A DNA stretch of 64,000 bases, taken from contig NZ_AOIB01000037.1 in NCBI RefSeq assembly GCF_000337675.1, positions 1 through 64,000 on the forward strand, written 5' to 3'. This document shows, one piece after another, positions 1 to 64,000 of this stretch. Both the position numbers and the translations under genes were made by a program. The notes below the pieces were generated by a model. The model saw nothing but the letters and a program-made list of their open reading frames with translations. It did not search any database and was not told where the DNA came from. The stretch is from Natronococcus amylolyticus DSM 10524 (GTDB lineage Archaea > Halobacteriota > Halobacteria > Halobacteriales > Natrialbaceae). Every line of letters starts with the position of its first letter. The stretch's first letter is position 1.

Positions 1-1009
1 CCCCCTGTCGATTCGAGGTCTCGAGCTCGAGGGTCGTCGCCCTCTCGCCCGTCCGAACCGCTCGAACGGCCTCGAGTAACGGCTCACGAAGCGCCTCGGG
101 GAGCAACCCATCGAGTGGGGTTCCCGGACTCGGATCACCCTCGAGCAGGTCGGTCGCTGCGGCGTTGGCGTACCGAAGTCTCCAGTCGTCGCCGATCTCG
201 AAGACCGGATCGGTGATCCGATCGAGGATCGACGCGTCCCGATCCGACGGCTCGACGTTACCCGTCGGGCGGACGGTCGCCACGACCCCCTCGAGGCGGG
301 GATCCTCGACCCGGTTTACCGTCCGAAGCTCCGCTGACCGCCACGTTCGATCGGGTCGACCGATTCTGGCCGTCACGCGCGCCGAGGCGCCGAACGCCCC
401 CTCGAGAGTCGCCGCGAGCGCCTCGCGAACGTCGTCCCGGTCGTCTGGATGGATCGCTCGGGTCAGCATCCGTCCCTCGAGTTCGTCCGGAGGGACGTCG
501 AGTTCGGCGTCGGTTGCCGGGTTCGCGTACGTGATCTCGCCGTTTGGCTCGATCACCCAGACGACGGCGGTGGCTCCCTCGAGTATCGACCGGTCTCTCG
601 AGTTCGAGCCGTCCGCCTGCCGGCTTCGTTCGCTCTCGAGGATGCGTTCGAGTCGGGCGAGTACGACCCGGTCGGCATCGGCGGGGTCGACGACGTCGGC
701 CGCACCGGCCCCGAGCGCGTCGACGGGAGCGTCCGTGACCGCGACGATCGGCACGGGATCGCCGGAGTCGGTCTCCCGGCGGAGTTGCTCGAGGGGCGGG
801 CGATCCCGGTTCGGCTCGAACTCGCAGACGATGCAGTGGACGTCGACCGTCCCGAGGCGGGCGATGGCGCTCGAGACGGTTCGCTCCCGGACCAGCGAGA
901 CGGAGTCGAACCCCGCCGTCACCGTCTCCGCCACCGAGACGATCGGTTCGGAGGCGCCGACAACGAGCACCCGGCACAGCGGCTCGAGCGTCGAGCCGGC
1001 TCGGCTCAT
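1..1009 (-). CDS. PAS-domain sensor protein, probable histidine kinase or bacterio-opsin-activator-like regulator (3' end outside window)
   Basis: The frame is open from an ATG at 1009 to the left edge, so only the first 336 residues are visible. A GGAGG ribosome binding site lies about 7 nt upstream and supports the start. Residues 12-125 look like a receiver domain (CRVLVVGAS, then PIVAVTD), but the place of the phospho-accepting Asp reads CIVCEFE, so it is probably a pseudo-receiver. A first PAS domain follows at about 141-248 (VVWVIEPNGEITYANPAT, then a WRSAELRTV end) and a second begins near 261 (DPVFEIGDDWRLRYANAAA). Haloarchaeal proteins with this order usually end in a histidine kinase or a Bat-type HTH output domain, which cannot be seen here. 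Probably a cytoplasmic sensor; the signal is unknown. Confidence 0.8.
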   Translation of the reverse strand, partial: MSRAGSTLEPLCRVLVVGASEPIVSVAETVTAGFDSVSLVRERTVSSAIARLGTVDVHCIVCEFEPNRDRPPLEQLRRETDSGDPVPIVAVTDAPVDALGAGAADVVDPADADRVVLARLERILESERSRQADGSNSRDRSILEGATAVVWVIEPNGEITYANPATDAELDVPPDELEGRMLTRAIHPDDRDDVREALAATLEGAFGASARVTARIGRPDRTWRSAELRTVNRVEDPRLEGVVATVRPTGNVEPSDRDASILDRITDPVFEIGDDWRLRYANAAATDLLEGDPSPGTPLDGLLPEALREPLLEAVRAVRTGERATTLELETSNRQG

Positions 1010-1200
1010 CGGGTTGCCTCCGAACCGGCGGCTCTCCGGGGACTCGAGCGTCGGGAGAACGAACGGACGATCGCCCGCGAATCGGCTGCCTGACGGGAGG
1101 CCACAGTTGGCTCCCCTCGTGTTCCGGCGGAGTTAATTATCGCTTCCGTAGCCGTCGGTAGCGATCCATTACGTCCCAAGCGACCGCTTCGTAGTCGTCG

Positions 1201-1623
1201 CTAGCTCTGGTCTCGGACCGTGACGACCGGTACCGGTGCGTTCCGGACGACCTCCTCGGCGACGCTGCCGACGATCAGCTGGTCCAGCCCCGACCGGCCG
1301 ACGGTGCCGACGACGATCAGATCGGAACCGTGTTGTTCGGCGACGTCGACGATCTCCTCCTGTGGAACGCCGTGGCGGATCGTCTCTCTAACCTCGATCC
1401 CGTGACCGGCGGCCTTCTCTTCGACCTGTTTGATCGCCTCGGCGGCCTGGTCCTCGAGGTCGGTCCGCATCTGGTCGCGCTTCGTCTCGGCGTGGGGGCC
1501 GTCCTCGGAGACCGAAACGACGTGCAGGTCCGCATCCATCTGGCGAGCGAGCTCGATCGCGTGATCGGCCGCCTGCTGAGCGCCGTCGCTGCCGTCGGTT
1601 GCGAGCAAGAGTTCCTGGTACAT
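1201..1623 (-). CDS. Universal stress protein, UspA family
   Basis: A 140-residue single Usp domain. The N-terminus MYQELLLATDGSDG and the C-terminal GTVGRSGLDQLIVGSVAEEVV match the family's ATP-binding signature G-2x-G-9x-G(S/T), so it should bind ATP or a related nucleotide as a dimer. I chose the ATG at 1623 because family members start directly with this strand; an in-frame ATG 21 bases upstream (1644) is possible. It is monocistronic, facing the PAS sensor gene in the same direction with a 190-bp gap. Its client or stress is unknown. Confidence 0.9.
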   Translation of the reverse strand: MYQELLLATDGSDGAQQAADHAIELARQMDADLHVVSVSEDGPHAETKRDQMRTDLEDQAAEAIKQVEEKAAGHGIEVRETIRHGVPQEEIVDVAEQHGSDLIVVGTVGRSGLDQLIVGSVAEEVVRNAPVPVVTVRDQS

Positions 1624-1723
1624 TTTCGTCTCGGCATTCGGCACACTGTCGAATACGTTTCATACCTGCAGTTGCCAGGGTGTTCGCTGGCTCGAGAAAC
1701 GGAGACGGGGAGGGAACCCGGCC

Positions 1724-2395
1724 TCAGAGGACGTCGAGGAAAAAGGCGACGTACAGCTGTCCGATACCGGCGAGGATCATCACCACTCCGGCGACTCGTC
1801 GGAGCGTGTCGCCGTAGGCCGACAGTCGACCCGCACCCGCGGCGAGCCCCATCCCGGTCGCGACCGTCAGCGAAACCATGAGAAGAACGACGATCCCGAC
1901 GTAGGTTCCGATCACCAGCGCCCCCGACGCCGCCGGCAGCGCGGCCGCGCTGGCGACTACGCCGAGAAACACGGGTGCGACACAGCCCGCTGCGGCCAGC
2001 GCGTAGCCGGCGCCGAAGAGGCCGAAGCCGAGAGTCCCGGATCGGCGTTTCGGCAGCGCGACCGACAGCGAGGGCGCGCGGTCGAAGAGAACGAGCACCC
2101 CGAAGCCGATCAGGGCGATCCCGACGAGCGCCTCGAAAATCGTGATGTCCGCGAGCACCGAGTGACCGATCCAGAACGCGACGCCGAGCAGGAGACCGAA
2201 CGTAGCGAGAACGCCAGTGCCGGCGACCAGACCGCGCCCGACCGCCCTCGAGAGCGACGACTCCTCGGCGTCGGTCTGGCTCACGTAGAAGCCGACGTAG
2301 CCGGGCAGCAGGGGGTAGGCACACGGCGAGAAGAACGTAAAGACGCCGGCGGTCAGCGCGAACGCGAGCGTCGACAACAGCGCCGCGTCGATCAT
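1724..2395 (-). CDS. ccdA: CcdA/DsbD-type thiol transporter, cytochrome c biogenesis transmembrane protein
   Basis: A 223-residue membrane protein with about six transmembrane segments. The two family cysteines are visible: one in SPCAYPLLPGY in the first segment and one in AAGCVAPVFLG in the fourth. CcdA proteins pass reducing equivalents from cytoplasmic thioredoxin across the membrane to extracytoplasmic thiol proteins. The ATG at 2395 overlaps the stop of the thioredoxin-like gene upstream (ATGA), so the two are translationally coupled. A longer open frame to 2587 is only the shadow of that upstream gene. Context suggests it re-reduces the neighbouring TlpA-like protein and possibly Sco. 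Confidence 0.9.
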   Translation of the reverse strand: MIDAALLSTLAFALTAGVFTFFSPCAYPLLPGYVGFYVSQTDAEESSLSRAVGRGLVAGTGVLATFGLLLGVAFWIGHSVLADITIFEALVGIALIGFGVLVLFDRAPSLSVALPKRRSGTLGFGLFGAGYALAAAGCVAPVFLGVVASAAALPAASGALVIGTYVGIVVLLMVSLTVATGMGLAAGAGRLSAYGDTLRRVAGVVMILAGIGQLYVAFFLDVL

Positions 2396-2934
2396 TCGCT
2401 CTCGGACTCGAGAACGTCCTCGATGCGAGAGACGATCTCGTCGCTCTCCTTTCGGCCCGACTCCTCCCACCTGACGATCCCGTCGGAATCGAAGAGGACG
2501 CCGATCGGCGTCCCCGAGCCGTAGTGGACGATCAGATCCGAGGTCGCGTCCCGGCCGACCGGCCAGTGGCCGTCGTACTCGTCCCACCAGTCAGCGATCT
2601 CCGCGTCGGGCACCTGTTCCTCGTTCTCGTTGGTAACCGAGACGAACGTGACGTCGTCGCCGACGCGGTCGTAGGCCTCGCCCAGCGCGGGCATCTGTTC
2701 TTTGCACGTTCCGCAGGTCGTCGCGAACAGGTCGACGAACGTAACCGAACCCTCGGCGGGGATCTGCTGTGTGCCGTCGTTGCTGCCGGCCGCCTCGACG
2801 GTGTCGATCGTCACGGGATCGTGTCGGGGCTCCTCGTCGTCCTCGTCGTCCGGCATGCCGTACACCGCAAGCGCTCCGGCGCCAGCAAGCGTTCCCGCGC
2901 TCGCGACTCCGGCGAGGACGTCCCGACGCCGCAT
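2392..2934 (-). CDS. TlpA/ResA-like extracytoplasmic thioredoxin-fold protein
   Basis: 180 residues. The N-terminus MRRRDVLAGVASAGTLAGAG is a Tat-like signal with a hydrophobic segment that may stay as a membrane anchor. The thioredoxin fold carries the active-site motif CGTC (residues 74-77) in ATTCGTCKEQMP, and the later GTPIGVLFDSDG contains the cis-Pro region. It lies 2 bp after sco and overlaps ccdA by 4 bp, forming sco-tlpA-ccdA. By family it should be a thiol reductant outside the membrane; reducing Cys residues of Sco or of the CuA subunit of cytochrome oxidase is the likely job, inferred from context. Confidence 0.9.
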   Translation of the reverse strand: MRRRDVLAGVASAGTLAGAGALAVYGMPDDEDDEEPRHDPVTIDTVEAAGSNDGTQQIPAEGSVTFVDLFATTCGTCKEQMPALGEAYDRVGDDVTFVSVTNENEEQVPDAEIADWWDEYDGHWPVGRDATSDLIVHYGSGTPIGVLFDSDGIVRWEESGRKESDEIVSRIEDVLESESE

Positions 2935-2936
2935 CG

Positions 2937-3782
2937 TTACTCGACCACCGTCCGGACGTCGTCGATGATCGCCTGCGGACGGTTCTCCTCGCGGTCGTCG
3001 GTTACGTTCGGGTACGACCGCTCGACGATCCCCTGCTCGTTGACGAGGAAGACGATGTAGTAGTGGATCTCCTGGTCGTGATCGTCGTGGTCGTGGTCAT
3101 CGTCTTCGCCGTCGCCGTGGTCGTGGCCGTCGTCCTCGTCGTCTCCGTGATCGTCGTCGTGCTCTGCGTCTTCGTCGTGATCAGCGTGGCCGTCGTCGTG
3201 CGATCCGTCGTCGTGGTTATCGTGATCGTCGTGTGCTTCCTCGTCGTGATCGTCCCCGTTACCGATCTGTGCTGGGACGCCGATCTCCTCGTTGAGTAGC
3301 TCCATCGCCTCCTCCTCGGTTTCCGGTCGGAGGAAGTGCCAGTTCTCGGCCTCGTAGTCGACGCCGTACTGCTCGCCGTACTCCTGTAGGGCCTCCGGGC
3401 TGTCGGTTTCGGGATCGAACGTCATCGCCAGCAGGGCGACGTCGTCCTCGTACCCCTCCTCGACGGCGTCCTCCTGAACCAGTCCCAGCAGGTTCGTCAG
3501 AACGCCGCACTCGTCGGTACACGACGTGTAGATGAACGTCAGCAGGTACGCGCGCTCGCCCTCGAACTCCTCGAGCGAGACCTCCCGTCCCGCGTGCGGG
3601 TCCGGAAGCGTAAACGTCGGAAACTCGTCGCCGTGGATCGGGTGCGACGGGTTACCACGAGACTGCTCGGGTTCGCCCAGCGCCGTCTCGCTGTTGCCGA
3701 CGACTGGGAGATCGCCCAGACACCCTGCCAGTCCCCCCATTCCGGCAACCCCCAGCGTTCCCAGATACGCGCGTCGCTTCAT
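2937..3782 (-). CDS. SCO1/SenC family copper-delivery lipoprotein with a His/Asp-rich insertion
   Basis: 281 residues from the ATG at 3782; the open frame extends 9 codons further, but MKRRAYLGTLGVAGMGG starts a Tat-like signal ending in the lipobox LAGC (Cys21). The thioredoxin-like Sco domain has the copper-binding pair as TSCTDEC (Cys88, Cys92), without the usual prolines. Residues 179-236 are an insertion made almost only of His, Asp, Glu and Gly with about 14 histidines, placed directly before the strand that carries the third Sco ligand (probably His240 in EIHYYIVFLV). Sco proteins load the CuA site of cytochrome c oxidase; a CuA-bearing coxB lies at 40875. First gene of the sco-tlpA-ccdA operon. 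Confidence 0.92.
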   Translation of the reverse strand: MKRRAYLGTLGVAGMGGLAGCLGDLPVVGNSETALGEPEQSRGNPSHPIHGDEFPTFTLPDPHAGREVSLEEFEGERAYLLTFIYTSCTDECGVLTNLLGLVQEDAVEEGYEDDVALLAMTFDPETDSPEALQEYGEQYGVDYEAENWHFLRPETEEEAMELLNEEIGVPAQIGNGDDHDEEAHDDHDNHDDGSHDDGHADHDEDAEHDDDHGDDEDDGHDHGDGEDDDHDHDDHDQEIHYYIVFLVNEQGIVERSYPNVTDDREENRPQAIIDDVRTVVE

Positions 3783-4144
3783 ACTCGAGTCGTAGGAGCG
3801 GGGCGTCAAATGCTCGTTGGTTCACCCGTGAAAACCCACATATCGATGGGTTCGATCCCGCTCGCCGGTTTCCTGCCCGAACATCTCCGCCCGTTTCGGT
3901 CGCGCTCTCCCGCCACATTCATTGATTGTCACTGTCTAACAGCCACCTAATTCGTTCACCGAACTCCGCCTCGGACCGCAACGACTCCCCTCGCCACTCT
4001 CTCCGGGGCGTTCGGGAGTCCGATCGAAAACGGTCCGACCGATCGGACGCCTGACCGTGAAACGTCGCGAAACGTCACCGTGCCCACGACGTGCCGGAGC
4101 TTACGACTCGGATAACTATTTCGGAGTCCCGAGTACGTCGACGT
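3783..4144. other. Intergenic region between divergent genes
   Basis: 362 bp between sco (minus) and the small zinc protein (plus). Short ORFs here have no protein-like composition. An AT-richer patch at about 3917-3950 and a TATA-like site at 4114-4121 are the only features I can point to. Confidence 0.5.
4114..4121 (+). promoter_or_regulatory. TATA-like promoter element of the zinc-ribbon micro-protein
   Basis: The sequence taactatt is centred about 27 bases before the ATG at 4145, the spacing expected for a leaderless haloarchaeal transcript. Inferred from spacing and composition only. Confidence 0.4.
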
Positions 4145-4318
4145 ATGTCACAATCCAACAACCCGGACGTGCGTGTCGGTTGCCCTCAGTGTAGCGGAAC
4201 CGTAAACGCATCCCTCCCGCCCGGGTCCGGTCTCGGAAGCCCAACCCCCAACCGCCTTCGCGGCACGGAAACCGAGTGCCACAACTGCGGCCACGAACTC
4301 GAGTTCTACTACTACTGA
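4145..4318 (+). CDS. Small zinc-ribbon protein (two CxxC motifs)
   Basis: 57 residues beginning MSQSNNPDVRVGCPQCSG. Two Cys pairs, CPQC near residue 13 and CHNC near residue 45, can bind one zinc ion; the protein ends in an aromatic run (LEFYYY). The ATG at 4145 was chosen over an upstream in-frame ATG at 4091 because of a TATA-like element at leaderless spacing and because the conserved-looking part starts here. Haloarchaea encode many such micro-proteins, mostly of unknown role; nucleic-acid or protein binding is plausible but unproven. Confidence 0.75.
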   Translation: MSQSNNPDVRVGCPQCSGTVNASLPPGSGLGSPTPNRLRGTETECHNCGHELEFYYY

Positions 4319-4429
4319 CCTCGTCGTCCCCGTTTTTCGCGTCGATGAACCGTCTCCCGCTCGAGCCGGAAGAGTCTCGGATTCGCACGAACACGTGCTT
4401 CTCTTTCGCGGGTAAGAAGGATATCCCGT
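4319..4429. other. Spacer between the zinc protein and the tRNA-Glu repeat units
   Basis: No gene seen. A run of five T at 4332-4336, 14 bases after the stop codon, could end the plus-strand transcript of the zinc protein. Confidence 0.35.
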
Positions 4430-4487
4430 CTGGGTTTGAACTACGCAAAACGCTCGCTCCGCTCGCGTTTCTCTCGTTCGAATCCAG
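4430..4487. repeat. Hairpin unit 1: degenerate tRNA-Glu T-arm copy with an inverted partner
   Basis: The left arm CTGGGTTTGAAC (4430-4441) is a near copy of the T-arm of tRNA-Glu in the same orientation; the right arm GTTCGAATCCAG (4476-4487) is the same motif inverted. Between them AAACGC (4448-4453) pairs with GCGTTT (4465-4470) around a loop tcgctccgctc. The unit can therefore fold as a nested hairpin. Confidence 0.7.
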
Positions 4488-4500
4488 GGCCACACTCTCG

Positions 4501-4590
4501 GCTCACGGAGTTGTTCGCCGAAAAGAGCTCCGTCTGGGATTTGAACCACGCGAACCGCTCGCTGTGCTCGCGGTTCTCTACTTCAAACCC
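4501..4590. repeat. Hairpin unit 2: 21-nt exact copy of the tRNA-Glu 3' end plus flank, with inverted partner
   Basis: Bases 4527-4547 are identical to 4633-4653, the 3' end of the tRNA-Glu gene. The preceding 4501-4526 also resembles the immediate tRNA flank at 4608-4632 (gctcacg, then gttgttcgc), so about 46 bp are directly repeated with 106-107 bp spacing. After the copy, GAACCGC (4552-4558) pairs with GCGGTTC (4570-4576), and TTCAAACCC (4582-4590) inverts the T-arm start. No other part of the tRNA is present. Confidence 0.75.
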
Positions 4591-4598
4591 AACATACA

Positions 4599-4634
4599 GC
4601 ATTTACCGCTCACGAGTTGTTCGCAGCAAAATGC
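4599..4634 (-). repeat. Hairpin at the 3' end of tRNA-Glu, candidate processing or termination structure
   Basis: GCATTT (4599-4604) pairs with AAATGC (4629-4634), enclosing ccgctcacgagttgttcgcagc. The last bases overlap the tRNA 3' terminus. The inner loop resembles the hairpin next to tRNA-Pro at 28480-28511. Confidence 0.55.
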
Positions 4635-4706
4635 TCCGTCTGGGATTTGAACCCAGGTCATCGGCTCGAAAGGCCGAAATGATTGGCCGGACTACACCAA
4701 CGGAGC
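4632..4706 (-). tRNA. tRNA-Glu (anticodon TTC)
   Basis: A 75-nt cloverleaf on the minus strand. The acceptor GCTCCGT pairs with ACGGAGC, with A as discriminator base. The anticodon arm is TCGGC-CTTTCGA-GCCGA, giving anticodon TTC, and the T-arm is CTGGG-TTCAAAT-CCCAG. CCA is not encoded. No intron is seen. Confidence 0.95.
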
Positions 4707-4735
4707 TAACGCATCCTTTGATTGCCGAGGCCTAG

Positions 4736-4743
4736 TAAAAAAC
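4736..4743 (-). promoter_or_regulatory. TATA-like promoter of tRNA-Glu
   Basis: On the minus strand the sequence gttttttac lies about 33 bases before the tRNA 5' end, so transcription would start a few bases upstream of the mature end. Confidence 0.5.
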
Positions 4744-4836
4744 GTTCCGTTCCGCGCCCGTCGTGGCACACCCTGACTCAGAGACAGTCTTTCACTCGAG
4801 CGTGGCCCCCGTTGCGATACCCGCCGCCATCTCAAT

Positions 4837-4844
4837 CCTTTTGG
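4837..4844 (+). promoter_or_regulatory. TATA-like element for the FAH-family gene
   Basis: The sequence ccttttgg is centred about 28 bases before the ATG at 4868, consistent with a leaderless transcript. Confidence 0.4.
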
Positions 4845-4867
4845 AGCCGGGCTACGACCGATCCGCC

Positions 4868-5605
4868 ATGAAATACGTGCGATTCAGGGACCCCGCTGGA
4901 GCCGTCCGCCGGGGCGAACTCGAGAGCGGTCACGTCCACTTCGCGAACGAGAGCTACGCGCTCGAGGACGACGAGATCGACGTCCTCCCGCCCTGCGAGC
5001 CCTCGAAGGTGGTCTGCATCGGTCGGAACTACGCGGCCCACGCCGACGAGATGGGCAACGACGTTCCGGATCGACCGCTGCTCTTTCTGAAGCCGCCGAA
5101 CGCGTTGGCAGCCCACGGCGACACTGTCACCGCCCCCGCGGGCAAGGAACGCATCGACCACGAGGCCGAACTCGGCGTCGTCATCGGCGAGCAGTGTCGC
5201 CACGTCCCCGAGAGCGAGGCGCTGGACGTCGTCGAGGGCTACACCTGCGTCAACGACATCTCGAACCGTGACGACCAGCGCGAGGAACAGAACTGGATCC
5301 GCGGGAAGGCGTTCGACGGCGCGGCACCGATGGGACCGGTGCTCGCGACGCCCGACGAGGTGCCAGACGACGCGACCGTCCAAACCCGCGTGAACGGCGA
5401 GACGAAACAGGACGGCTCGCTCGACCTGCTCATCTTCTCGATCCCCGAACTGATCGCCGAGATCACGACCTACATGACCCTCGAGCCGGGCGACGTGATC
5501 GCGACCGGAACTCCCGAGGGTGTCGGTCCGCTCGAGGACGGCGACGACGTCGAGATCGAAGTCGAGGGCGTCGGCACGCTCGAGCACTCGATCCGACGAC
5601 CCTGA
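4868..5605 (+). CDS. Fumarylacetoacetate hydrolase family protein
   Basis: 245 residues. After a small N-terminal domain the FAH fold starts at VVCIGRNYAAHADEMG and holds the metal-binding acidic residues in HEAELGVVIG and the later GYTCVNDISNRDDQ, plus TYMTLEPGDVIATGTPEGVG, the family signature. Enzymes of this group are Mg- or Mn-dependent and act on 2-keto/acyl-pyruvate substrates (acylpyruvate hydrolase, 2-hydroxyhepta-2,4-diene-1,7-dioate isomerase, oxaloacetate decarboxylase); the exact substrate cannot be read from the sequence. The start at 4868 is chosen over an ATG at 4763 because the family N-terminus MKYVRFRDPAG begins here and a TATA-like site has leaderless spacing. No pathway partner is adjacent. 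Confidence 0.9.
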   Translation: MKYVRFRDPAGAVRRGELESGHVHFANESYALEDDEIDVLPPCEPSKVVCIGRNYAAHADEMGNDVPDRPLLFLKPPNALAAHGDTVTAPAGKERIDHEAELGVVIGEQCRHVPESEALDVVEGYTCVNDISNRDDQREEQNWIRGKAFDGAAPMGPVLATPDEVPDDATVQTRVNGETKQDGSLDLLIFSIPELIAEITTYMTLEPGDVIATGTPEGVGPLEDGDDVEIEVEGVGTLEHSIRRP

Positions 5606-5650
5606 ACCACACCGCCAACGCTTTTCGCCCCGCCTCACCAATCACCGTCC

Positions 5651-6349
5651 ATGACTGTTCGATACGGCGCGGTCGATATCGACTGGCTCGGCTACGCGAC
5701 GGTTCGCCTCGAGGGCGAGATGGGGACCGTCGTCTACATCGACCCCGGCCGGTACGGGGTGCTCGACGACTACGACGCCCGCGACGGCGACCTGATTCTG
5801 GTGAGCCACGACGACCACTACGATCCCGAGGGGATTCGACGGGTGGCCCACGAGGACGCTATCGTCGTCGCCCACGAGGCGATTGACGCCGACGAGATCG
5901 ATCGGGTCGACGAACGGCTCGAAGAGCTCCCCTACGAGATCGAACGGGTACGAGGCGACGAGTCGTTCGTGCTCGGCCCGCTCGACCTGTACACGACCCA
6001 GGCGTACAACGAACCCGGCGGCCCGTACACCGACGACGAGGGCGAGCCCTACCACCGCGAGGGCGAGGGATGCGGGTTCGGTGTCACGATCGACGGTGTC
6101 ACCGCCTTCTGGCCCGGCGACACCGACGTTCTCCCAGTCCACGAGGAGCTGGCCGTCGACGTCTTCCTGCCCCCGATCGGGGGCTCCTTTACGATGGACC
6201 GCCGCGACGCGGCCGAACTCGCGGGGACGATGCGGCCGGGCCTCGTCCTCCCGATTCACTACAACACGTTCGAGGCGCTCGAGACCGATCCCGAGGCGTT
6301 CGTCGTCGACGTCGCACGCCGTCAGGTTCCGGTCGTTCTGGACGAGTAA
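5651..6349 (+). CDS. Metallo-beta-lactamase-fold hydrolase (UlaG/YtkL-like)
   Basis: 232 residues. The opening VDIDWLGYATVRLEG and the motif SHDDHYD (the family's HxHxD) mark the metal-binding core; later FWPGDTD and LPIHYNTFEA give further ligands. The protein resembles small L-ascorbate-6-phosphate-lactonase-like hydrolases annotated only as metal-dependent hydrolases. It is probably cytoplasmic with two metal ions; substrate unknown. A TATA-like cttttcgc sits about 27 bases before the ATG, so the message may be leaderless and separate from the FAH gene 45 bp upstream. Confidence 0.88.
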   Translation: MTVRYGAVDIDWLGYATVRLEGEMGTVVYIDPGRYGVLDDYDARDGDLILVSHDDHYDPEGIRRVAHEDAIVVAHEAIDADEIDRVDERLEELPYEIERVRGDESFVLGPLDLYTTQAYNEPGGPYTDDEGEPYHREGEGCGFGVTIDGVTAFWPGDTDVLPVHEELAVDVFLPPIGGSFTMDRRDAAELAGTMRPGLVLPIHYNTFEALETDPEAFVVDVARRQVPVVLDE

Positions 6350-6477
6350 GCGGATCGTCGAGACGACCGACGACCGAGCGACCGACCGTCCGCTCTGCAG
6401 GTTTCGTCCCACCCTCGAGCGTTTCCGACGACTGATACCTCCAAAGAGTTAGTGTCGTCCTCGCCCTCCCCTCGAGT

Positions 6478-7353
6478 ATGAGCGGTGATCGTCGGCGAGG
6501 AGGCAGTCGGGTCGCGACTGGCGGGCTGTACTGCGCTCACTGCGGGACGGCACTCGAGGCGTCGATGAACTTCTGTCCGGACTGCGGTCGTCCCACCAGC
6601 GACGACGGGTCCTCGGATCCGAACGCTCGCCCCGCCCTCGAGCGACGCGTCGCGGCCGCGATGCGAGACGGCTGGGAGCTCGAGCACGACTTCGGCGACC
6701 ACGTCGTTATGGTTCGGCGATCCTTCGGCAGCGTCGACGCCCACCTCGTCGTCGCGGCGCTGACCGTCTGGTGGACGATGGGGCTGGGCAACGCCCTCTA
6801 CGGCGCCTACCGGTACGTCGGCGACGCCGAACGAATGGTGTTGCGGGCCGAGCAGACCAGCGACGAAGCGGAGACCGACTCGAGCTGGATGATCGCGGGC
6901 CGGGTCGCCGGGGCCGGCTGTCTCGCAACCGCGCTCGCCCTCGTCGGCTCGGCCGTCTTCCTCGCCGGCTCGACGATCGCGCCGGTTCTCGTTGCGGCCG
7001 CGATCGGACTCGCGACCGTCGGACTGGGGCTGTTTCCGGGCGTTCGACGCCGGTTCGGGCTTCGACGCTCTCCGTCGACGAACGGCTCGGCCAGAACGGT
7101 CGACGAGCGGTCGATCACCGACTACGACCGCCCCTGTGCGGCCTGTACCGATCCCGTCGGTCGCGGGCTCGAGCGCGTCTACCGGAAGGGGTTCTACGTC
7201 CTCGGCGTCCCGGTGACGCTGTCGGAGGGGCGAAACGCCTACTGCAGGCGGTGTGCGAACGCGGAAGCCGACGGCTCGCCGACGATCGAGGAGATCACGA
7301 TCCCGATCGAAGACTCGAGTACGAGCGAACGGGAAACGGAGCTTCGACGCTGA
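6478..7353 (+). CDS. Membrane protein with zinc ribbons at both ends
   Basis: 291 residues. An N-terminal zinc ribbon (YCAHCG near residue 19, FCPDCG near residue 34) is followed by a soluble segment, a hydrophobic hairpin at about 145-195 (two or more membrane spans, e.g. AGCLATALALVGSAVFLAG) and a C-terminal cytoplasmic domain with a second set of Cys pairs (PCAACTDP and YCRRCAN). I do not recognise a characterised family. Paired zinc ribbons suggest a membrane-linked scaffold or sensor, but that is inference. It runs toward the minus-strand top6A gene with only 15 bp between the stops. Confidence 0.75.
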   Translation: MSGDRRRGGSRVATGGLYCAHCGTALEASMNFCPDCGRPTSDDGSSDPNARPALERRVAAAMRDGWELEHDFGDHVVMVRRSFGSVDAHLVVAALTVWWTMGLGNALYGAYRYVGDAERMVLRAEQTSDEAETDSSWMIAGRVAGAGCLATALALVGSAVFLAGSTIAPVLVAAAIGLATVGLGLFPGVRRRFGLRRSPSTNGSARTVDERSITDYDRPCAACTDPVGRGLERVYRKGFYVLGVPVTLSEGRNAYCRRCANAEADGSPTIEEITIPIEDSSTSERETELRR

Positions 7354-7368
7354 ACGCTAGTGGCTCCC

Positions 7369-8460
7369 TCAGATGACGTCCATCTCGCTGAGACGCTCGG
7401 GGAGATACGTCTCCGTCACGAAATCAAGCCCGCGAGCCGCCAGCGACTGCTGTTCGGACTTCTTGCCGATCTCGAGCTGGAGCTCGATCTGTTCCTCCCA
7501 GTAGTCGGTCTGGAAGCGGGGGTCCTCGAGTTCGCTCTCCAGGGCGTTGATGTCCGAGTCCGACAGCGGATCCGTCGGCAGGTCGTACTCGACGATATCG
7601 GCGGGCTGGATGCCGATGTACTGAGCCTCTGGCGTCGCGAGGTACTCCGAGAGGTGAGCGGACTTGATCGAGCCGTAGGCGACCGAGCCGTAGATACGGT
7701 ACGACCACGGGTCACCGTCGGCGAAGACGGTGACGGGAAGGTCGAGCTCGTCGTGGAGTCGCTTCGTGATTCGACGGGTCGCTCGTGCGGGCTGGCCCTT
7801 GAGGTGGACGATCAGGGCGTTGTACTCCTCGTCGAACCCGTTCTCGACGAGTCGGTCGCGCATCCCACCGGTCTCGACGGCGAGGATGAAGTCGGCGTCG
7901 GCGTCGAGGAACTCGATCGTATCGGGGTTGTTCGGGATCTGGTAGCCGCCCTCTCCAACGTCCTCCTGACAGTGGATCTCGCGCTCGCCGCGGCGGGTCT
8001 GCTCGCGGAGGTGCAGCGGTCCCATAATCGTCGCGCCGGACTCCTCCGGGCGCATGTGGAAATCCTCGCGGGTGACCCCCGAGACGATCTCCAAGTCCTC
8101 GATGAGCCCGTTGGACTCGTCCTGATCGTTGAACTGGGCTTCTTTGTTATCCCAGCTCTCGGAGAGGTAGTACAGTTCACGCAGCGTCGAGGAGCGATCC
8201 TGCTCGAGCTGGTTCGCGAGGAACTCGATCGTGTAGACCGCCTTGAGCAGTTTGCGGGCGCCGCGCACGGAGTTCGCCGAGCGGGTCGACTCGCGGTCGC
8301 CGTACACCCAGACGGCCTTCTCCTCATCGTACTCGATGTTGCTCTTGGTCCGCGTCGGCACGGACATGTGGGGGATCTCGCCCAGTTCGAACTGGTCGTA
8401 GAACTGCGCGGCGAGATCGAGCAGCTGTTCTCGGGCCTGCTGGTCGGTGTCTGCACTCAT
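7369..8460 (-). CDS. top6A: DNA topoisomerase VI subunit A (Spo11-like)
   Basis: 363 residues, the usual length. The strand-cleaving Tyr lies in [12 protein letters not shown] (Tyr97/98). The Toprim domain has its acidic residues in ILAVETGGM and in FADGDPWS. Subunit A cuts DNA and forms the 5'-phosphotyrosyl link in the A2B2 type IIB topoisomerase, which relaxes and decatenates DNA using ATP hydrolysed by subunit B. The ATG at 8460 overlaps the top6B stop (ATGA), so B and A are translated in tandem. An open frame continues to 9129, but that part is a shadow of top6B. Confidence 0.97.
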
Positions 8461-10910
8461 TGATCTGTTACGGTGAGTTTCGCGCTTTCGACGCCCTTCA
8501 CGTCGAGGTCGAACGCGGCGTCGTCGTCGACCTCGTACTCGAGGACGGCCTCGTCCTCGCTCGATACCTCGGGTTCCCACTTGACGAACCACTCGCCGTC
8601 CATCTCGACGGCGGTCGCGCCGTCCGAGAGGTCGCGGGGTTCGGCCGAGACGATGTCGGTGACCTCGAGCGACTCGTTCGTACTCGAGTGGTTCTCGACG
8701 ACCACGGAGACGGCCTGGCCGTCGCCGTTGGCCTCGCAGTGGCGCTCGACGAGCACGTTGTTCATGATGCGGGCGATGGCGTCGTCGATGTCGGGCTCCT
8801 CCCGATCCGTGACCTCCGCGACCTTCTCGGCCATCTCCGGGAGGATCTGTCCGAGGACGTTCTGTTTCTTCCGGCGTTTCTCCATCGAGCGGCGCTTGCT
8901 GAGGAAGCTCTTGAGTTCGCGGGCGGCCTCGCGGATCGCGAGTTCGATCTCGTCCTCGATCGCCGGCACGTTGGCGACGGCGTCTTTCGACTCGCTCGTG
9001 AACGGCACGTTCGTCGAGGCGACGTGGACCATGATGACGGCGGGGCCGTTGGGCAGCCCCGAGCCGCCGGGCTGGTCGAGTCCGTAGTTTCGCCAGCCGA
9101 TCGACTTGACGACGTCGGTCGTCGCACACGCCCCGCGCTGGTAGACCAGCGGAACGCGGTTGGCGAAGCGAAGCACGTCGGCGCTACCCTCGGCTGGAAT
9201 CTCGCCGCCGTAGGCGATACCGGCCTCGACGACGAACGGGTCGCCGGAGTGGACCTCGGCGTCCCGAGTTGCTGCAGCGTAGAACTCGGCGTCGAACTCC
9301 TTCTCGAGGCCCGCCCGAATGAGGTCGTCGGTGATCGGCGAGAGACACCGCGTCGGCGGCGCCATGATGTCAGTCGCCCGCATCCCGTCGACGAGCTCGC
9401 TCGTCGCGTCGCGGTCGCCCGCGAGCTCTCTGACCAGCGGTGGGTCGTCGGGGACGGTCACCATCAGGTCCCAGACCGCCTCCGTCACGTTCTCTCGAGC
9501 GGTGTCCCCGAAGGACACCTCGTCGTACTCCTCCGTGAGGGCGGCCGCGCGGTCGACGTGCTCGCGGAGCTGTGCGCGAGTGAGGCGGTGGCGATCGTCG
9601 TCCTCGTCCTCGAACTTCGCCGCGAGCCGGCTCGCGAAGCCGTGGATCACTGCGTCGTCCTTGCGGGTGCTCGTCGCCCCGTCGGCGATCTCGTAGCAGT
9701 CGGTGACGAGACGGGACTCCGCGACGGCGTCCTCGTCGGGATCGGCGGTCTCCTCGGGGGCGTCGATCAGCGCGTTCCAGACCGCGTCGGCGGCGTTCTC
9801 CTGGACCGTCTCGCCGAAGGCGGTGCCGTGTTCATCTTCGACGGCGTCGGCCACCTCGGCGACGAGATCGAGCAGTTGGTAGTGGGCGACCCGCTCGCGG
9901 TCCGCGACGGCGTCGGCGATGGCGTCGGCGAAGGCGGCCGTGGCCTCGGCGCCCTTGTTCGCGGTCGCGTCGGAAACCGCTGCCCCGATGTCGACGTCTT
10001 CGGTGTCGTCGGGAGAACTCCAGCGCATCTCGCGGCCATAGTGGCGGTCGCGGAACGCGTCGATCACCGAGTCGGCGGTCTTCTTCCCGACGCGGGTGAA
10101 CTCCTCCTGGAGAAAGCCGGAGATGGTCTGGGAGTCCGTCGCCGAGAGCATCTTGATCACGGTGCCGAGTTCGACCCCGTGAGGGTGGGGTCGGATCTCC
10201 TCGGTTTCCTCGGGGAGCTGGTCGGTTCCGCGTTCGAATTTGAAGTGAGCGTTCGGTTCCTTGAGCTCGAGCCTGGCGTGGGGGTTGACGACCGCCGTGT
10301 GCTTGACGTAGTCGTGGAGCTGCTGGCGGGCGCGCATGTTGCCCTCCATCTCGAGTTCGATGCGGGTGCCGTGGGGACGGTCCCAGCTCGTGGTCTCCTC
10401 GACGCTGATCTCGGGCTCGTTCTCGTCGGTATCGACGATGAGCTCGAAGTACTCGGCCTCGCTCGAGCCCTGTGTTCGGCTGGTGATCTTCGCGGGTTTC
10501 CCGCTGGTTAGCTGGGAGTACAGCACCGCAGCCGAGATACCGATCCCCTGCTGACCCCGGGACTGTTCGCGGGCGTGGAAACGAGAGCCGTAGAGCAGCT
10601 TCCCGAAGACCTTCGGGAGTGACTCCTTCGTCAGTCCGGGGCCGTTGTCCTCGACGATCAGTTTGTAGTAGTCGCCCGACTCCTGGATCTCGACGTAGAT
10701 ATCCGGCAGAATACCGGCCTCCTCGGCGGCGTCCAGAGCGTTGTCGACGGCTTCCTTGACGGCCGTGACGAGGCCTCGAGCACCGCTGTCGAAGCCGAGC
10801 ATGTGCTTGTTCTTCTCGAAGAACTCGGCGATGGAGATCGCTTGCTGGCTCTCGGCCAGCTCCTCGGCGATCCCCGACTCTTCGCCGAGTGTCGACTGGA
10901 ACGACGTCAT
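8457..10910 (-). CDS. top6B: DNA topoisomerase VI subunit B (GHKL ATPase) with a long internal insertion
   Basis: 817 residues, far longer than non-halophilic homologues of about 530-650. The GHKL ATP site is intact: [12 protein letters not shown] (53-64), VEDNGPG (86-92) and [10 protein letters not shown] (119-128). The H2TH-type region follows, then the transducer domain beginning near [10 protein letters not shown] (517). Between them residues of about 300-515 form an acidic insertion holding two similar copies of one segment (about 343-385 and 447-489, both with FG[ED]T..EN...AVW). The C-terminus is an Ig-like domain. It is the ATP-driven clamp of topoisomerase VI. A purine-rich GGGGGAG precedes the ATG. 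Confidence 0.97.
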
Positions 10911-10933
10911 CGTCTCCCCCTACAAACGGCGAG

Positions 10934-10942
10934 GGTAAAAGG
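10934..10942 (-). promoter_or_regulatory. TATA-like promoter of top6B-top6A
   Basis: On the minus strand ccttttacc is centred 28 bases before the top6B ATG. A purine-rich ribosome-binding-like sequence lies between, so the leader is either absent or very short. Confidence 0.45.
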
Positions 10943-10967
10943 CGTACGCTACCGCGGTGAAAGTGAA

Positions 10968-12017
10968 CTATCGCGAGCCGCTCTCCTCGGCGGCGTCGTC
11001 GGGACGGGGCACCGAGTCGTCGTCGCCGATCGGCGGCCAGTGCCACGCGTCGGCCTGGACGACTCCCAGCAGGTTCCGCCGGCGCTCGGTCAGCTCCGCG
11101 ACGGCGTCCTCGAACTCCCCGTCGTCGACCGTCGGGATATCGTCCTCGCGGAGTCGCTCGAGGTCCGGCTGCGGGGGGACCTCGTCGGCCGGTTCGATAA
11201 AGGCGGTCTCGAGCGTGTCAAGGTAGCTATCCGTGCTCGAGCGGGCGTTCTCGACCAGGGCCGGGTTGAGCTGGGTGTCGTCGTCGACGCCGTAGCGAAA
11301 CAGCGTCATCGCCTCGTCGAAGATCGGGACGGCCATCGCCGAGGCCCGTTCGCCCTTCTCGCTGTGGTAGTAGTGAAGGATTGGGTACGCTTTGTGTTTA
11401 TCCGCGAGTTCGGAGAGGTCCGAGGCCAGCGACTCGACGGGCAGATCCAGCCCGCCGAACTTCTCGTCGCTCCAGCCCGCACGGACGAACTCCTCGCTTC
11501 GCTCGCCGAGCCCGGTGACGCTGTTGGCGAACGCCCGCTTTTCCGAGACCGCGCCGAGAACGGTCAGGATGTAGGAAACGCCGAGCGTAACGAAAGCCAT
11601 CCCCGTCGCGGTCGTAAAGGAACTCGCGATCTCCCAGGTCCCCGAGGTCGGCGAGTAGTCCCCGTTTCCGTTGGTGAACATGGTGTAGGCGACGTAGTAG
11701 AAGTGCCCCGTCCAGTCGGCAGGCTCGCCGGTCTGGGGACTGATGAGCGCGGTGTCACCCCCGGCAAAGAGGAACGTCCAGCCGAACCACAGCAGCGCGA
11801 TCCACATCGCGAGCGTCAGCGTGAGGATCAGCGGCCCGGCGATGCTGAGCGCCTTCGAGTGATCGCCGGTCAGAATTCGAAGCCCGCGCCAGACGGCCGT
11901 CGTCAGCCGACCCGAGAGCGGACCCGAGCCGCCGTCGACCCACAGCGTCGTCCAGATGATATCCACGATGACCGCGATCAGCACGACGATCCCGAGCGCG
12001 AGGTACAGCGGTTGCAT
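10968..12017 (-). CDS. Two-transmembrane-pore ion channel family protein (KcsA-like fold) with an atypical selectivity filter
   Basis: 349 residues. An N-terminal membrane segment (residues 2-22) is followed by a span at about 62-88, a pore loop and another span at about 133-155. The pore loop reads MFTNGNGDYSP where potassium channels have TVGYGD, so the position and the GD end are conserved but the filter residues differ. The C-terminal 190 residues are soluble and may be a regulatory domain. The fold indicates a cation channel; K+ selectivity is not assured with this filter. It follows top6BA on the same strand and is probably transcribed separately. Confidence 0.8.
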   Translation of the reverse strand: MQPLYLALGIVVLIAVIVDIIWTTLWVDGGSGPLSGRLTTAVWRGLRILTGDHSKALSIAGPLILTLTLAMWIALLWFGWTFLFAGGDTALISPQTGEPADWTGHFYYVAYTMFTNGNGDYSPTSGTWEIASSFTTATGMAFVTLGVSYILTVLGAVSEKRAFANSVTGLGERSEEFVRAGWSDEKFGGLDLPVESLASDLSELADKHKAYPILHYYHSEKGERASAMAVPIFDEAMTLFRYGVDDDTQLNPALVENARSSTDSYLDTLETAFIEPADEVPPQPDLERLREDDIPTVDDGEFEDAVAELTERRRNLLGVVQADAWHWPPIGDDDSVPRPDDAAEESGSR

Positions 12018-12096
12018 TTCTCGAGGATACGATCTCGAGCCCCGTCAACGACACCCCGGTTACTGCACCGCCGGGTGAACGAATTCGGACCCGGCG

Positions 12097-13344
12097 CTAC
12101 CGGTCGTCCTCGACGACGTCGGCCAGTACCTGGGCGATCTTCCTGTTGGTCTGGGGGCTGTAGTGGCCGCCCTCGCCGCGCTCGACGTACAGCGACTCGA
12201 CGTCGCCGCCGCCCGAGAGGTGCGTCGCCATGTCGACCGTCTCGAGGTCGTCGTACTCGGTGTCGAGTCGCTCCATGAGGTCGCCGTAGATCGGGCCGTG
12301 CTCGGCCTCGTACTTCGCGTACCGGAGCTGCTGGACCATCACGAACACCGGGGTGAACTCCTGCTCGTCGGCGTAGTCGACGAACTCCCCGATCAGGGCG
12401 TCGAACAGGTCCTCGTGGGTGTCGAACAGCCGCTCGTGGTAGCGAACTCGGGGCCGTTCCATCCGCAGTTCGGTGCGAGTTTTGGCGTCGTCGAAGTCGA
12501 CCCCCGGGATCGCTCGCCCGGTTCGTTTCTCGAGTTCGATTCCACCCTCACAGAACGCGTGGCGGACGTTCTCCGGGTCGTCGAGCAGGTCCGCGGTGTA
12601 GGGCCGCGAGGCGTGGTGCGGTTTGAACCAGTGGTCGTAGTGGAAGTCGTGTTCGCGCAGGAAGTCGGCCTTCGACTCCAGATCGAGCAGGTCCTCCTTC
12701 TCCTCGATCGGACTATCGATGCGCTTCAGGGCGCCGTCCTCGAGTGTGTAGCGGGGTTTGACCGCTAAGATGTTGCCGAACTCCTGGTAGTGTTTCCACA
12801 CCGAGAGGATGCGGGCGATCGAGGAGGCGGTGACCACGACGAAGACGTAGTCGGTCTCCTCCTCGGGGTACTGGCGTTTCATCCGCATCAGCGCTTGGTC
12901 GAGTCCGTAGTTCCCCCCGCCGTAGTTGGCGACGTGGGTGTCGAGTTCCTGGGACAGGTAGTGCTGGAACGTCTCGTCGTCGTCGACCTCCCGGCAGAAA
13001 CAGTAGGAGTCGCCGTAGGTCGACACCGTGACGTCGGCGTCTTCGTCCCGATCGTTCGCGCGACAGACGCGGCTGCCGTACTCGTCGGTCGAGTAGGTGA
13101 CGACGCTGCGGACCTCCTCGCCGGGGAGGTGGTCGCCGGTGTCCTTCTGTTTCTCCCGGTCGGGCTGGGGAACCCAGCCCAGTTCGGCGTCGAAGCTGCT
13201 GAACTTGCCCAGCAGTTCGCGATCGATCCCGGGGAACTCCTCGGTCGCGACGGAGGGGTTTCGCTCGAGCGCCCGATAGGAGAGGCGCTCGAGACCGACC
13301 GCTGCCACGAGTACTGCGATGCCCAAGACGACGTACGGAAGCAT
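12097..13344 (-). CDS. SGNH/GDSL-like hydrolase domain protein, membrane anchored
   Basis: 415 residues from the ATG at 13344, where a membrane anchor begins (MLPYVVLGIAVLVAAVGLE). A GDS motif (STYGDSYCFC, 111-113), a GGGNYG block at about 142-147 and a C-terminal GHYSPQTN are arranged like the catalytic Ser, the Asn block and the His of SGNH hydrolases. The body is therefore probably outside the membrane and may remove or transfer acyl groups on cell-surface glycans, which is inference. An upstream in-frame ATG at 13428 overlaps the UspA gene and is less likely. I do not know a characterised relative. Confidence 0.7.
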   Translation of the reverse strand: MLPYVVLGIAVLVAAVGLERLSYRALERNPSVATEEFPGIDRELLGKFSSFDAELGWVPQPDREKQKDTGDHLPGEEVRSVVTYSTDEYGSRVCRANDRDEDADVTVSTYGDSYCFCREVDDDETFQHYLSQELDTHVANYGGGNYGLDQALMRMKRQYPEEETDYVFVVVTASSIARILSVWKHYQEFGNILAVKPRYTLEDGALKRIDSPIEEKEDLLDLESKADFLREHDFHYDHWFKPHHASRPYTADLLDDPENVRHAFCEGGIELEKRTGRAIPGVDFDDAKTRTELRMERPRVRYHERLFDTHEDLFDALIGEFVDYADEQEFTPVFVMVQQLRYAKYEAEHGPIYGDLMERLDTEYDDLETVDMATHLSGGGDVESLYVERGEGGHYSPQTNRKIAQVLADVVEDDR

Positions 13345-13424
13345 TCTGCCGGTGATTTCGGAGCGAACTGGAAGTCGGTTGGGCCGGCAATGGCCACCGC
13401 CGGCCGACCAACACGCGCTCGCGG

Positions 13425-13847
13425 TCACCGAACGACGGTCACCGGAACCGGCGAGTGTCTGACGACGGTCTCCGCGACGCTGCCCAGCAGGAGTCGCGTC
13501 ACACCCGATCGACCGCGACTGCCCATCACGACGTGGTCGAACGCACCCTCCTCGGCGCAGTCGATGATCTCCTGGGCCGGCGGGCCGATTCGACTTCGCT
13601 TCTCGAGGGAGACGCCGTGCTCGCTCGCGATCCGCTCTGCACCGCTCAGTTGCTCGTCGGCCTCCTCGCGGATCTCCTGGAACTCCTCGTCGGCCTCGTC
13701 GGCCGCGTTCGGGATCACCGGCTGCGAGTCGGTGTCGACGACGGTCAACGCGAGGAACTCACCGTCCGGAAACAGCTCGATTGCGTACTCGAGGGCCGCT
13801 CGAGCGGGTTCGGAGCCGTCGAACGGAACGAGGATCCGGGGTGGCAT
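13425..13847 (-). CDS. Universal stress protein, UspA family
   Basis: 140 residues, a single Usp domain starting MPPRILVPFDGSEPARAALEYA. The nucleotide-binding end reads GSRGRSGVTRLLLGSVAETVV. It is one of several Usp domains in this window (single genes at 1201, here and 37430, plus four fused ones). Its stop lies 80 bp before the SGNH-like gene on the same strand, so co-transcription is possible. Partner unknown. Confidence 0.9.
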   Translation of the reverse strand: MPPRILVPFDGSEPARAALEYAIELFPDGEFLALTVVDTDSQPVIPNAADEADEEFQEIREEADEQLSGAERIASEHGVSLEKRSRIGPPAQEIIDCAEEGAFDHVVMGSRGRSGVTRLLLGSVAETVVRHSPVPVTVVR

Positions 13848-13943
13848 GCTATCGGGAGGCTAGGCCGGGATCCTCTTGAGTCTGCTACCTGATCGACAGG
13901 TTGCAGGGGCGATCGCCGACCCGAACCCCCGGGGTCCGAGCGG

Positions 13944-14723
13944 TCACAGCGCGAGGTACGGGCCGACGCCGAGCAGGACGACGCCCAGGGCAACCTTCAG
14001 TCGCGCGGGATCGACGACGTGGGCGACCTTCCAGCCGACGACGACGCCGAGCAACAGCGGCGTTCCGACGACGACTGCAAGCGGGAGGAGGACGTCGCCC
14101 TGGACGGCGTAGCCGGCGGTCGCGAACACCGCGATGAAGATCGACTGGACCTGCGCGACCGCGACGGCCAGCAACATTGGGACGCCGACAAGCACGAGCG
14201 CCGGCACCGCGAGGACGGGGCCGCCGATCCCCAGCAAGCCGCTGGCGACCCCGAGGACGAGCCCCAGTCCGCCGAGCGCAACCTGTCCCTCCCGGGTCAG
14301 CGGATCGACGTCGACGATCGGCGTGAACCCCCGGCGCTCGCGGTAGAGGATGACCCCGCCGACTGTCATCGCGACGCCGCCGAGCAGGATCCCGAACAGC
14401 GACCGCGAGACGAGGGGGTTGATCTGGGAGCCGAGCAGGGCGCCGAGGACGCTCGAGAGGCTGAGGACGATCGCGATCGCCCGGCTCTCACCAGTCTTCA
14501 TCTCGCCGGAATAGAGGTAGGCGACGCTGCCGACCAGCCCGGTGACGATGAACGTCGCGTGGGCGGTGCCGGCGACCTGGCTCGAGGGCAGCGACGTCAG
14601 CGAGTAGAGCGCGATCGTCACGAAGATGCCGCCCGGACCGATGGTAGTGATGCCGATCCCGGAGAAAAAGGCGATACAGACGAGCAACAACGCGAGCGCG
14701 AAACCGAAGGGTAACTCGAGCAT
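13944..14723 (-). CDS. TSUP-family (TauE/SafE) membrane transporter
   Basis: 259 residues with about eight hydrophobic segments in two similar halves. The family motif region is visible as IGIGGPVLAVPALVLVGVP in the second half and GPGGIFVTIAL in the first. TSUP proteins export or import sulfur-containing anions such as sulfite, thiosulfate or sulfoacetate, but many members are uncharacterised and the substrate cannot be deduced here. It is separated from the neighbouring genes by about 100-140 bp on each side, so it may be a single-gene unit. Confidence 0.85.
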   Translation of the reverse strand: MLELPFGFALALLLVCIAFFSGIGITTIGPGGIFVTIALYSLTSLPSSQVAGTAHATFIVTGLVGSVAYLYSGEMKTGESRAIAIVLSLSSVLGALLGSQINPLVSRSLFGILLGGVAMTVGGVILYRERRGFTPIVDVDPLTREGQVALGGLGLVLGVASGLLGIGGPVLAVPALVLVGVPMLLAVAVAQVQSIFIAVFATAGYAVQGDVLLPLAVVVGTPLLLGVVVGWKVAHVVDPARLKVALGVVLLGVGPYLAL

Positions 14724-14865
14724 CTGGAGCGTTGTCGGGTCGATTAACTCGGGAGACCTGACTCTTCCGATTGCACCTCCAGCGTCGATACCGTCGGGAT
14801 GGGACGCCGGTGACGTGAGAGAAGCAGCGGAGCGGGCGGGAGTCCCGGCCGAACGTCCTCGCCCG

Positions 14866-16101
14866 CTACAGCAACTCGAGGACGGAGCGAGCGAGGTCTT
14901 CGCCCGTGACGAGCGACGTGAGGAACAGCACGACGACAGCCGCCAGGAAGATCGCCTGCTCGAACCGCGACGGCTCGAAGTACCGGCGGACGGCCGCGAA
15001 CAGCGCCAGCGCGGTCAGCGGAAGTCCGATGACGCCGTTGACCGCGGGCATCAACAGTGCCAGATCGACCGGCGTGAAGTCGGTGAAGGCGAGGATCGGA
15101 ATCGCCAGGGCGACCGAGAGTCCGATCAGGAAGTGGACGGTGCGCCGGAAGTGCAGATCGCCGAACTGGGTCGAGATCCCCGAGGACTGGGGCACCATGA
15201 ATCCGGCGGCGAACAGCGTCCCTGTGGCGCTGCTGAAGGAGGCGGCGCCGACTGCGAGGATGAAGAGGCCGAGGACCCACTCGCCGATCATCTCGACCAG
15301 GGGTTCGGCGGGCGTGGTAAACGCCAGGTCGGCGTCGGGCATCGAGATCGCGGCCGCGACGATCACGGTCGCACTGAGCGCGATGACGGCCGCCAGTCCG
15401 ACCGTGTGATCGCGCCGGTAGCGCGAGACGTCCCAGTTTTTCTCGTGTTGCATGCTCGTCTGGATGAAGAAGTTCGGGTAGTAGACGGTCGTCCCGAGCA
15501 GCGCGATAATCATCGTCATGTACTCGATGTCCCCGACGATCTCGGGGACGAACCCACCGGCGATACCCGTCGCCGGCGGCTGGAGGTTCGCCACGATGAC
15601 GAGATAGGAGGCGAATATCGCGAACACGAGCGCCGCGATCACGCCTTCGATCCGGCTGTAGACCCGGAGTTCGACCAGTGCGATTCCCAGCGCTGCCGAG
15701 ACGATGACCGCGACGTACAGGTTCGACAGCGGCGTGAGGTAGACGAGTGCAGCCCCCGCGAGGGCGTAGTTGGCCACGCTCCAGAACTGCATGATAAACG
15801 AGATCCCGAACGCGAACGGTTTCGCGGTCCGCTCCCCGAGAACGTCCCTGATGTAGGTCATTAGCGGACGGTCCTCGGCGGCCAGGCGCGCGGACATTTC
15901 GTGCATCGCCAGCCCGACGCCGAGCCCGAGGGGTAACACCCACAGGAGGCCGTATCCGAACAGGAGTCCTGCCTCGGTCAGGATGTAGACGGAGCCGGCG
16001 CCGAAGATGTTCGCTGCGAACAGGAGCCCGAGCCCGTACTGGTGAACCGTTTCCTTCGCCCGCTCGAACGGCACGTCGACGACAGAACTGGTTTGGCCCA
16101 T
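14866..16101 (-). CDS. NRAMP-superfamily transporter with substituted metal-site motifs
   Basis: 411 residues with about 11 membrane segments. The overall pattern fits NRAMP-like proteins (AGLLFGYGLLWVLPLGLG, then HEMSARL; later ALLGTTVYYPNFFIQTS). In canonical NRAMP the first segment carries DPGN (or DPSG) and the sixth carries MPH; here the matching stretches read FGAGS and YYPN, so the usual Asp and Met metal ligands are missing. It could move another ion or a small organic molecule. The downstream TSUP gene is on the same strand 142 bp away. Confident of the membrane transporter call, less so of substrate. Confidence 0.75.
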   Translation of the reverse strand: MGQTSSVVDVPFERAKETVHQYGLGLLFAANIFGAGSVYILTEAGLLFGYGLLWVLPLGLGVGLAMHEMSARLAAEDRPLMTYIRDVLGERTAKPFAFGISFIMQFWSVANYALAGAALVYLTPLSNLYVAVIVSAALGIALVELRVYSRIEGVIAALVFAIFASYLVIVANLQPPATGIAGGFVPEIVGDIEYMTMIIALLGTTVYYPNFFIQTSMQHEKNWDVSRYRRDHTVGLAAVIALSATVIVAAAISMPDADLAFTTPAEPLVEMIGEWVLGLFILAVGAASFSSATGTLFAAGFMVPQSSGISTQFGDLHFRRTVHFLIGLSVALAIPILAFTDFTPVDLALLMPAVNGVIGLPLTALALFAAVRRYFEPSRFEQAIFLAAVVVLFLTSLVTGEDLARSVLELL

Positions 16102-16409
16102 GGATCGAATCTCACCCTGAATCGCGCTGGAGAGTCAGCGTCGTTCGGTGCCGACTCTCCGACAACCGCTCGCCGTGGATCGGATTCCGAATCACCATAC
16201 CCGAACCGTCGGGCGGGATTCGTTTGAGAAGACAGCCTGAGATGGCGTATGTTCGGAAAGATAGTAAAGAAGTGCAACCATTCGTCGACTGCCGATCGGG
16301 ACGGACGCTCATTTACGGTCCGGCGATAGCCGTCAAACACCCGTTACACCCCCCACACACCCATTACACCCCCACATTCGTCTCATCGCGCTCGCGCGCG
16401 TACGCGAAG
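16102..16409. other. Upstream region of gyrB with a C-rich direct repeat
   Basis: No credible gene. The stretch 16344-16376 contains TTACACCCCC twice (16344 and 16364), spaced by exactly 20 bp, about two helical turns, ending some 33 bp before the gyrB TATA box. This could be an activator or repressor site; function unknown. Confidence 0.5.
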
Positions 16410-16417
16410 TTTTATAC
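16410..16417 (+). promoter_or_regulatory. TATA box of gyrB-gyrA
   Basis: ttttatac preceded by a purine-rich BRE-like gcgaag. It is centred 37 bases before the gyrB ATG, so the leader should be about 10 nt. Confidence 0.7.
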
Positions 16418-16449
16418 CCAACCGGGCGCTACCCGAAAACAGGTTTCTC

Positions 16450-18381
16450 ATGTCCCAGGAAAGCGAGTACGGCGCCGGACAGATCCAGGTCCTCGAGGGC
16501 CTGGAGGCTGTGCGAAAGCGACCAGCGATGTATATCGGCTCTACCGACGCGCGGGGGCTTCACCACCTCGTCTACGAGGTGGTGGACAACTCGATCGACG
16601 AGGCCCTCGCCGGTCACTGCGACGACATCACCGTCACCATCAACGCCGACGACTCGGTGACCGTCTCCGACGACGGTCGCGGGATCCCCGTCGACACCCA
16701 CGACGAGTACGAGCGCCCCGCACTCGAGGTCATCCTGACGGTCCTCCACGCGGGCGGGAAGTTCGACAACAAGTCCTACCAGGTGTCGGGTGGGCTCCAC
16801 GGTGTCGGCGTCAGCGTCGTCAACGCTCTCTCCGAACGGCTCGAGGCGGAAGTCAAACGCGACGGTGCGGTCTTTCGCCACGCGTTCGAGGCGGGCGAGC
16901 CCGTCGGCGACATGGAGCGCGCTCGCGACATGGACGACGACGAGGAGACCGGAACGGAGGTCACGTTCTGGCCCGACACGGACGTCTTCGAGACCAGGGA
17001 CTTTTCGTTCTCGACGCTGTCGAACCGCCTTCGGGAGCTCGCCTTTCTCAACTCCGGCGTTCGCATCACCCTCCGTGACGAGCGCCAGGAGACCGAGGAC
17101 GGCGAGGTCATCGAGGAGACCTACGAGTACGAGGGCGGTATCCGCGAGTTCGTCGAGTATCTCAACGAGACGCGCTCGGTGATGCACGACGACGTTATCT
17201 ACTTCGAGGACGAGGACCAGAATATCCAGGTCGAGGTCGCGATGCAGGCGACAGAGGACCTGCAGGGGTCGATCCACGCCTTCGCAAACAACATCAACAC
17301 CCGCGAGGGCGGGACCCATCTCACCGGGTTCAAGACCGCGCTGACCCGGGTCGTCAACGACTACGGCAACGAGAACAATCTACTCGGCGACATCGACGGT
17401 AACCTCACGGGCGAGGACATCCGCGAGGGACTGACCGCGGTAATCTCGGTCAAACACCCCGACCCGCAGTTCGAGGGCCAGACGAAGACGAAACTCGGCA
17501 ACAGCGAGGTTCGGGGAATCGTCGAGGGCGCGATGCACGAACAGCTGGGCACCTACTTCGAGGAACACCCCGACACCGCCCAGGCGATCGTCCTCAAGGC
17601 CGTCGAGGCCGCGAAGGCCCGCAAGGCCGCCCAGAAGGCCGAGGAGCTCACGCGCCGGAAGTCCGCCCTCGAGTCAACCTCCCTCCCCGGGAAACTCGCG
17701 GACTGTCAGACGAAAGACCCCGAGGAGGCCGAGCTGTTCATCGCGGAGGGTGACTCCGCGGGCGGCAGCGCAAAGCAGGCCCGCAACCCCGAGTTCCAGG
17801 CCGTCCTCCCGATCAAGGGGAAGATTCTCAACGTCGAGAAACACCGCCTGGACCGCATCCTCGAGAACGACGAGATCCGCAACATGATCACCGCGATCGG
17901 CGCGGGGATCGGCGACGAGTTCGACATCGACGACGTGCGGTACAAGAAGATCATCATGGCGACCGACGCCGACGTCGACGGCGCCCACATCCGGACCCTG
18001 ATGCTCACGTTCTTCTACCGGCACATGCGACCGCTGCTCGAGGGCGGCTACGTCTACGCGACCCAGCCGCCACTGTACCGCATCCGCTACCGCGGCGAGA
18101 CCTACGACGCGATGACCGACGCCGAACGCGACGAAATCGTCGAGGAGGTCTGCGACGGGAATCCGACCCAGGTCCAGCGGTTCAAGGGACTGGGCGAGAT
18201 GAACCCCGAACAGCTCTGGGAGACGACGATGAACCCCGAGAACCGAATCCTCAAGCAGATCACGGTCGAGGACGCGGCCGCGGCGGACAAGATGTTCTCC
18301 GTGCTGATGGGCGACGCCGTCGAACCGCGCAAGCAGTTCATCAAGGACCACGCTCCCGAGGCGGAGTGGATCGACATCTGA
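16450..18381 (+). CDS. gyrB: DNA gyrase subunit B
   Basis: 643 residues, the short bacterial-type length. The GHKL ATPase motifs are VVDNSIDEAL, SDDGRGIPV and SGGLHGVGVSVV; the Toprim motifs are AEGDSAGGSA and ATDADVDGAHIRTL, followed by the C-terminal QRFKGLGEMNPEQLW. It hydrolyses ATP to drive negative supercoiling by the A2B2 gyrase. gyrA starts 59 bp after the stop on the same strand. Haloarchaeal gyrases are thought to be of bacterial origin. Confidence 0.98.
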   Translation: MSQESEYGAGQIQVLEGLEAVRKRPAMYIGSTDARGLHHLVYEVVDNSIDEALAGHCDDITVTINADDSVTVSDDGRGIPVDTHDEYERPALEVILTVLHAGGKFDNKSYQVSGGLHGVGVSVVNALSERLEAEVKRDGAVFRHAFEAGEPVGDMERARDMDDDEETGTEVTFWPDTDVFETRDFSFSTLSNRLRELAFLNSGVRITLRDERQETEDGEVIEETYEYEGGIREFVEYLNETRSVMHDDVIYFEDEDQNIQVEVAMQATEDLQGSIHAFANNINTREGGTHLTGFKTALTRVVNDYGNENNLLGDIDGNLTGEDIREGLTAVISVKHPDPQFEGQTKTKLGNSEVRGIVEGAMHEQLGTYFEEHPDTAQAIVLKAVEAAKARKAAQKAEELTRRKSALESTSLPGKLADCQTKDPEEAELFIAEGDSAGGSAKQARNPEFQAVLPIKGKILNVEKHRLDRILENDEIRNMITAIGAGIGDEFDIDDVRYKKIIMATDADVDGAHIRTLMLTFFYRHMRPLLEGGYVYATQPPLYRIRYRGETYDAMTDAERDEIVEEVCDGNPTQVQRFKGLGEMNPEQLWETTMNPENRILKQITVEDAAAADKMFSVLMGDAVEPRKQFIKDHAPEAEWIDI

Positions 18382-18440
18382 GGTAATCGAATGCACGAGA
18401 CTACACGAAGACGAGACCGAGACGCAGCGAGTACCCACGC

Positions 18441-20927
18441 ATGAGTTCGGAAGTACCCGATCCCACCGATATCGAGGCGGCCTCGATCGAGTCTGTCCGG
18501 ATCGAGGACGAGATGGAGCAGAGCTACATCGACTACGCGATGAGCGTCATCGCGGGCCGGGCCCTGCCCGACGTCCGGGACGGCCTCAAGCCGGTTCACC
18601 GGCGCATCCTGTACGCGATGCACGAACTGGGCGTCTCCTCGGGCAGCAGTCACCGCAAATCCTCCTCGATCGTCGGGGAGACGATGGGTGACTACCACCC
18701 CCACGGCGACAGCGCGATCTACGACACCCTGGTCCGGATGGCCCAGGACTTCTCGATGCGCTACCCGCTGGTCGACGGCCAGGGGAACTTCGGCTCGATG
18801 GACGGCGATCCGGCCGCCGCACCCCGGTACACGGAGGCCCGGATGGCCCCCGTCGCCGAGGAACTCCTCGAGGACATCGGGAAGGATACGGTCGACTTCT
18901 CGGCGAACTACGACGACCGCCTGCAGGAGCCCGACGTTCTGCCCGCAGCGTTCCCGAACCTGCTGGTCAACGGCTCCTCGGGGATCGCGGTCGGGATGTC
19001 GACGAACATCCCGCCGCACAACTTAGGCGAGGTGATCGACGCGACGATCGAACTGATCGACAACCCCGACGCCACCGTCGAGGACTTAATGGATCACGTC
19101 AAGGGTCCCGACTTTCCGACCGGCGCGAACATCGTCGGCCGAGACGCCGTCTACTCGGCGTACAAGACTGGCCGCGGACGGGTTCGAGTTCGCGCCGAGT
19201 TCGAGGTCGAGGAGTGGAAGTCCGGTCGCGAGCGGATCGTCGTCACCGAGCTTCCCTTCCAGGAGAACAAGGCTCGCCTCGTCGAGCGCATCGCCGAGGA
19301 CGTCACGGAGGGCGACCTCGAAGGGATCACGGACCTGCGCGACGAGTCCGACCGCGACGGCGTCCGCGTCGTCATCGAGCTCAAGCGCGGCGCGAACGTC
19401 GACGTCGTCAAGAACAAGCTTCTCGAGAGCCACCTCGAGAAGACGTTCGGTATCATCAACCTCGCGCTGGTCGACGGCCAGCCCCGGGTGCTCTCGCTCA
19501 GAGAGACCCTGTCGGAGTACGTCGACCACCGCCGCGAGGTCGTCCGCCGGCGCAGCGAGTACGACCTCGCGGAGGCCGAGGACCGAGCGCACATCCTCGA
19601 GGGGCGACTGAAGGCCGTCGAGAACGCCGAGGACGTCGTCGAACTGATTCGCAACAGCGAGGACCGGTCCGCGGCCAAGGCGGGGCTGCAGGACCAGTAC
19701 GGCTTCTCGGAGGAGCAGGCCCAGCACATCGTTCGGATGCAACTCGGCAGTCTCACCTCGATGGAGGCCGCCGAGATCGACGAGGAGTACGAGGAGGTTC
19801 AGGCCGAGATCGAACGCCTGACGGAGATCCTCGAGAGCGAGTCCGAACTGCTCTCGGTCATCAAAGACGAACTCCGCGAGATCAAAGAGGAGTACGGCGA
19901 CGAGCGCCGAACCTCGATAATCGAGGACCAGGGGACGGTCACCCACGAGGACCTCATTCCGGAGGAGGAGGTCGTCGTCGTGATGACCGAGGACGACTAC
20001 GTCAAGCGGATGCCGATCGACGACTTCGACCCCCAGGGCCGAGGCGGGAAAGGGATCATCGGCGCGGACGTGAAAGACGACGACCGCGTTTCGACGGTGT
20101 TCCGGGCGAACACCCACGACTTCCTGCTTTGCTTTACCAACCAGGGGAAGGTCTACCAGCTGAAGACCTACGAGATCCCCGAGATGGGCCGGACAGCCCG
20201 CGGGAAGTCCGCGGTCAACATCCTCGATCTGGACGCCGGCGAGGATATCACGGCGATCGTCGACACCGATGCGTTCGGCGACGACGAGTATGTGACGATG
20301 GTCACCAGAAACGGCTACGTCAAGCGGACTGCCGGCGAGGAGTTCGACAACATCCGCTCGACGGGGATCATCGCCGCCGATCTCGAGGAGGACGACGAAC
20401 TGGTCGACGTCGAAGTCACCGACGGCTCCCAGGACCTGGTGATCGCCACCGAAGGCGGGATGACGATCCGCTTCGACGAGGGCGAGGTCCGGGCGATGGG
20501 ACGAAACGCCCGCGGGGTCAACGGCATCAAGCTCACCGACGACGACGCCGTCGCCGGACTGGTCGCGACCGACGAGGCCGACGAGCGCGCGCTACTGACC
20601 GTCACCCGGAACGGGTACGGCAAGCGGACGCCGCTCTCGGAGTACCGGACCCAGTCCCGGTACGGGAAGGGGCTGATCGATATCAAGACCGACGGCCGGA
20701 ACGGACACGTAACGACCGTCAAGGCCGTCGACGCCGACGACCACCTCGTCATGATGAGCGAGCGAGGCCAGATCGTCCGGACACGGGTCGACGAGGTCTC
20801 GACCGTCGGCCGGAACACGATGGGCGTGACCGTCATGGACGTCGACGACGGCGACGCCGTCGCGAGCGTCGACGTCCTGCCGGCGGCCTCGGTGGCCGAG
20901 GAGAACGAGCACGCCGACGCGAACTGA
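18441..20927 (+). CDS. gyrA: DNA gyrase subunit A
   Basis: 828 residues. The catalytic Tyr is Tyr130 in APRYTEARM. The quinolone-resistance region reads [10 protein letters not shown] with Ser91 and Asp95, the residues found in sensitive enzymes. The C-terminal beta-pinwheel starts after about residue 500 and includes the GyrA box as QGRGGKG (about 532), needed to wrap DNA and introduce negative supercoils. The tail is short and acidic. Second gene of the gyrBA operon. Confidence 0.98.
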
Positions 20928-21003
20928 CGGCGCCACAGCTCGGTTTTCTGAGGGGTAAGAACGGACGACAGAGCGGAGAATCGAGAGAACGGTCCCCAGC
21001 CAG

Positions 21004-21537
21004 CTAGTGGCTTGGCTCCTCGGCTGGCGCGACCATATCGTCGATCCGGAGGATGAGAATGTTGTTCGTATCGTCTCGCCCGTCGAGGGTCCCCTCGATG
21101 ACGAGCTTCGACAGCGGCGTCGGGCCGACCGTGACCGCGTCTCCTTCCTCGATCCCGTCCGAGGTGCCCTGCATGTGGATCTCTGCCCGGCAGAGTTCGG
21201 GGTGGTGGACGCTCGAGAGGTCGATCTCCTCGACGATGATACCCTCGAGGGGTTCGCCCTCGTGTTCGACGGGGACGGAGGCGGGGTCGTCCATCTGCTG
21301 GATCTCGAGGGCCTCGAACGCGGCAGCGGTCGGCTTGTAGCCGCCTTTCGGACCGGGGACGCCCTCGACCAGCTGCAGTGCCTTCAGGCTCTGCATCTGG
21401 TTACGAATCGTTCCGGGGTTGCGGTCTACCTGTTCGGCGATATCCTCGCCCTTGATCGCGTCCTCCGATTCCTTGTGCAAGTTCGTCAACGCGCGGAGAA
21501 TTTTCTTCTGGCTAGGGGTGAGTTCGATTGATGACAT
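21004..21537 (-). CDS. Winged-helix transcriptional regulator with C-terminal ligand or partner domain (Rrf2-like in annotation style)
   Basis: 177 residues. The N-terminal 75 residues form a winged helix (LTPSQKKILRALTNLHKES, then IAEQVDRNPGTIRNQMQSLKALQLVEGVPGPKGGYKPT). The second half holds EEIDLSSVHHPELCRAEIHMQG and TPLSKLVIEGTLDGRDD, a beta-rich domain I cannot name; the His and Cys there could bind a metal. A TATA box sits 28 bases before the ATG, so the message is probably leaderless. It converges on gyrA with 76 bp between the stops. Targets unknown. Confidence 0.75.
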   Translation of the reverse strand: MSSIELTPSQKKILRALTNLHKESEDAIKGEDIAEQVDRNPGTIRNQMQSLKALQLVEGVPGPKGGYKPTAAAFEALEIQQMDDPASVPVEHEGEPLEGIIVEEIDLSSVHHPELCRAEIHMQGTSDGIEEGDAVTVGPTPLSKLVIEGTLDGRDDTNNILILRIDDMVAPAEEPSH

Positions 21538-21562
21538 GCTGTATTCTTCGTGATTGATTTCC

Positions 21563-21568
21563 TTAAAC
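21563..21568 (-). promoter_or_regulatory. TATA box of the winged-helix regulator gene
   Basis: tttaag on the minus strand within gggtttaagg, centred 28 bases before the ATG at 21537; leaderless spacing. Confidence 0.5.
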
Positions 21569-21682
21569 CCGACGGGTAGGTCGGGACGTTCGGTCGATTA
21601 GGAGGTAGCTGCCCGACCCAGTAATCAGTTTCCTTTCCGCCCTCTGTGGAATTCGAGCTACAGCCGCGTCCCCGCGAACGGG

Positions 21683-22612
21683 TCAGCCGGGGAGGATCCA
21701 CCCCTCCACGATGACGTCCTCGAGGACGAACATGAGCGCGACGCCGGCGACGAACGTCACGGCGTTGAGGCGCGTCACGATCGTGTCGGCGTCGAAGCGG
21801 ATGAGTTCGGCGAGTTCGACCAGCACCTGCAGGATCGCGCCGATCGCGATCGCGTAGAAGATCACGGCGAGCAGCGCCGAGTCCGCGAGACTGCCGATCC
21901 AGCCGCCCAGGATCACCGGACCCCCGGCCAGTACGCCCATGATGGCGAAGTGGTGAAGCGGCGGGCTCGCCGTATCACGGGCGACCGCGGCGACGACGGT
22001 CGGGCCCTCCATGATGTTGTGCATGACGAATCCGATCACCAGGAGCATCACGAGTTCGCCCTGGCCGAGAACGAACGCCGTCCCGATGGCCAGCCCCTCA
22101 CCGATGCTGTGGAGACCGAGCGCGACGGCCACCAGGTACGCGACGTGGAGGCCGCTCTTCTCGGCACCCGTCGCCGCCGTTCGCTGGCGCCACCTGCTGA
22201 GTGCGTACATGATTCCGAACGTCGCGGCTACACCTCCGACTGCGGCGACTACCGCGACCGACGTACTCTCGAGTTCGCCACCGTAGTCGATCACCTCCTC
22301 GGTCATCTCGAAGGCGATAAAGGCGAGCACGCCGGCCGAGAGGGCGAGAAACGCGTGGATGAGCCGGTAATCCAGTGCGCGAATGAACGGAAACCAGAGC
22401 ATCCCGATCGCGACCGGAACGATCCCGGCCAGGAAGCCGATGATCGTGAGCATCCAGAGGATATCGACGGTGCTCGCGTCCGCCATCGATCCGAGATCAC
22501 CAAACGGAGAGGTAACGACCAGCAGGGCGAGCACGGCCGCCAGAACGACGAGCGGAGCGATAGCGAGAACCCAGTGGGGGACTCGCTCGTGTATAGGCAA
22601 CTCGTTATCCAT
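21683..22612 (-). CDS. ZIP-family metal transporter
   Basis: 309 residues with about eight membrane segments. The two metal-site motifs of ZIP proteins are present: ALGLHSIGEGLAIG in TM4 and VMHNIMEGP in TM5. ZIP proteins bring Zn2+, Mn2+ or Fe2+ into the cytoplasm. The adjacent gene on the same strand encodes a DtxR-family metal regulator, and an inverted repeat TTAGACGCGTCTAA lies between the TATA box and the expected transcription start, so metal-dependent repression is likely. Which metal is transported cannot be fixed; Mn2+ is favoured by the regulator and the arginase nearby. Confidence 0.92.
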   Translation of the reverse strand: MDNELPIHERVPHWVLAIAPLVVLAAVLALLVVTSPFGDLGSMADASTVDILWMLTIIGFLAGIVPVAIGMLWFPFIRALDYRLIHAFLALSAGVLAFIAFEMTEEVIDYGGELESTSVAVVAAVGGVAATFGIMYALSRWRQRTAATGAEKSGLHVAYLVAVALGLHSIGEGLAIGTAFVLGQGELVMLLVIGFVMHNIMEGPTVVAAVARDTASPPLHHFAIMGVLAGGPVILGGWIGSLADSALLAVIFYAIAIGAILQVLVELAELIRFDADTIVTRLNAVTFVAGVALMFVLEDVIVEGWILPG

Positions 22613-22659
22613 ACTGCCACACCTCGATCCGGACGCGTCGCTGATTCATTACGCATTCT

Positions 22660-22673
22660 TTAGACGCGTCTAA
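22660..22673. promoter_or_regulatory. Perfect palindrome TTAGACGCGTCTAA, candidate metal-regulator operator
   Basis: A 14-bp perfect inverted repeat placed 48 bases before the ZIP start codon and 1 bp downstream of its TATA box, where a bound repressor would block transcription. The half site TTAGACG recurs at the same distance from the TATA region of the dtxR gene. Confidence 0.65.
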
Positions 22674-22674
22674 T

Positions 22675-22682
22675 CATATACC
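22675..22682 (-). promoter_or_regulatory. TATA box of the ZIP transporter gene
   Basis: ggtatatg on the minus strand. Expected transcription start near 22651, giving a leader of about 39 nt with the palindrome at roughly -9 to -22. Confidence 0.6.
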
Positions 22683-22753
22683 TTTCTCACTTACGTTTCG
22701 ACTGAGATTAATCAAATGTCGGCGACAAGACGACTACGGTTCGGAATCGTAAA

Positions 22754-23434
22754 TTAGCCTTCGGCCTCGACCGGTCGGGCGACGCGGACGTGATGAGCGA
22801 CCGTCTCGGGGATCGACACCGGCTCGTCGTGTGCACTCGAGCGGGCCGTCACCATGCCGAAGGGTGCGACCTCGAGGATCTCGAGTTCGACCCCCGGTTC
22901 GATGCCGTGGTCGGCCAGATAGGAGAGAATCTCCGGATCGCGGTCGGCGACCTCCTCGACGACGACGACGTCGCCTTCCTCGAAGCCGGCGATAGATTCG
23001 CCCGCTCGGCGCTCGGGCGGCTCGAGGTCCGCGCTGGGGATCGGCGAGCCGTGGGGATCGACCGTCGGCTCGTCGAGCGCGGCCGCGACGCGAGCCTCGA
23101 AGTCCTCGCTAATGTGGTGTTCGAGCCGGTCGGCCTCCTCGTGGACCTCCGACCAGTCGTAGTCCAGATGCTCGGTCAGGTAGGACTCGAGCAGCCGGTG
23201 GTGGCGAACGACCTCGAGTGCCACCGTCTCGCCCTCTTCGGAAAGGGTGACGCCGCGGTACTTCTCGCGGTCGACGAGGCCGCGTTCCTCGAGTTTCTCG
23301 AGCATGCTGGTGACGGTCGGCGACGTAACGTCCAGCTCCTCGGCGATCGCCGACGTTTTGATCCGGTCGTCGGTCCCCTGCTGAAGCTGGTAGATCGCCT
23401 TGAGGTAGTCTTCCATCACGTCGCTCAGCATCAT
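22754..23434 (-). CDS. DtxR/MntR-family metal-dependent transcriptional regulator
   Basis: 226 residues. The N-terminal winged helix (MEDYLKAIYQLQQ, TSAIAEELDVTSPTVTSMLEKLEERGLV) is followed by the metal-binding dimerisation domain (HHRLLESYLTEHLDYDWSEVHEEADRLEHHIS) and a C-terminal FeoA/SH3-like domain (FEEGDVVVVEEVADRDPEILSYLADHGIEPG). Such proteins bind DNA when loaded with Mn2+ or Fe2+. A second ATG directly after the first (23431) is an equally good start. The half-operator TTAGACG upstream suggests autoregulation. Confidence 0.92.
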   Translation of the reverse strand: MMLSDVMEDYLKAIYQLQQGTDDRIKTSAIAEELDVTSPTVTSMLEKLEERGLVDREKYRGVTLSEEGETVALEVVRHHRLLESYLTEHLDYDWSEVHEEADRLEHHISEDFEARVAAALDEPTVDPHGSPIPSADLEPPERRAGESIAGFEEGDVVVVEEVADRDPEILSYLADHGIEPGVELEILEVAPFGMVTARSSAHDEPVSIPETVAHHVRVARPVEAEG

Positions 23435-23452
23435 TTCGATCGGTTTTCGAGC

Positions 23453-23459
23453 CGTCTAA
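23453..23459 (-). promoter_or_regulatory. Half-site TTAGACG at the dtxR promoter
   Basis: On the minus strand GGT, six bases, then TTAGACG: the same spacing as in the ZIP promoter (GGTATATGA-TTAGACG). The right half is degenerate (gctcgaa). Confidence 0.5.
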
Positions 23460-23530
23460 CCCTAAACCTATCGACGCCGAGATTCGACGTGAACCGGCAC
23501 GAACAAAACGCTGCTCCCGAAAGGGATCGT

Positions 23531-24451
23531 ATGGGTCAGACAGTGCGAATCATCGGCGCGCCGATGGACTACGGGGCGAACCGTCGCGGCGTCGACATGG
23601 GACCGTCGGCGATCAGGTACGCCGCCCTGGCCGACGAACTCGAGGGGGCAGGGGTCGAACCGGTCGACGCCGGCGATCTACACATCCCGCGGGCCGAGGA
23701 ACGCGATCCGGACGCCACCCAGCCTCGCGAGGGGAACGCGAAGTTCCTTCGCGAGGTCGGCGACGTCTGCTCGCGGCTCTCGGAGGAAGTCGCCGAGACG
23801 CTCGACGACGGGGAGTTTCCGCTCGTGTTGGGCGGCGATCACTCGGTCGCGATCGGCTCGATGACGGGAGCCTCTCGAACCGCGGAGCTGGGTGCGATCT
23901 GGTTCGACGCCCACGCCGACCTCAACACGCCCGAATCCTCGCCGAGCGGGAACGTCCACGGGATGCCACTCGCCGCGGCACTCGGCTGGGGGGCGTTCGA
24001 CGAGATGGAGTGGGCCAGCGCCCCCAACCTCCGCGAGGAGTCGATCGCGTACGTCGGCCTCCGCAGTATCGACGAGCGCGAACGCGAGTGGATCCGCGAC
24101 AGCGAGATGACCGCGTTCACGATGGCCGATATCGACGAGCGAGGGATCACGAACGTTGTCGAGGACGCCCTCGACGTCGCGACCGACGGGACCGACGGGA
24201 TCCACGTCAGCCTCGACCTCGACTGGCTCGATCCGAAGGCGGCCCCCGGCGTCGGGACCCCGGTTCGTGGCGGCGTCACCTATCGGGAGGCCCACTCCGC
24301 GCTCGAGCGGGTCTCGACGCGAAACCGGCGTGACGACATCCTTCGCTCGATGGACGTCGTCGAGGTGAACCCGATCCTCGACGAACGTAACGAGACGGCG
24401 ACGCTCGCGGCCGACCTCACGGCAAGCGCCTTCGGCAAGCGGATCCTCTGA
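23531..24451 (+). CDS. rocF: Arginase (ureohydrolase family)
   Basis: 306 residues. The binuclear manganese site is complete: GGDHS (His104), DAHADLN (Asp126, His128, Asp130) and SLDLDWLDP. SSPSGNVHGMP matches the guanidine/amino-acid binding motif that separates arginase from agmatinase. It converts arginine to ornithine and urea in the cytoplasm. A longer open frame from 22790 is the antisense shadow of the dtxR gene. It is divergent from dtxR with 96 bp between; a Mn enzyme next to a DtxR regulator and ZIP transporter suggests a manganese-related neighbourhood. Confidence 0.93.
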   Translation: MGQTVRIIGAPMDYGANRRGVDMGPSAIRYAALADELEGAGVEPVDAGDLHIPRAEERDPDATQPREGNAKFLREVGDVCSRLSEEVAETLDDGEFPLVLGGDHSVAIGSMTGASRTAELGAIWFDAHADLNTPESSPSGNVHGMPLAAALGWGAFDEMEWASAPNLREESIAYVGLRSIDEREREWIRDSEMTAFTMADIDERGITNVVEDALDVATDGTDGIHVSLDLDWLDPKAAPGVGTPVRGGVTYREAHSALERVSTRNRRDDILRSMDVVEVNPILDERNETATLAADLTASAFGKRIL

Positions 24452-24516
24452 ATCGCGTTCGCTCGGGCGGACTCCAAGCATGTGAATCTCTCTCCCGGCC
24501 ATTCCTGTTTCAACAC

Positions 24517-24524
24517 CTTTGTAT
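24517..24524 (+). promoter_or_regulatory. TATA-like element of ndh
   Basis: ctttgtat centred 27 bases before the ATG at 24548; leaderless spacing. Confidence 0.45.
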
Positions 24525-24547
24525 CGGAGTGTTTCAGAGTGACACGT

Positions 24548-25717
24548 ATGACCGAGAACGTCGTCGTACTCGGCGCCGGCTACGCCGGGGCCGGTGCGGT
24601 CAAAACGCTTCAATCGGAGCTCGATGACAACGCGCGCCTGACCTGGATCGCCGACGTCGACTACCACCTCGTCCTTCACGAGTCCCACCGCGTGATCCGT
24701 GATCCCGACGTCCAGGAGGACATCACGATCCCTGTCGAGGAGATCGCGGCACCCTCGACCCGGTTCGTCGAGGACGAGGTCACCGGTCTCGACACCGACG
24801 AACGAGTCGTCGAACTCGCCGACGGCGAGGACGTCGACTACGACTACGTCCTCGTCGCGCTGGGAAGCCAGACCGCCTACTACGGCATCCCCGGCCTCGA
24901 GGACCACTCGCTGACCCTCAAGGGCCTCGACGACGCCCTCGAGATCCACGAGGCCGTCGTGGAGGCGAGCCGCGAGGCGACCCGCGGCGACCCCGCCCAG
25001 ATCGTCATCGGCGGCGCCGGCCTCTCGGGCATCCAGACCGCCGGCGAGATCGCCGAGTTCCGTGACAACCACCGCGCGCCCCTCGAGATCCACCTCGTCG
25101 AGGCCTTAGAGGAGATCTTCCCCGGCAACGATCCGGAGATCCAGCAGGCGCTTCGGGACCTGCTCCAGGACGCCGGCGTCCAGATCCACACGGACGATCC
25201 GATCACCGAGGCGAACGACGACGTGATCCACTTCGACGAGGGCGAGCCCCTGAGCCACGACGTGCTCGTCTGGACTGGCGGAATCACGGGCCAGGACGCC
25301 CTCGAGACGGCCGACCTCGAGAAGGAGCACAACCGCGTCAACGCCGGCGCGAACTTCCAGACGTCGAACGAGCGCGTCTTCGCGATCGGCGACTCCGCGG
25401 TCGTCGATCAGGGCGACCGACCCGCACCGCCAACCGCGCAGGCCGCCTGGCAGGCCGCGGACGTCGCCGCCGAGAACATCAACCGCGCCATCCAGAACCG
25501 ACCGCTGAAGACCTGGGAGCACAAGGACAAGGGGACCGTCGTCTCCGTCGGCGACAAGGCCGTCGCCCACGGCGTCAAGCCGGCGTTCGGTCTCGCGCTC
25601 CCCGTCGACACCTTCGGCGGCGTCCCCGCGAAGAACCTGAAGAAGGCGATCGCCGCCCGCTGGATCGCCGACGTCTCCTCGGCGAACCGCGCTCGAAAAG
25701 CCTGGCCGTCCCTGTAG
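24548..25717 (+). CDS. ndh: Type II NADH dehydrogenase-like FAD/NAD(P)-dependent oxidoreductase
   Basis: 389 residues. The FAD-binding Rossmann motif is VVLGAGYAGAGAV (residues 5-17), the NAD(H) site is VIGGAGLSGIQTAGE, and the C-terminal flavin contact is VFAIGDSAVVDQ, with APPTAQAAWQAADVAAENI after it. Such enzymes pass electrons from NADH to the quinone pool without pumping ions; the C-terminus here is amphipathic and lysine-containing (PAKNLKKAIAARW), suitable for membrane contact. The start at 24548 fits a leaderless transcript; an upstream ATG at 24482 is unlikely. A sulfide:quinone reductase-like role cannot be excluded. Confidence 0.88.
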   Translation: MTENVVVLGAGYAGAGAVKTLQSELDDNARLTWIADVDYHLVLHESHRVIRDPDVQEDITIPVEEIAAPSTRFVEDEVTGLDTDERVVELADGEDVDYDYVLVALGSQTAYYGIPGLEDHSLTLKGLDDALEIHEAVVEASREATRGDPAQIVIGGAGLSGIQTAGEIAEFRDNHRAPLEIHLVEALEEIFPGNDPEIQQALRDLLQDAGVQIHTDDPITEANDDVIHFDEGEPLSHDVLVWTGGITGQDALETADLEKEHNRVNAGANFQTSNERVFAIGDSAVVDQGDRPAPPTAQAAWQAADVAAENINRAIQNRPLKTWEHKDKGTVVSVGDKAVAHGVKPAFGLALPVDTFGGVPAKNLKKAIAARWIADVSSANRARKAWPSL

Positions 25718-25733
25718 CTGCGCCGTCGTTCGA

Positions 25734-26255
25734 TCAGTCCTCGGCGAGCGACTCCGCGTCCATCGGACGGGCCGGCACACCCGCCACGGTCGCACCGGGT
25801 TCGACGTCCCGCGTGACCAGGGAGTTCGCCGCGACGCTCGCGCCCGCGCCGATCTCGACGCCCGGTAACACGATCGCGCCCGCGCCGATCATCGCCCGCT
25901 CGCCGACGACGACCTCGCCCGTTCGGTACTCCTCCTGGAGGAACTCGTGACACAGCAGCGTCGCATCGTAGCCGACGATCGCGTGATCCTCGACGGTGAT
26001 CAGCTCGGGCCAGAACACGTCCGGCGTGGCCTCGAGTCCCCAGGAGACACCGGTGCCGACGGTGACGCCAATCCGCCGCAGGAGCCAGCGCTTGAGCCGC
26101 AGGCTCGGCGAGATCCGGACGAGCCAGACAACGACGTAGTTGATCGCGACCCGGAGCGGGCTGCGCGCTCGGGTCCAGTGGGCGAGGGAGTTGGCGACAC
26201 CGGGCGTTCGATGGCTGCGCACGCGGTCGTGGCGGGAGGGCGTCTCGTCGGTCAC
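25734..26255 (-). CDS. Left-handed beta-helix acyltransferase (sugar O-acetyltransferase-like)
   Basis: About 173 residues from a GTG at 26255; the true start is uncertain and an open frame reaches 26402. A hydrophobic/basic N-terminal part (VAINYVVVWLVRISPSLRLKRWLLRRIG) precedes hexapeptide repeats (VTVGTGVSWG, ITVEDHAIVGYDA, VVVGERAMIGAGAIVLPGVEIGAGASVAANS) ending in the usual VAGVPARPM. It should form a trimer and transfer an acetyl or acyl group from the CoA thioester, probably to a sugar. It converges with ndh, with 16 bp between the stops. Confidence 0.82.
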   Translation of the reverse strand: MTDETPSRHDRVRSHRTPGVANSLAHWTRARSPLRVAINYVVVWLVRISPSLRLKRWLLRRIGVTVGTGVSWGLEATPDVFWPELITVEDHAIVGYDATLLCHEFLQEEYRTGEVVVGERAMIGAGAIVLPGVEIGAGASVAANSLVTRDVEPGATVAGVPARPMDAESLAED

Positions 26256-26307
26256 TACGGGAAGCGTTCGGGTCGTCGACACATGAAACCGATCGGTTTC
26301 ACCGCCT

Positions 26308-27132
26308 TCACTCGGCTCCACTCCGTCTCGAGGGCGGGTCCGCACTCGAGCGCTCCCCGGGAAGCCCGACTTTCTCGCGGAAGCGCTCCCCCGAGAGTTC
26401 ACACCGATAGGCGGGTTTGAACATCATGTTCGCGCCGCCCTCCCGGACGTTCCACGCGGACTCGACCTCCTCGCGCAGGTAGTACTGGGCCTGGACGTTA
26501 CCCTCCCTGACGTAGTAGTCGCTGATCCGGATCGGATCCCGGTCGAACAGCCCGCCCGGCTCGCGGCCGTCGACGATCACGACCGGCTTCTCGAGGTAGA
26601 GCTCGTCGCCCCGCGCGCGCTTGGCGTGGGCGTTCTCGGGGTGGGCCTCGAGGATCGCTCGCCGCTCCTCGTCCGACTGTTCGGGGGTGACGACCGCGAC
26701 CGAGTCGACGGTGAAGTAGCCGATCAGGTAGCGGTGAGCGCGGTCGCCGCCCGGTCGCCGGAGTCCGGCGTAGAAACCGACGACGTCGCCGGGTTCGAGG
26801 GCGCGCAGCCGGGAGACGTAGCCGCTAGTGCGGTGTTCACCGTAGGTCAGGGCCTCGAAGTTGGGATCGCGGTGTAGCGGCCAGGACTCGAGGTCGTCGC
26901 CGGAGATGGGGTCACGGCCGCCACGAACCGGCTGGGGCTCGATCCGGGTCGTGAGATCGGCCGCGACGCCGTCGTCGCCGCGCAGCGCCCAGGAGCCGAG
27001 CGTCTCCGTCTCCGTCGTCTCGCGGGTCTTCTCCGGGATCGGGACGTACTCGAACCGTCCGTCGTCGTACAGCGGCCCGAGCGCTCCGAGGTTCGTGCTG
27101 TCGGCGCCAACGCCGGCGAGAACGACCGTCAT
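26308..27132 (-). CDS. Nmad3-like protein (nucleotide modification associated domain), putative
   Basis: 274 residues, soluble. The start MTVVLAGVGADSTNLGAL, followed by GPLYDDGRFEYVPIPEK, resembles the opening of the Nmad3 family, proposed from comparative genomics to take part in nucleic-acid base modification. The middle reads EALTYGEHRTSGYVSRLRALEPGDVVGFYAGLR, then HRYLIGYFTVDSV, a fold reminiscent of EVE/ASCH-like modules, and the end SDYYVREGNVQAQYYLREEVESAW is conserved-looking. No methylase, restriction or phage gene is adjacent. Identification is by memory of the family pattern, so the function should be taken as tentative. Confidence 0.6.
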   Translation of the reverse strand: MTVVLAGVGADSTNLGALGPLYDDGRFEYVPIPEKTRETTETETLGSWALRGDDGVAADLTTRIEPQPVRGGRDPISGDDLESWPLHRDPNFEALTYGEHRTSGYVSRLRALEPGDVVGFYAGLRRPGGDRAHRYLIGYFTVDSVAVVTPEQSDEERRAILEAHPENAHAKRARGDELYLEKPVVIVDGREPGGLFDRDPIRISDYYVREGNVQAQYYLREEVESAWNVREGGANMMFKPAYRCELSGERFREKVGLPGERSSADPPSRRSGAE

Positions 27133-27302
27133 AGCCGACCTCTCCGCAACGAACGCCGATAAAGCCGCCGGTCGCGGACCGTTTGCGGTCGACAGCTACC
27201 GACCCGAGCGAGCATCGTTCGCTGTCGGCTCGTGTCGGACTGGAGCCATACCTACACAACGTGGTGAAGGCTACTCAACTGTCGAGTTCCAACCGTTTGG
27301 CA

Positions 27303-27446
27303 GTGCGCGAGTTCGTCGAGTGCAGCGACTGTGAGTTCGTCCTGCTGGCGGGGGGTGGCTCCGATCCCGTTCCAAAGCGCCAGGATGTCTGCCCGAGGTG
27401 CGACGGAACCGAATTTCGATTTCCCGACGGAGGGCCGGTCGACTGA
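27303..27446 (+). CDS. Zinc micro-protein with CxxC pairs
   Basis: About 47 residues from a GTG at 27303, beginning VREFVECSDCEFVLLAG and with a second pair in DVCPRCDGTEF. Two Cys pairs give one zinc site. The start is uncertain: in-frame GTG codons at 27261 and 27264 and an ATG at 27183 would lengthen it. Haloarchaeal single-zinc-finger micro-proteins of this size are frequent and largely uncharacterised. Confidence 0.6.
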   Translation: MREFVECSDCEFVLLAGGGSDPVPKRQDVCPRCDGTEFRFPDGGPVD

Positions 27447-27499
27447 AACGATTCCTACACCGATATACAACCGTCGCGTAGCTCGACCTGAACCGACAA

Positions 27500-27688
27500 T
27501 TAGCGGCTGCTACCGCTCCCGTCGGGTGCGCCGAGCGCGTCGACGACGCGAAGCGCTCGCTTCTCGCAGTCACAGCCACTCGTCGAACTGATCGGACGAA
27601 TCTTTCCGTCGGGTCGGCGCCAGACGGCACAGACCGCGCCGCAGTTCTCACAGACAGCGGCTCGTTTCTCTCGGTTTTCCGTCGTCAT
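27500..27688 (-). CDS. Zinc micro-protein (CENC plus CDC)
   Basis: 62 residues starting MTTENREKRAAVCENCGAVC. Cysteines occur as CENCGAVC and later CDCEKR, enough for one zinc ion. The C-terminus is short and disordered (GAPDGSGSSR). It converges on the zinc micro-protein at 27303 with 53 bp between the stops. Function unknown. Confidence 0.6.
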   Translation of the reverse strand: MTTENREKRAAVCENCGAVCAVWRRPDGKIRPISSTSGCDCEKRALRVVDALGAPDGSGSSR

Positions 27689-28137
27689 CGTCGAAACGCC
27701 GGGTCGGGGTGGTGGTCAGCGGGTGGTGGTCGGCAGGTGGTGGTGTGTCATCGGTAGCTCTTCCCGGCATCGTTCGTTGCTCGCGACGAGCGTATTGAAC
27801 CGGGCGATCGTCCGCTCGAGTTACCGATCGTTTATCGGAATTATCGTGACTTTCTCCACGCCATCCCGAACCCGTTTGGATCTCACTTTCTTCGTCCGGT
27901 CTGCGAACGGTCGGGTCGGCGATCCTGCCACTATCCGCGTCGATCACCGAATCGGCCGCACGCTCGAGACGACACGCCGACCTCGGCTGCTCTCCGCGTT
28001 CAGTACGAGGATACGAGCGCGTTCTGGACGGTATTCTCGTCAGAATCCCACTGCCGACGCGTTCAACGCGGGTATTACCGTGGTTGATGATCCCTCGAGT
28101 CGACCTCCCCGGTGAAATACGCCGGCACTCGACTTCT
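27689..28137. other. Gene-poor region with a 14-bp minisatellite
   Basis: No convincing coding sequence. At 27708-27748 a G-rich unit of about 14 bp (ggtggtggtcagcg) occurs three times with small changes. The rest shows no structure I can name. Confidence 0.4.
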
Positions 28138-28203
28138 GCGGCTCACGTTTTTGCTCGCGTCAAAAGAGAGAGTACGGGGACTCGCTACGCTCGCCCTCGT
28201 ATC

Positions 28204-28261
28204 CCCACGTTTGCTCCGAAAACAGTGGGACAACGGTCGCAGCGGAGCTGCTCCCTGTTTT
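28204..28261. repeat. Echo unit near tRNA-Pro: TGGGAC plus hairpin
   Basis: TGGGAC at 28226 matches the start of the (reverse-complemented) tRNA-Pro 3' end. AAAACA (28219-28224) pairs with TGTTTT (28256-28261), GGGA with TCCC, and GCAGC (28239) with GCTGC (28247), leaving the loop gga. Confidence 0.55.
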
Positions 28262-28263
28262 CA

Positions 28264-28311
28264 TTTTCACGCTGCGAAAAGTGGGACCTCGGTCGCAGCA
28301 AAGCTGCTCCC
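28264..28311. repeat. Echo unit near tRNA-Pro: TGGGACC plus hairpin
   Basis: TGGGACC at 28282-28288 is followed by cggtcGCAGCaaaGCTGCTCCC; the core (GGTCGCAGC, three bases, GCTGCTCCC) is the same as in the previous unit, so the two are tandem relatives about 56 bp apart. Confidence 0.55.
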
Positions 28312-28377
28312 TGCTCCCATTTCCACTCCTCACGTCACAACGGTCGCTCCGCTCCCTCTTTCGTTACGTCGTGAAAA

Positions 28378-28467
28378 TGGGACCGCCGAGAATTGAACAG
28401 ATGCAAGACGGTCCAGCTCGCTTCCGTTGGTCGCTCGCTGGCTGCGACTTGCGTGCTCAATTCTCGG
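28378..28467. repeat. Echo unit near tRNA-Pro: 21-nt exact copy of the tRNA 3' end with inverted partner
   Basis: Bases 28378-28398 are identical to 28513-28533, the 3' end of the tRNA-Pro gene. CAATTCTCGG at 28458-28467 is the inverted form of part of it, and GCAAG/CTTGC and CCAGC/GCTGG pairs lie between, so the whole unit can fold on itself. Confidence 0.7.
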
Positions 28468-28479
28468 CTCTTTCGATAG

Positions 28480-28511
28480 TTCTGCCGCTCACGTTTTTGT
28501 TCGCGGCAGAA
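28480..28511 (-). repeat. Hairpin immediately 3' of tRNA-Pro
   Basis: TTCTGCCGC (28480-28488) pairs perfectly with GCGGCAGAA (28503-28511) around tcacgtttttgttc. It starts one base after the mature 3' end in tRNA sense, so it may serve termination or 3' processing. A T-run is present only on the plus strand. Confidence 0.6.
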
Positions 28512-28512
28512 A

Positions 28513-28583
28513 TGGGACCGCCGAGAATTGAACTCGGGTCCTACGGACCCCATCCGCAGAGGATACCACTACCCCACGGTCCC
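28513..28583 (-). tRNA. tRNA-Pro (anticodon GGG)
   Basis: A 71-nt cloverleaf on the minus strand. The acceptor GGGACCG pairs with CGGTCCC, discriminator A. The anticodon arm is TGCGG-ATGGGGT-CCGTA, giving GGG, and the T-arm is CCGAG-TTCAATT-CTCGG. The 5' part GTGGGGTAG is typical of archaeal proline tRNAs. CCA is not encoded. Confidence 0.93.
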
Positions 28584-28607
28584 GTACCTTGACCGATGGC
28601 CGTCTGC

Positions 28608-28614
28608 CGTTTAA
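28608..28614 (-). promoter_or_regulatory. TATA box of tRNA-Pro
   Basis: gcttaaac on the minus strand, centred 28 bases before the tRNA 5' end. Confidence 0.55.
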
Positions 28615-28648
28615 GCGTGTCGTTTCGCCTCGAGACTGCCGTCCGAAC

Positions 28649-29551
28649 TCAGATCAGCACTCGCTCGAGGTCGACGACGGTTCCCGACGCCGCGTCAGAA
28701 TCCCCGACCAGTGTGCCCAGACAGACGGCGGCGCCGTCGGACGTGAAACAGGCCACCAGCGACCCCCGCTCGGCGTCGTCGGCCTCGAGCACGCCGGGCG
28801 CGTAGACGGGCGCGCCAGTCGCGACCTGCTCGGCCGCGCTGTCGGCGATCGTCACTCGAGGGATGTGCTCGAGGATGCGCTCGGCGGGCTCGACCACGTC
28901 GTACAGAGGCTCGGGGTCGTCGTCCTCGAGCCAGAACGCGAGTGCGTCGTAGAACTCCTGTGCCGTATGCAGCGTCGAGTCGTCGAACGGCGTCGTCGCC
29001 GTCCGGCGGAGGTGGCCCATGTGGCCGCCAGTGCCGAGTGCGAGCCCCAGGTCGTGACAGAGCTTGCGAACGTAGGTCCCGCTCTCGCAACCGATCCGTA
29101 CGAGCAGCCGTCGGTCCTCGACCTCGAGGACGTCGAGGTCGTAGATCTCGCGCACCCGGAGCCGACGCGAGACGGCACTCTTCCGGGGTGGTTTCTGGTA
29201 GATCGGTCCCTCGAACTCGCTGGCGATCGATTCGGCGTCTCCCGGCACCGAGCCGTGACACTCGAGGACGGCGACGTACTCCTTTTCGCCCTCGAGAAAC
29301 GTCTGGGCGAGTCGGGTCGCCTCGCCGAGCATGACCGGCAGACAGCCCGTTACCTTCGGATCGAGGGTGCCGGCGTGGGCTGCCTGGTCGATCGGCTCCG
29401 CGCCGTGTTTGGTGAGGGCGTCGGCGACCTCGTCGCGGAGCCAGCCGCTGACCTGATGAGAGGACGGTCCCGGAGGTTTGTCGAGGTTGACGACGCCGAA
29501 GCGCAACAGTTCGGCGGGTGAGCGTTCCTCGGGTGGGCCACGTAACGCCAT
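28649..29551 (-). CDS. cbf5: tRNA/rRNA pseudouridine synthase Cbf5 (TruB family)
   Basis: 300 residues. The catalytic Asp is Asp64 in AHAGTLDPKVTGCLP; the KPPGPSSHQV and GTYVRKLCHDLG motifs are also present. The C-terminal part from about 215 (RVTIADSAAEQVATGAPVYAPGV) is a PUA domain. In archaea Cbf5 makes psi55 in tRNA and is the catalytic subunit of H/ACA guide RNPs with Nop10, Gar1 and L7Ae, none of which lie in the window. Its ATG shares one base with the cmk stop, and both belong to the adk-DUF106-cmk-cbf5 series. Confidence 0.95.
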   Translation of the reverse strand: MALRGPPEERSPAELLRFGVVNLDKPPGPSSHQVSGWLRDEVADALTKHGAEPIDQAAHAGTLDPKVTGCLPVMLGEATRLAQTFLEGEKEYVAVLECHGSVPGDAESIASEFEGPIYQKPPRKSAVSRRLRVREIYDLDVLEVEDRRLLVRIGCESGTYVRKLCHDLGLALGTGGHMGHLRRTATTPFDDSTLHTAQEFYDALAFWLEDDDPEPLYDVVEPAERILEHIPRVTIADSAAEQVATGAPVYAPGVLEADDAERGSLVACFTSDGAAVCLGTLVGDSDAASGTVVDLERVLI

Positions 29552-30126
29552 CAGAACTCGTAGTCTGCGGTGACGGGTGCTTTCCCCTCGTCGCCGTCGG
29601 CCTCATATTCGTCGACGGCGGTAACGAGCATGTCGAGGACGGCGTCCGGACCCCAGCGGGCCGTGTTCACCGAGAGGTCGTAGATCGTCAGATCCCGGAT
29701 GTCGATCCCGTAGTACTCCTGGTAGCGCTGGGCCTCGCTCGCCTCCCGTGCCTCGGTCTCTTCGGTCGCCCGCCGCGGATCCTTCTCCTCGCGTTCGGCG
29801 ATTCGCTCGCCGCGGACCGACGCCGGGGCGTCGAGCCAGAACCGGAAGTCGGCGTAGTCGCCGGCGAGCCAGCCCGCCAGCCGGGACTCGAGAACCAGAT
29901 CGTCATCCTCGGTGGCGATCTCGCGGAGCCGACGGTCGAGATCCCGATCGATCTCGTCGTTCTCCTCGGCCAGCTTGTTGAACTCGAGGGGGGTGTAGCC
30001 GCGTTCGTCGGCCAGTTCGCGGAAGATATCCCCGCCGCTGACGTGGTCGAGATCGAAGGCGTCGGCGAGTAACTCAGCGGTCGTACTCTTCCCGCTTCCC
30101 GGCGGGCCGGAGACGGTAAGTAACAT
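29551..30126 (-). CDS. cmk: Cytidylate kinase, archaeal type
   Basis: 191 residues. The P-loop is [16 protein letters not shown] at the N-terminus. Later [35 protein letters not shown] and [20 protein letters not shown] match archaeal CMP kinases. It phosphorylates CMP and dCMP with ATP. It overlaps cbf5 by one base and follows the DUF106 gene after 84 bp on the same strand. Confidence 0.94.
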
Positions 30127-30210
30127 ATTCGAACTGCGGCGGGGCGGGTAAAATGGGTTTTGAATCGGCCGACGCCTCGAGCTCGGTCGCGCGAAGGGCG
30201 TCTCCGCGCT

Positions 30211-31164
30211 TTACGTGCTCGAGGGCGTCATGTCGATGTTCAACGCCTTGCGAAGCAGCTGGGTGAACCCCATCGAGCACAGGAAGTACCAGACGATCCA
30301 GGCCCACATCGGACCGAGCAGCCCCTCGTCGAGGGCGACCTCGCCGACGATCGGCATGATCATCATTCGGTCGGCCTCGGTGATGTGGCCGCCGAGGATC
30401 TTCCAGTACATCCAGAGGAACAGCGGGATGGTAAACAGCATGATCCAGACCATCGGCCGGAACTGCTCTTTGAACATCCCGAGGTTGTCGGCCATCGCCT
30501 CCATCTGTTCCTCACGAACATCCTCCATCTCGTTCTCGAGGCGCTCGATCTCGGCTTCGCTCGCGTCCCGTTCCTCGGCTTCCTTCTTGCGCTCGCGGAC
30601 GTCCTTCTGTTTCTCCTGCATCGCCTTCATCCGTTCCTGGTACTTGCCGATCCGCTCGGGGTTCATCAGGTTCGCCTGCAGGAGCGTCGAGTACAGTCCC
30701 GTCAGCAGCGCGACCGAGAGGATCACCGCGTAGAACGGCAGCGCCGCGTCGAGCGGGCCGAACACGAGATCGATTGTGCCGCCGACGGTGTTCCGGACGG
30801 AGTCGAGCCAGTAGCCGATCATCAACAGGACGGAGCCGACGGCGGCCAGCTTGTCCCACTGGGACCAGCTCGCGGCATCCTCGTCGATGTCGACGTCCGG
30901 CACCCCGCCGCCGACGTCGCCGTCACCGTCGAGGGCCTCGTCGTAGGCCTCGCGGTCGGCGATTTCGAACCCCTCGTCGCCATCGACCAGCACCCCCTTC
31001 TCGATCAGTCGGCCCCACTGTCCGCTGGTCAGATCGTCGTTGACGTCTCCCCACTGAACCTCGCCGCCGTTCCTGTCGGCTTCCTCGCGGACCGCCTCCA
31101 GGGCCTCCGTTATCGAGGAATCCTCGCGGACGAGGGCGTTGATCTTCTCGGCTGTACGCGTCAT
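30211..31164 (-). CDS. DUF106/EMC3-like membrane protein (Oxa1 superfamily insertase, archaeal Ylp type)
   Basis: 317 residues. An N-terminal cytoplasmic region of about 100 residues (a small winged-helix-like fold, then an acidic linker) precedes a membrane core: spans at about 104-123 and 148-170, a long charged coiled coil at 180-240 (KYQERMKAMQEKQKDVRERKKEAEERDASE is split here by the span end), and further spans at about 243-260 and 280-305. Archaeal DUF106 proteins are related to Oxa1/YidC/EMC3 and are proposed to insert membrane proteins. The gene lies in the conserved adk-DUF106-cmk-cbf5 order. Confidence 0.88.
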   Translation of the reverse strand: MTRTAEKINALVREDSSITEALEAVREEADRNGGEVQWGDVNDDLTSGQWGRLIEKGVLVDGDEGFEIADREAYDEALDGDGDVGGGVPDVDIDEDAASWSQWDKLAAVGSVLLMIGYWLDSVRNTVGGTIDLVFGPLDAALPFYAVILSVALLTGLYSTLLQANLMNPERIGKYQERMKAMQEKQKDVRERKKEAEERDASEAEIERLENEMEDVREEQMEAMADNLGMFKEQFRPMVWIMLFTIPLFLWMYWKILGGHITEADRMMIMPIVGEVALDEGLLGPMWAWIVWYFLCSMGFTQLLRKALNIDMTPSST

Positions 31165-31335
31165 CTGCCAGAGGCTAGGGTACGTCCGATATACAAGTGT
31201 TTTTCTTCGCGTGCCCGAGCCCCGACCGGACTCGAGTCGCGTTCGGTCCGGCTCAGGTAACGTCTTCGATCGTCGCCCTCTCGAACTACTCCGGTGGTAG
31301 ACAGCCTACAGAGCGAAAATACCGCACTCGAGACG

Positions 31336-31428
31336 TTACTCCCGCTCGAGCTGGTCGTACGTCTCCCTGTTCCGATCCCGATTGTATCGGGCAAGATTCA
31401 GTATCGCTTCACGGCGCTCCTCAGCCAT
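31336..31428 (-). CDS. Possible 30-residue peptide between adk and DUF106
   Basis: A short ORF starting MAEERREAILNLARYNRDR and ending in TAA. It is strongly charged and would form one amphipathic helix. It lies in the same direction as its neighbours, 84 bp after adk and 171 bp before the DUF106 gene. Third-position GC is lower than in nearby genes. Family unknown; could be chance. Confidence 0.4.
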   Translation of the reverse strand: MAEERREAILNLARYNRDRNRETYDQLERE

Positions 31429-31512
31429 GGATCCGGTTCGAACCGCCTCGAGAAGCCTCAAGCCTCGAGTGTTGGGAGTCGATCTCACCGGACGTCACGC
31501 TTGAGACTCGTT

Positions 31513-32148
31513 CTACGCGGCGTCTTCGATCGTCGCCTTCACGTCTGCCCAGACCTCGTCGGGCGCCTGATTGCCGTCGACGCGTTCGAGGACGCCCTCC
31601 TCCTCGTAGTGTTCGACGACCGGCTCCGTGTTCTCCCGGTAGACTCGCAGCCGTTCCTTGACGGTTTCCTCGGTGTCGTCCTCGCGCTGCTCGAGGCGAC
31701 CCTCGATCTCAGGGTCCTCCGGCGGGTTGTACTCGACGTGGTAGATCTCGCCGGTCTCGGGATCCATCCGACGACCCGTCAGCCGGTGAACCAGCTCCTC
31801 CTCGTCGACGTCGAGGTAGAGCACGACGTCGAGGTCGGTCATCTCCGAGAGCTCCTCGGCCTGCTCCAAGTTCCGCGGGTAGCCGTCGAGCACGTAGCCG
31901 TCGGCTTGGGAGAGCGCCTCGTCGACGATGGCGTTGACGACCTCGTCGGGGACGAGTTCGCCCTGGTCCATGTACTCCGCCGGCGTGTCGTACTCCGTGT
32001 CCATGTCGGAGATGTCCATCTCCTTGTTCGAGCGGAGCGCGTCGCCGGTCGTGACGTGTTCGACGTCGAACTCTTCGGCGATGTTCGCGCTCTGTGTCCC
32101 TTTTCCCGCTCCGGGTGCGCCCAGGATCAGGATGTGTGGCTGTGCCAT
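31513..32148 (-). CDS. adk: Adenylate kinase
   Basis: 211 residues. The P-loop [10 protein letters not shown], the AMP-binding TTGDALR and VLDGYPRN, and the LID region [19 protein letters not shown] are all present, so it is the bacterial-type (long-LID) enzyme; no zinc cysteines are in the LID. It equilibrates ATP, ADP and AMP. The ATG at 32148 lies 27 bases after a TATA box; the open frame to 32274 is not used. In many archaea adk follows secY; here secY ends some 17 kb away. Confidence 0.96.
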
Positions 32149-32170
32149 GTTCCCTCGTTCAGCACCGTCA

Positions 32171-32178
32171 CATAAAGG
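32171..32178 (-). promoter_or_regulatory. TATA box of adk (minus strand)
   Basis: cctttatg on the minus strand, centred 26-27 bases before the adk ATG; leaderless spacing. It touches the TATA box of the divergent gene. Confidence 0.55.
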
Positions 32179-32185
32179 CTTAAAG
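32178..32185 (+). promoter_or_regulatory. TATA box of the divergent gene at 32208
   Basis: gcttaaag, centred 27 bases before the ATG at 32208; leaderless spacing. The two divergent promoters share a 59-bp intergenic region. Confidence 0.55.
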
Positions 32186-32207
32186 AATCGGGCACGTCGG
32201 TACGGGT

Positions 32208-32618
32208 ATGACGCGATTCGACGCCGACGAGCCGGCCGAGCGACGGAAGCTGTACGCCGACGGAATCCAGGCACACCGCGAGCGAGGGGACGGGTTCGTC
32301 ACGTTCGAGGTCGATACGGACTCCGTCTCGGCGGCCGAGGACCTCGACCCCGAACTGGGAACACCGTGGGTCCAGTTCGCCGACGGGACGATCAACGTCG
32401 ACTGCACCGACGAGGAACTCGAGACTCTCAAGGGACTGCTCTCGGAGTTTCCCGTGTTCAAAATCGACGAGATCCACCGCTCCGAGGAGGTCGAGGGCGT
32501 CAACGTTCGGATCAGCGCGAAGGCCGATCCGAACCGGATCGGGCAGTTCGTCGACGCCGTCTTCGCCCGCGTCTACGGGCTCCCCGAGGAGTTTCGCGTC
32601 TGGGTCGTCGATCTCTGA
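32208..32618 (+). CDS. Conserved-looking hypothetical protein (136 residues)
   Basis: A soluble acidic protein. It starts [19 protein letters not shown] and contains [38 protein letters not shown] and [20 protein letters not shown]. The pattern suggests one alpha/beta domain; no catalytic motif is visible and I do not recognise the family. Divergent from adk with back-to-back leaderless promoters, which keeps the two genes linked but does not reveal a role. Confidence 0.8.
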
Positions 32619-32701
32619 TACGGACTACTGGAAGACAGTTTCGGCGCAACCCCGAGCCGTCTCGCGGTTACGCCGGCAAACTGGTACAGCGGACCGTCTG
32701 A

Positions 32702-32992
32702 TCACTCGATTCGGAGCTCGCCGCCCGAGCCGTCCTCGCCCTCGCTTCCCTCGTCCCACTCGAGTTCGAACTCGACGCTGAGCTCGGCGGGGCCGCCCGA
32801 ACTCGAGGTTTCGCGTTCGGCCTTGATCTCGAAGGTCGGGCGAGCGGGCGGAGACATCGTGACCGACTCGCCGCCGGCCTCGAGGGAGATGTCGCCGCCG
32901 CCGTCGACCGAGTCGGCGACCGACCGGAGGTAGTCGGCGATCTCGTCGCGGTCCATCGATTGTTCGAACTTGAACAGCACTTCTTCTGGCAT
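32702..32992 (-). CDS. Amphi-Trp domain-containing protein
   Basis: 96 residues. The opening PEEVLFKFEQSMDRDEIADYLRSVADSV, the middle SLEAGGESVTMSPPARPTFEIKAERE and the late VEFELEWDEG fit the small amphi-Trp domain found in haloarchaea and some bacteria, named for an amphipathic pattern ending in a conserved Trp. Its molecular role is unknown. A TATA box about 25 bases before the start indicates a leaderless transcript. Confidence 0.82.
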   Translation of the reverse strand: MPEEVLFKFEQSMDRDEIADYLRSVADSVDGGGDISLEAGGESVTMSPPARPTFEIKAERETSSSGGPAELSVEFELEWDEGSEGEDGSGGELRIE

Positions 32993-33292
32993 ACGAGAGG
33001 AGAGGAGCTATCGGGTATAGAACCTGTCGCCGAGTTCTGACCGACGGGAGCGATCGAAAGCCGTTCGATCCGTCCAGTCGCTGGATTTATCGCGGCCGAA
33101 AATAGAGGATACGGTACAGACGGAATCGGATCGCTCCGGTCTACGGATCCGACCGTTCGCCGCTTCGGAGCGGCGATCCCTTACCTTGTTACGCATGACG
33201 TCTGCTAGATCTCCGCCCTGTCGATCGTCGTCTCGCCTCGAGATCCCCGATCTCCCGAACTCGATCGTCAGCACGAGTATGAGGTGGTCGCC
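32993..33292. other. Divergent intergenic region before trkA
   Basis: Carries the amphi-Trp TATA box (ggtatag at 33014-33020, read on the minus strand). An AT-richer patch (ggatttatcg, then gaaaatagagg) at about 33083-33108 might belong to a trkA promoter, but the distance is large. No gene seen. Confidence 0.4.
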
Positions 33293-34627
33293 GTGCACGT
33301 GATTATCGTCGGGGCCGGCGAAGTCGGCCAGTCGATCGCCGAAAACCTTCAGGAAACCCACGACGTCGTCGTCGTCGACCGGGACGAGGAGATCATCGAG
33401 GATCTCACCTACTCGATGGACGTCCTCGCGATCCGGGGGAACGGAACCGACATCTCGACGCTTCGAGAGGCGGGTCTCGACGAGGCCGATCTCGTGATCG
33501 CATCGACGGACAACGACGAGTCGAACGTCGTGATCTGCGGGGCCGCCAAGACCGAAAGCGATGCGTTCACCATCGCCCGCGTGCGACGCCGGACGCTGCT
33601 CGAGACCTGGCAGGGAACCCAGGGAGCGTTCGGCGTCGACTTCATGGTCTGTACGGACCTGCTCGCGGCCCAGACGATCTTCCGGATCTCCGGGCTGCCG
33701 GCGGCCCAGGACGTCAACATGTTCGCGGGCGGGCTCGTCCGCATGGCGGAGTTCGAGATCGGTCCGGACAGCCCCGTCGCCGACCTCTCCATCCAGGAGG
33801 CGGACTGTTACGACTCGATGACGTTCGCCGCGATCTTCCGAGAAGGGGAGATGACCGTCGCGAGCGGGGAGTCGGTCATCCGATCCGGTGATCGAGTCGT
33901 CGTCATCGGGAGCCCCGATTCGGTGAAAGGATTCGCCTCGGATATCACGACGCCCGATCACAGCGAGAACAGGGAGATCGTCATCATCGGCGCCAGCGAG
34001 ATCGGCTTCCAGACCGCCCGCGAGTTCGAGGACCACGGCTACGAACCCCGCCTGATCGAGCAAGACCACGATCGCGCCCGGGAGGTCGCGGAGGCGTTGC
34101 CGAACACGATGGTGATGGAGAGCGACGCGACCGACACGGACTTTCTCGTCCGGGAGCACGTCGACGAGGCCGACATCGTCATCGCGGCGCTCGACGGCGA
34201 CGAGAAGAACCTGCTCGTCTCGCTGCTGGCCAAACGTCTGGGGGTCGATCGAACGATCGCGGTCATCGAGAACCTCCAGTACGCCGAACTCTTCGAGCAG
34301 GTCGGCGTCGACGTCGCGATCAACCCCCGCGAGGAAACCGCCGAGGAGATCATTCGATTCACGCACACGGCTCACACCGAGAAGATCGCGATGGTCGAAC
34401 ACGACCGCGCCGAAGTCATCGAGATCGAAGTCGGCGAAGACAGCGCGATTACCGGACGACCGATCGCCGAGGCAGCCGCGGAGTTCCCCGACGGCGTCGT
34501 GATCGGCGCGATCTCGAGACGGGGCGACCTGATCACGCCACGGGGGACGACCGTCGTCGAACCCGGGGATCACGTCGTCCTCTTCGTCGACGCGACGGTT
34601 CTCGATCAGGTCCTCGAGATGCTGTAG
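33293..34627 (+). CDS. trkA: Trk potassium uptake regulatory subunit TrkA
   Basis: 444 residues from a GTG at 33293. GAGGTG lies 6 nt upstream as a ribosome binding site and the family N-terminus MHVIIVGAGEVGQSIA begins here, so an in-frame GTG 9 bases earlier is less likely. Two copies of an RCK unit are present: Rossmann motif GAGEVG with a TrkA_C domain, then IIGASEIGFQTAREFE with a second TrkA_C. It binds NAD(H)/nucleotides and gates a TrkH-type K+ channel; no trkH lies in the window. Potassium uptake is central to haloarchaeal osmoadaptation. Confidence 0.94.
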   Translation: MHVIIVGAGEVGQSIAENLQETHDVVVVDRDEEIIEDLTYSMDVLAIRGNGTDISTLREAGLDEADLVIASTDNDESNVVICGAAKTESDAFTIARVRRRTLLETWQGTQGAFGVDFMVCTDLLAAQTIFRISGLPAAQDVNMFAGGLVRMAEFEIGPDSPVADLSIQEADCYDSMTFAAIFREGEMTVASGESVIRSGDRVVVIGSPDSVKGFASDITTPDHSENREIVIIGASEIGFQTAREFEDHGYEPRLIEQDHDRAREVAEALPNTMVMESDATDTDFLVREHVDEADIVIAALDGDEKNLLVSLLAKRLGVDRTIAVIENLQYAELFEQVGVDVAINPREETAEEIIRFTHTAHTEKIAMVEHDRAEVIEIEVGEDSAITGRPIAEAAAEFPDGVVIGAISRRGDLITPRGTTVVEPGDHVVLFVDATVLDQVLEML

Positions 34628-35005
34628 ACCGTCGTCCGCGTACCGACTGTCGTCCGGTCACCGTTCCTCGAGTCGCCTCCCGTTCTTCACTACGAACCCG
34701 TCTTCAGTCTCTCGGCTCGAGCTGTGGCGTTCACCCCGTTGCCCTGTTCCTCCTAATGCGACCAGTCGCTCACGACGCTTCCCGAGCCGAATCGCTCGGT
34801 GGAACCCGTCCTCGAACGTATTCCAAATCAACTGCACTTATCCCTCCCGACGAGAGAGTACGAACGCAACGCCGTACGCACGGCGCCGTCTCGGCTACGT
34901 CGATGTGATCCGTAGCTACGAACCCTCTCAGTTATATTCGAGAGCTTTCGCGACGATACGCCCCCGTCAAAATGATACGAAACACTCAACCAGCGGTGAG
35001 CGGCC
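34628..35005. other. Intergenic region upstream of the first permease-Usp gene
   Basis: Holds a TATA-like ttatat at 34932-34937 and a 14-codon upstream ORF at 34972-35016. The remaining 300 bp show no gene. Confidence 0.45.
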
Positions 35006-35016
35006 ATGAGCGATAA
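34972..35016 (+). other. Upstream ORF overlapping the permease start
   Basis: ATGATACGAAAC begins a 14-residue frame that stops (TAA) 8 bases past the permease ATG, in another frame. It starts about 11 bases after the transcription start predicted from the TATA box, so it could be translated first. Confidence 0.35.
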
Positions 35017-37327
35017 CGAAGAACTCGCAAAAGACCTCGGACCGCTCGCCGCCCTGACGATCGGAATCGGCACGATGGTCGGCGCAGGAATCTTCGTGCT
35101 CCCCGGAACTGCGGTGATGCGAGCGGGACCGCTCGCGGCGCTTACGTTCGTCCTCGGCGGCGTAATCGCGCTGTTTACCGCGCTTTCGGCGTCGGAACTC
35201 GGGACGGCGATGCCGAAATCCGGTGGCGCGTACTTCTACATCAACCACGCGCTTGGGCCGTTGTTCGGCTCGATCAGCGGGTGGGCCAACTGGATGGGAC
35301 TCGCGTTCGCCTCCGCGTTCTACATGTACGGGCTCGGCGAGTACGTCAACACGTTTATCGGTATGTCCGCGATCGCGCTCGGTCCGCTCACGCTGGAAGC
35401 CGCCCAGCTCATCGGGTTAGTGGGGGCGCTGCTGTTTATCGGTGTCAACTACTTCGGCGCCAAGGAAACCGGCGGGCTGCAGATTGTCATCGTACTCCTG
35501 CTGATGGGAATCCTCACGATCTTTACCGTCATCGGCTTGCTGAACGCCGACTTCGGGACGCTCACCCCGATTGCGCCGTCGGGGACGACGGGAGAGATCC
35601 TGCCGGTGACCGCTATCATCTTCGTCTCCTATCTCGGGTTCGTCCAGATCACGTCGGTCGCCGAGGAGATCAAGAATCCGGGCAAGAACCTTCCGCGTGC
35701 GGTCATCGGTTCGGTCCTGATCGTCACAGTCGTGTACGCGCTGTTTCTCGCCGTGTTGCTCGCGGCGGTGCCGACGGAACTCGTCGCCGGCAACGACACC
35801 GCCGTCGTCGATGCGGCTCAGCTGCTGTTCGGCCAGTACAGCTTCTTCGGAGTAGAGATGGGGGCCGTCGGCTGGGCACTACTGCTGTTCGGCGGACTGC
35901 TGGCGACGGCCTCGAGCGCGAACGCCTCGATCCTCTCGTCGTCCCGAATCAACTTCGCGATGGGACGCGAGAAGATCGTCACGCCGTCGCTCAACGAGAT
36001 TCACCCCCGGTTTGGAACGCCGTATAAATCGATCGCCATCACTGGCGCTCTCATCGTCCTCTTCTTACTGGTTGGCAACCTCGAGCTGCTGGCGACGGCG
36101 GGCTCGGTACTCCACCTCATCGTCTACGGACTGCTGAACGTTGCACTGATCGTAATGCGGGAAGCGGAACCGGACGGGTACGATCCGGAGTTCGAGGTCC
36201 CGTTCTATCCGTTCGTCCCCATCATCGGCGCCGTAACGTCGTTCGCGCTGATCGCGTATATCGAGCCCCTCGTCATCGGCCTCTCGGTCGCGTTCGTCGG
36301 CTTCGCCGCACTCTGGTACTTCCTGTACGCTCGCTCGCGCGTCGAGAACACCGGCGTTCTCGCGAACTGGGTGCTCGATCGCTCCGAGGAGCTTCCGGAG
36401 TCCGCAGTGTCGGCTATGACGTCGGTTCAGCCCGAGGGCGACGACTACCGCGTGATGGTCCCGTTGTCGAATCCCGCGACCGAGAAACACCTCATCACGC
36501 TCGCGTCGGCCATCGCAAACCAGCACGACGGGACGGTCGTCGCGGTCAACGTCGCGAACGTCCCCGACCAGACGTCCCTGGAGGCCGCTCGAGATCGGGG
36601 GGCCCACAACGCGGCCCACGACCTGCTCGATCGGGCCCAGGACGACTCGGAAACGTTCGGCGTTGAGGTGGAGACGCACGTCGTCCTCTCACACCGTGCC
36701 TTCGAGGAGGTGTTCAACGCGGCGGATACCTACGGTGCCGACATCACCGTTATGGGGTGGGGGCCGGAGTCTCACGGAGCGCCGGGACGCGCCGAGCCGA
36801 TGATCGACGAACTGGCCCACTCGTTGCCGTGTGACTTCCTCGTCTTCCGCGACCGCGGGTTCGATCCGTCGAGAATCCTGGTCCCGACCGCCGGCGGCCC
36901 GGACTCCGACCTCTCGGCTGCGGTTGCCCGGATGCTCGAGGCGGAGTTCGACGCCGAGGTAACCCTCCTGCACGTCGCCGACGACGAGGACGCGGGCCGG
37001 ACGTTCCTCGCGGAATGGGCCACAGAACACGGCCTGTCCGACGCCGAGCGACGGGTCGAAAGCGGCGACGTCGAGGAGAGTATCGGGCGGGCCGCCGAGG
37101 ATGCGACGCTGTTGATCATCGGCGCCACGGAGAAAGGAGTTCTCTCTCGGCTGGTCCGCGGGTCGTTGGTGCTCGATGTGCTCAACGAGGTAGAGTGTTC
37201 GGTGCTTCTCGCGGAGAAAAAACACGATCGCGGCGTGCTCAGTCGGTTCGTTGGCTCCGGCGAGCGAGACGATTCACCGTCCGAAACTGGCGTCACGACG
37301 ACGCTCGAGGAAGACGAGAAGCGCTGA
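35006..37327 (+). CDS. APC-family permease fused to two UspA domains
   Basis: 773 residues. Residues of about 8-435 form an amino acid/polyamine/cation permease with about 12 membrane segments; [15 protein letters not shown] is the helix 1 substrate-site motif and [23 protein letters not shown] is typical of the superfamily. Residues of about 470-610 and 630-750 are two Usp domains; the second ends [21 protein letters not shown]. Such fusions are frequent in haloarchaea; the Usp part may sense nucleotides or regulate transport. The substrate is not predictable. A close paralogue lies at 38255. Confidence 0.9.
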
Positions 37328-37429
37328 CGTCGTCCGACGACCGAACCTCGTTGCTTGCCACGACTGAAGCGATCGTTCGTGGTGCCAGTAGTGTCGGTAC
37401 TATTTGACCGATCGTTCCCAAGACGTCGT

Positions 37430-37876
37430 ATGGTCGACGAACTCTTCGAGACAGTACTGGTTCCGATCGCGGATCCGGCCGACGCGCGCCAGACCGCCCG
37501 AGCCGTTCGATCGTACCTCGACCCGGACTCCGAAATAATCGTCGTTCACGTCGTTCCCAAGGGGGAAGGCGTCCCCGACAAGGCGTCGCTCGAGCAACGA
37601 GAGGAGTTCGCCGAGAACGCCTATCGGGTCTTTCTCGACGTGCTGGGGCGGGGCCCTGGACTGGTTGGACGGCACACCCTGTACGGCCGAAACGTCGGGA
37701 AGACGATCGCCGACGGTTCGCGGGAACTGGGCGCCACCGCCATTGTGTTCACCCCGCGGGGTGCGAGTCGATGGGTAAAACTCGTTACCGGCAGCGTCAC
37801 CGACAACCTCATCTCGAACACGACTGTTCCCGTTTTGGTCCTCCCGCCACGGGAGGACGACGTTGCTGGTGACTGA
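37430..37876 (+). CDS. Universal stress protein, UspA family
   Basis: 148 residues starting MVDELFETVLVPIADPADA; the start at 37430 is chosen because an upstream ATG at 37355 adds only an unrelated basic stretch. The nucleotide-binding end reads TPRGASRWVKLVTGSVTDNLISN. It lies between the two permease-Usp genes on the same strand, 102 bp after the first, and may act with one of them. Confidence 0.87.
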   Translation: MVDELFETVLVPIADPADARQTARAVRSYLDPDSEIIVVHVVPKGEGVPDKASLEQREEFAENAYRVFLDVLGRGPGLVGRHTLYGRNVGKTIADGSRELGATAIVFTPRGASRWVKLVTGSVTDNLISNTTVPVLVLPPREDDVAGD

Positions 37877-38079
37877 TACGGATTGCCGTACCGAGTTTCC
37901 GGGGCAACCGCCGACCGAGTTGCGCTTGCGCCGGAAACAACTCACAGTACCCTATCGTCGACACTGCGCTCGGATTCGAGCAGGTGAACGATTCCGAGAC
38001 AGAAACCCGAGTGAACGTGGCGAAACCTGCGGCGGTCGATTCCGGCCAACTTATATCGATTAGGTAACTTCACCCGAGT
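37877..38079. other. Intergenic region before the second permease-Usp transcript
   Basis: No gene seen. Its right end carries the TATA box at 38051-38056. Confidence 0.4.
38051..38056 (+). promoter_or_regulatory. TATA box of the second permease-Usp transcript
   Basis: ttatat within acttatatcg. The predicted transcription start (about 27 bases after its centre) falls exactly on the ATG of a short ORF at 38080, 175 bp before the permease start. Confidence 0.55.
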
Positions 38080-38166
38080 ATGCACCCATCGTCCGGCACG
38101 GTTACCCACGTCTCTTCGACCGAACCGGTCCGTTTGCGAGAGGAACGATCGGCGGAGGTGTCCTAA
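38080..38166 (+). CDS. Possible leaderless leader peptide 1 (28 residues)
   Basis: ATG at the predicted transcription start; reads MHPSSGTVTHVSSTEPVRL and ends in TAA, directly followed by GTG of the next short ORF. No similarity known. Coding status rests on promoter geometry alone. Confidence 0.35.
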   Translation: MHPSSGTVTHVSSTEPVRLREERSAEVS

Positions 38167-38262
38167 GTGCCGCGGTCAGAGTGTGGCCCCCCGCTTCCGA
38201 TCGATAACGGTTGCGGGCTTCGCGAGACCGGCTGTCGCTCGAGGTGGACGGTCGATGAGTGA
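38167..38262 (+). CDS. Possible leader peptide 2 (31 residues), overlapping the permease start
   Basis: The GTG directly follows the stop of the preceding short ORF; the frame stops 8 bases inside the permease gene. It contains three Cys (SECGPP, NGCGLRETGC). A ribosome finishing it would release at the permease start, so coupling is possible. Unproven. Confidence 0.3.
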   Translation: MPRSECGPPLPIDNGCGLRETGCRSRWTVDE

Positions 38263-40612
38263 CGAGGAACTCGCGAAGGACCTCGGCCTCCTCTCGGCGC
38301 TGACCATCGGTATCGGGACGATGATCGGCGCCGGGATCTTCGTCCTGCCTGGGATCGCAGCCCAGGAGGCCGGACCCGCCGTCGTCCTCTCGTTCGTTAT
38401 CGGCGGCATGATCGCGCTGATCAACGCCCTCTCGGTGAGCGAACTCGGGACGGCGATGCCGAAAGCCGGCGGCGCCTACTACTACATCAACCGCGCGCTC
38501 GGACCGCTGTTCGGCTCGATCTCGGGCATGGGCGACTGGATCGGACTCGCCTTCGCCAGCGCCTTCTACTCGATCGGGTTCGGCGGCTACCTCGCCGACC
38601 TCCTGGACGGCGTCGTCGTCTCATTACCCGTTCTCGGGACCGTTTCCCTGTTGCCGACGATTGCGCTGGGCCCGTTCACGTTGAACGAGATTCAGATCGG
38701 CGCAATCATCGCCGGTGCGGTATTCGTCGGCGTCAACTACATCGGCGCCAAGGAGACCGGTAGCATCCAGACCGTCATCGTTACGCTCCTGCTCGGGATC
38801 CTGACGATCTTCGCGGTCGCCGGCTTCTTTTCGTTCGACTGGGCAACGGTCACCGCCGAGGGCGGACTGGCCCCGGAGGGAACGGGCGCGATCCTTCCGG
38901 GCGCCGCGCTCGTGTTCGTCTCCTATCTGGGCTACGCGAAGATCGCGACGATCGGGGAAGAGCTGAAAAATCCCGGTCGGAACCTTCCGATCGCGATCGT
39001 CGGCAGCGTCGTGATCGTGATGACCATCTACACGATCCTCGTCGGTCTCCTGATGGGGCTGATCCCCCACAGCGAGTTCTTCATCGAGCAGGCCGAGAAC
39101 GCACCGATGTCCTACGCGGCCGAAACCGTCTTCGACTACGAGTTCGCGGTCGTCGGCTTCGAGATTCCGATTCTCGGTATCGGGGTCACTTCGATCACGA
39201 TCGCCGCGCTGTTAGCGACGGCCTCGAGTGCGAACGCTTCGATCCTCGCTTCGGCCCGGATCAACTTCGCGATGGGACGGGACAAGATCGTCACCGACTG
39301 GCTCAACGAGATCCACCCCAACTACGCGACGCCGTACCGCTCGATCGCGGTCACGGGGCTGATGATCATCGTCTTCATCATCGCACTCGGCGAGACCGTC
39401 GAGATCCTCGCGAGTGCCGCCAGCGTCCTCCACTTGGTCGTCTACGCGTTGATCAACGCCTCGCTGATCGTGTTCCGTGAGACCGACGTGCCCGAGTACG
39501 ATCCGGAGTTCGAGGTTCCGCTCTATCCGTTTACCCCGATCGCGGGCTTCGTGCTCTCGCTCGCGCTCATCTACTTTATGGACCCACTGGCGACTGCGAT
39601 CAGCGGTCTGTTCGTCGTCTTCGCCGTCCTCTGGTACTTCTTCTACGCGCGTACTGAAACCGATCGGGAGGGGATTCTCACCGCCTACATCCTCGATCGA
39701 TCCGACGAGATGCCCGAGCCGGCGGTGTCCGCGGCGACCGCGGTGAAGCCGATCGGCGACGGCGAATCGGGCCCCCGCGTGATGGTCGCCATCGCGAACC
39801 CGCGCACCGAGCAGGCGCTGATCACGCTCGGTAGCGCCATCGCGCAAGCGAAGGGTGGGTCCGTCCTCGCGACCCACATCGTTCAGGTGCCCGACCAGAC
39901 GCCCCTGCAGAAGGGTGCCGAGCAGATCGATCAGATCAGCGCAGAGTCCGAGCGGCTGCTGGCCGACGCGGAGGCGTCCGCCGAGACGTTCGACGCCGAC
40001 GTCGAGACGAGAACGATCGTCTCCCACCGGTCCTTCGAGGAGGTGTTCGACGCCGCCGGGACGTACGACGTCGACACCGTCGTCATGGGCTGGGGTCGGT
40101 CGACCGTCGGCGAGGGTCGCGTCGAGCGTCCGCTCGACGAGCTCACACACGATCTGCCGTGTGACTTCGTCATCCTCGACGGCGAGGAGGTGACGGCCGA
40201 CCGGATCCTCCTCCCGACCGCGGGCGGGAGTGGCTCGGAAGTCAGCGCCGCCGTCGCACGCGCGCTTCAGGCGGAGTACGGCGGCGAGATCAGCCTGCTC
40301 CACGTCGTCGACGATCCGGACGAGCGCGAGGAGGGTGTAGCCTTCCTCGAGGAGTGGGCCGCCGAGCAGGGGCTCGAGGAAACCACGCACATCGTCGACG
40401 ACACCGGAAACGTCGGAGAGGCGATCGAGCGCGCCGCCGCCGACCACTCGCTGGTGATCCTTGGTGCGACCAGACGCGGCGTACTCTCCCGACTCGTGCG
40501 CGGATCGCTCGTCTTCGACGCAGCGACCGACCTCGACGTCCCGGTTCTGCTCGCGGAGAAGGAGAGTTCGCGGTCGCTTCGCGAGCGAGTCCTCGGCGAA
40601 CGGCGGGACTGA
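38255..40612 (+). CDS. APC-family permease fused to two UspA domains (paralogue)
   Basis: 785 residues from the ATG at 38255; a ribosome-binding-like GAGGTG lies 8 nt upstream. [19 protein letters not shown] parallels the first paralogue at 35006 almost residue by residue through the permease core ([35 protein letters not shown]). Two Usp domains occupy about 480-620 and 645-765, the second ending [21 protein letters not shown]. The extended frame to 38183 is not needed. Tandem duplication is the simplest origin; substrate unknown. Confidence 0.9.
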   Translation: MSDEELAKDLGLLSALTIGIGTMIGAGIFVLPGIAAQEAGPAVVLSFVIGGMIALINALSVSELGTAMPKAGGAYYYINRALGPLFGSISGMGDWIGLAFASAFYSIGFGGYLADLLDGVVVSLPVLGTVSLLPTIALGPFTLNEIQIGAIIAGAVFVGVNYIGAKETGSIQTVIVTLLLGILTIFAVAGFFSFDWATVTAEGGLAPEGTGAILPGAALVFVSYLGYAKIATIGEELKNPGRNLPIAIVGSVVIVMTIYTILVGLLMGLIPHSEFFIEQAENAPMSYAAETVFDYEFAVVGFEIPILGIGVTSITIAALLATASSANASILASARINFAMGRDKIVTDWLNEIHPNYATPYRSIAVTGLMIIVFIIALGETVEILASAASVLHLVVYALINASLIVFRETDVPEYDPEFEVPLYPFTPIAGFVLSLALIYFMDPLATAISGLFVVFAVLWYFFYARTETDREGILTAYILDRSDEMPEPAVSAATAVKPIGDGESGPRVMVAIANPRTEQALITLGSAIAQAKGGSVLATHIVQVPDQTPLQKGAEQIDQISAESERLLADAEASAETFDADVETRTIVSHRSFEEVFDAAGTYDVDTVVMGWGRSTVGEGRVERPLDELTHDLPCDFVILDGEEVTADRILLPTAGGSGSEVSAAVARALQAEYGGEISLLHVVDDPDEREEGVAFLEEWAAEQGLEETTHIVDDTGNVGEAIERAAADHSLVILGATRRGVLSRLVRGSLVFDAATDLDVPVLLAEKESSRSLRERVLGERRD

Positions 40613-40851
40613 GCCCGCTTCGCCCGAACCTGTTCGTTCGTTCGATCGGTCCTATCAGACGGCTGTCTATGAGTGAGGGACACAAGCGACAGAAAAAAGG
40701 TCCCCCACTCCAACTGGCTCGTGATGGATCGACATGGAAACGGTCGAGCGGGTCGGTCGAAGGCGGCAATATCCACCCGACAGCGCGTCGCAACGCGAAT
40801 TACCCGGGTGCGTTTCCAAATAGATAAGTGCCCACGGAAACCATCGACCGA

Positions 40852-40859
40852 CATATAAG
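40852..40859 (+). promoter_or_regulatory. TATA-like element of the cox genes
   Basis: catataag. Its distance to the annotated GTG (about 20 bases) is short for a leaderless start, so either the start lies further in (GTG at 40914) or another element (aaatagataag, 40818-40828) is used. Confidence 0.4.
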
Positions 40860-40874
40860 CAGTCTTCAAACGAG

Positions 40875-41735
40875 GTGAACACAATCTTCAGCACAGCTAC
40901 AATTCCCCTGGAAGTGCAAACGCGTGTTGACGTCTTCGAGCAGATTTTCCTGGTCTTTCTCGGACTCGGAACGCTCATCGGCGTCGTCGTCGTCGCGTAC
41001 ACGTTGTACAACGCGTACAAGTATCGTGACGGCGCCGCGAAGGCGTCCGACGAGGACACGCCAGTACTCGGGGAGTTACCGACGGGTGGAGAGGGCGGCA
41101 AGAAACTGTTCCTATCGTTCGGCCTGAGCGCGATCGTCGTGATCTCGCTCGTGATCTGGACGTACGGAATGCTGTTGTACGTCGAGGATCCGGGTGACGA
41201 CATCCCAGAGGACGACGCTATCGAGATTGACGTCGAGGGTGATGGCTTTGCCTGGCACTTCGAGTACGAGAACGGAGCCGAGACGACCAATACCATGACC
41301 GTTCCGGAGGATACGCCCGTGTGGATCAACGTCACCGGTGGTGACGTCTGGCACACGTTCGGCATCTCTGATCTGCGCGTGAAAGCCGACGCGATCCCCG
41401 GCGAAACCGACGAGACGTGGTTCATGACCGAGGAGGCCGGTGAGACCCACACGATCGAGTGCTTCGAACTCTGTGGCGACGGCCACTCCGCGATGGACGG
41501 CACTCTCGACGTCGTCGAGGAAGAGGAGTTCGAGGAGTTCCTCGAGGACGAAGCGCCGGACGATGACGAGAACGGCGACGACGAGGAAGCAGAGGACGAA
41601 AACGGTGATGACGAGGCTGACGACGAAGAGAACGGTGACGACGACGAAGCCGACGAGAACGGTGACGACGAGGAGGATGAGGAAGAAGAGACCGACGACG
41701 AGGACGACGAGGAAGACGACGGGGGTGACGACTGA
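40875..41735 (+). CDS. coxB: Cytochrome c oxidase subunit II (CuA) with an acidic tail
   Basis: 286 residues from a GTG at 40875; a GTG at 40914 would give MQTRVDVFEQIFLVFLGLG and may be the true start. Two membrane segments (about 22-45 and 78-103) precede the CuA domain. The ligands are in the C-terminal CFELCGDGHSAMDG (Cys, Cys, His, Met), with the earlier ligand His in VWHTFGI. The last 50 residues are nearly all Asp, Glu and Asn, an extreme halophilic tail. It takes electrons from a soluble or tethered donor such as halocyanin. It overlaps coxA by one base (TGATG). Confidence 0.95.
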   Translation: MNTIFSTATIPLEVQTRVDVFEQIFLVFLGLGTLIGVVVVAYTLYNAYKYRDGAAKASDEDTPVLGELPTGGEGGKKLFLSFGLSAIVVISLVIWTYGMLLYVEDPGDDIPEDDAIEIDVEGDGFAWHFEYENGAETTNTMTVPEDTPVWINVTGGDVWHTFGISDLRVKADAIPGETDETWFMTEEAGETHTIECFELCGDGHSAMDGTLDVVEEEEFEEFLEDEAPDDDENGDDEEAEDENGDDEADDEENGDDDEADENGDDEEDEEEETDDEDDEEDDGGDD

Positions 41736-44218
41736 TGGGTGATCTGCCGCCGATGACATCCGTCAAGCGCTGGCTCGTCACGACCAATCACAAGGACGTC
41801 GGGATCCTCTATCTCGGAACCGCCCTGTTCTTCCTGCTGCTGGGCGGTGTCCTGGCGTTGCTGTTCCGTGCACACCTCTGGGAGAGCGGTGGAACCGGAC
41901 TGCTGACGGACAGCCAGTTCAACCAGGCCGTGTCGACCCACGGGCTGCTGATGGTGTTCTGGTTCCTCTCGCCGTTTGCAGCCGGGTTCGCGAACTACTT
42001 CGTCCCCCTACAGATCGGGGCGAAAGACCTCGCGTTCCCGCGTCTAAACGCCCTGAGTTACTGGTTCTACCTGTTTTCGGGGATTCTCCTCGGAATTTCG
42101 TTCTTCCAGGGCGGCTCGTACTCCGGCGGGTGGACGATGTACGCCCCGCTGAACGTGCCGACGTACACGCCCGCACTCGAGGCGACGACCGGTGGCAACG
42201 CGACAATCCTCGCGTTGATGCTGTTCGTCTTCTCGATCACGATCGGGACGGTCAACTTCCTCGTGACGATCCACCGCGCCCGCGCGGAGGGACTCGGCCT
42301 GTGGAACATGCCGCTGTTCACGTGGTCGTGGCTGCTGACCGTCTGGATGATGCTCTTTGCGTTCGCAGCGCTGCTGGCCGCGCTACTGCTGCTCTCTATC
42401 GACCGGCTGTTCCTGACGCAGTACTTCGCGACTGATCAGGGGTCGGGACTACTGTGGGCGCACCTGTTCTGGTTCTTCGGACACCCGGAGGTGTACATCG
42501 TCTTCTTCCCCGCACTGGGAATCATGTTCGAGACGTTCCAGACGTTCACGGGACGGCGACTCGTCGGCCGCAAGTGGGTCATCATCTCGATGGTCCTCGT
42601 CGCGGTCCAGTCGTTCCTCGTCTGGATGCACCACATGTTCCTGACGACGATCAACCTGGAGATCAAGACGCTGATGATGGCGACGACCATCGGGATTTCG
42701 TTACCGTTCGACCTGATGGTCTTCGCGCTGATCTACACGATGGTCAAGGGGCGGGTGCGGTTTACGACCCCATTCCTCTTCAGCCTCGGCGCGCTCGTCC
42801 TGTTCATCCTGGGCGGGATCACCGGGGTGTTCCTGGGTGCTGTCGTGCTCGACTACGAGTTCCGTGGCACCTACTGGGTCGTCGCGCACTTCCACTACGT
42901 GATGGTCTCCGGCGTGACGGCGCTGATCGGCGGCCTCTACTACTGGTGGCCGAAGATCACCGGCAAGATGTACTCCGAGTCGCTGGGTAAGCTCAGCTTC
43001 GCGGTGTACTTCCTCGGCTTCAACCTGCTGTACTTCCCGATGTTCCTCGCCTGGGAGACGCCGCGGCGCGTCTTCCACTTCGCCGAGGGCGTCGAGATCT
43101 ACCACCAGGTCGCGACCGTCGGCGCGTTCGTCCTCGGCGCGGGCGTGTTGCTCGTCCTCGCGACGCTCGCACACAGCTTCGTCGCCGGACCGCGAGCGCC
43201 CGAGAACCCCTGGGAGTTCTCCCGCACGGCCGAGTGGGCGATCCCCTCGCCCCCGCCGCTCGAGAACTGGGACGGCCGGCCCAGCTACGCCTCGGGCTCC
43301 CTCGAGTTCGTCGAGGACTCGAAGGCCGTCCCCGACGGCGGCGCCGAATACGGACAGGGAACGGTCGCCAAGACCGAGGCAACCCACGAGGAAGAACACG
43401 CCGACCACGCCAGCATCTGGCCACTCGGCATCGGTGTCGGTCTGTTCACGTTCTTCCTCGGTCTCTCGGGTCTGACGCCGTACATGGTCGAGTTCGCCGA
43501 GGGAACTGCCGCTCCGCCCGAGGGACTCACCGGGACGGCAGCCGAGCCGAACATCATGTATCCCGTGATCACGGCGCTCGGGCTGGCGATCATGGCGTAC
43601 ACGCTGTTCAAGTTCGGTGTCGAGCAGTTCGAGGCCCCCGAGATGCAGATCGCCGAACGCTGGCCGTTCGAGGGCGTCGGTAACACGAAGTTCGGCGTCT
43701 GGGTGTTCCTGGCCTCCGACGTCGTCGTCTTCGGTGCTGCGATCGGCGCGTTCGTGTTCATGCGCCTTCACACCGGCTGGGGCGACTGGGAGACGATTCC
43801 GTTCGCCTCCTGGCCCGGCCTGCTGAACACCTACGTCCTGCTGACCTCGAGCTTCACGGTCATCCTCGCGCTGGTGATGGCCGAACGCAAGAACAAGCGG
43901 GGGCTACTCGCGACGCTGGGAGCGACCCTCGCGCTCGGACTCACGTTCATGAGCGTGAAGGCCTACGAGTACGCCTACAAGTTCCAGATCGACGAGTACT
44001 GGTGGACCAGCGTCGAGCACTCCATCTACTTCGTCACGACCGGGCTACACGCTCTGCACGTGATCCTCGGGCTGCTGATCGCCATCTTCATGATCTACCG
44101 CATCTGGTCGATCGACGCCTACCTCGAGGACCACCGGCCGGTGGAGTTCTTCGGACTCTACTGGCACTTCGTCGACATCGTCTGGGTCATCCTCTTCCCG
44201 CTGTTCTACCTGATGTAG
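41735..44218 (+). CDS. coxAC: Cytochrome c oxidase subunit I-III fusion
   Basis: 827 residues. Residues 1-500 are subunit I: heme ligands in STHGLLMVFW and HFHYVMVSG, the CuB/Tyr cross-link segment HLFWFFGHPEVYIV, and the CuB histidines in WMHHMF. After a soluble linker with His- and Glu-rich EATHEEEHADHAS the subunit III part runs from about 560 (FGVWVFLASDVVVFGAAIGAF; HALHVILGLLIAIFMIYR) to the end. Such I-III fusions are known in some aa3-type oxidases. It reduces O2 to water and pumps protons. Second gene of coxB-coxAC. Confidence 0.96.
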   Translation: MGDLPPMTSVKRWLVTTNHKDVGILYLGTALFFLLLGGVLALLFRAHLWESGGTGLLTDSQFNQAVSTHGLLMVFWFLSPFAAGFANYFVPLQIGAKDLAFPRLNALSYWFYLFSGILLGISFFQGGSYSGGWTMYAPLNVPTYTPALEATTGGNATILALMLFVFSITIGTVNFLVTIHRARAEGLGLWNMPLFTWSWLLTVWMMLFAFAALLAALLLLSIDRLFLTQYFATDQGSGLLWAHLFWFFGHPEVYIVFFPALGIMFETFQTFTGRRLVGRKWVIISMVLVAVQSFLVWMHHMFLTTINLEIKTLMMATTIGISLPFDLMVFALIYTMVKGRVRFTTPFLFSLGALVLFILGGITGVFLGAVVLDYEFRGTYWVVAHFHYVMVSGVTALIGGLYYWWPKITGKMYSESLGKLSFAVYFLGFNLLYFPMFLAWETPRRVFHFAEGVEIYHQVATVGAFVLGAGVLLVLATLAHSFVAGPRAPENPWEFSRTAEWAIPSPPPLENWDGRPSYASGSLEFVEDSKAVPDGGAEYGQGTVAKTEATHEEEHADHASIWPLGIGVGLFTFFLGLSGLTPYMVEFAEGTAAPPEGLTGTAAEPNIMYPVITALGLAIMAYTLFKFGVEQFEAPEMQIAERWPFEGVGNTKFGVWVFLASDVVVFGAAIGAFVFMRLHTGWGDWETIPFASWPGLLNTYVLLTSSFTVILALVMAERKNKRGLLATLGATLALGLTFMSVKAYEYAYKFQIDEYWWTSVEHSIYFVTTGLHALHVILGLLIAIFMIYRIWSIDAYLEDHRPVEFFGLYWHFVDIVWVILFPLFYLM

Positions 44219-44754
44219 CGGTTCGCCGCTACATCGGCCCGTTCGAGAACACGATTCTCTTTTAATCGCTCACCACCCGCGTGAGCTCCGCGACCGTCCG
44301 CCGTTTCGTCTACGGACGCTACCGGGCGATGCGTTCGTTCGAGCGCTGTGACTCCGATCGAGTGCGCGCCACCCGAGCCGCCGATCGCTCGCGGTGTGGA
44401 CCGAACGCAATCCTCGGGCCGTCCGCCAGCTCTGACGCATCGTCCTACCGGGAACAGCGTCGCGACAACGAACTCCCGGTTCGGCCCGTCGTATCGAGAT
44501 GGAATTCGAGAGATCGTTCCCTTGGGGTGTCCCGCCCCGACTCGTCGGCGTCGACGGCCTCCGGAGTGAGAACCTCTCGTCAGATCTCAACTGTTCTCAC
44601 GGTTCTTTACGAGCGGACTCGAACTCGTTGTCGCGTTCCTGTCCGACCCGAGACGGGCAAACTGACCGAACGTGATCGCCTCGTCCGCCTCGAGTGCGCC
44701 CTCCACCGCCCGCATGAGGAAGGTATAAGTGGTCCACACACTCATTGCTCACCA
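44219..44754. other. Intergenic region between coxAC and coxD
   Basis: 536 bp with no convincing gene; the open frame leading into coxD has no protein-like composition. A possible T-rich end for the cox transcript is tctctttta at 44255-44263. The coxD promoter lies at the right end. Confidence 0.4.
44722..44729 (+). promoter_or_regulatory. TATA box of the coxD-like gene
   Basis: ggtataag, centred 29 bases before the ATG at 44755; the transcript is leaderless or nearly so. Confidence 0.6.
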
Positions 44755-45021
44755 ATGGCCGACGTTCGTACGTACACCCTCATTTACGTCGTACTGCTGG
44801 TGTTGGGTACCGGAAAGTTCGTCTTCTTTCAGTTCCCCGAAATATTCCCGGAGGCCGCTGCGATTGGCGGGACGATCATTCTGGCCGTAATCAAGGTGTT
44901 GCTGATCGCCGCCTACTACCAGCACCTGATCGAGGAGCCCCGCGCGATCACCTACATGATGGGGGTCGCCGTGTTCATGGTCTTCCTGCTGACCATCGCC
45001 GCGGGCTACTCGATCCAGTAA
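44755..45021 (+). CDS. coxD: Cytochrome c oxidase subunit IV-like membrane protein
   Basis: 88 residues and three hydrophobic segments (TYTLIYVVLLVLGTGKFVFF, IILAVIKVLLIAAYYQHLIEE, MMGVAVFMVFLLTIAAGYSIQ). KVLLIAAYYQHL is the signature of prokaryotic subunit IV/CyoD-like proteins. It has its own leaderless promoter although it serves the same oxidase as the upstream genes. Assignment rests on topology, motif and context. Confidence 0.85.
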   Translation: MADVRTYTLIYVVLLVLGTGKFVFFQFPEIFPEAAAIGGTIILAVIKVLLIAAYYQHLIEEPRAITYMMGVAVFMVFLLTIAAGYSIQ

Positions 45022-45308
45022 GCGATTTCCGACCTTCTCTTTCGACGCGACGCTCGGCCAGCGTCGGCTCTTTCAATCTCGAACGACACCAGGCGGTGTC
45101 GATCCTCTTCGAATCCGATTTCGGTGCCGACGATTCGCTCGACTCGAGTCCGCTCGAGACGTGATCACTCGTCGAACTGTGATCCGTGCCGTTCTCGAGG
45201 AGAGCTGACGTACAATCGCTGTCGGGAGTCGCTGACTGAAATCGTGGGCCTGTCAGTGGACCCCTTTTGCTGACACGAAATCGGAGGCGTGGAGATCGCT
45301 GTGTAGAT

Positions 45309-45491
45309 TCATTGCTCCCGACGAGAGCGCACACTGATGGACTCGCCTCCACCCGAAGACTTCTGCCCCGAGTGGAGTTGCTTGAGACGTTTGCGAACGG
45401 CGTTCTTGCTCGCGTTGGAGTCAGCGTCCAGTTCGTACACACGCTTCTGACACACTGGTGCTTCGACTTCGGGTTGGAGGCGTCTCGTCAC
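45309..45491 (-). pseudogene. Possible remnant of a TnpB (IS200/IS605-type) C-terminus
   Basis: The 60-residue frame holds CQKRVYELDADSNASKN, followed by AVRKRLKQLHSGQ. The DADSNASKN stretch resembles the RuvC-III motif D-x-D-x-N-A-A-x-N of TnpB, and the tail resembles haloarchaeal TnpB C-termini. No RuvC-I/II, zinc ribbon or TnpA is recognisable. If real, it is a fragment of a decayed insertion sequence. Confidence 0.4.
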
Positions 45492-45913
45492 CGAGCGATC
45501 CCGACGGTCTCGCGGACTTCACGGACCGACGTTCCGTACAGGTCACGGAAAATCGAGGGGTTCCAAGCGATCCAGAGTGCCCAGTCTGCGTCCGTCTGTA
45601 GACCGCGAGCATCGCGACTCGTCGCCGTTCGACGAAACTCGAGCAAACTACCCAGCGGTCGGGTCGCACGGTCCACGCGCCCGCCACGGCGCGACAGCGG
45701 TTCCTCGTCGAGGAACGAGCCGATCGGTCCTCGAGTGGGCCCGACGCGCGTGAAGGCTTCCCCGAGAACTCGCTGCCCGCTCGAGTCACAACCGTCACCG
45801 GCGCCGTTCGGATCAGGAGACGCTCTCTCGCCGCCTCGTTCGCTACCACGGCGGTCGCGTCTCGCAAGTCTGACGTTGCTCCCGATTACAGCCGAACGTC
45901 CGTAGGAGCGCGC
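45488..45913 (-). pseudogene. Unassigned open frame, possibly a decayed gene
   Basis: Open for 141 codons with no good start codon. The end looks protein-like (TDADWALWIAWNPSIFRD, then LYGTSVREVRETVGIAR) with GC-rich third positions, and earlier GEAFTRVGPTRGPIGSFLDE also does. A neighbouring frame at its upstream end reads MRDATAVVANEAARERLL, so a frameshift may separate the parts. No family recognised. Confidence 0.35.
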
Positions 45914-46028
45914 TCACGACCGCTCCGTCTTCGACGATCCGTCTTCCGATAGCGGCGAGTTGTCCGTGCGTCTGCGCGTGAGACGCGTGGGGTGTCTCGG
46001 GAGGACGCAACGCGTCTCGAGTGATGGA

Positions 46029-46136
46029 GTGTGTACCGTACTCGAGACGCCGGGCGAGGTCGACTCGACCGGCGACTGGGAAAACGGCCTGATCGTCCTA
46101 CGCGACGAAGTCAATGAGGACGATCCGTCGTTCTGA
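46029..46136 (+). CDS. Short unassigned ORF or gene fragment
   Basis: The frame is open from 45906; from the GTG at 46029 it reads VCTVLETPGEVDSTGDWENG and ends NEDDPSF. Codon use is typical of the genome. Its stop overlaps the start of the next ORF (TGATG), the arrangement of coupled genes. Probably the 3' end of a truncated gene; function unknown. Confidence 0.4.
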   Translation: MCTVLETPGEVDSTGDWENGLIVLRDEVNEDDPSF

Positions 46137-46285
46137 TGAGCGCCCGCCGGAACAACATGGGTCGGCACAGCGAACTAGAAACCCCGCCCAAGAGTCTCTC
46201 GACGCTCACCGACGGGAATTTCATCACCGTCTATCCGGCACAAGAGGAGCGGGCAGACGACCGTCGCTTCCTCCAGTTCCAGTAA
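46136..46285 (+). CDS. Small hypothetical protein (49 residues)
   Basis: Starts within TGATG of the preceding frame; reads MSARRNNMGRHSELETPPKS and later DGNFITVYPAQEERADD, ending FLQFQ. The overlap with the upstream stop and the protein-like composition support a real gene or gene remnant. No family recognised. Confidence 0.45.
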   Translation: MSARRNNMGRHSELETPPKSLSTLTDGNFITVYPAQEERADDRRFLQFQ

Positions 46286-46339
46286 CGAACAACAGCTTTC
46301 TGCTGTTACCTTCGCCGGGGAGAGGATGCCGGGGTCGTC

Positions 46340-46519
46340 ATGGCAGACGAATACCAGCGGCAAGCCGAACCGGAAGCGATCCAGTACGTGTCGATCGCTG
46401 TCATCGTCACCAACCGCGTCGCGATTGGCCCCGTATCCGGTGCTCTGGTCGCCTTATATATACTGTATGCGGACCATACAGCTGATGACTCTTCACCGTT
46501 GTGTGGATCCCATCTGTGA
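46340..46519 (+). CDS. Small hypothetical protein with one membrane segment (59 residues)
   Basis: MADEYQRQAEPEAIQ precedes a hydrophobic run of about 25 residues (YVSIAVIVTNRVAIGPVSG, then ALVALYILYA) and a short tail ending CGSHL. It lies 54 bp after the previous ORF on the same strand. Could be a small membrane protein or the truncated start of a larger one. Confidence 0.4.
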   Translation: MADEYQRQAEPEAIQYVSIAVIVTNRVAIGPVSGALVALYILYADHTADDSSPLCGSHL

Positions 46520-46803
46520 AAGGGGTGGCTCTTAGGATAGGCCTCGCGGACGCGGCAGCCGTCAACCCGGCGGGTGCCCCTGTTCGAAAATCAACCGCCC
46601 GTTGTCGGTTCGGTCAACCGCGACCGGGCCAAGTATAGGGTCTAAGCATCCCTCAAATGCGAGAAATTCGGGTGAACCATACGATATCGGGTCCGCTTGC
46701 GAACACGATCTGGATCAGTAGCTGCCTGCTGAATGTGGGCCCCGAGAATTCGACAAATAACAATAGTCGGGACGATGGTCTGTAGCACCTGTGCTGATCA
46801 CCA

Positions 46804-47880
46804 GTGAAAACATTAATTTTCACCAACACACCAGCCCACGTTCATCTCTATAAAAACGTAGCCAAGCGACTCGAAGCGACGGGGTACGAGGTGCTCGTAC
46901 TCGCCCGAAGCGACGAGTGTACGGAGGCGCTCCTCTCGTACTACGAACTCCCGTACGAGACGTACGGGAAGCGCAGTGAATCGCTCCACTCGCTCGCGTG
47001 GGAGCTCCCGTCGCACCTCCGGACGATCGCGCCGCGCGCGAGGGGGTTCGATCCCGATGTCATCTTTGGGAAGGGGCCATACGCGGCGGCGGCCGGAACC
47101 GTATCGAAGACCCCGACGGTTGCGGTTCTCGACTCGGAGACGTCGTTTGACCATGTCATCGCGCGGCCCTTCGTTCGGGCCATCCTCACCCCGGACGCCT
47201 TCCAAAAGGATCTCGGGAGGAAACATCATACGTTTTCGGGCGTCACGGAGCTGGCGTACCTTCATCCGGACAGCTTCGAGCCAGACCCGGCGGTCCGTGA
47301 CGCACTCGGCGTCGAACGCGACGAGCCCTACGTAATTGTTCGGTTCAACGCGTTCAACGGACACCACGACGTTGGAAAGAAGGGGTTCTCGATCGAACAG
47401 CGCCGTCACCTGCTGTCAGAACTCTCCGAGCGGGCGACCGTCTTCGTTTCCGACGAGCGCAGCGAGCTCGTGACCGATGGAACCGAAGCACAACCGTTTG
47501 ATCTGCACCCGGCACAGATGCACGATGCGCTCGCGGAAGCCGCGCTACTAGTCGCGGATACGCAAACGATGGTGACCGAGGCCGCGCTGCTCGGCACGCC
47601 CGCAATTCGATCGAACTCTTTCGTCGGCGCAGACGACATGGGAAACTTCATCGAACTCGAAGAACATGGTTTGATCAGAAACCTCGAATCGTTCGACGCG
47701 GTTCTCGAGCAGTCTCGGACGCTCCTGGCGGACGAAACGGCCAGGGAGACGTGGGAACGCCGCCGCGACGAGTACGTCAGCGGGGCTAACAACGTGACCG
47801 AGTTACTCTACGAAATCGCCGTCACGTACTGTGACTCGCAGCAGTCATCGGCGGCGACCCGCGCGAGAGAGGTGAGCTGA
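46804..47880 (+). CDS. DUF354 family protein (glycosyltransferase-B-like)
   Basis: 358 residues from a GTG at 46804. The start KTLIFTNTPAHVHLYKNVAKRLEATGYEV and the later ADTQTMVTEAALLGTPAIRSN, with EEHGLIRN, match DUF354 proteins, which resemble GT-B glycosyltransferases and UDP-GlcNAc 2-epimerases and occur in polysaccharide clusters. Its stop is 1 bp before wecB, so the two form an operon, likely for surface glycan or S-layer glycosylation. Codon use is somewhat more AT-rich at the 5' end than in the ribosomal genes, compatible with recent transfer. Confidence 0.87.
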   Translation: MKTLIFTNTPAHVHLYKNVAKRLEATGYEVLVLARSDECTEALLSYYELPYETYGKRSESLHSLAWELPSHLRTIAPRARGFDPDVIFGKGPYAAAAGTVSKTPTVAVLDSETSFDHVIARPFVRAILTPDAFQKDLGRKHHTFSGVTELAYLHPDSFEPDPAVRDALGVERDEPYVIVRFNAFNGHHDVGKKGFSIEQRRHLLSELSERATVFVSDERSELVTDGTEAQPFDLHPAQMHDALAEAALLVADTQTMVTEAALLGTPAIRSNSFVGADDMGNFIELEEHGLIRNLESFDAVLEQSRTLLADETARETWERRRDEYVSGANNVTELLYEIAVTYCDSQQSSAATRAREVS

Positions 47881-47881
47881 G

Positions 47882-48967
47882 ATGCGGGTCTGTTCGATCA
47901 TCGGTGCGCGGCCGCAGTTCATCAAAGCGGCGGTCGTCTCACGGGAACTCAGAGACGTCGGAGAGGAGGTGTTGATCCACACCGGCCAACACTACGATAA
48001 GGAACTCTCGGACGTGTTCTTCGAGGAACTCGATATCCCGACCCCAGATTTCAACCTCGGTATCGAATCAGATACCCACGGCCGACAAACGGCGCGGATG
48101 ATCGAGGCGATCGAGCCTGTCGTCGAAAAGACCGATCCGGACGTCCTGTTGCTCTACGGTGATACGAACTCGACGCTCGCCGGGGCGATCGTCGGCTCAA
48201 AGTGCGACGTGCTCGTCGCACACGTCGAGGCGGGCCTTCGAAGTTACAACCGCGACATGCCCGAAGAGATCAACCGGGTTCTAACGGATCACGCGTCCGA
48301 TCTGCTGTTCACACCCAGTGAGAGCGCCGTCGAAACCCTACGTGCTGAGGGGATCACTGACGGTGTCCACTGGACCGGAGATGTCATGTACGACAGCCTA
48401 CTGGCGGTCAGGGACGACGTCGCGGATCGGTCGACAATCCTCACGGATCTGGGACTCTCGGCCGGCGAGTTCATCCTAGCAACGGTTCACCGACAGGAGA
48501 ATACGGACCAACAGCCGAACCTCGAAGCGATCGTGGACGGACTCGGGAGCGCCTCGCTGCCGGTCGTATTCCCCGTCCACCCACGGACGGTCGACCGACT
48601 GAAGACGTACGGGCTCTGGGAACGAACGACCGACAGGTTCGAGGTTATCGATCCGCTGGGATACCTGGATTTCATCAGACTGCTCGATACCGCCGCTCGC
48701 GTCGTCACAGACTCCGGTGGCGTCCAGAAGGAGGCGTTCTTCCTCGAGACGCCATGCGTGACGCTCCGGGAAGAGACCGAGTGGATAGAAACTGTCGACT
48801 GTGACTGGAACGAACTCGTCGGCGCGGACGAGGCGCGAATATGTGATGCACTGCGGGAAGACCGGACGCTTGAGGCGACGCCGAACCCGTATGGCGACGG
48901 TAAGGCGGGCCGCCGAATCGCGGAACACCTTCGTGCACGAATCAGCGCACCCGACCCGGAGCGGTAG
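47882..48967 (+). CDS. wecB: UDP-N-acetylglucosamine 2-epimerase (non-hydrolysing)
   Basis: 361 residues. IIGARPQFIKAAVVSREL at the start, IHTGQHYDKELSDVFFEEL, HVEAGLRSYNRDMPEEINR and VTDSGGVQKEAFFLETPCVTLREETEW are the family signatures, including the catalytic His/Asp/Glu residues. It interconverts UDP-GlcNAc and UDP-ManNAc for glycan synthesis. A ribosome-binding-like GAGGTGA lies upstream inside the end of the DUF354 gene. No ManNAc dehydrogenase (wecC) follows in the window. Confidence 0.94.
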   Translation: MRVCSIIGARPQFIKAAVVSRELRDVGEEVLIHTGQHYDKELSDVFFEELDIPTPDFNLGIESDTHGRQTARMIEAIEPVVEKTDPDVLLLYGDTNSTLAGAIVGSKCDVLVAHVEAGLRSYNRDMPEEINRVLTDHASDLLFTPSESAVETLRAEGITDGVHWTGDVMYDSLLAVRDDVADRSTILTDLGLSAGEFILATVHRQENTDQQPNLEAIVDGLGSASLPVVFPVHPRTVDRLKTYGLWERTTDRFEVIDPLGYLDFIRLLDTAARVVTDSGGVQKEAFFLETPCVTLREETEWIETVDCDWNELVGADEARICDALREDRTLEATPNPYGDGKAGRRIAEHLRARISAPDPER

Positions 48968-49321
48968 CCCGGTCGTCGACTTCGTTCCGGAGCTGAGACG
49001 CGCGAACGTCCCATGAAAACGACGGTCGTCCGGCTGTCGTCGGTCATCTCCGTGATCTTCGCGGCATATCTCTGGCGCCACTTTTACCAGGCGCTCGAAG
49101 TGGCCTGTCGAGTCTCGAGGTTCAGGATCTTCGTCCCCGGTCAACCGCGTTCTCGATTTGGTGTTGAGATACTCGGCTATCGTCGGTTTGTCTAGCCGAC
49201 GGGCAGGCTGGTTGTGGCGTGTTCGAGCGGTTGCTGGCCTCCGCCTCCAGCGGGAGTAACCGCTATAATCGTAGACGGATAGCTCTCGGGTCGCCTATAG
49301 AACGTAAAGAAGTGGAGAGAT
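48968..49321. other. Convergent intergenic region between wecB and secY
   Basis: 354 bp. A 60-codon plus frame (49013-49195) and antisense frames lack protein-like composition. No repeat or RNA recognised. Confidence 0.4.
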
Positions 49322-50776
49322 TCAGTCGTCGCGGCCGAACATCTGGCGCATCATCGGATGCATCTCCATCATCTGCTCCTCGGCGATCTCCTCGTACAGC
49401 TTGTACGTGATCGAGACCGCGAGCAGCAGCCCCGTCCCGGTGACGGCACCGATGGTGCCCAGCATGTTCGCCCAGACGGCGAGCAGTCCGACCAGGGCGC
49501 CGCCGATGACGGTCACCTGCGGGATGTACCGCTCCATGACCTTCTCGATGACGCCGACGTTCTGTCGGAACCCGGGGATCTGCATCCCGGAGTTCTGGAT
49601 CTGTCGGGCCGTCGCGTCGGGGCCCATGTTCGTCGTTTCGACCCAGAAGATGGCGAAGATCGCCCCGCCAATGACCATGAACGTCAGGTCGACGGAGATT
49701 CGGATCAGCACCATCCAGGTCGCCTGAGCGACCTCACCGGTCCACCACATCCAGTCTTCCGGCGAGTAGATCGGCGCGGTGTAGTAGAAGAACCCGCTGA
49801 CCGGCTCTCCCTGCGCGTTGTACTGACCGAGGACGGCGGGCATACCGGCCCACGTTCGGTCGAGGATCTGACCCATGAACTGGATGTTCGCCTGCAGCGC
49901 CCGAACGAGGATCATCGGCAGGACGCTCGCGTAGATGAGCTTCACGGGGAAGCGACCCCGGGCGCCCTTCACACGGGCGTGACTGAGCGGAATCTCGACC
50001 CGAACGGACTCGGCGTAGACGACGATCCCGAAGATCAAAATCGTCGTCATGAGGGCGATGATCTGGCCCTCGCCGAGCAACAGCGTGTTCAGCGTATCCC
50101 CGGCGAGATCGACGTCGCCGAAGATGATCTGGTACCAGTCGTAGAAGAACCCGCCTTCCGCGGGCTGGATAAATCCAGTGACCAGTCGCTGGCTCACGCC
50201 GGCGATGATGAACAGGCCGATCCCGCTGCCGACACCCCATTTGCTGACGACCTCGTCCATGTACAGGATGAGCACCCCGCCCATGAAGATCTGGAGGAAC
50301 ATCAGCACCTGGAGCTGCGTGCTATCGAACGTGAGCCCGCCAAGCGACAGCGACTGCTGGACCGGGAGGAAGCCGCCGGCGAACACCATCGGCAGCGCGG
50401 TTAGCGCCGTCATGATGATGACCAGAAGCTTCTGGAGCCCCTGGTAGAGAACCTGATCCCGCGGGTCGTCGGTGTCGAGACCCAGGAGGTTCGCTCCGCC
50501 CAGTAACTGCATCACGATGCTTGCCGTAACGATCGGACCGATACCGACCTGGAGCAACGAGCCGTGCTCACCGGCGAGGATCGCACGGAACTCTCCGAAG
50601 AGGTCGGTCGCACCATCGGCCTGCATCCCAAGCAGGGCGATGTTCGTCAGGAAAAAGTACAACACGAGGATGCCGGCCGTCCACGCCAGCTTTCGCTTGA
50701 AGGGGACGTGCCCCTCCGGACGACGTACCGTCGGCATCCGTGTCAGAACCGGTTCAGCGGCTTCCTTCCATCCCAT
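49322..50776 (-). CDS. secY: Preprotein translocase subunit SecY
   Basis: 484 residues with ten membrane segments. The N-terminal MGWKEAAEPVLTRMPTVRRP and segments such as LGGANLLGLD and GSGIGLFIIAGVSQRLV are typical of archaeal SecY. It forms the Sec61-like protein-conducting channel with SecE and SecG/Sec61-beta. Last gene of the ribosomal operon, 3 bp after L15; transcription ends before wecB, which points toward it. Confidence 0.97.
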   Translation of the reverse strand: MGWKEAAEPVLTRMPTVRRPEGHVPFKRKLAWTAGILVLYFFLTNIALLGMQADGATDLFGEFRAILAGEHGSLLQVGIGPIVTASIVMQLLGGANLLGLDTDDPRDQVLYQGLQKLLVIIMTALTALPMVFAGGFLPVQQSLSLGGLTFDSTQLQVLMFLQIFMGGVLILYMDEVVSKWGVGSGIGLFIIAGVSQRLVTGFIQPAEGGFFYDWYQIIFGDVDLAGDTLNTLLLGEGQIIALMTTILIFGIVVYAESVRVEIPLSHARVKGARGRFPVKLIYASVLPMILVRALQANIQFMGQILDRTWAGMPAVLGQYNAQGEPVSGFFYYTAPIYSPEDWMWWTGEVAQATWMVLIRISVDLTFMVIGGAIFAIFWVETTNMGPDATARQIQNSGMQIPGFRQNVGVIEKVMERYIPQVTVIGGALVGLLAVWANMLGTIGAVTGTGLLLAVSITYKLYEEIAEEQMMEMHPMMRQMFGRDD

Positions 50777-50779
50777 GCG

Positions 50780-51292
50780 TTAGTCCTCGACCTGTTCTGA
50801 CTCGTCGTCGGTGTCGTCCTCGGCCTCAGCTTCGGCCTCGGCTTCCTTCTGGGCTCGCTCGGAGAGCACCGCCTTCCCGCCGGCGTCCTCGAGCTTTGCC
50901 TGAGCGGCCGCCGAGAAGGCGTCCGCCGTGACCTCGAGTGTGTTCCGGACCTGGCCGGAGCCAAGTACCTTCACGATATCGACGTCGTGGCCGCTATCGA
51001 CGACGTCGCGCGCGTCGAGTCGGTAGCCGTCGTCAGTCTCTTCGGCCTCACCCTCGGCGGCGTAGAGGACCGCGTCCTCATCGAGCTTCTGGACGTCGAT
51101 CTCGGCGACGTCGGCCTGAAGCTCGTCCGGTCGGTTGAAGCCGTGTTTGCCCTTCGGTTCGTAGTTGTGGAACTCGTGTTTGCTGCGGCCGGCACGTCCG
51201 CGTCCGCCGCGATGGCCGGCTCCTCGGCGGTTCTTGTGGGAGCCGCCGCTGTGCGTCCGGGATCCGCGCTGGCGTCGTTTTTTACTCGTCAT
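50780..51292 (-). CDS. rpl15: Large ribosomal subunit protein uL15
   Basis: 170 residues. The Arg/Gly-rich N-terminus (TSKKRRQRGSRTHSGGSHKN) threads into rRNA and is followed by the globular domain; KHGFNRPDELQADVAEIDV is the typical core. The last 20 residues are acidic, a halophilic tail. It sits between L30 and secY with 3-bp gaps, the usual archaeal order. Confidence 0.97.
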   Translation of the reverse strand: MTSKKRRQRGSRTHSGGSHKNRRGAGHRGGRGRAGRSKHEFHNYEPKGKHGFNRPDELQADVAEIDVQKLDEDAVLYAAEGEAEETDDGYRLDARDVVDSGHDVDIVKVLGSGQVRNTLEVTADAFSAAAQAKLEDAGGKAVLSERAQKEAEAEAEAEDDTDDESEQVED

Positions 51293-51295
51293 GGT

Positions 51296-51763
51296 TTATC
51301 GCATCGATTCTAACAGTTGATTAATCTCCTCGGTTGTATGTTTTCCGAGTTGGCCGCCCTCCGCGGTCGGCTTCTTGATCCCCTCGTGACCGCCACGCGG
51401 GGGGTGGAGACGCAGCGTCGGGGAGAGGCCCACCTCGCGGAGGGTCGTCTCCTCGGCGAGCAGCGCTTCGGCGAGTCCACCGAAATCGTCGTAGTCGGTG
51501 TTCTCGGCGAGCCACTCCTCGTCGACGTCTGCCTGTCGTCCCTCGAGCGGCTCCGCCCGCTTGGCGAGGACGGTCTCGAGGACGTCCTGATTGGGTTCGC
51601 CGATCGCGACGTAGTCGTTGACCTTGGCGACCATCCCGTCGTACGTGTCTGTCTCGGGGACGAGCGCGCAGTGGTTGACGCTGTGGATGTTGAGCATCTC
51701 CAGGGTGTCCTGGATGTCGGTGTTGCGGTTGACCTCGCCGCGGACCTGCACGACAGCTCTCAT
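51296..51763 (-). CDS. rpl30: Large ribosomal subunit protein uL30
   Basis: 155 residues, archaeal-length L30 (longer than the 60-residue bacterial form). The start [21 protein letters not shown] and the conserved [13 protein letters not shown] block near the end identify it. Its start overlaps the S5 stop by 4 bp. Confidence 0.97.
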
Positions 51764-52416
51764 TGGTCAGCCACCTCCGCTTCGTCCTGGCCCCGGGCGC
51801 TCGGATAGCGCGACTGAGAGGCGTTCTCGAGCGCGTTGAACGTCGCCTTCGCGAGGTTGACCGTCGTTCGCGTGTTGCCGTGGCTCTTCGTCCAGGCGTT
51901 CTCGATGCCGGCCAGCTCGAGGACGGCGCGAACCGTGTCGCTGGCGGCCAGTCCCAGCCCCTCGGGGGCGGGGATGAGCTCGACCTCGACGGAGCCGGCC
52001 TTGCCGGTCGTCTGTCGGGTCAGCGAGTGCGGCCGGTCCGAGCGGTCCTCCCAGGAGCCCGAGCCGCGGGGCACCTTGATGATGTTCAGCTTCGCGATAC
52101 CGATCGCCTTCTGGATGGCGGACCCGACCTGGTCGTCGCGGCCTTCCGCGTAGCCGACGAAGCCGTTGCGGTCGCCGACTGCACAGACACAGCGGAACTT
52201 CACGCGCCGTCCGGAGTCGGTCATCCGCTGGACCATGTTGATGTCCAGCACTTCGTCGTCCAGTCCGGGGAGGAGCTGGTCGACGATCTCGGGCTCCTTC
52301 AGCGGGAGGCCCGAGTTGAGGGCGTCTTCCATCGTGTCGATTTCGCCCTCCTGGACCATTCGGCCGAGACGGGTGACGGGCTCCCATCCACCGTCGTTGT
52401 AGTTGTTTCCACTCAT
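51760..52416 (-). CDS. rps5: Small ribosomal subunit protein uS5
   Basis: 218 residues. Core motifs [20 protein letters not shown] and the later [20 protein letters not shown] are those of archaeal/eukaryotic S5 (S2e type). It helps control decoding accuracy at the mRNA entry site. It overlaps L18 and L30 by 4 bp each. Confidence 0.97.
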
Positions 52417-52961
52417 TCGAGAATCGCCTCTCGTACCTCGTCGAAGTGTTCTGGTAGCTCTGTCGCGTCGAACTCGCCGCCGTACAGCGGCTCGTCCAGC
52501 TGTTCGGCGTACTCGGCGATATGCTCGCCGCGGGTACGCGACCAGTCCGCGAGCACGCTATCGTTGTGCGGGATCTCGAGGCCGGCGTCGATCGCCCCCT
52601 CCTGAACGGCGAACACCTTGTTGCCCGGTGTCGCCTTGTTGAGGCCGATGTCGAGGACTGCTTCCTCGAGGCCGGCGTCGACCGCCCGCTTCCCGGCCAG
52701 CAGGCCGGTCAGATAGGCCGCGGAAATGTTGCTCGTGGGTGCTTCCCAACCGTACTCCTCGAGATCGCTCGAGTGTGCGCTCGCAAGCGTTTCGTCGCCC
52801 TGTGGGCCGGGAACGATCAGCTGCGCCGTAGTGTGCTTGTTGCTCTTGCGGGCAACGAGGCGTGGCTTATCCGATTTCAGCAGGCGCAACCTCTGATGGT
52901 AGTCCGTCCGGACCTCACGGCGACGGCGCATTGGAACGTTGTATCGTGGTCCTGTCGCCAT
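52413..52961 (-). CDS. rpl18: Large ribosomal subunit protein uL18
   Basis: 182 residues, archaeal L18 (L5e-like) starting [20 protein letters not shown], with [22 protein letters not shown] and later [20 protein letters not shown]. It binds 5S rRNA in the central protuberance. Its start overlaps the L19e stop by one base, and it overlaps S5 by 4 bp. Confidence 0.97.
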
Positions 52962-53410
52962 TACTGGTCACCGTAGTTTTCGTCGATGTAGTTCAACAGA
53001 TACCGGACGCTACGGAACTCGCCACCGCCAGCCTTCTTGTAGAGCTCGCGGTACTGCGTGGGCGTGATCTCGCCCTTGTCGCGGAGTTCGCGCAGCTTCC
53101 GTCGCTGTGCACGAATCTTGTCCTGCCATTCGTCCTTCTGGCTCTGGCGGGCGCCCTTCTTGCCCTTGCGCTTGCCCTGGCCCTTGCGGTGGCCGTAGGC
53201 GCGTTTCGCGTTGCGCTCGCGGGCGCGGCCTCGGGAGTTGCCGCGGGCGGTTTTGGCCTGAATGCGGCCGTCCTCGACGAGTTCGCGGATCTCGTCGCGG
53301 GTGATCGCCTCGGCGATGTCTCCCTGGGCGTCCGGGTCGATCCAGACGCGGTTCTTGCCGACGTCGAGGACGTCGGCTGCCAGTCGCTTCTGTGCGGAGA
53401 GATCAGTCAT
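52961..53410 (-). CDS. rpl19e: Large ribosomal subunit protein eL19
   Basis: 149 residues. [20 protein letters not shown] and [20 protein letters not shown] begin the archaeal/eukaryotic L19e fold; a very basic middle ([20 protein letters not shown]) forms the rRNA-binding extension. This family has no bacterial counterpart. It overlaps L32e by 8 bp. Confidence 0.97.
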
Positions 53411-54161
53411 TGGATTCCACCTCGACTTCCTCGTAGGTCGGGTTCAGGACGCGAACGCCCTGCTCCTCGGCCTGCTCCTCGATGCGCTCGCGCTTGCGTG
53501 CGCCGACCGAGGAGGAGATGCGGACCGCCTCCGTGTCGCCGTCGACACCCTCGAGGTCGTCCGTGTTCTCGACGTAGACCTCGTCGAATCCGCTCGGGTG
53601 TTTGCCACGAACCGCTTCGGGGGTTCGGTAGCCGGCCTGGACCTTCGGGCCCTTGCCCTTGATGCCGCGGCGCTGCTTCGAGAGCTGGCCGCGGGGACGG
53701 CGCCAGGATTCGGGCGTCCGCTTTTTCTTGTGGTAGTCCTGTCGATTGAACTGCGGTTTGCCCGCCTGCTTGCGTCGGGTGAGCAGCCGCTGCTCGTTCT
53801 CGGAGAGCTCGGGCGTCTTCTCGGTCAGCCCGCGGGGCTGCAGTTCGGTCTCGACGTCCTCTTCGGGTGCTTCTTCCTCTTCGACACCCTCGTCTTCGAT
53901 CTCGGCCTCGGTCTCCTCGGTTACCTCGAGGTCGCCGACGTCGGCCTTGATACGAGCCGCGAGTGCGTTTCCGACGCCGTCGGCTTCCGCCAGGTCCTCC
54001 TGGTCGGCCTCCTTGACGTCGTCGATCGTCTCGAAGCCGGCGTCGCGGAGCGCGTCGGCCTTGCTCGCGCCGACGCCGCTGATGTCCTCGAGATCCTGTG
54101 GACCCTCTTCGGCTTCGGCCGTGGCGTCCTCGGTCTCGGTCTCTGGTTCGTCGTCAGCCAT
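53403..54161 (-). CDS. rpl32e: Large ribosomal subunit protein eL32 with an N-terminal helix-hairpin-helix extension
   Basis: 252 residues, about twice the core length. The L32e core runs from about residue 120 ([20 protein letters not shown]) to the end. The first 80 residues hold a helix-hairpin-helix pair ([20 protein letters not shown] and [20 protein letters not shown]), followed by a highly acidic linker ([16 protein letters not shown]). Haloarchaeal L32e proteins are known to carry such an N-terminal extension; its role is unclear. Confidence 0.95.
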
Positions 54162-54164
54162 CTA

Positions 54165-54698
54165 TCAGGCACCTCCTTTCGCGGGTTTCTCGGTGATGTA
54201 GACCCCGTCCTGGAAGACGCGGGTGTCCTTACCGCTGACTCGGGTCAGCTGCTCGATGTCTGCCGCCGTCTGGCCGACGTCCTCCTTGTTCGGACCGGAG
54301 AGGACGAGCCGTTCGTCGTCGACGGAGACGTCGGTCTCACCGTGGATGGTCGTGCGTCGCGGTGCCTTCTCGCCGAGGAAGTTCTCGATGACGACATCGT
54401 CGCCCTCCACGCGGACCTGCATCGGGAAGTGAGAGTAGAAGACCTCCATCTTGTACTCCCAGCCCTCGGTCACGCCGTGGAACGCGTTGTTCAGATGGCT
54501 CTCGAAGGTGCCGACGGTCGCGTTCGTCTTCGCGTCCTCGGCTCCACTTTCGATGACCACCTGGTCGTCTTCCGCTTCGACGGTCACGTCGGGGTACCAG
54601 AGACGCCGGCTCACGGCGCCCTCGGGTCCGTCGACGGTCACGTCGAGATGATCTACCTCGACAGTTACGTTTTCGGGGATTTCCAGTTCGACTCGCAT
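54165..54698 (-). CDS. rpl6: Large ribosomal subunit protein uL6
   Basis: 177 residues. MRVELEIPENVTVEVDHLDV opens the first of two similar domains, and IENFLGEKAPRRTTIHGETD leads to the rRNA-contact end. It sits near the sarcin-ricin loop and the GTPase centre. Gaps to S8 and L32e are 2-3 bp. Confidence 0.97.
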   Translation of the reverse strand: MRVELEIPENVTVEVDHLDVTVDGPEGAVSRRLWYPDVTVEAEDDQVVIESGAEDAKTNATVGTFESHLNNAFHGVTEGWEYKMEVFYSHFPMQVRVEGDDVVIENFLGEKAPRRTTIHGETDVSVDDERLVLSGPNKEDVGQTAADIEQLTRVSGKDTRVFQDGVYITEKPAKGGA

Positions 54699-54700
54699 TG

Positions 54701-55093
54701 TTAGTAGACGTATGCGATCACCTGGCCGCCGATCCCCTGCTCACGAGCCTCGTAATGGCTCATGATGCCGCTGCTCGTCGTGACGACGAGCGCACCGAAG
54801 TCTCGAGCCGGGAGGTATCGCTTCTCCCATTTCTCGAAGTCCTCGGCACCGGCGGCGTAGCGGGGCTTGACGGGGCCACATTCGTTGATCGCTCCTTTCA
54901 GTTCGACATCGAACTGACCGGCCTTACCGTCGTCGACGAACTCGAAGCCGTCGATGTACCCGCGGTCGTAGAAGACCTCGAGCACGCTGCCGATCTCGTT
55001 CGAAGCGGGCGTTACCTCGTGGCTCAGTTTCCCGACGCTCTCGGCGTTATCGATGCCCGAGAGCGCGTTGCTGAGTGGGTCGTTTCCAGTCAT
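54701..55093 (-). CDS. rps8: Small ribosomal subunit protein uS8
   Basis: 130 residues from the ATG at 55093. [19 protein letters not shown] matches the family start; the C-terminal [19 protein letters not shown] is the rRNA-binding signature. An upstream frame to 55195 is the shadow of S14. It binds the central domain of 16S rRNA. Confidence 0.97.
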
Positions 55094-55094
55094 G

Positions 55095-55277
55095 TTATCG
55101 GTACTTCCTGAATCCCATGTCGCGGGCGATCTCTCGGAAACACTGTCGACAGAGGTTGATGTCGTACTTGCCGACGAGTCCCTGTTTGCGGCCACAGCGC
55201 TGGCACTCCTCGATCTGGCCGGTGCGCTTTGCCGCGTGCTCGCCCGTCTGGTCGTTTTCTACGTCGCTTTCACTCAT
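55095..55277 (-). CDS. rps14: Small ribosomal subunit protein uS14, zinc-binding form
   Basis: 60 residues. The zinc ribbon is [10 protein letters not shown], then [11 protein letters not shown], with the typical end DMGFRKYR. It overlaps L5 by 8 bp and ends 1 bp before S8. Located in the head of the 30S subunit. Confidence 0.97.
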
Positions 55278-55809
55278 CCGTGGACTCCTCTACGTTGACG
55301 TCGAAGTTCGCCTCGAGGTACTGAATCGCGTCCTCGGGGGTAAGTCGGTGCTTCGACGGGATCGATCGAGTCACCTTGTTGCGCTTGGCGATGCGATAGC
55401 CCGGGCGGACGAGGTTGACGGTCACGTCCATCCCGTAGATCCCGACGTTCGGGTCGTACTCCTGGCTCGGGAACTCGGTGTGTTCCTCGACCCCGAAGCT
55501 GAAGTTTCCAGTGTTGTCGAACTGGTTCTCGGCCAGCGTCGCCAGCGGCAGGGCGGTCTCGAGGAACTCGGCCGCGTCCTCGCCGCGAAGGGTGACCTTC
55601 GTGCCGATCGGGTCGCCCTGTCGGATGCCGAAGTCGGGCTCGGTCCGTTTGGCCTGGGTCCGGACGCTCTGCTGGTCCGTGACCTCCTCGATGATGTCCT
55701 CGGCCTTGCCGAGTTCGCGACCACCGCGACCGACGCCCATGTGGACGACGACCTTCTCGACGCGGGGCTCGCGCATCTCGTGGAACTCGCCCTCGGCTTC
55801 ACTACTCAT
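55270..55809 (-). CDS. rpl5: Large ribosomal subunit protein uL5
   Basis: 179 residues from [20 protein letters not shown]. Three in-frame ATGs lie close together (55818, 55815, 55809); the last gives the usual family N-terminus and overlaps the S4e stop. [20 protein letters not shown] and [13 protein letters not shown] are conserved. It binds 5S rRNA in the central protuberance. Confidence 0.95.
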
Positions 55810-56512
55810 CGTCATCACCGTCCTCGCCGGTGAAGTTCTCGTCGATCACGACGACGTACTCCTCGACGGTCTCGAACAGCCCGTCGTCAGCGTCGACGGT
55901 GACGATGTTCGATCCGCTACCGGGGGTGACGTCGATCTCGGTGACCTCGCCGATCTTTCCGCCGTGGTTGCCGCTAATGGCCGTGACGAGTGCACCCTCC
56001 TCGTAGGGGAAGTGTGCGACGACCGACTTGTCGTCGTTGTCGACGACGACCGAGTCGTTCGTGCTGTACTCGCTTTCCTCGGCGAGGATGTTCGTTCCGT
56101 CGTGCAGCGTCAGCTGAGTGTCGCCACCCGGAACCTGACGCTTACCCTCGATCTTGCCGAGACGGCTGTCAGCGGCGTCGGCGTCGATCTCGGTCAGGGC
56201 GAGTCGGCCGCCCTCGTCGGGGAAGACCCGGTAGTACTCCTCTCGACCGGGGAACGCAACGATGTCGAACATGCCGATCGGGCGCTGTTCGTCGTTGATC
56301 GGTTCCCCGTTGATCAGGATCGAGTCCTGCGAGAGGGCGTACCGCGCTTCCTTCTTCGAGTCGACGTAGCCGAGCACGTCCCGAAGCAGGACGACGAGCG
56401 GAACGCCGTCCTCACCGTGCGGGCCGGAGTCGGCCTTGACAGTGAAGACGTTGGTCTTTCGCTCGACTGGCCAGGACTTCGGTACGGACAGTCGTTTCTG
56501 ATGTTTCGTCAT
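55802..56512 (-). CDS. rps4e: Small ribosomal subunit protein eS4
   Basis: 236 residues. [20 protein letters not shown] is the diagnostic start; an S4-like RNA-binding segment ([20 protein letters not shown]) and a KOW motif ([20 protein letters not shown]) follow. It is an archaeal/eukaryotic-specific protein. Overlaps L24 by 4 bp and L5 by about 8 bp. Confidence 0.97.
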
Positions 56513-56892
56513 TCGCTATCACCTTCGTCGTCGTCTTCGTTCGCGTCGCCCTCGAGGCGCGCCTCGCGGCGCTCGTCCTCGAGGTCGAGGTCCGTGACTC
56601 GGACGTTCGACGGGTCGAGCGGCCGCGGGACTTCCTCGCCGTCGGCCGTCTCGATGGTCACGTCCTCGACGTGGATCGTGCCGTCCTCGAGGATCGCGCG
56701 AAGGACCTCGCCGGTCTCGCCGGCGTGGTCGCCGCGCATGACTTCGACGGTGTCGCCCGCGTTGACACGGGTCCGTCGCGTGTCGTACTCCTCGCGGAGG
56801 TCATCCGAGAGCGTCGCGTGAAGCTGCTTCTGTCGCTTGTGCAGCGGTGCACGCTCCGTCTGCGTTCGCTGTTTGTGTGGTTGTTTGCTCAT
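56509..56892 (-). CDS. rpl24: Large ribosomal subunit protein uL24
   Basis: 127 residues. [20 protein letters not shown] leads to the KOW motif [20 protein letters not shown]. The C-terminus is acidic. It is an early assembly protein at the tunnel exit. 2 bp after L14. Confidence 0.97.
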
Positions 56893-56894
56893 AC

Positions 56895-57293
56895 TCAGAC
56901 GATCATCGTTGCGGTCGAGGCGATCGCGCCGAAGCGTTCGGCGACTTCGCGAGCGATCGGGCCCTTGATCTCCGTTCCGCGGGGCTCTTCGTTTTCGTCG
57001 ATGATGACCGCCGCGTTGTCCTCGAACTTCACGCGCGTCCCGTCGGGCCGGCGGATCGACTTCCGCTGGCGGACGATGACGGCCTCGAGGACCTGGCGGC
57101 GCATCTCGGGGGTACCCTTCGTGACCGAAACGGTCACCTTGTCACCGAGTCCCGCCTTCGGCTGGCGGTTCTTGGTGCCCTGGTAGCCCGAGACGCTGAT
57201 GACCTTCAGTTCGCGTGCGCCGGTGTTGTCGGCACACGTGACCAGCGACCCCTTCTTGAGTCCCTGGGTGACGTCGGCTTTCATCGCCTCCAT
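56895..57293 (-). CDS. rpl14: Large ribosomal subunit protein uL14
   Basis: 132 residues. The second of two adjacent ATGs (57293) is taken, since it overlaps the S17 stop (TGATG). [20 protein letters not shown] and [20 protein letters not shown] are family signatures. It sits at the subunit interface. Confidence 0.96.
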
Positions 57294-57742
57294 CACTGAT
57301 CACCCTCGACGGCTTCCTCCTCGGCATCCTCGGTGACGTCGCCGGTCGAAAGCTCACGGTCAGGCTCGGCCTGACGGGTGAGCGCGGCGATGTCCTCCGC
57401 GGTTGCCTCTTCGGTTACTTCGACGACCACGTGCGATTTCGTCTTCGACAGTGGTCGGGTCTCTGCGATCTTGACCGTGTCACCGACCGAGAGCGGCTCG
57501 AGCACGCCCGGTACGTGGGCCGGGATGCGCGAGCGACGCTTCATCTGGCGGTCGTACTTCGGAACCGCCACGTCGTACTCTCGTTCGACGACCACGGTCT
57601 TGTCCATGTCCGTCGAGATGACGGTCCCCTCGAGGATCTGACCTCGGACGGAGAGCTCGCCGTAGAACGGACACTTCTCGTAGTCGTATTCCTCCGGGTT
57701 TTCCGGTTCCGGAGGGGTTTCAACGTCTAATCCTATTGCCAT
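57293..57742 (-). CDS. rps17: Small ribosomal subunit protein uS17
   Basis: 149 residues, with haloarchaeal N- and C-terminal extensions around the OB fold. [20 protein letters not shown] and [20 protein letters not shown] are the core motifs; the end is acidic ([12 protein letters not shown]). It overlaps the RNase P subunit gene by 10 bp. Confidence 0.96.
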
Positions 57743-58200
57743 GGTGAGTCACCATTCGTTTCCGTGCGTCGGGCGGGTTGTGAGAGCAGTCGCGAGCCAT
57801 CGACCGTAACGTAGGCCACGTCCTCGCCGGCAGCGTGGCGGCGATTCCGTGAAGAATCGTCGCCACGACAGTCGGCGGCATCGCCGCCGACTCGGTCTGC
57901 GAGGACGGACGAATCGTCCGCCCCTGCAGGTTGAGTGTCGGCCAGTTTGGACGCGGTCCCCGACGCCTTCGCGGCGTCGGCGGCGTCATCTGTGATCGCG
58001 AACTCGAACGTCGAGCCCGACTTCGGCACCATCACGACCCGAGACGCGCCCTGCTCTCGAATTTCGACGGAGAGCGTGTTGGTCGTCTCGATGACGACCC
58101 GTCCCTCAAGACCGACCCGCGAGGCGTCGTCACTCTCGACGACGCGGACGGGCAGGCCGTTGAGTTCGTGTCGGGGCAGCGTTTCGGGTGTCAGTGCCAT
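57733..58200 (-). CDS. rnp1: Ribonuclease P protein component 1 (Rpp29/Pop4 homologue)
   Basis: 155 residues. The Sm-like core starts LPRHELNGLPVRVVESDD and continues GLEGRVVIETTNTLSVE and MVPKSGSTFEFAI; the fold's last strands are DVAYVTVDGSRLLSQPARRT. Between them about 50 residues rich in Ala, Asp, Ser and Gly are encoded by a stretch of palindromes (57830-57985), probably a variable loop. RNase P trims the 5' leader of precursor tRNAs; other protein subunits are not in the window. Its place between L29 and S17 is the usual archaeal one. Confidence 0.93.
   Translation of the reverse strand: MALTPETLPRHELNGLPVRVVESDDASRVGLEGRVVIETTNTLSVEIREQGASRVVMVPKSGSTFEFAITDDAADAAKASGTASKLADTQPAGADDSSVLADRVGGDAADCRGDDSSRNRRHAAGEDVAYVTVDGSRLLSQPARRTETNGDSPWQ
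57838..57981. repeat. Series of palindromes inside rnp1
   Basis: Four inverted repeats follow each other: TGGCGGCGATT with AATCGTCGCCA around an 8-nt loop (one mismatch), AGTCGGCGGC-atc-GCCGCCGACT (perfect 10-bp stem), CGGACGA-a-TCGTCCG, and GACGCC-ttcgc-GGCGTC. All lie in the variable loop of the encoded protein and keep the reading frame. Confidence 0.6.
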
Positions 58201-58210
58201 TGTGTGTCTG

Positions 58211-58426
58211 TTATTCGTCGTCTTCGAAGTCGCCTTCCTCTCGCTGGATCGTCTTGATCCGAGCGATGGTGCGACTCAGTTCGCCGATTCGACCCGGGTT
58301 TTCCGGGGCGCCACCGGCCGCGAGGACGGACTTCTGGTTGAGCAGCTCGGTCTCGAGCTCCTCGAGTTCGGCCTCGCGTTCGGCAGCGGTCATGTCGCGA
58401 ACCTCTTCGACGTGGAGGATCGCCAT
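58211..58426 (-). CDS. rpl29: Large ribosomal subunit protein uL29
   Basis: 71 residues, two helices. [20 protein letters not shown] and the later [14 protein letters not shown] identify it. It lies at the tunnel exit and is a docking site for SRP and SecY. Its start shares one base with the S3 stop. Confidence 0.96.
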
Positions 58427-59367
58427 CAGGCGTCACCTCCCTCGTCTTCGTCTTCGTCTTCGTCTTCCTCGTCCATCTCGGCCATCAGCTCCTCGGCCTC
58501 GGCTTCGACGTCCTCCTCGAGCTCGTCGAGGTCCTCCTCGATCGGGGCCTCGTCGGGAATGTCGACATCGTCGTCCTCGGCAGCGTCGACTTCCGCTTCG
58601 ATGACCTCTTCGATGTCCTCTTCCTCGGGCTCGGGCTCGACGGCGTCCTCGGCGGGGGCTTCGGCGCCTTCCTCGGCGGCCTCGGCCTCCTCGGGCTCGC
58701 CTTCGAGCAGCTCCTCGACGCCCTCGGCCTCGTTGGCCTCGACGGCGTCGGGGACGACCTCTTCGGGGTCCATCTCGTCGTGGACCTGGAAGTCGTCGGG
58801 GAGTTTGGCACCCGGCGGGATGATCTTCACGTCGACGCCGATCGTGCCGAGTTTCATGACCGCGACGCCCTGGCCGTGGTCGACGACCTCTTCGGCGGGC
58901 TCGCCGTTGTGCTTGATGTAGCCGCGGTTGAACTTCTCGACGCGTGAGCGAGCGCCCGTGACCTTCCCGGAGAGGACGATCTCTGCGCCGAGCGCGCCCG
59001 AATCCATGATCCGGTCGATCGTCGTGTGTCCGGCCTTCCGGAAGTACCAGCCACGCTCGAGTGCGTTGGCCAGTCGGTCCGCGACGATCCGTGCGTTGAG
59101 GTCGGGTTCGTCGACCTCCTGGACGTCGATCTGGGGGTCCTCGAGGTTGAACTTCTCCTCGAGGGCCGTCGTGACCTTCCGGATGTTCTCGCCGCCCTTG
59201 CCGATGACCATCCCTGGCTTCTCGGCCTTGAGAACGATCTGGGTACCCATCGGCGTCTTGGCGACGTCCATACCGCCGTAGCCCGCGCGGCCGAGCTCTT
59301 CTTCGAAGAACTCGTCGATCTGGGACCGCTGCAGGCCGTTTTCGATGAACTGGTGTTCGTCAGCCAT
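58426..59367 (-). CDS. rps3: Small ribosomal subunit protein uS3
   Basis: 313 residues. The KH domain holds [20 protein letters not shown] and the C-terminal core has [19 protein letters not shown]. The last 100 residues are almost entirely Glu, Asp and Ala, one of the longest acidic tails in the window. It lines the mRNA entry channel. Starts one base into the L22 stop. Confidence 0.97.
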
Positions 59368-59846
59368 TAGTTCTCATCCTCCTCGTTCTCGTCGGCTTCC
59401 TCGACGACGATCTCAACGTCGACCTCCGGCGTGTTCCAGGCGGTCGCACGCCCCATCGCGCGGGGCTTGCGGCCGACGGACTCGCCGACCTTGTGGGCGG
59501 CGATGTGAACGATCTCCATCGAGGCGCCGTCGAAACCCTGGTGGTCGGCGTTGGATTCGACGTTCTCGAGCAGATCGAGGAACTCGCCCGAGACCTTCTC
59601 GGGGTACTTGCCGGCGTCCCAGCCCTCGACGTCCGAGCGGTGACCCGCACCGGAGTTGTGGGACTTGAAGGGTACCGACTGCTCCTCGTCGATTACGTCC
59701 TGAAGGTACGCCTGGGCGTCCGCGACGGTTCGGCCCTTGATCTCGCGGGCGACCTCCTTGCTGTGCTTGTGGCTCATGTGACGCTCCCGGAGCATCGCTT
59801 TCGCGGTGGAGTCCGGATCCGCGTCGACTGAGTAGTTGATTCCCAT
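59367..59846 (-). CDS. rpl22: Large ribosomal subunit protein uL22
   Basis: 159 residues. The archaeal-type start MGINYSVDADPDSTAKAMLR and the motif SHKHSKEVAREIKGR precede the conserved GRKPRAMGRATAWNTPEVDV loop that reaches into the exit tunnel. Acidic C-terminus. Confidence 0.97.
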   Translation of the reverse strand: MGINYSVDADPDSTAKAMLRERHMSHKHSKEVAREIKGRTVADAQAYLQDVIDEEQSVPFKSHNSGAGHRSDVEGWDAGKYPEKVSGEFLDLLENVESNADHQGFDGASMEIVHIAAHKVGESVGRKPRAMGRATAWNTPEVDVEIVVEEADENEEDEN

Positions 59847-59853
59847 ACGATGA

Positions 59854-60276
59854 TCACTTCAGTGGGACGAACTTCGACGATCGAGTCGCGCCGATACCCG
59901 CCTGTCCGTGCTCGACGGAGGTGCGGGTCAGCTGGAACTCGCCGAGATAGTGTCCGATCATCTCGGGTTCGACGCGAACGCGCTCGAAGGACTGTCCGTT
60001 GTACACGGAGAAGGTCAGTCCGACGAACTCCGGCAGCACCGGCATGTCGCGCAGGTGCGTCCGGATCGGCGCGTTGGCGGTCTCTTCCTCGCCTTTCCCG
60101 CGGGCCTTCTCGAGCAGCTTCTCCTGCTCGACGGAAAGTCCGCGCGTGATACTTCGCCGCTTGCGTGCGGGCAGCAGTTCCACAACCTCGTCGAGCTCCA
60201 TCTCCTGCAGCTCCTCGAGCGTGTGACCGCGGTAGGTGAACTCACCTTCGCGGCCGGTTCTGTACTCCTGACTCAT
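59854..60276 (-). CDS. rps19: Small ribosomal subunit protein uS19
   Basis: 140 residues. [20 protein letters not shown] is followed by [20 protein letters not shown] and the family motif [20 protein letters not shown] near the end. It binds the 16S head near S13. It overlaps the L2 stop by 4 bp. Confidence 0.97.
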
Positions 60277-60995
60277 TTGTTTCCACCTCGGCCGGTACGG
60301 CGCGAGGAGATGTCACCGACCTTCCGTCCCGGCGGGGCATCCCGCGAGACGGACTTCGGTTTGCCGGGGTGCTGTCGGCCACCGCCACCGAACGGGTGGT
60401 CGATCGCGTTCATTGCAACACCGCGGACGCGGGGCCACTTGGTACCCCGGGCTTTCATCTTGTGATACTTGTTTCCGGCTTTGACCATCGGCTTCTCCGT
60501 GCGTCCGCCACCGGCGACGACGCCGATGGTGGCACGACACTGCGGATCGAGGCGCTTGACCTCGCCGCTGGGAAGCTGGATGACCGCAGCGTTGCGGTCG
60601 TGGGTGATCAGGTCCGCGTTGACACCCGAGGCGCGGGCGAACCGACCGCCGTCGCCGGGGTTGGCCTCGATGTTACAGACCGGAACCCCTTCCGGGATCT
60701 CGGCCAGCGGCATCGTGTTGCCGGGCTTGATCTCCGCCGAGACGCCGACCTGGATCTCCTCGCCGACGGTGATCCCTTCGGGGGCCAATACGAGGCGCTG
60801 GTCGCCGTCCTCGAACTCGATGGCCGCGACGGGCGCCGAGCGAGCGGGGTCGTGTTCGATATCCACGACGGTCCCGCGGATCACGTCGTCGTCTTCCTCT
60901 TTCTTGTGGTCGAGCTTCGCCTTGTATCGGTGCGACGGGGCACGGAACGTCGGGGTTCCGCGACCGCGTCGTTGTCCCTGAATTCGTCGTCCCAT
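60273..60995 (-). CDS. rpl2: Large ribosomal subunit protein uL2
   Basis: 240 residues. [20 protein letters not shown] starts it, and [20 protein letters not shown] is the conserved peptidyl-transferase-centre loop with its His. One of the proteins nearest the catalytic centre. 2 bp after L23. Confidence 0.98.
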
Positions 60996-60997
60996 TG

Positions 60998-61252
60998 TTA
61001 GAACACCCCGATACGCGAGGCGACTTCCTGGGCGTCGTCGTCCTCGGAGAGTTTGACGGTTGCTTTCTTCTTCCCGTTCATCGTCATCTGTGTGTTGACG
61101 CTATCGACCGAGACCTCGAAGCGTCGCTCGACTTCCTCCCGGATCTCGGGTTTGGTGGCGTCGGGGTTGGCGACGAACTGGAGCTTGTTCTCGAAGTCCA
61201 TGTCGTTCATCGCCTTTTCGGTCACGAGCGGGTGGTCGATCGCTCCGCTCAT
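60998..61252 (-). CDS. rpl23: Large ribosomal subunit protein uL23
   Basis: 84 residues from the ATG at 61252 (MSGAIDHPLVTEKAMNDMDF); an ATG at 61288 lies inside L4 and is not needed. The C-terminal MTMNGKKKATVKLSEDDDAQ is typical. Tunnel-exit docking site. Overlaps L4 by 4 bp. Confidence 0.96.
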   Translation of the reverse strand: MSGAIDHPLVTEKAMNDMDFENKLQFVANPDATKPEIREEVERRFEVSVDSVNTQMTMNGKKKATVKLSEDDDAQEVASRIGVF

Positions 61253-62001
61253 CGGTCGGCCACCTCCTCGAGTGCGCTCTCGGTCCAAACGGTCAGCCGT
61301 CCGGGCTGGGTGCCCGGCGCAAGATCCTCCGCGTTGACCTCCGCGGCCGTCGTGACGTCCGCGCCGGCGAGGTTCCGGGCCGCACGGGACGGGCCGGACT
61401 CACTGGAGGTGACGAAGAGGATCGACTTGGGCTGTTTGTACTTGCGTCCGCGGGTCTTTCCGCGACCCGAGCGCACGCTGCGACCCTCGTCGGCTCGCTC
61501 GACGTCGTCGGCGAGACCGGCGGCCTCGAGGAACTCGACGACCTCCTTGGTCTTCTGGAGGTCCTCGAACTCGTCGCTGACGACGATCGGTGCCTCGACG
61601 TCCGCGTCGAACTCGTGGCCACGGTCGGCGACGAGCTCGGCGTCGGTCGTCGCGGCGATGGCGCTGCGGACGGCCAGCTTCTTCTCTTTCGTGTTGATCG
61701 ATTCGGTCCAGTCCTTCTCGGCTTTCGGCGGGTGTCCCTTTCGTCCCTTGACGGTCTGGGGAACGCGTCGAGCGCGTCCGTTCTGTCGGGGGACGTGGGC
61801 CATCCCACGGCCGCTACCGAACGATTCGGCCGGCGTTCGAAGGCCGGCGAACTCGTCGGCGCCGTAGTCCTGTTTTCGGTTGGCCTGGGCGGCGCGAACG
61901 GCACGGGCGATCAGGTCCGGGCGGTACTGCGTCTCGAAGACCGCCGGGAGCTCGATCGTGTCCGCGTCCGAGCCGTCCAGGTTGCGTACTGTTGCGTCCA
62001 T
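61249..62001 (-). CDS. rpl4: Large ribosomal subunit protein uL4
   Basis: 250 residues, archaeal L4 (L1e type). It has VRAAQANRKQDYGADEFAGL, GRGMAHVPRQNGRARRVPQT and HPPKAEKDWTESINTKEKK, the extended loop that contacts the tunnel wall. Three bases after L3. Confidence 0.97.
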   Translation of the reverse strand: MDATVRNLDGSDADTIELPAVFETQYRPDLIARAVRAAQANRKQDYGADEFAGLRTPAESFGSGRGMAHVPRQNGRARRVPQTVKGRKGHPPKAEKDWTESINTKEKKLAVRSAIAATTDAELVADRGHEFDADVEAPIVVSDEFEDLQKTKEVVEFLEAAGLADDVERADEGRSVRSGRGKTRGRKYKQPKSILFVTSSESGPSRAARNLAGADVTTAAEVNAEDLAPGTQPGRLTVWTESALEEVADR

Positions 62002-62004
62002 ATG

Positions 62005-63024
62005 TTATCCCTGGTTGGATGCGGTGGAGACGAACCGGACCTCGGGATCGAGGCGCGGCTGGTCTCCGGGTCGGATCGCCGGGCGGAAGCGTACGAGACG
62101 CTTGTTCGGCCCGGGGAGCGAGCCCTTGATCAACGCGTGCGGTCCGTCGACCTCGCCGTAGTTGACGAAGCCGCCGTCGACCGTCGCGTCGGCGCCGTCG
62201 CCGATGTCGACGAGGCGCTTGTTCAGTTCCGTCCGCTGGTGATATCCGGTCTGTCCCTGCTGGGGGACCGTCGAGCGGACGCGGGAGGGGTTCCAGGGGC
62301 CGAGGTTGCCGATGCGACGGCGCCAGCCCTGCCGGGCGTGTTTGCCCTTGCGTTTCTGGACGCCCCATCGCTTGACGGGACCCTGGGTCCCTTTCCCTTT
62401 CGTGACGCCGCTCGCGTCGACGTACTCGCCGGCGCGGAACGTGTCGTTCATGACGTGTTCCCCGCCGTCGGCGATCAGCTCGAGCGCGAAGTCGACGCGC
62501 TCGTCGACCGAGCCGCCGCCGACGCGCGTCTCCATCACGTCCGGTTTCTTCTTCGGTACCGATGGTACCGCCGAAGGCACCGTGTGCGTGATGACGCGAA
62601 CGTCGTCGACGCGGCCGTCCTCGAGCAGCTCTCGAAGCTCGTCTTCGGCCGTGTCGGCGTCGTAGTCGTCACCGGGAAGGTCCAGAACGCGGTCGAGTTC
62701 GGGAACGAACTCGTCGGTCCAGACCTCGGTGATCGGTTTCTTTCCGTACGGTGTGTCCTCGTACGCACGCAGGGCGACCGCGCGCATCGGCGGCGTCTCC
62801 ACGATCGTGACGGGGACGGTCTCCTCCATCCCCTCGGTCGGCGAGTTCGCTTCGTCGTCGACCATCACGACGTGGGTCATGCCGGCCTTGTAGCCCGCGA
62901 AACCCTGGAGCGTCGGCTGTCCGTCGTCGTCCGGCCACGAGTTAAAGCGCGGAACCTCCGAAGAGGCGCGCTGTCGTGGGCCGAACCCGAGTGAGCCTTT
63001 GCGTGGTGAATTTGGTTGTGGCAT
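62005..63024 (-). CDS. rpl3: Large ribosomal subunit protein uL3
   Basis: 339 residues, archaeal L3. MPQPNSPRKGSLGFGPRQRA and WPDDDGQPTLQGFAGYKAGM start it; GTQGPVKRWGVQKRKGKHAR and TVPQQGQTGYHQRTELNKR are the conserved core near the peptidyl-transferase centre. It follows the SPOUT gene after 4 bp. Confidence 0.98.
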   Translation of the reverse strand: MPQPNSPRKGSLGFGPRQRASSEVPRFNSWPDDDGQPTLQGFAGYKAGMTHVVMVDDEANSPTEGMEETVPVTIVETPPMRAVALRAYEDTPYGKKPITEVWTDEFVPELDRVLDLPGDDYDADTAEDELRELLEDGRVDDVRVITHTVPSAVPSVPKKKPDVMETRVGGGSVDERVDFALELIADGGEHVMNDTFRAGEYVDASGVTKGKGTQGPVKRWGVQKRKGKHARQGWRRRIGNLGPWNPSRVRSTVPQQGQTGYHQRTELNKRLVDIGDGADATVDGGFVNYGEVDGPHALIKGSLPGPNKRLVRFRPAIRPGDQPRLDPEVRFVSTASNQG

Positions 63025-63028
63025 TCTA

Positions 63029-63901
63029 TCACTCTCTGAGAGTGAGGGATGCGAGCGTGGCGAACAGAGCCTCTTCCGTTCGCACCACGTCGCTTCCCTG
63101 GTCCGGAACCGTATTCAGCCAGAGGTCGAACCCCGGATCGATGGGTTCGACTCCGTCACCGTCGACGCCGTCCCAGTTGGACAGCGCGTCGACGGCCTCC
63201 TCGTCCATTCCGAGGATGTCCGGCAGCCCTCTCTCGGGTGCCCCGAAGACGACGGTCATCCCGTCGCGCTCGCGGCGTCCGGCCAGCGTCCCCAGCCGCC
63301 CGACGGTGAGTTCTGCACCGAATCGGGAGGCTGCGATGCGGACGCCGGCGTCCTCACGGCCGAGTGCTGCCTGGAGGTCCGTCCGCTCGACGTCGAGCCC
63401 CGGAAGGGGCTCGTCCTCGAGTTTCGCCCGGACCGGTCGTCGCGAAGAGATCCTGACGGTCACGCGCTCCCCCTCCTCGAGCTCCATACCGGGAGGCACG
63501 TTGAGGGAGATCGGGTGTTGCAAGCCGCAATTGACCCGCACGCGTTGATCAGGTCCGACCTCGGTCACGATTCCTTGTCTTGACGACCCCGAACCGTTCG
63601 ATTCGGAGCCGGTCTGTGACACGGCGCGGAGCGGGGGCAGGATGCCCGCGTACTCGAGTTCGTCGCGCATCCCCCAGGCCTCGTTTCGGAGGTAGGGGGG
63701 CGTCGTCGCGTACCGCAAGACGGTGTCGACGAACTCGCCGCCGAATCGCCCGCGTTCGCCCTCCCGATCGGGGAAGACGACGAGCCGATCCGCCCGGAAC
63801 ACGGTCGCCGCGCGGGCGACGTATCCGAGCTTGCGAGTTGCCTCGCGTTTGTCCTCGGCTTCGCGGGTGAGCGACGACGGCACGAGCACGCTAACGGTCA
63901 T
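63029..63901 (-). CDS. SPOUT-superfamily RNA methyltransferase (putative uridine N3 type)
   Basis: 290 residues from the ATG at 63901. MTVSVLVPSSLTREAEDKRE starts the fold; KLGYVARAATVFRADRLVVF, GGEFVDTVLRYATTPPYLRN and RERDGMTVVFGAPERGLPDI form the alpha/beta-knot SAM site. An OB-like insertion with SLNVPPGMELEEGERVTVRI lies in the middle. This family (Methyltrn_RNA_3) precedes rpl3 in many archaea and is thought to modify rRNA or tRNA. First gene of the operon; an in-frame ATG at 63952 would lie at the TATA box and is rejected. Confidence 0.9.
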   Translation of the reverse strand: MTVSVLVPSSLTREAEDKREATRKLGYVARAATVFRADRLVVFPDREGERGRFGGEFVDTVLRYATTPPYLRNEAWGMRDELEYAGILPPLRAVSQTGSESNGSGSSRQGIVTEVGPDQRVRVNCGLQHPISLNVPPGMELEEGERVTVRISSRRPVRAKLEDEPLPGLDVERTDLQAALGREDAGVRIAASRFGAELTVGRLGTLAGRRERDGMTVVFGAPERGLPDILGMDEEAVDALSNWDGVDGDGVEPIDPGFDLWLNTVPDQGSDVVRTEEALFATLASLTLRE

Positions 63902-63954
63902 GCCCACGCTTCGGCGCCGCGTCACTAGACTGTAGCGATGTCTTGCCGACAAAG

Positions 63955-63962
63955 TCTTAAAA
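63955..63962 (-). promoter_or_regulatory. TATA box of the S10/spc ribosomal operon
   Basis: ttttaaga on the minus strand, centred about 57 bases before the SPOUT-gene ATG, giving an expected leader of about 30 nt. The rest of the window to 64000 shows no gene. Confidence 0.55.
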
Positions 63963-64000
63963 GGGTAGCGGATTCGATTCCGGCTGTGAACGGCTCACAG

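Follow-up and report, generated by a model that had tools for sequence, protein, structure and literature searches.

What accounts for repeated, progressively less perfect copies of a tRNA 3′ end in the DNA behind the tRNA gene itself? The question is raised by a locus in the window analysed here, a stretch of 64,000 nucleotides from Natronococcus amylolyticus DSM 10524, in which tRNA-Pro(GGG) (28513..28583, minus strand; ARAGORN and an Rfam tRNA match) anchors such an array. A preliminary description had picked out the hexamer TGGGAC at 28226, 28282, 28378 and 28513, where all four occurrences were found. As evidence by itself the hexamer fails, with 38 copies in the window versus 33.8 ± 5.8 expected. 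Since it lies at chance level, the evidence rests on the long tRNA copy and on the anatomy of the units. Read along the minus strand, which carries every feature of the array, tRNA-Pro is followed by unit 1, unit 2, unit 3 and a remnant hairpin.

Unit 1 (28378..28512) is a 135-bp unit of the full type, consisting of hairpin I, an arm B, hairpin II and an arm D. Hairpin I (28480..28512) is made up of a T-run, a stem, a GA/GA internal loop, a 2-bp mini-stem, a loop, a stem and an A-run. B (28455..28467; CCGAGAATTGAGC) copies the T-arm of tRNA-Pro in inverted orientation and pairs with D; the inverted CAATTCTCGG that had earlier been said to close the exact copy lies at about 28455-28468. Hairpin II (28403..28452) forms a head between B and D, and D (28378..28398) is an exact copy of tRNA-Pro nucleotides 53-73, which map to 28513-28533. 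The 21-nt identity originally reported for D in fact extends to 24 nt (28375-28398 = 28510-28533, AAATGGGACCGCCGAGAATTGAAC), with three further trailer bases (28375-28377) matching beside D.

The two outer units are of the short type. Unit 2 (28282..28377), which is kept behind tRNA-Pro in Natronococcus sp. A-GB1, comprises a T-run hairpin I (28320-28377), B (TGGGA, 28315-28319), hairpin II (28290-28314) and D (GGTCCCA, 28282-28288). Unit 3 (28226..28281) is eroded, with hairpin I at about 28262-28280, hairpin II at 28235-28255 and a D-like TGTCCCA at 28226-28232; A-GB1 has no extra unit of this kind. As proposed before, these outer copies are shorter and have a hairpin core in common: a 50-nt block of 82% identity (28221-28270 and 28277-28326) with the core GGTCGCAGC-3nt-GCTGCTCCC. 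Farther out, a leftover hairpin I (28134..28165) is 88% identical to 28480-28511 and is probably an older decayed unit. Folded with DNA parameters, unit 1 gives z = -4.5, and unit 3 stands weakly above shuffles (z = -1.6). The suggestion that copies decay with distance also holds, as the mean number of D mismatches per 21 nt rises outward, from 2.2 in first units to 4.0 in second and 5.0 in third units (p = 3.5e-5).

The window's other array lies behind tRNA-Glu(TTC) (4632..4706, minus strand; ARAGORN). Its unit 1 (4526..4631, minus strand) has hairpin I at 4602-4631, B at 4581-4592, hairpin II at 4552-4576 and D at 4526-4546, and unit 2 (4426..4525, minus strand) has B at 4476-4493, hairpin II at 4442-4473 and an eroded D at 4426-4441. 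ARAGORN called only tRNA-Pro and tRNA-Glu in the window, and no tRNA inside the units. The window also contains, at 63453-63552 on the minus strand, a match to the Rfam L4-Archaeoglobi ribosomal protein leader (RF03135; 72.8 bits versus a cut-off of 34.5).

Ninety-nine units align to a single grammar of T-run hairpin I, B, hairpin II and D. They measure roughly 55-150 bp and are gene-free; no integrase gene was found within them, and at this size they are too short for one. In hairpin I, a tandem G.A/A.G internal loop is usual, along with a mini-stem of 2 bp whose sequence varies between GC/GC and AC/GT. B is an inverted copy of tRNA nucleotides 54-65 and tracks the T-stem of its own tRNA, with a mean rank of 0.77 where chance gives 0.5; its tracking of the acceptor end is weaker (mean rank 0.67). 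Predicted pairing of B with D yields a long hairpin with hairpin II as its head. B and D are tRNA-specific, whereas hairpin II families are common to different tRNAs, the largest serving 11. At Ser(tga) and Val(gac) the heads differ between the Natronococcus genome of the window and A-GB1, with hairpin I and B kept. The description of two arrays at unrelated tRNAs stands, but their independence needs care, as hairpin families are common to the arrays of different tRNAs.

Several observations adjoin this anatomy. The tip motif GA-GC-NNN-GC-GA, with changes from GC/GC to AC/GT, recurs in both hairpins of most units (28480-28512 is an example), and GCGAAGC is an exceptionally stable DNA mini-hairpin. 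The D arms of tRNA-Lys and tRNA-Ala(cgc) units (e.g. L036, L117, L120) carry an extra T-loop base, GTTCA-N-AATC, in several species, as if this were a common old variant. A reading of B as an H/ACA or C/D guide was rejected, with no right-hand guide and no C/D boxes. A search for hairpin II heads away from tRNAs returned BLAST matches (L004-L008, L023) that belong to a different family of similar GC-rich palindromes. What these loci have (about position 1500) is a multi-copy palindromic repeat of ~200 bp in this genome, containing AGCGTAGATTTTTG and ACGTACCTTTTT, that is untied to tRNA genes and looks like a non-coding mobile element.

The limits of the tRNA copy are sharp. When 105 copies from four genomes are compared with their tRNAs, identity climbs from 0.13 at nucleotide 51 through 0.47 at 52 to 0.92 at 53, stays at 0.87-1.0 from 53 to 72, and is 0.79 at the discriminator (73), beyond which the background is T-rich. 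The copies were selected on nucleotides 53-73, a selection that does not force the sharp fall on the 5′ side. This fall at 53, together with that after 73, defines the copy as running from the start of the T-loop to the discriminator, with a T-rich stretch directly after D. Behind Pro, Arg(cct) and Arg(gcg), short units retain no more than the final 7-14 nt of the tRNA and all stop at the same point. Reverse transcription from tRNA was discarded by reasoning, since a stop at modified A58 would give a boundary at 58 and not 53.

For each of the 45 tRNAs called in the window's genome, copies of its final 22 nt were sought within 300 nt of the gene. With up to two mismatches, an own-end copy was found downstream of 19 of the 45 genes, one of which (tRNA-Asp) is a true tandem gene, versus none in 1884 swapped comparisons with the downstream regions of other tRNAs and none in dinucleotide shuffles. 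Three upstream matches are neighbouring true tRNA genes (Asp, Gly, Thr); units occur downstream only. Allowing up to four mismatches over 21 nt and leaving out tandem genes, at least one unit lies behind 26 of the 45 genes, a scope larger than the two arrays first described, and 15 of the 17 matches in this genome to the blind pattern described below fall within 900 nt behind tRNAs. Three other Natronococcus genomes gave the same picture. Each genome has about 20 tRNA genes with no unit, and there are differences between close relatives. The tRNA specificity of the copies is strong. That the arrays are chance resemblances in GC-rich, palindrome-rich haloarchaeal DNA would fit the hexamer taken alone, but the swapped and shuffled controls, the latter of the kind proposed with the preliminary description, and the nearly empty reversed-pattern control described below rule it out for practical purposes; the claim of non-chance arrays at two unrelated tRNAs survives them.

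Distribution beyond the genus was followed with a blind pattern, TTTGAA-N(26-56)-GTTCAAATC, in which the T-loop is the only tRNA knowledge used. It matched 363 of 392 sampled Halobacteria genomes and 82 of 86 genera; the reversed pattern gave two matches in all. About 27 of 30 Halobacteria matches fetched with flanks adjoin a tRNA downstream (one counted by eye, its tRNA end having been misplaced), and D in these is usually the exact 3′ end of that tRNA. Other classes of the phylum gave 0-3 matches per genome versus 0-2 for the control, and those listed are not unit-like. Units behind tRNA-Pro also occur in Haloferax, Halogranum, Halegenticoccus and Halopiger, with D fitting each genus's own tRNA. 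The SRP and RNase P RNA genes of nine genomes had no 3′-end copy downstream (best 7-9 mismatches of 21; a few loci with a short right flank, gene ends approximate), which speaks against a feature of all stable RNA genes. At three loci (L065, L167, L170) another conserved, non-unit sequence directly follows tRNA-Pro and runs into an apparent small zinc-ribbon reading frame; it is probably an ordinary integrated element. The 828-kb Natronorubrum bangense plasmid NZ_CP031306.1 (L136) carries a second truB/cbf5-like gene and tRNA-Pro(GGG), both also present on the chromosome (L133).

A comparison of strains, which had been proposed as a check on the array, revealed presence and absence precise to the unit. 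At the tRNA-Pro locus, A-GB1, 98% identical over the adjacent 400 bp, is missing exactly the 135 bp of unit 1 in a single block, such that its tRNA-Pro joins the sequence that follows D in the window; of the two short units, it has just one. In A-GB7, a short unit precedes the full unit. Unit-precise differences were found at Pro(ggg), Thr(tgt), Lys(ttt), Val(tac), Phe, Tyr, Glu(ttc) and Ser(cga), with a comparable case at Met. They lie mostly at the tRNA-proximal end, although deletion between the tRNA and D would look alike. Unit order is permuted at Pro(ggg), the Ser(gga) units are reversed in genome G002, and behind the two tRNA-Gly(gcc) copies the units are arranged differently across the genus. 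Tandem duplicate units were found at Val(gac) in G002, Gly(gcc) in G006 and Lys(ctt) in the window's genome. For most events we infer the direction of change, gain or loss; unit 1 of Pro(ggg) was probably lost in A-GB1, which is more parsimonious than gain in the window's genome because other Natronococcus have it. In A-GB1, the additional Val(tac) unit combines Val-specific arms with hairpin parts similar to those found near Arg(tct) in that genome (L025, L104, L219), making it a candidate for recent transfer between tRNAs.

Mobile DNA of archaea and bacteria classically docks at tRNA 3′ ends, the known users being kilobase elements with their own integrase. Our leading explanation, which we hold tentatively and at slightly less than an even chance, is that the units are gene-free cassettes exchanged at the repeated tRNA 3′ end, most likely by a putative trans-acting, T-loop-directed tyrosine recombinase. 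Each cassette would be anchored to one tRNA gene, with the tRNA 3′ end as its left edge and, on its right, a D that repeats nucleotides 53-73, or only the last 7-14 in short units. Because D repeats the tRNA end, gain or removal of a unit would always leave the tRNA intact. Recombination at the repeated sequence would exchange units and, since these are tiny and gene-free, any recombinase must work in trans. In the cell, single-stranded DNA of a unit would fold as a hairpin, with B and D paired and hairpin II as a variable head, presenting the site; by analogy, this hairpin may be a folded site as in integrons. New or exchanged units would adjoin the tRNA, and older copies would be pushed outward and decay. 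The T-loop boundary, the fragment displaced downstream and the unit-precise differences are as recombination at a T-loop subsite predicts. Against the cassette model, the units carry no integrase gene, the 7-14 nt of the short units mean that the crossover is not always in the T-loop, and ordinary recombination between direct repeats can produce both tandem duplicates and tRNA-D deletions. An integrase alone, moreover, gives no account of how B acquires the sequence of each tRNA. A broader proposal addresses both arms, namely an undescribed class-wide system of Halobacteria that installs hairpin cassettes and writes the tRNA 3′ end into D (direct) and B (inverted), with interchangeable heads, by templated and possibly single-strand-DNA recombination unlike that of integrons, integrases or transposons. 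We regard this as rather unlikely.

The strongest rival dispenses with a dedicated enzyme: slippage or template switching would copy the tRNA 3′ end as D and B, and recombination between homologous sequences, the 21-bp repeats and the common hairpins, would duplicate, delete and reshuffle the units. The tandem identical units at Val(gac), Gly(gcc) and Lys(ctt) are what it expects, as are direct and inverted copies of one template; the loss at Pro(ggg) in A-GB1 resembles recombination between the tRNA and D, and order changes can arise by duplication and deletion. Random slippage does not, however, predict that D starts at nucleotide 53 across dozens of unrelated tRNAs, nor are one grammar and the same hairpin families across a class, or the absence of copies at SRP and RNase P RNA genes, expected from it. 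This enzyme-free route seems to us possible, if on the improbable side.

That the units function instead as RNA within the tRNA trailer, serving as a back-up terminator, processing signal or small RNA in which B-D pairing shields tRNA folding from the spare end, would fit their constant position downstream on the tRNA strand, the T-rich stretch after D, the strong regular folds and the class-wide conservation. Strong variation between strains and the roughly 20 genes per genome without a unit count against it. Stem mismatches likewise give no sign of selection on a transcribed RNA strand (G:T versus A:C 57:47, p = 0.38), although the ratio is 50:33, tilted to G:T, in hairpin II taken separately, and 7:14 in hairpin I. 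Where D differs from the tRNA, B is tRNA-like in 39 cases, D-like in 8 and neither in 8, partly an alignment effect of the 1-nt D insertion in Lys and Ala units; as B mostly still matches the tRNA where D has drifted, B-D compensation is weak. We consider a functional RNA improbable. Another reading, in which the units are worn attachment-site remnants left at these tRNAs by ordinary integrative elements or proviruses of kilobase size, is disfavoured, and we give it very little probability. The tRNA fragments do resemble displaced element ends, and at several tRNA-Pro loci elsewhere the tRNA is followed immediately by DNA other than a unit, as described above. Similar size and one anatomy at most tRNAs nevertheless cannot be random leftovers, the hairpins and B arms are unaccounted for, and no unit-like match appeared among the at least 121 viral-contig matches listed or was found in phages or plasmids.

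Across a whole archaeal class, many tRNAs of a genome are followed by gene-free cassettes of ~100 bp, and these turn over in exact units between closely related strains. If the recombination is site-specific, this would be a miniature integrative system testable in tractable haloarchaea; if not, it would be a striking case of host-gene-templated repeats. Either way, the units are markers of strain history. They are also an annotation trap, yielding spurious reading frames and 'tRNA fragments' and being dropped by island finders for their length.

Among known systems, the T-loop subsite is a named integration subsite of tRNA genes for genomic islands (Islander, PMC4383910). Like the tRNA-targeted elements catalogued there, the units feature a same-orientation 3′ tRNA fragment displaced downstream with the tRNA intact, an identity block from the T-loop to the 3′ end (in full-type units; short units start later) and possible tandem arrays. 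Unlike them, they are about 55-150 bp, lack an integrase or any other gene, and stand behind many tRNAs of one genome with an inverted T-arm copy and hairpins. Islander drops candidates under 2 kb (PMC4383910), a length floor that makes the units invisible to it. With integron cassette arrays and their attC hairpins, the units share an array layout and a predicted folded site with a variable head per unit. Most differences between strains lie towards the anchor, a picture that tRNA-D deletion would give as well as integron-like turnover. The units differ in having no reading frame and a tRNA gene as anchor. The integron site core GTTRRRY / RYYYAAC was not found either, D starting GTTCAAAT or GTTCGAAT with C at the fourth position. 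In CRISPR-like or casposon-type arrays, a target copy is likewise repeated between inserts and the oldest copies lie farthest from the anchor, but the inserts of the units are common hairpins rather than unique spacers, and the repeat is a host tRNA end.

Haloarchaea also provide closer neighbours in size and origin. The tRNA-like elements of Haloferax volcanii are tRNase Z substrates. These elements, mentioned in PMC4946936, are likewise tRNA-derived sequence outside tRNA genes, but they fold like tRNA, whereas the units have nucleotides 53-73 only. The small mobile repeats (SMRs, about 110 bp), MITEs and PATEs of Haloquadratum walsbyi are short, transposase-free, palindromic and variable between strains (PMC3119063), as are the units; they are dispersed or aimed at other mobile elements, whereas the units are tied to tRNA 3′ ends with arms copying that tRNA. 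The terminal inverted repeats and dispersed insertion of MITEs and SMRs were not found in the units, in which the B/D pair does not bound the unit. No published description of these arrays was found in the open-access literature, and an earlier one in subscription journals, which lie outside that scope, is possible. As each known family fails at least one of the features tested, the units are filed in none of them, and they work most like a miniature tRNA-targeted integrative element.
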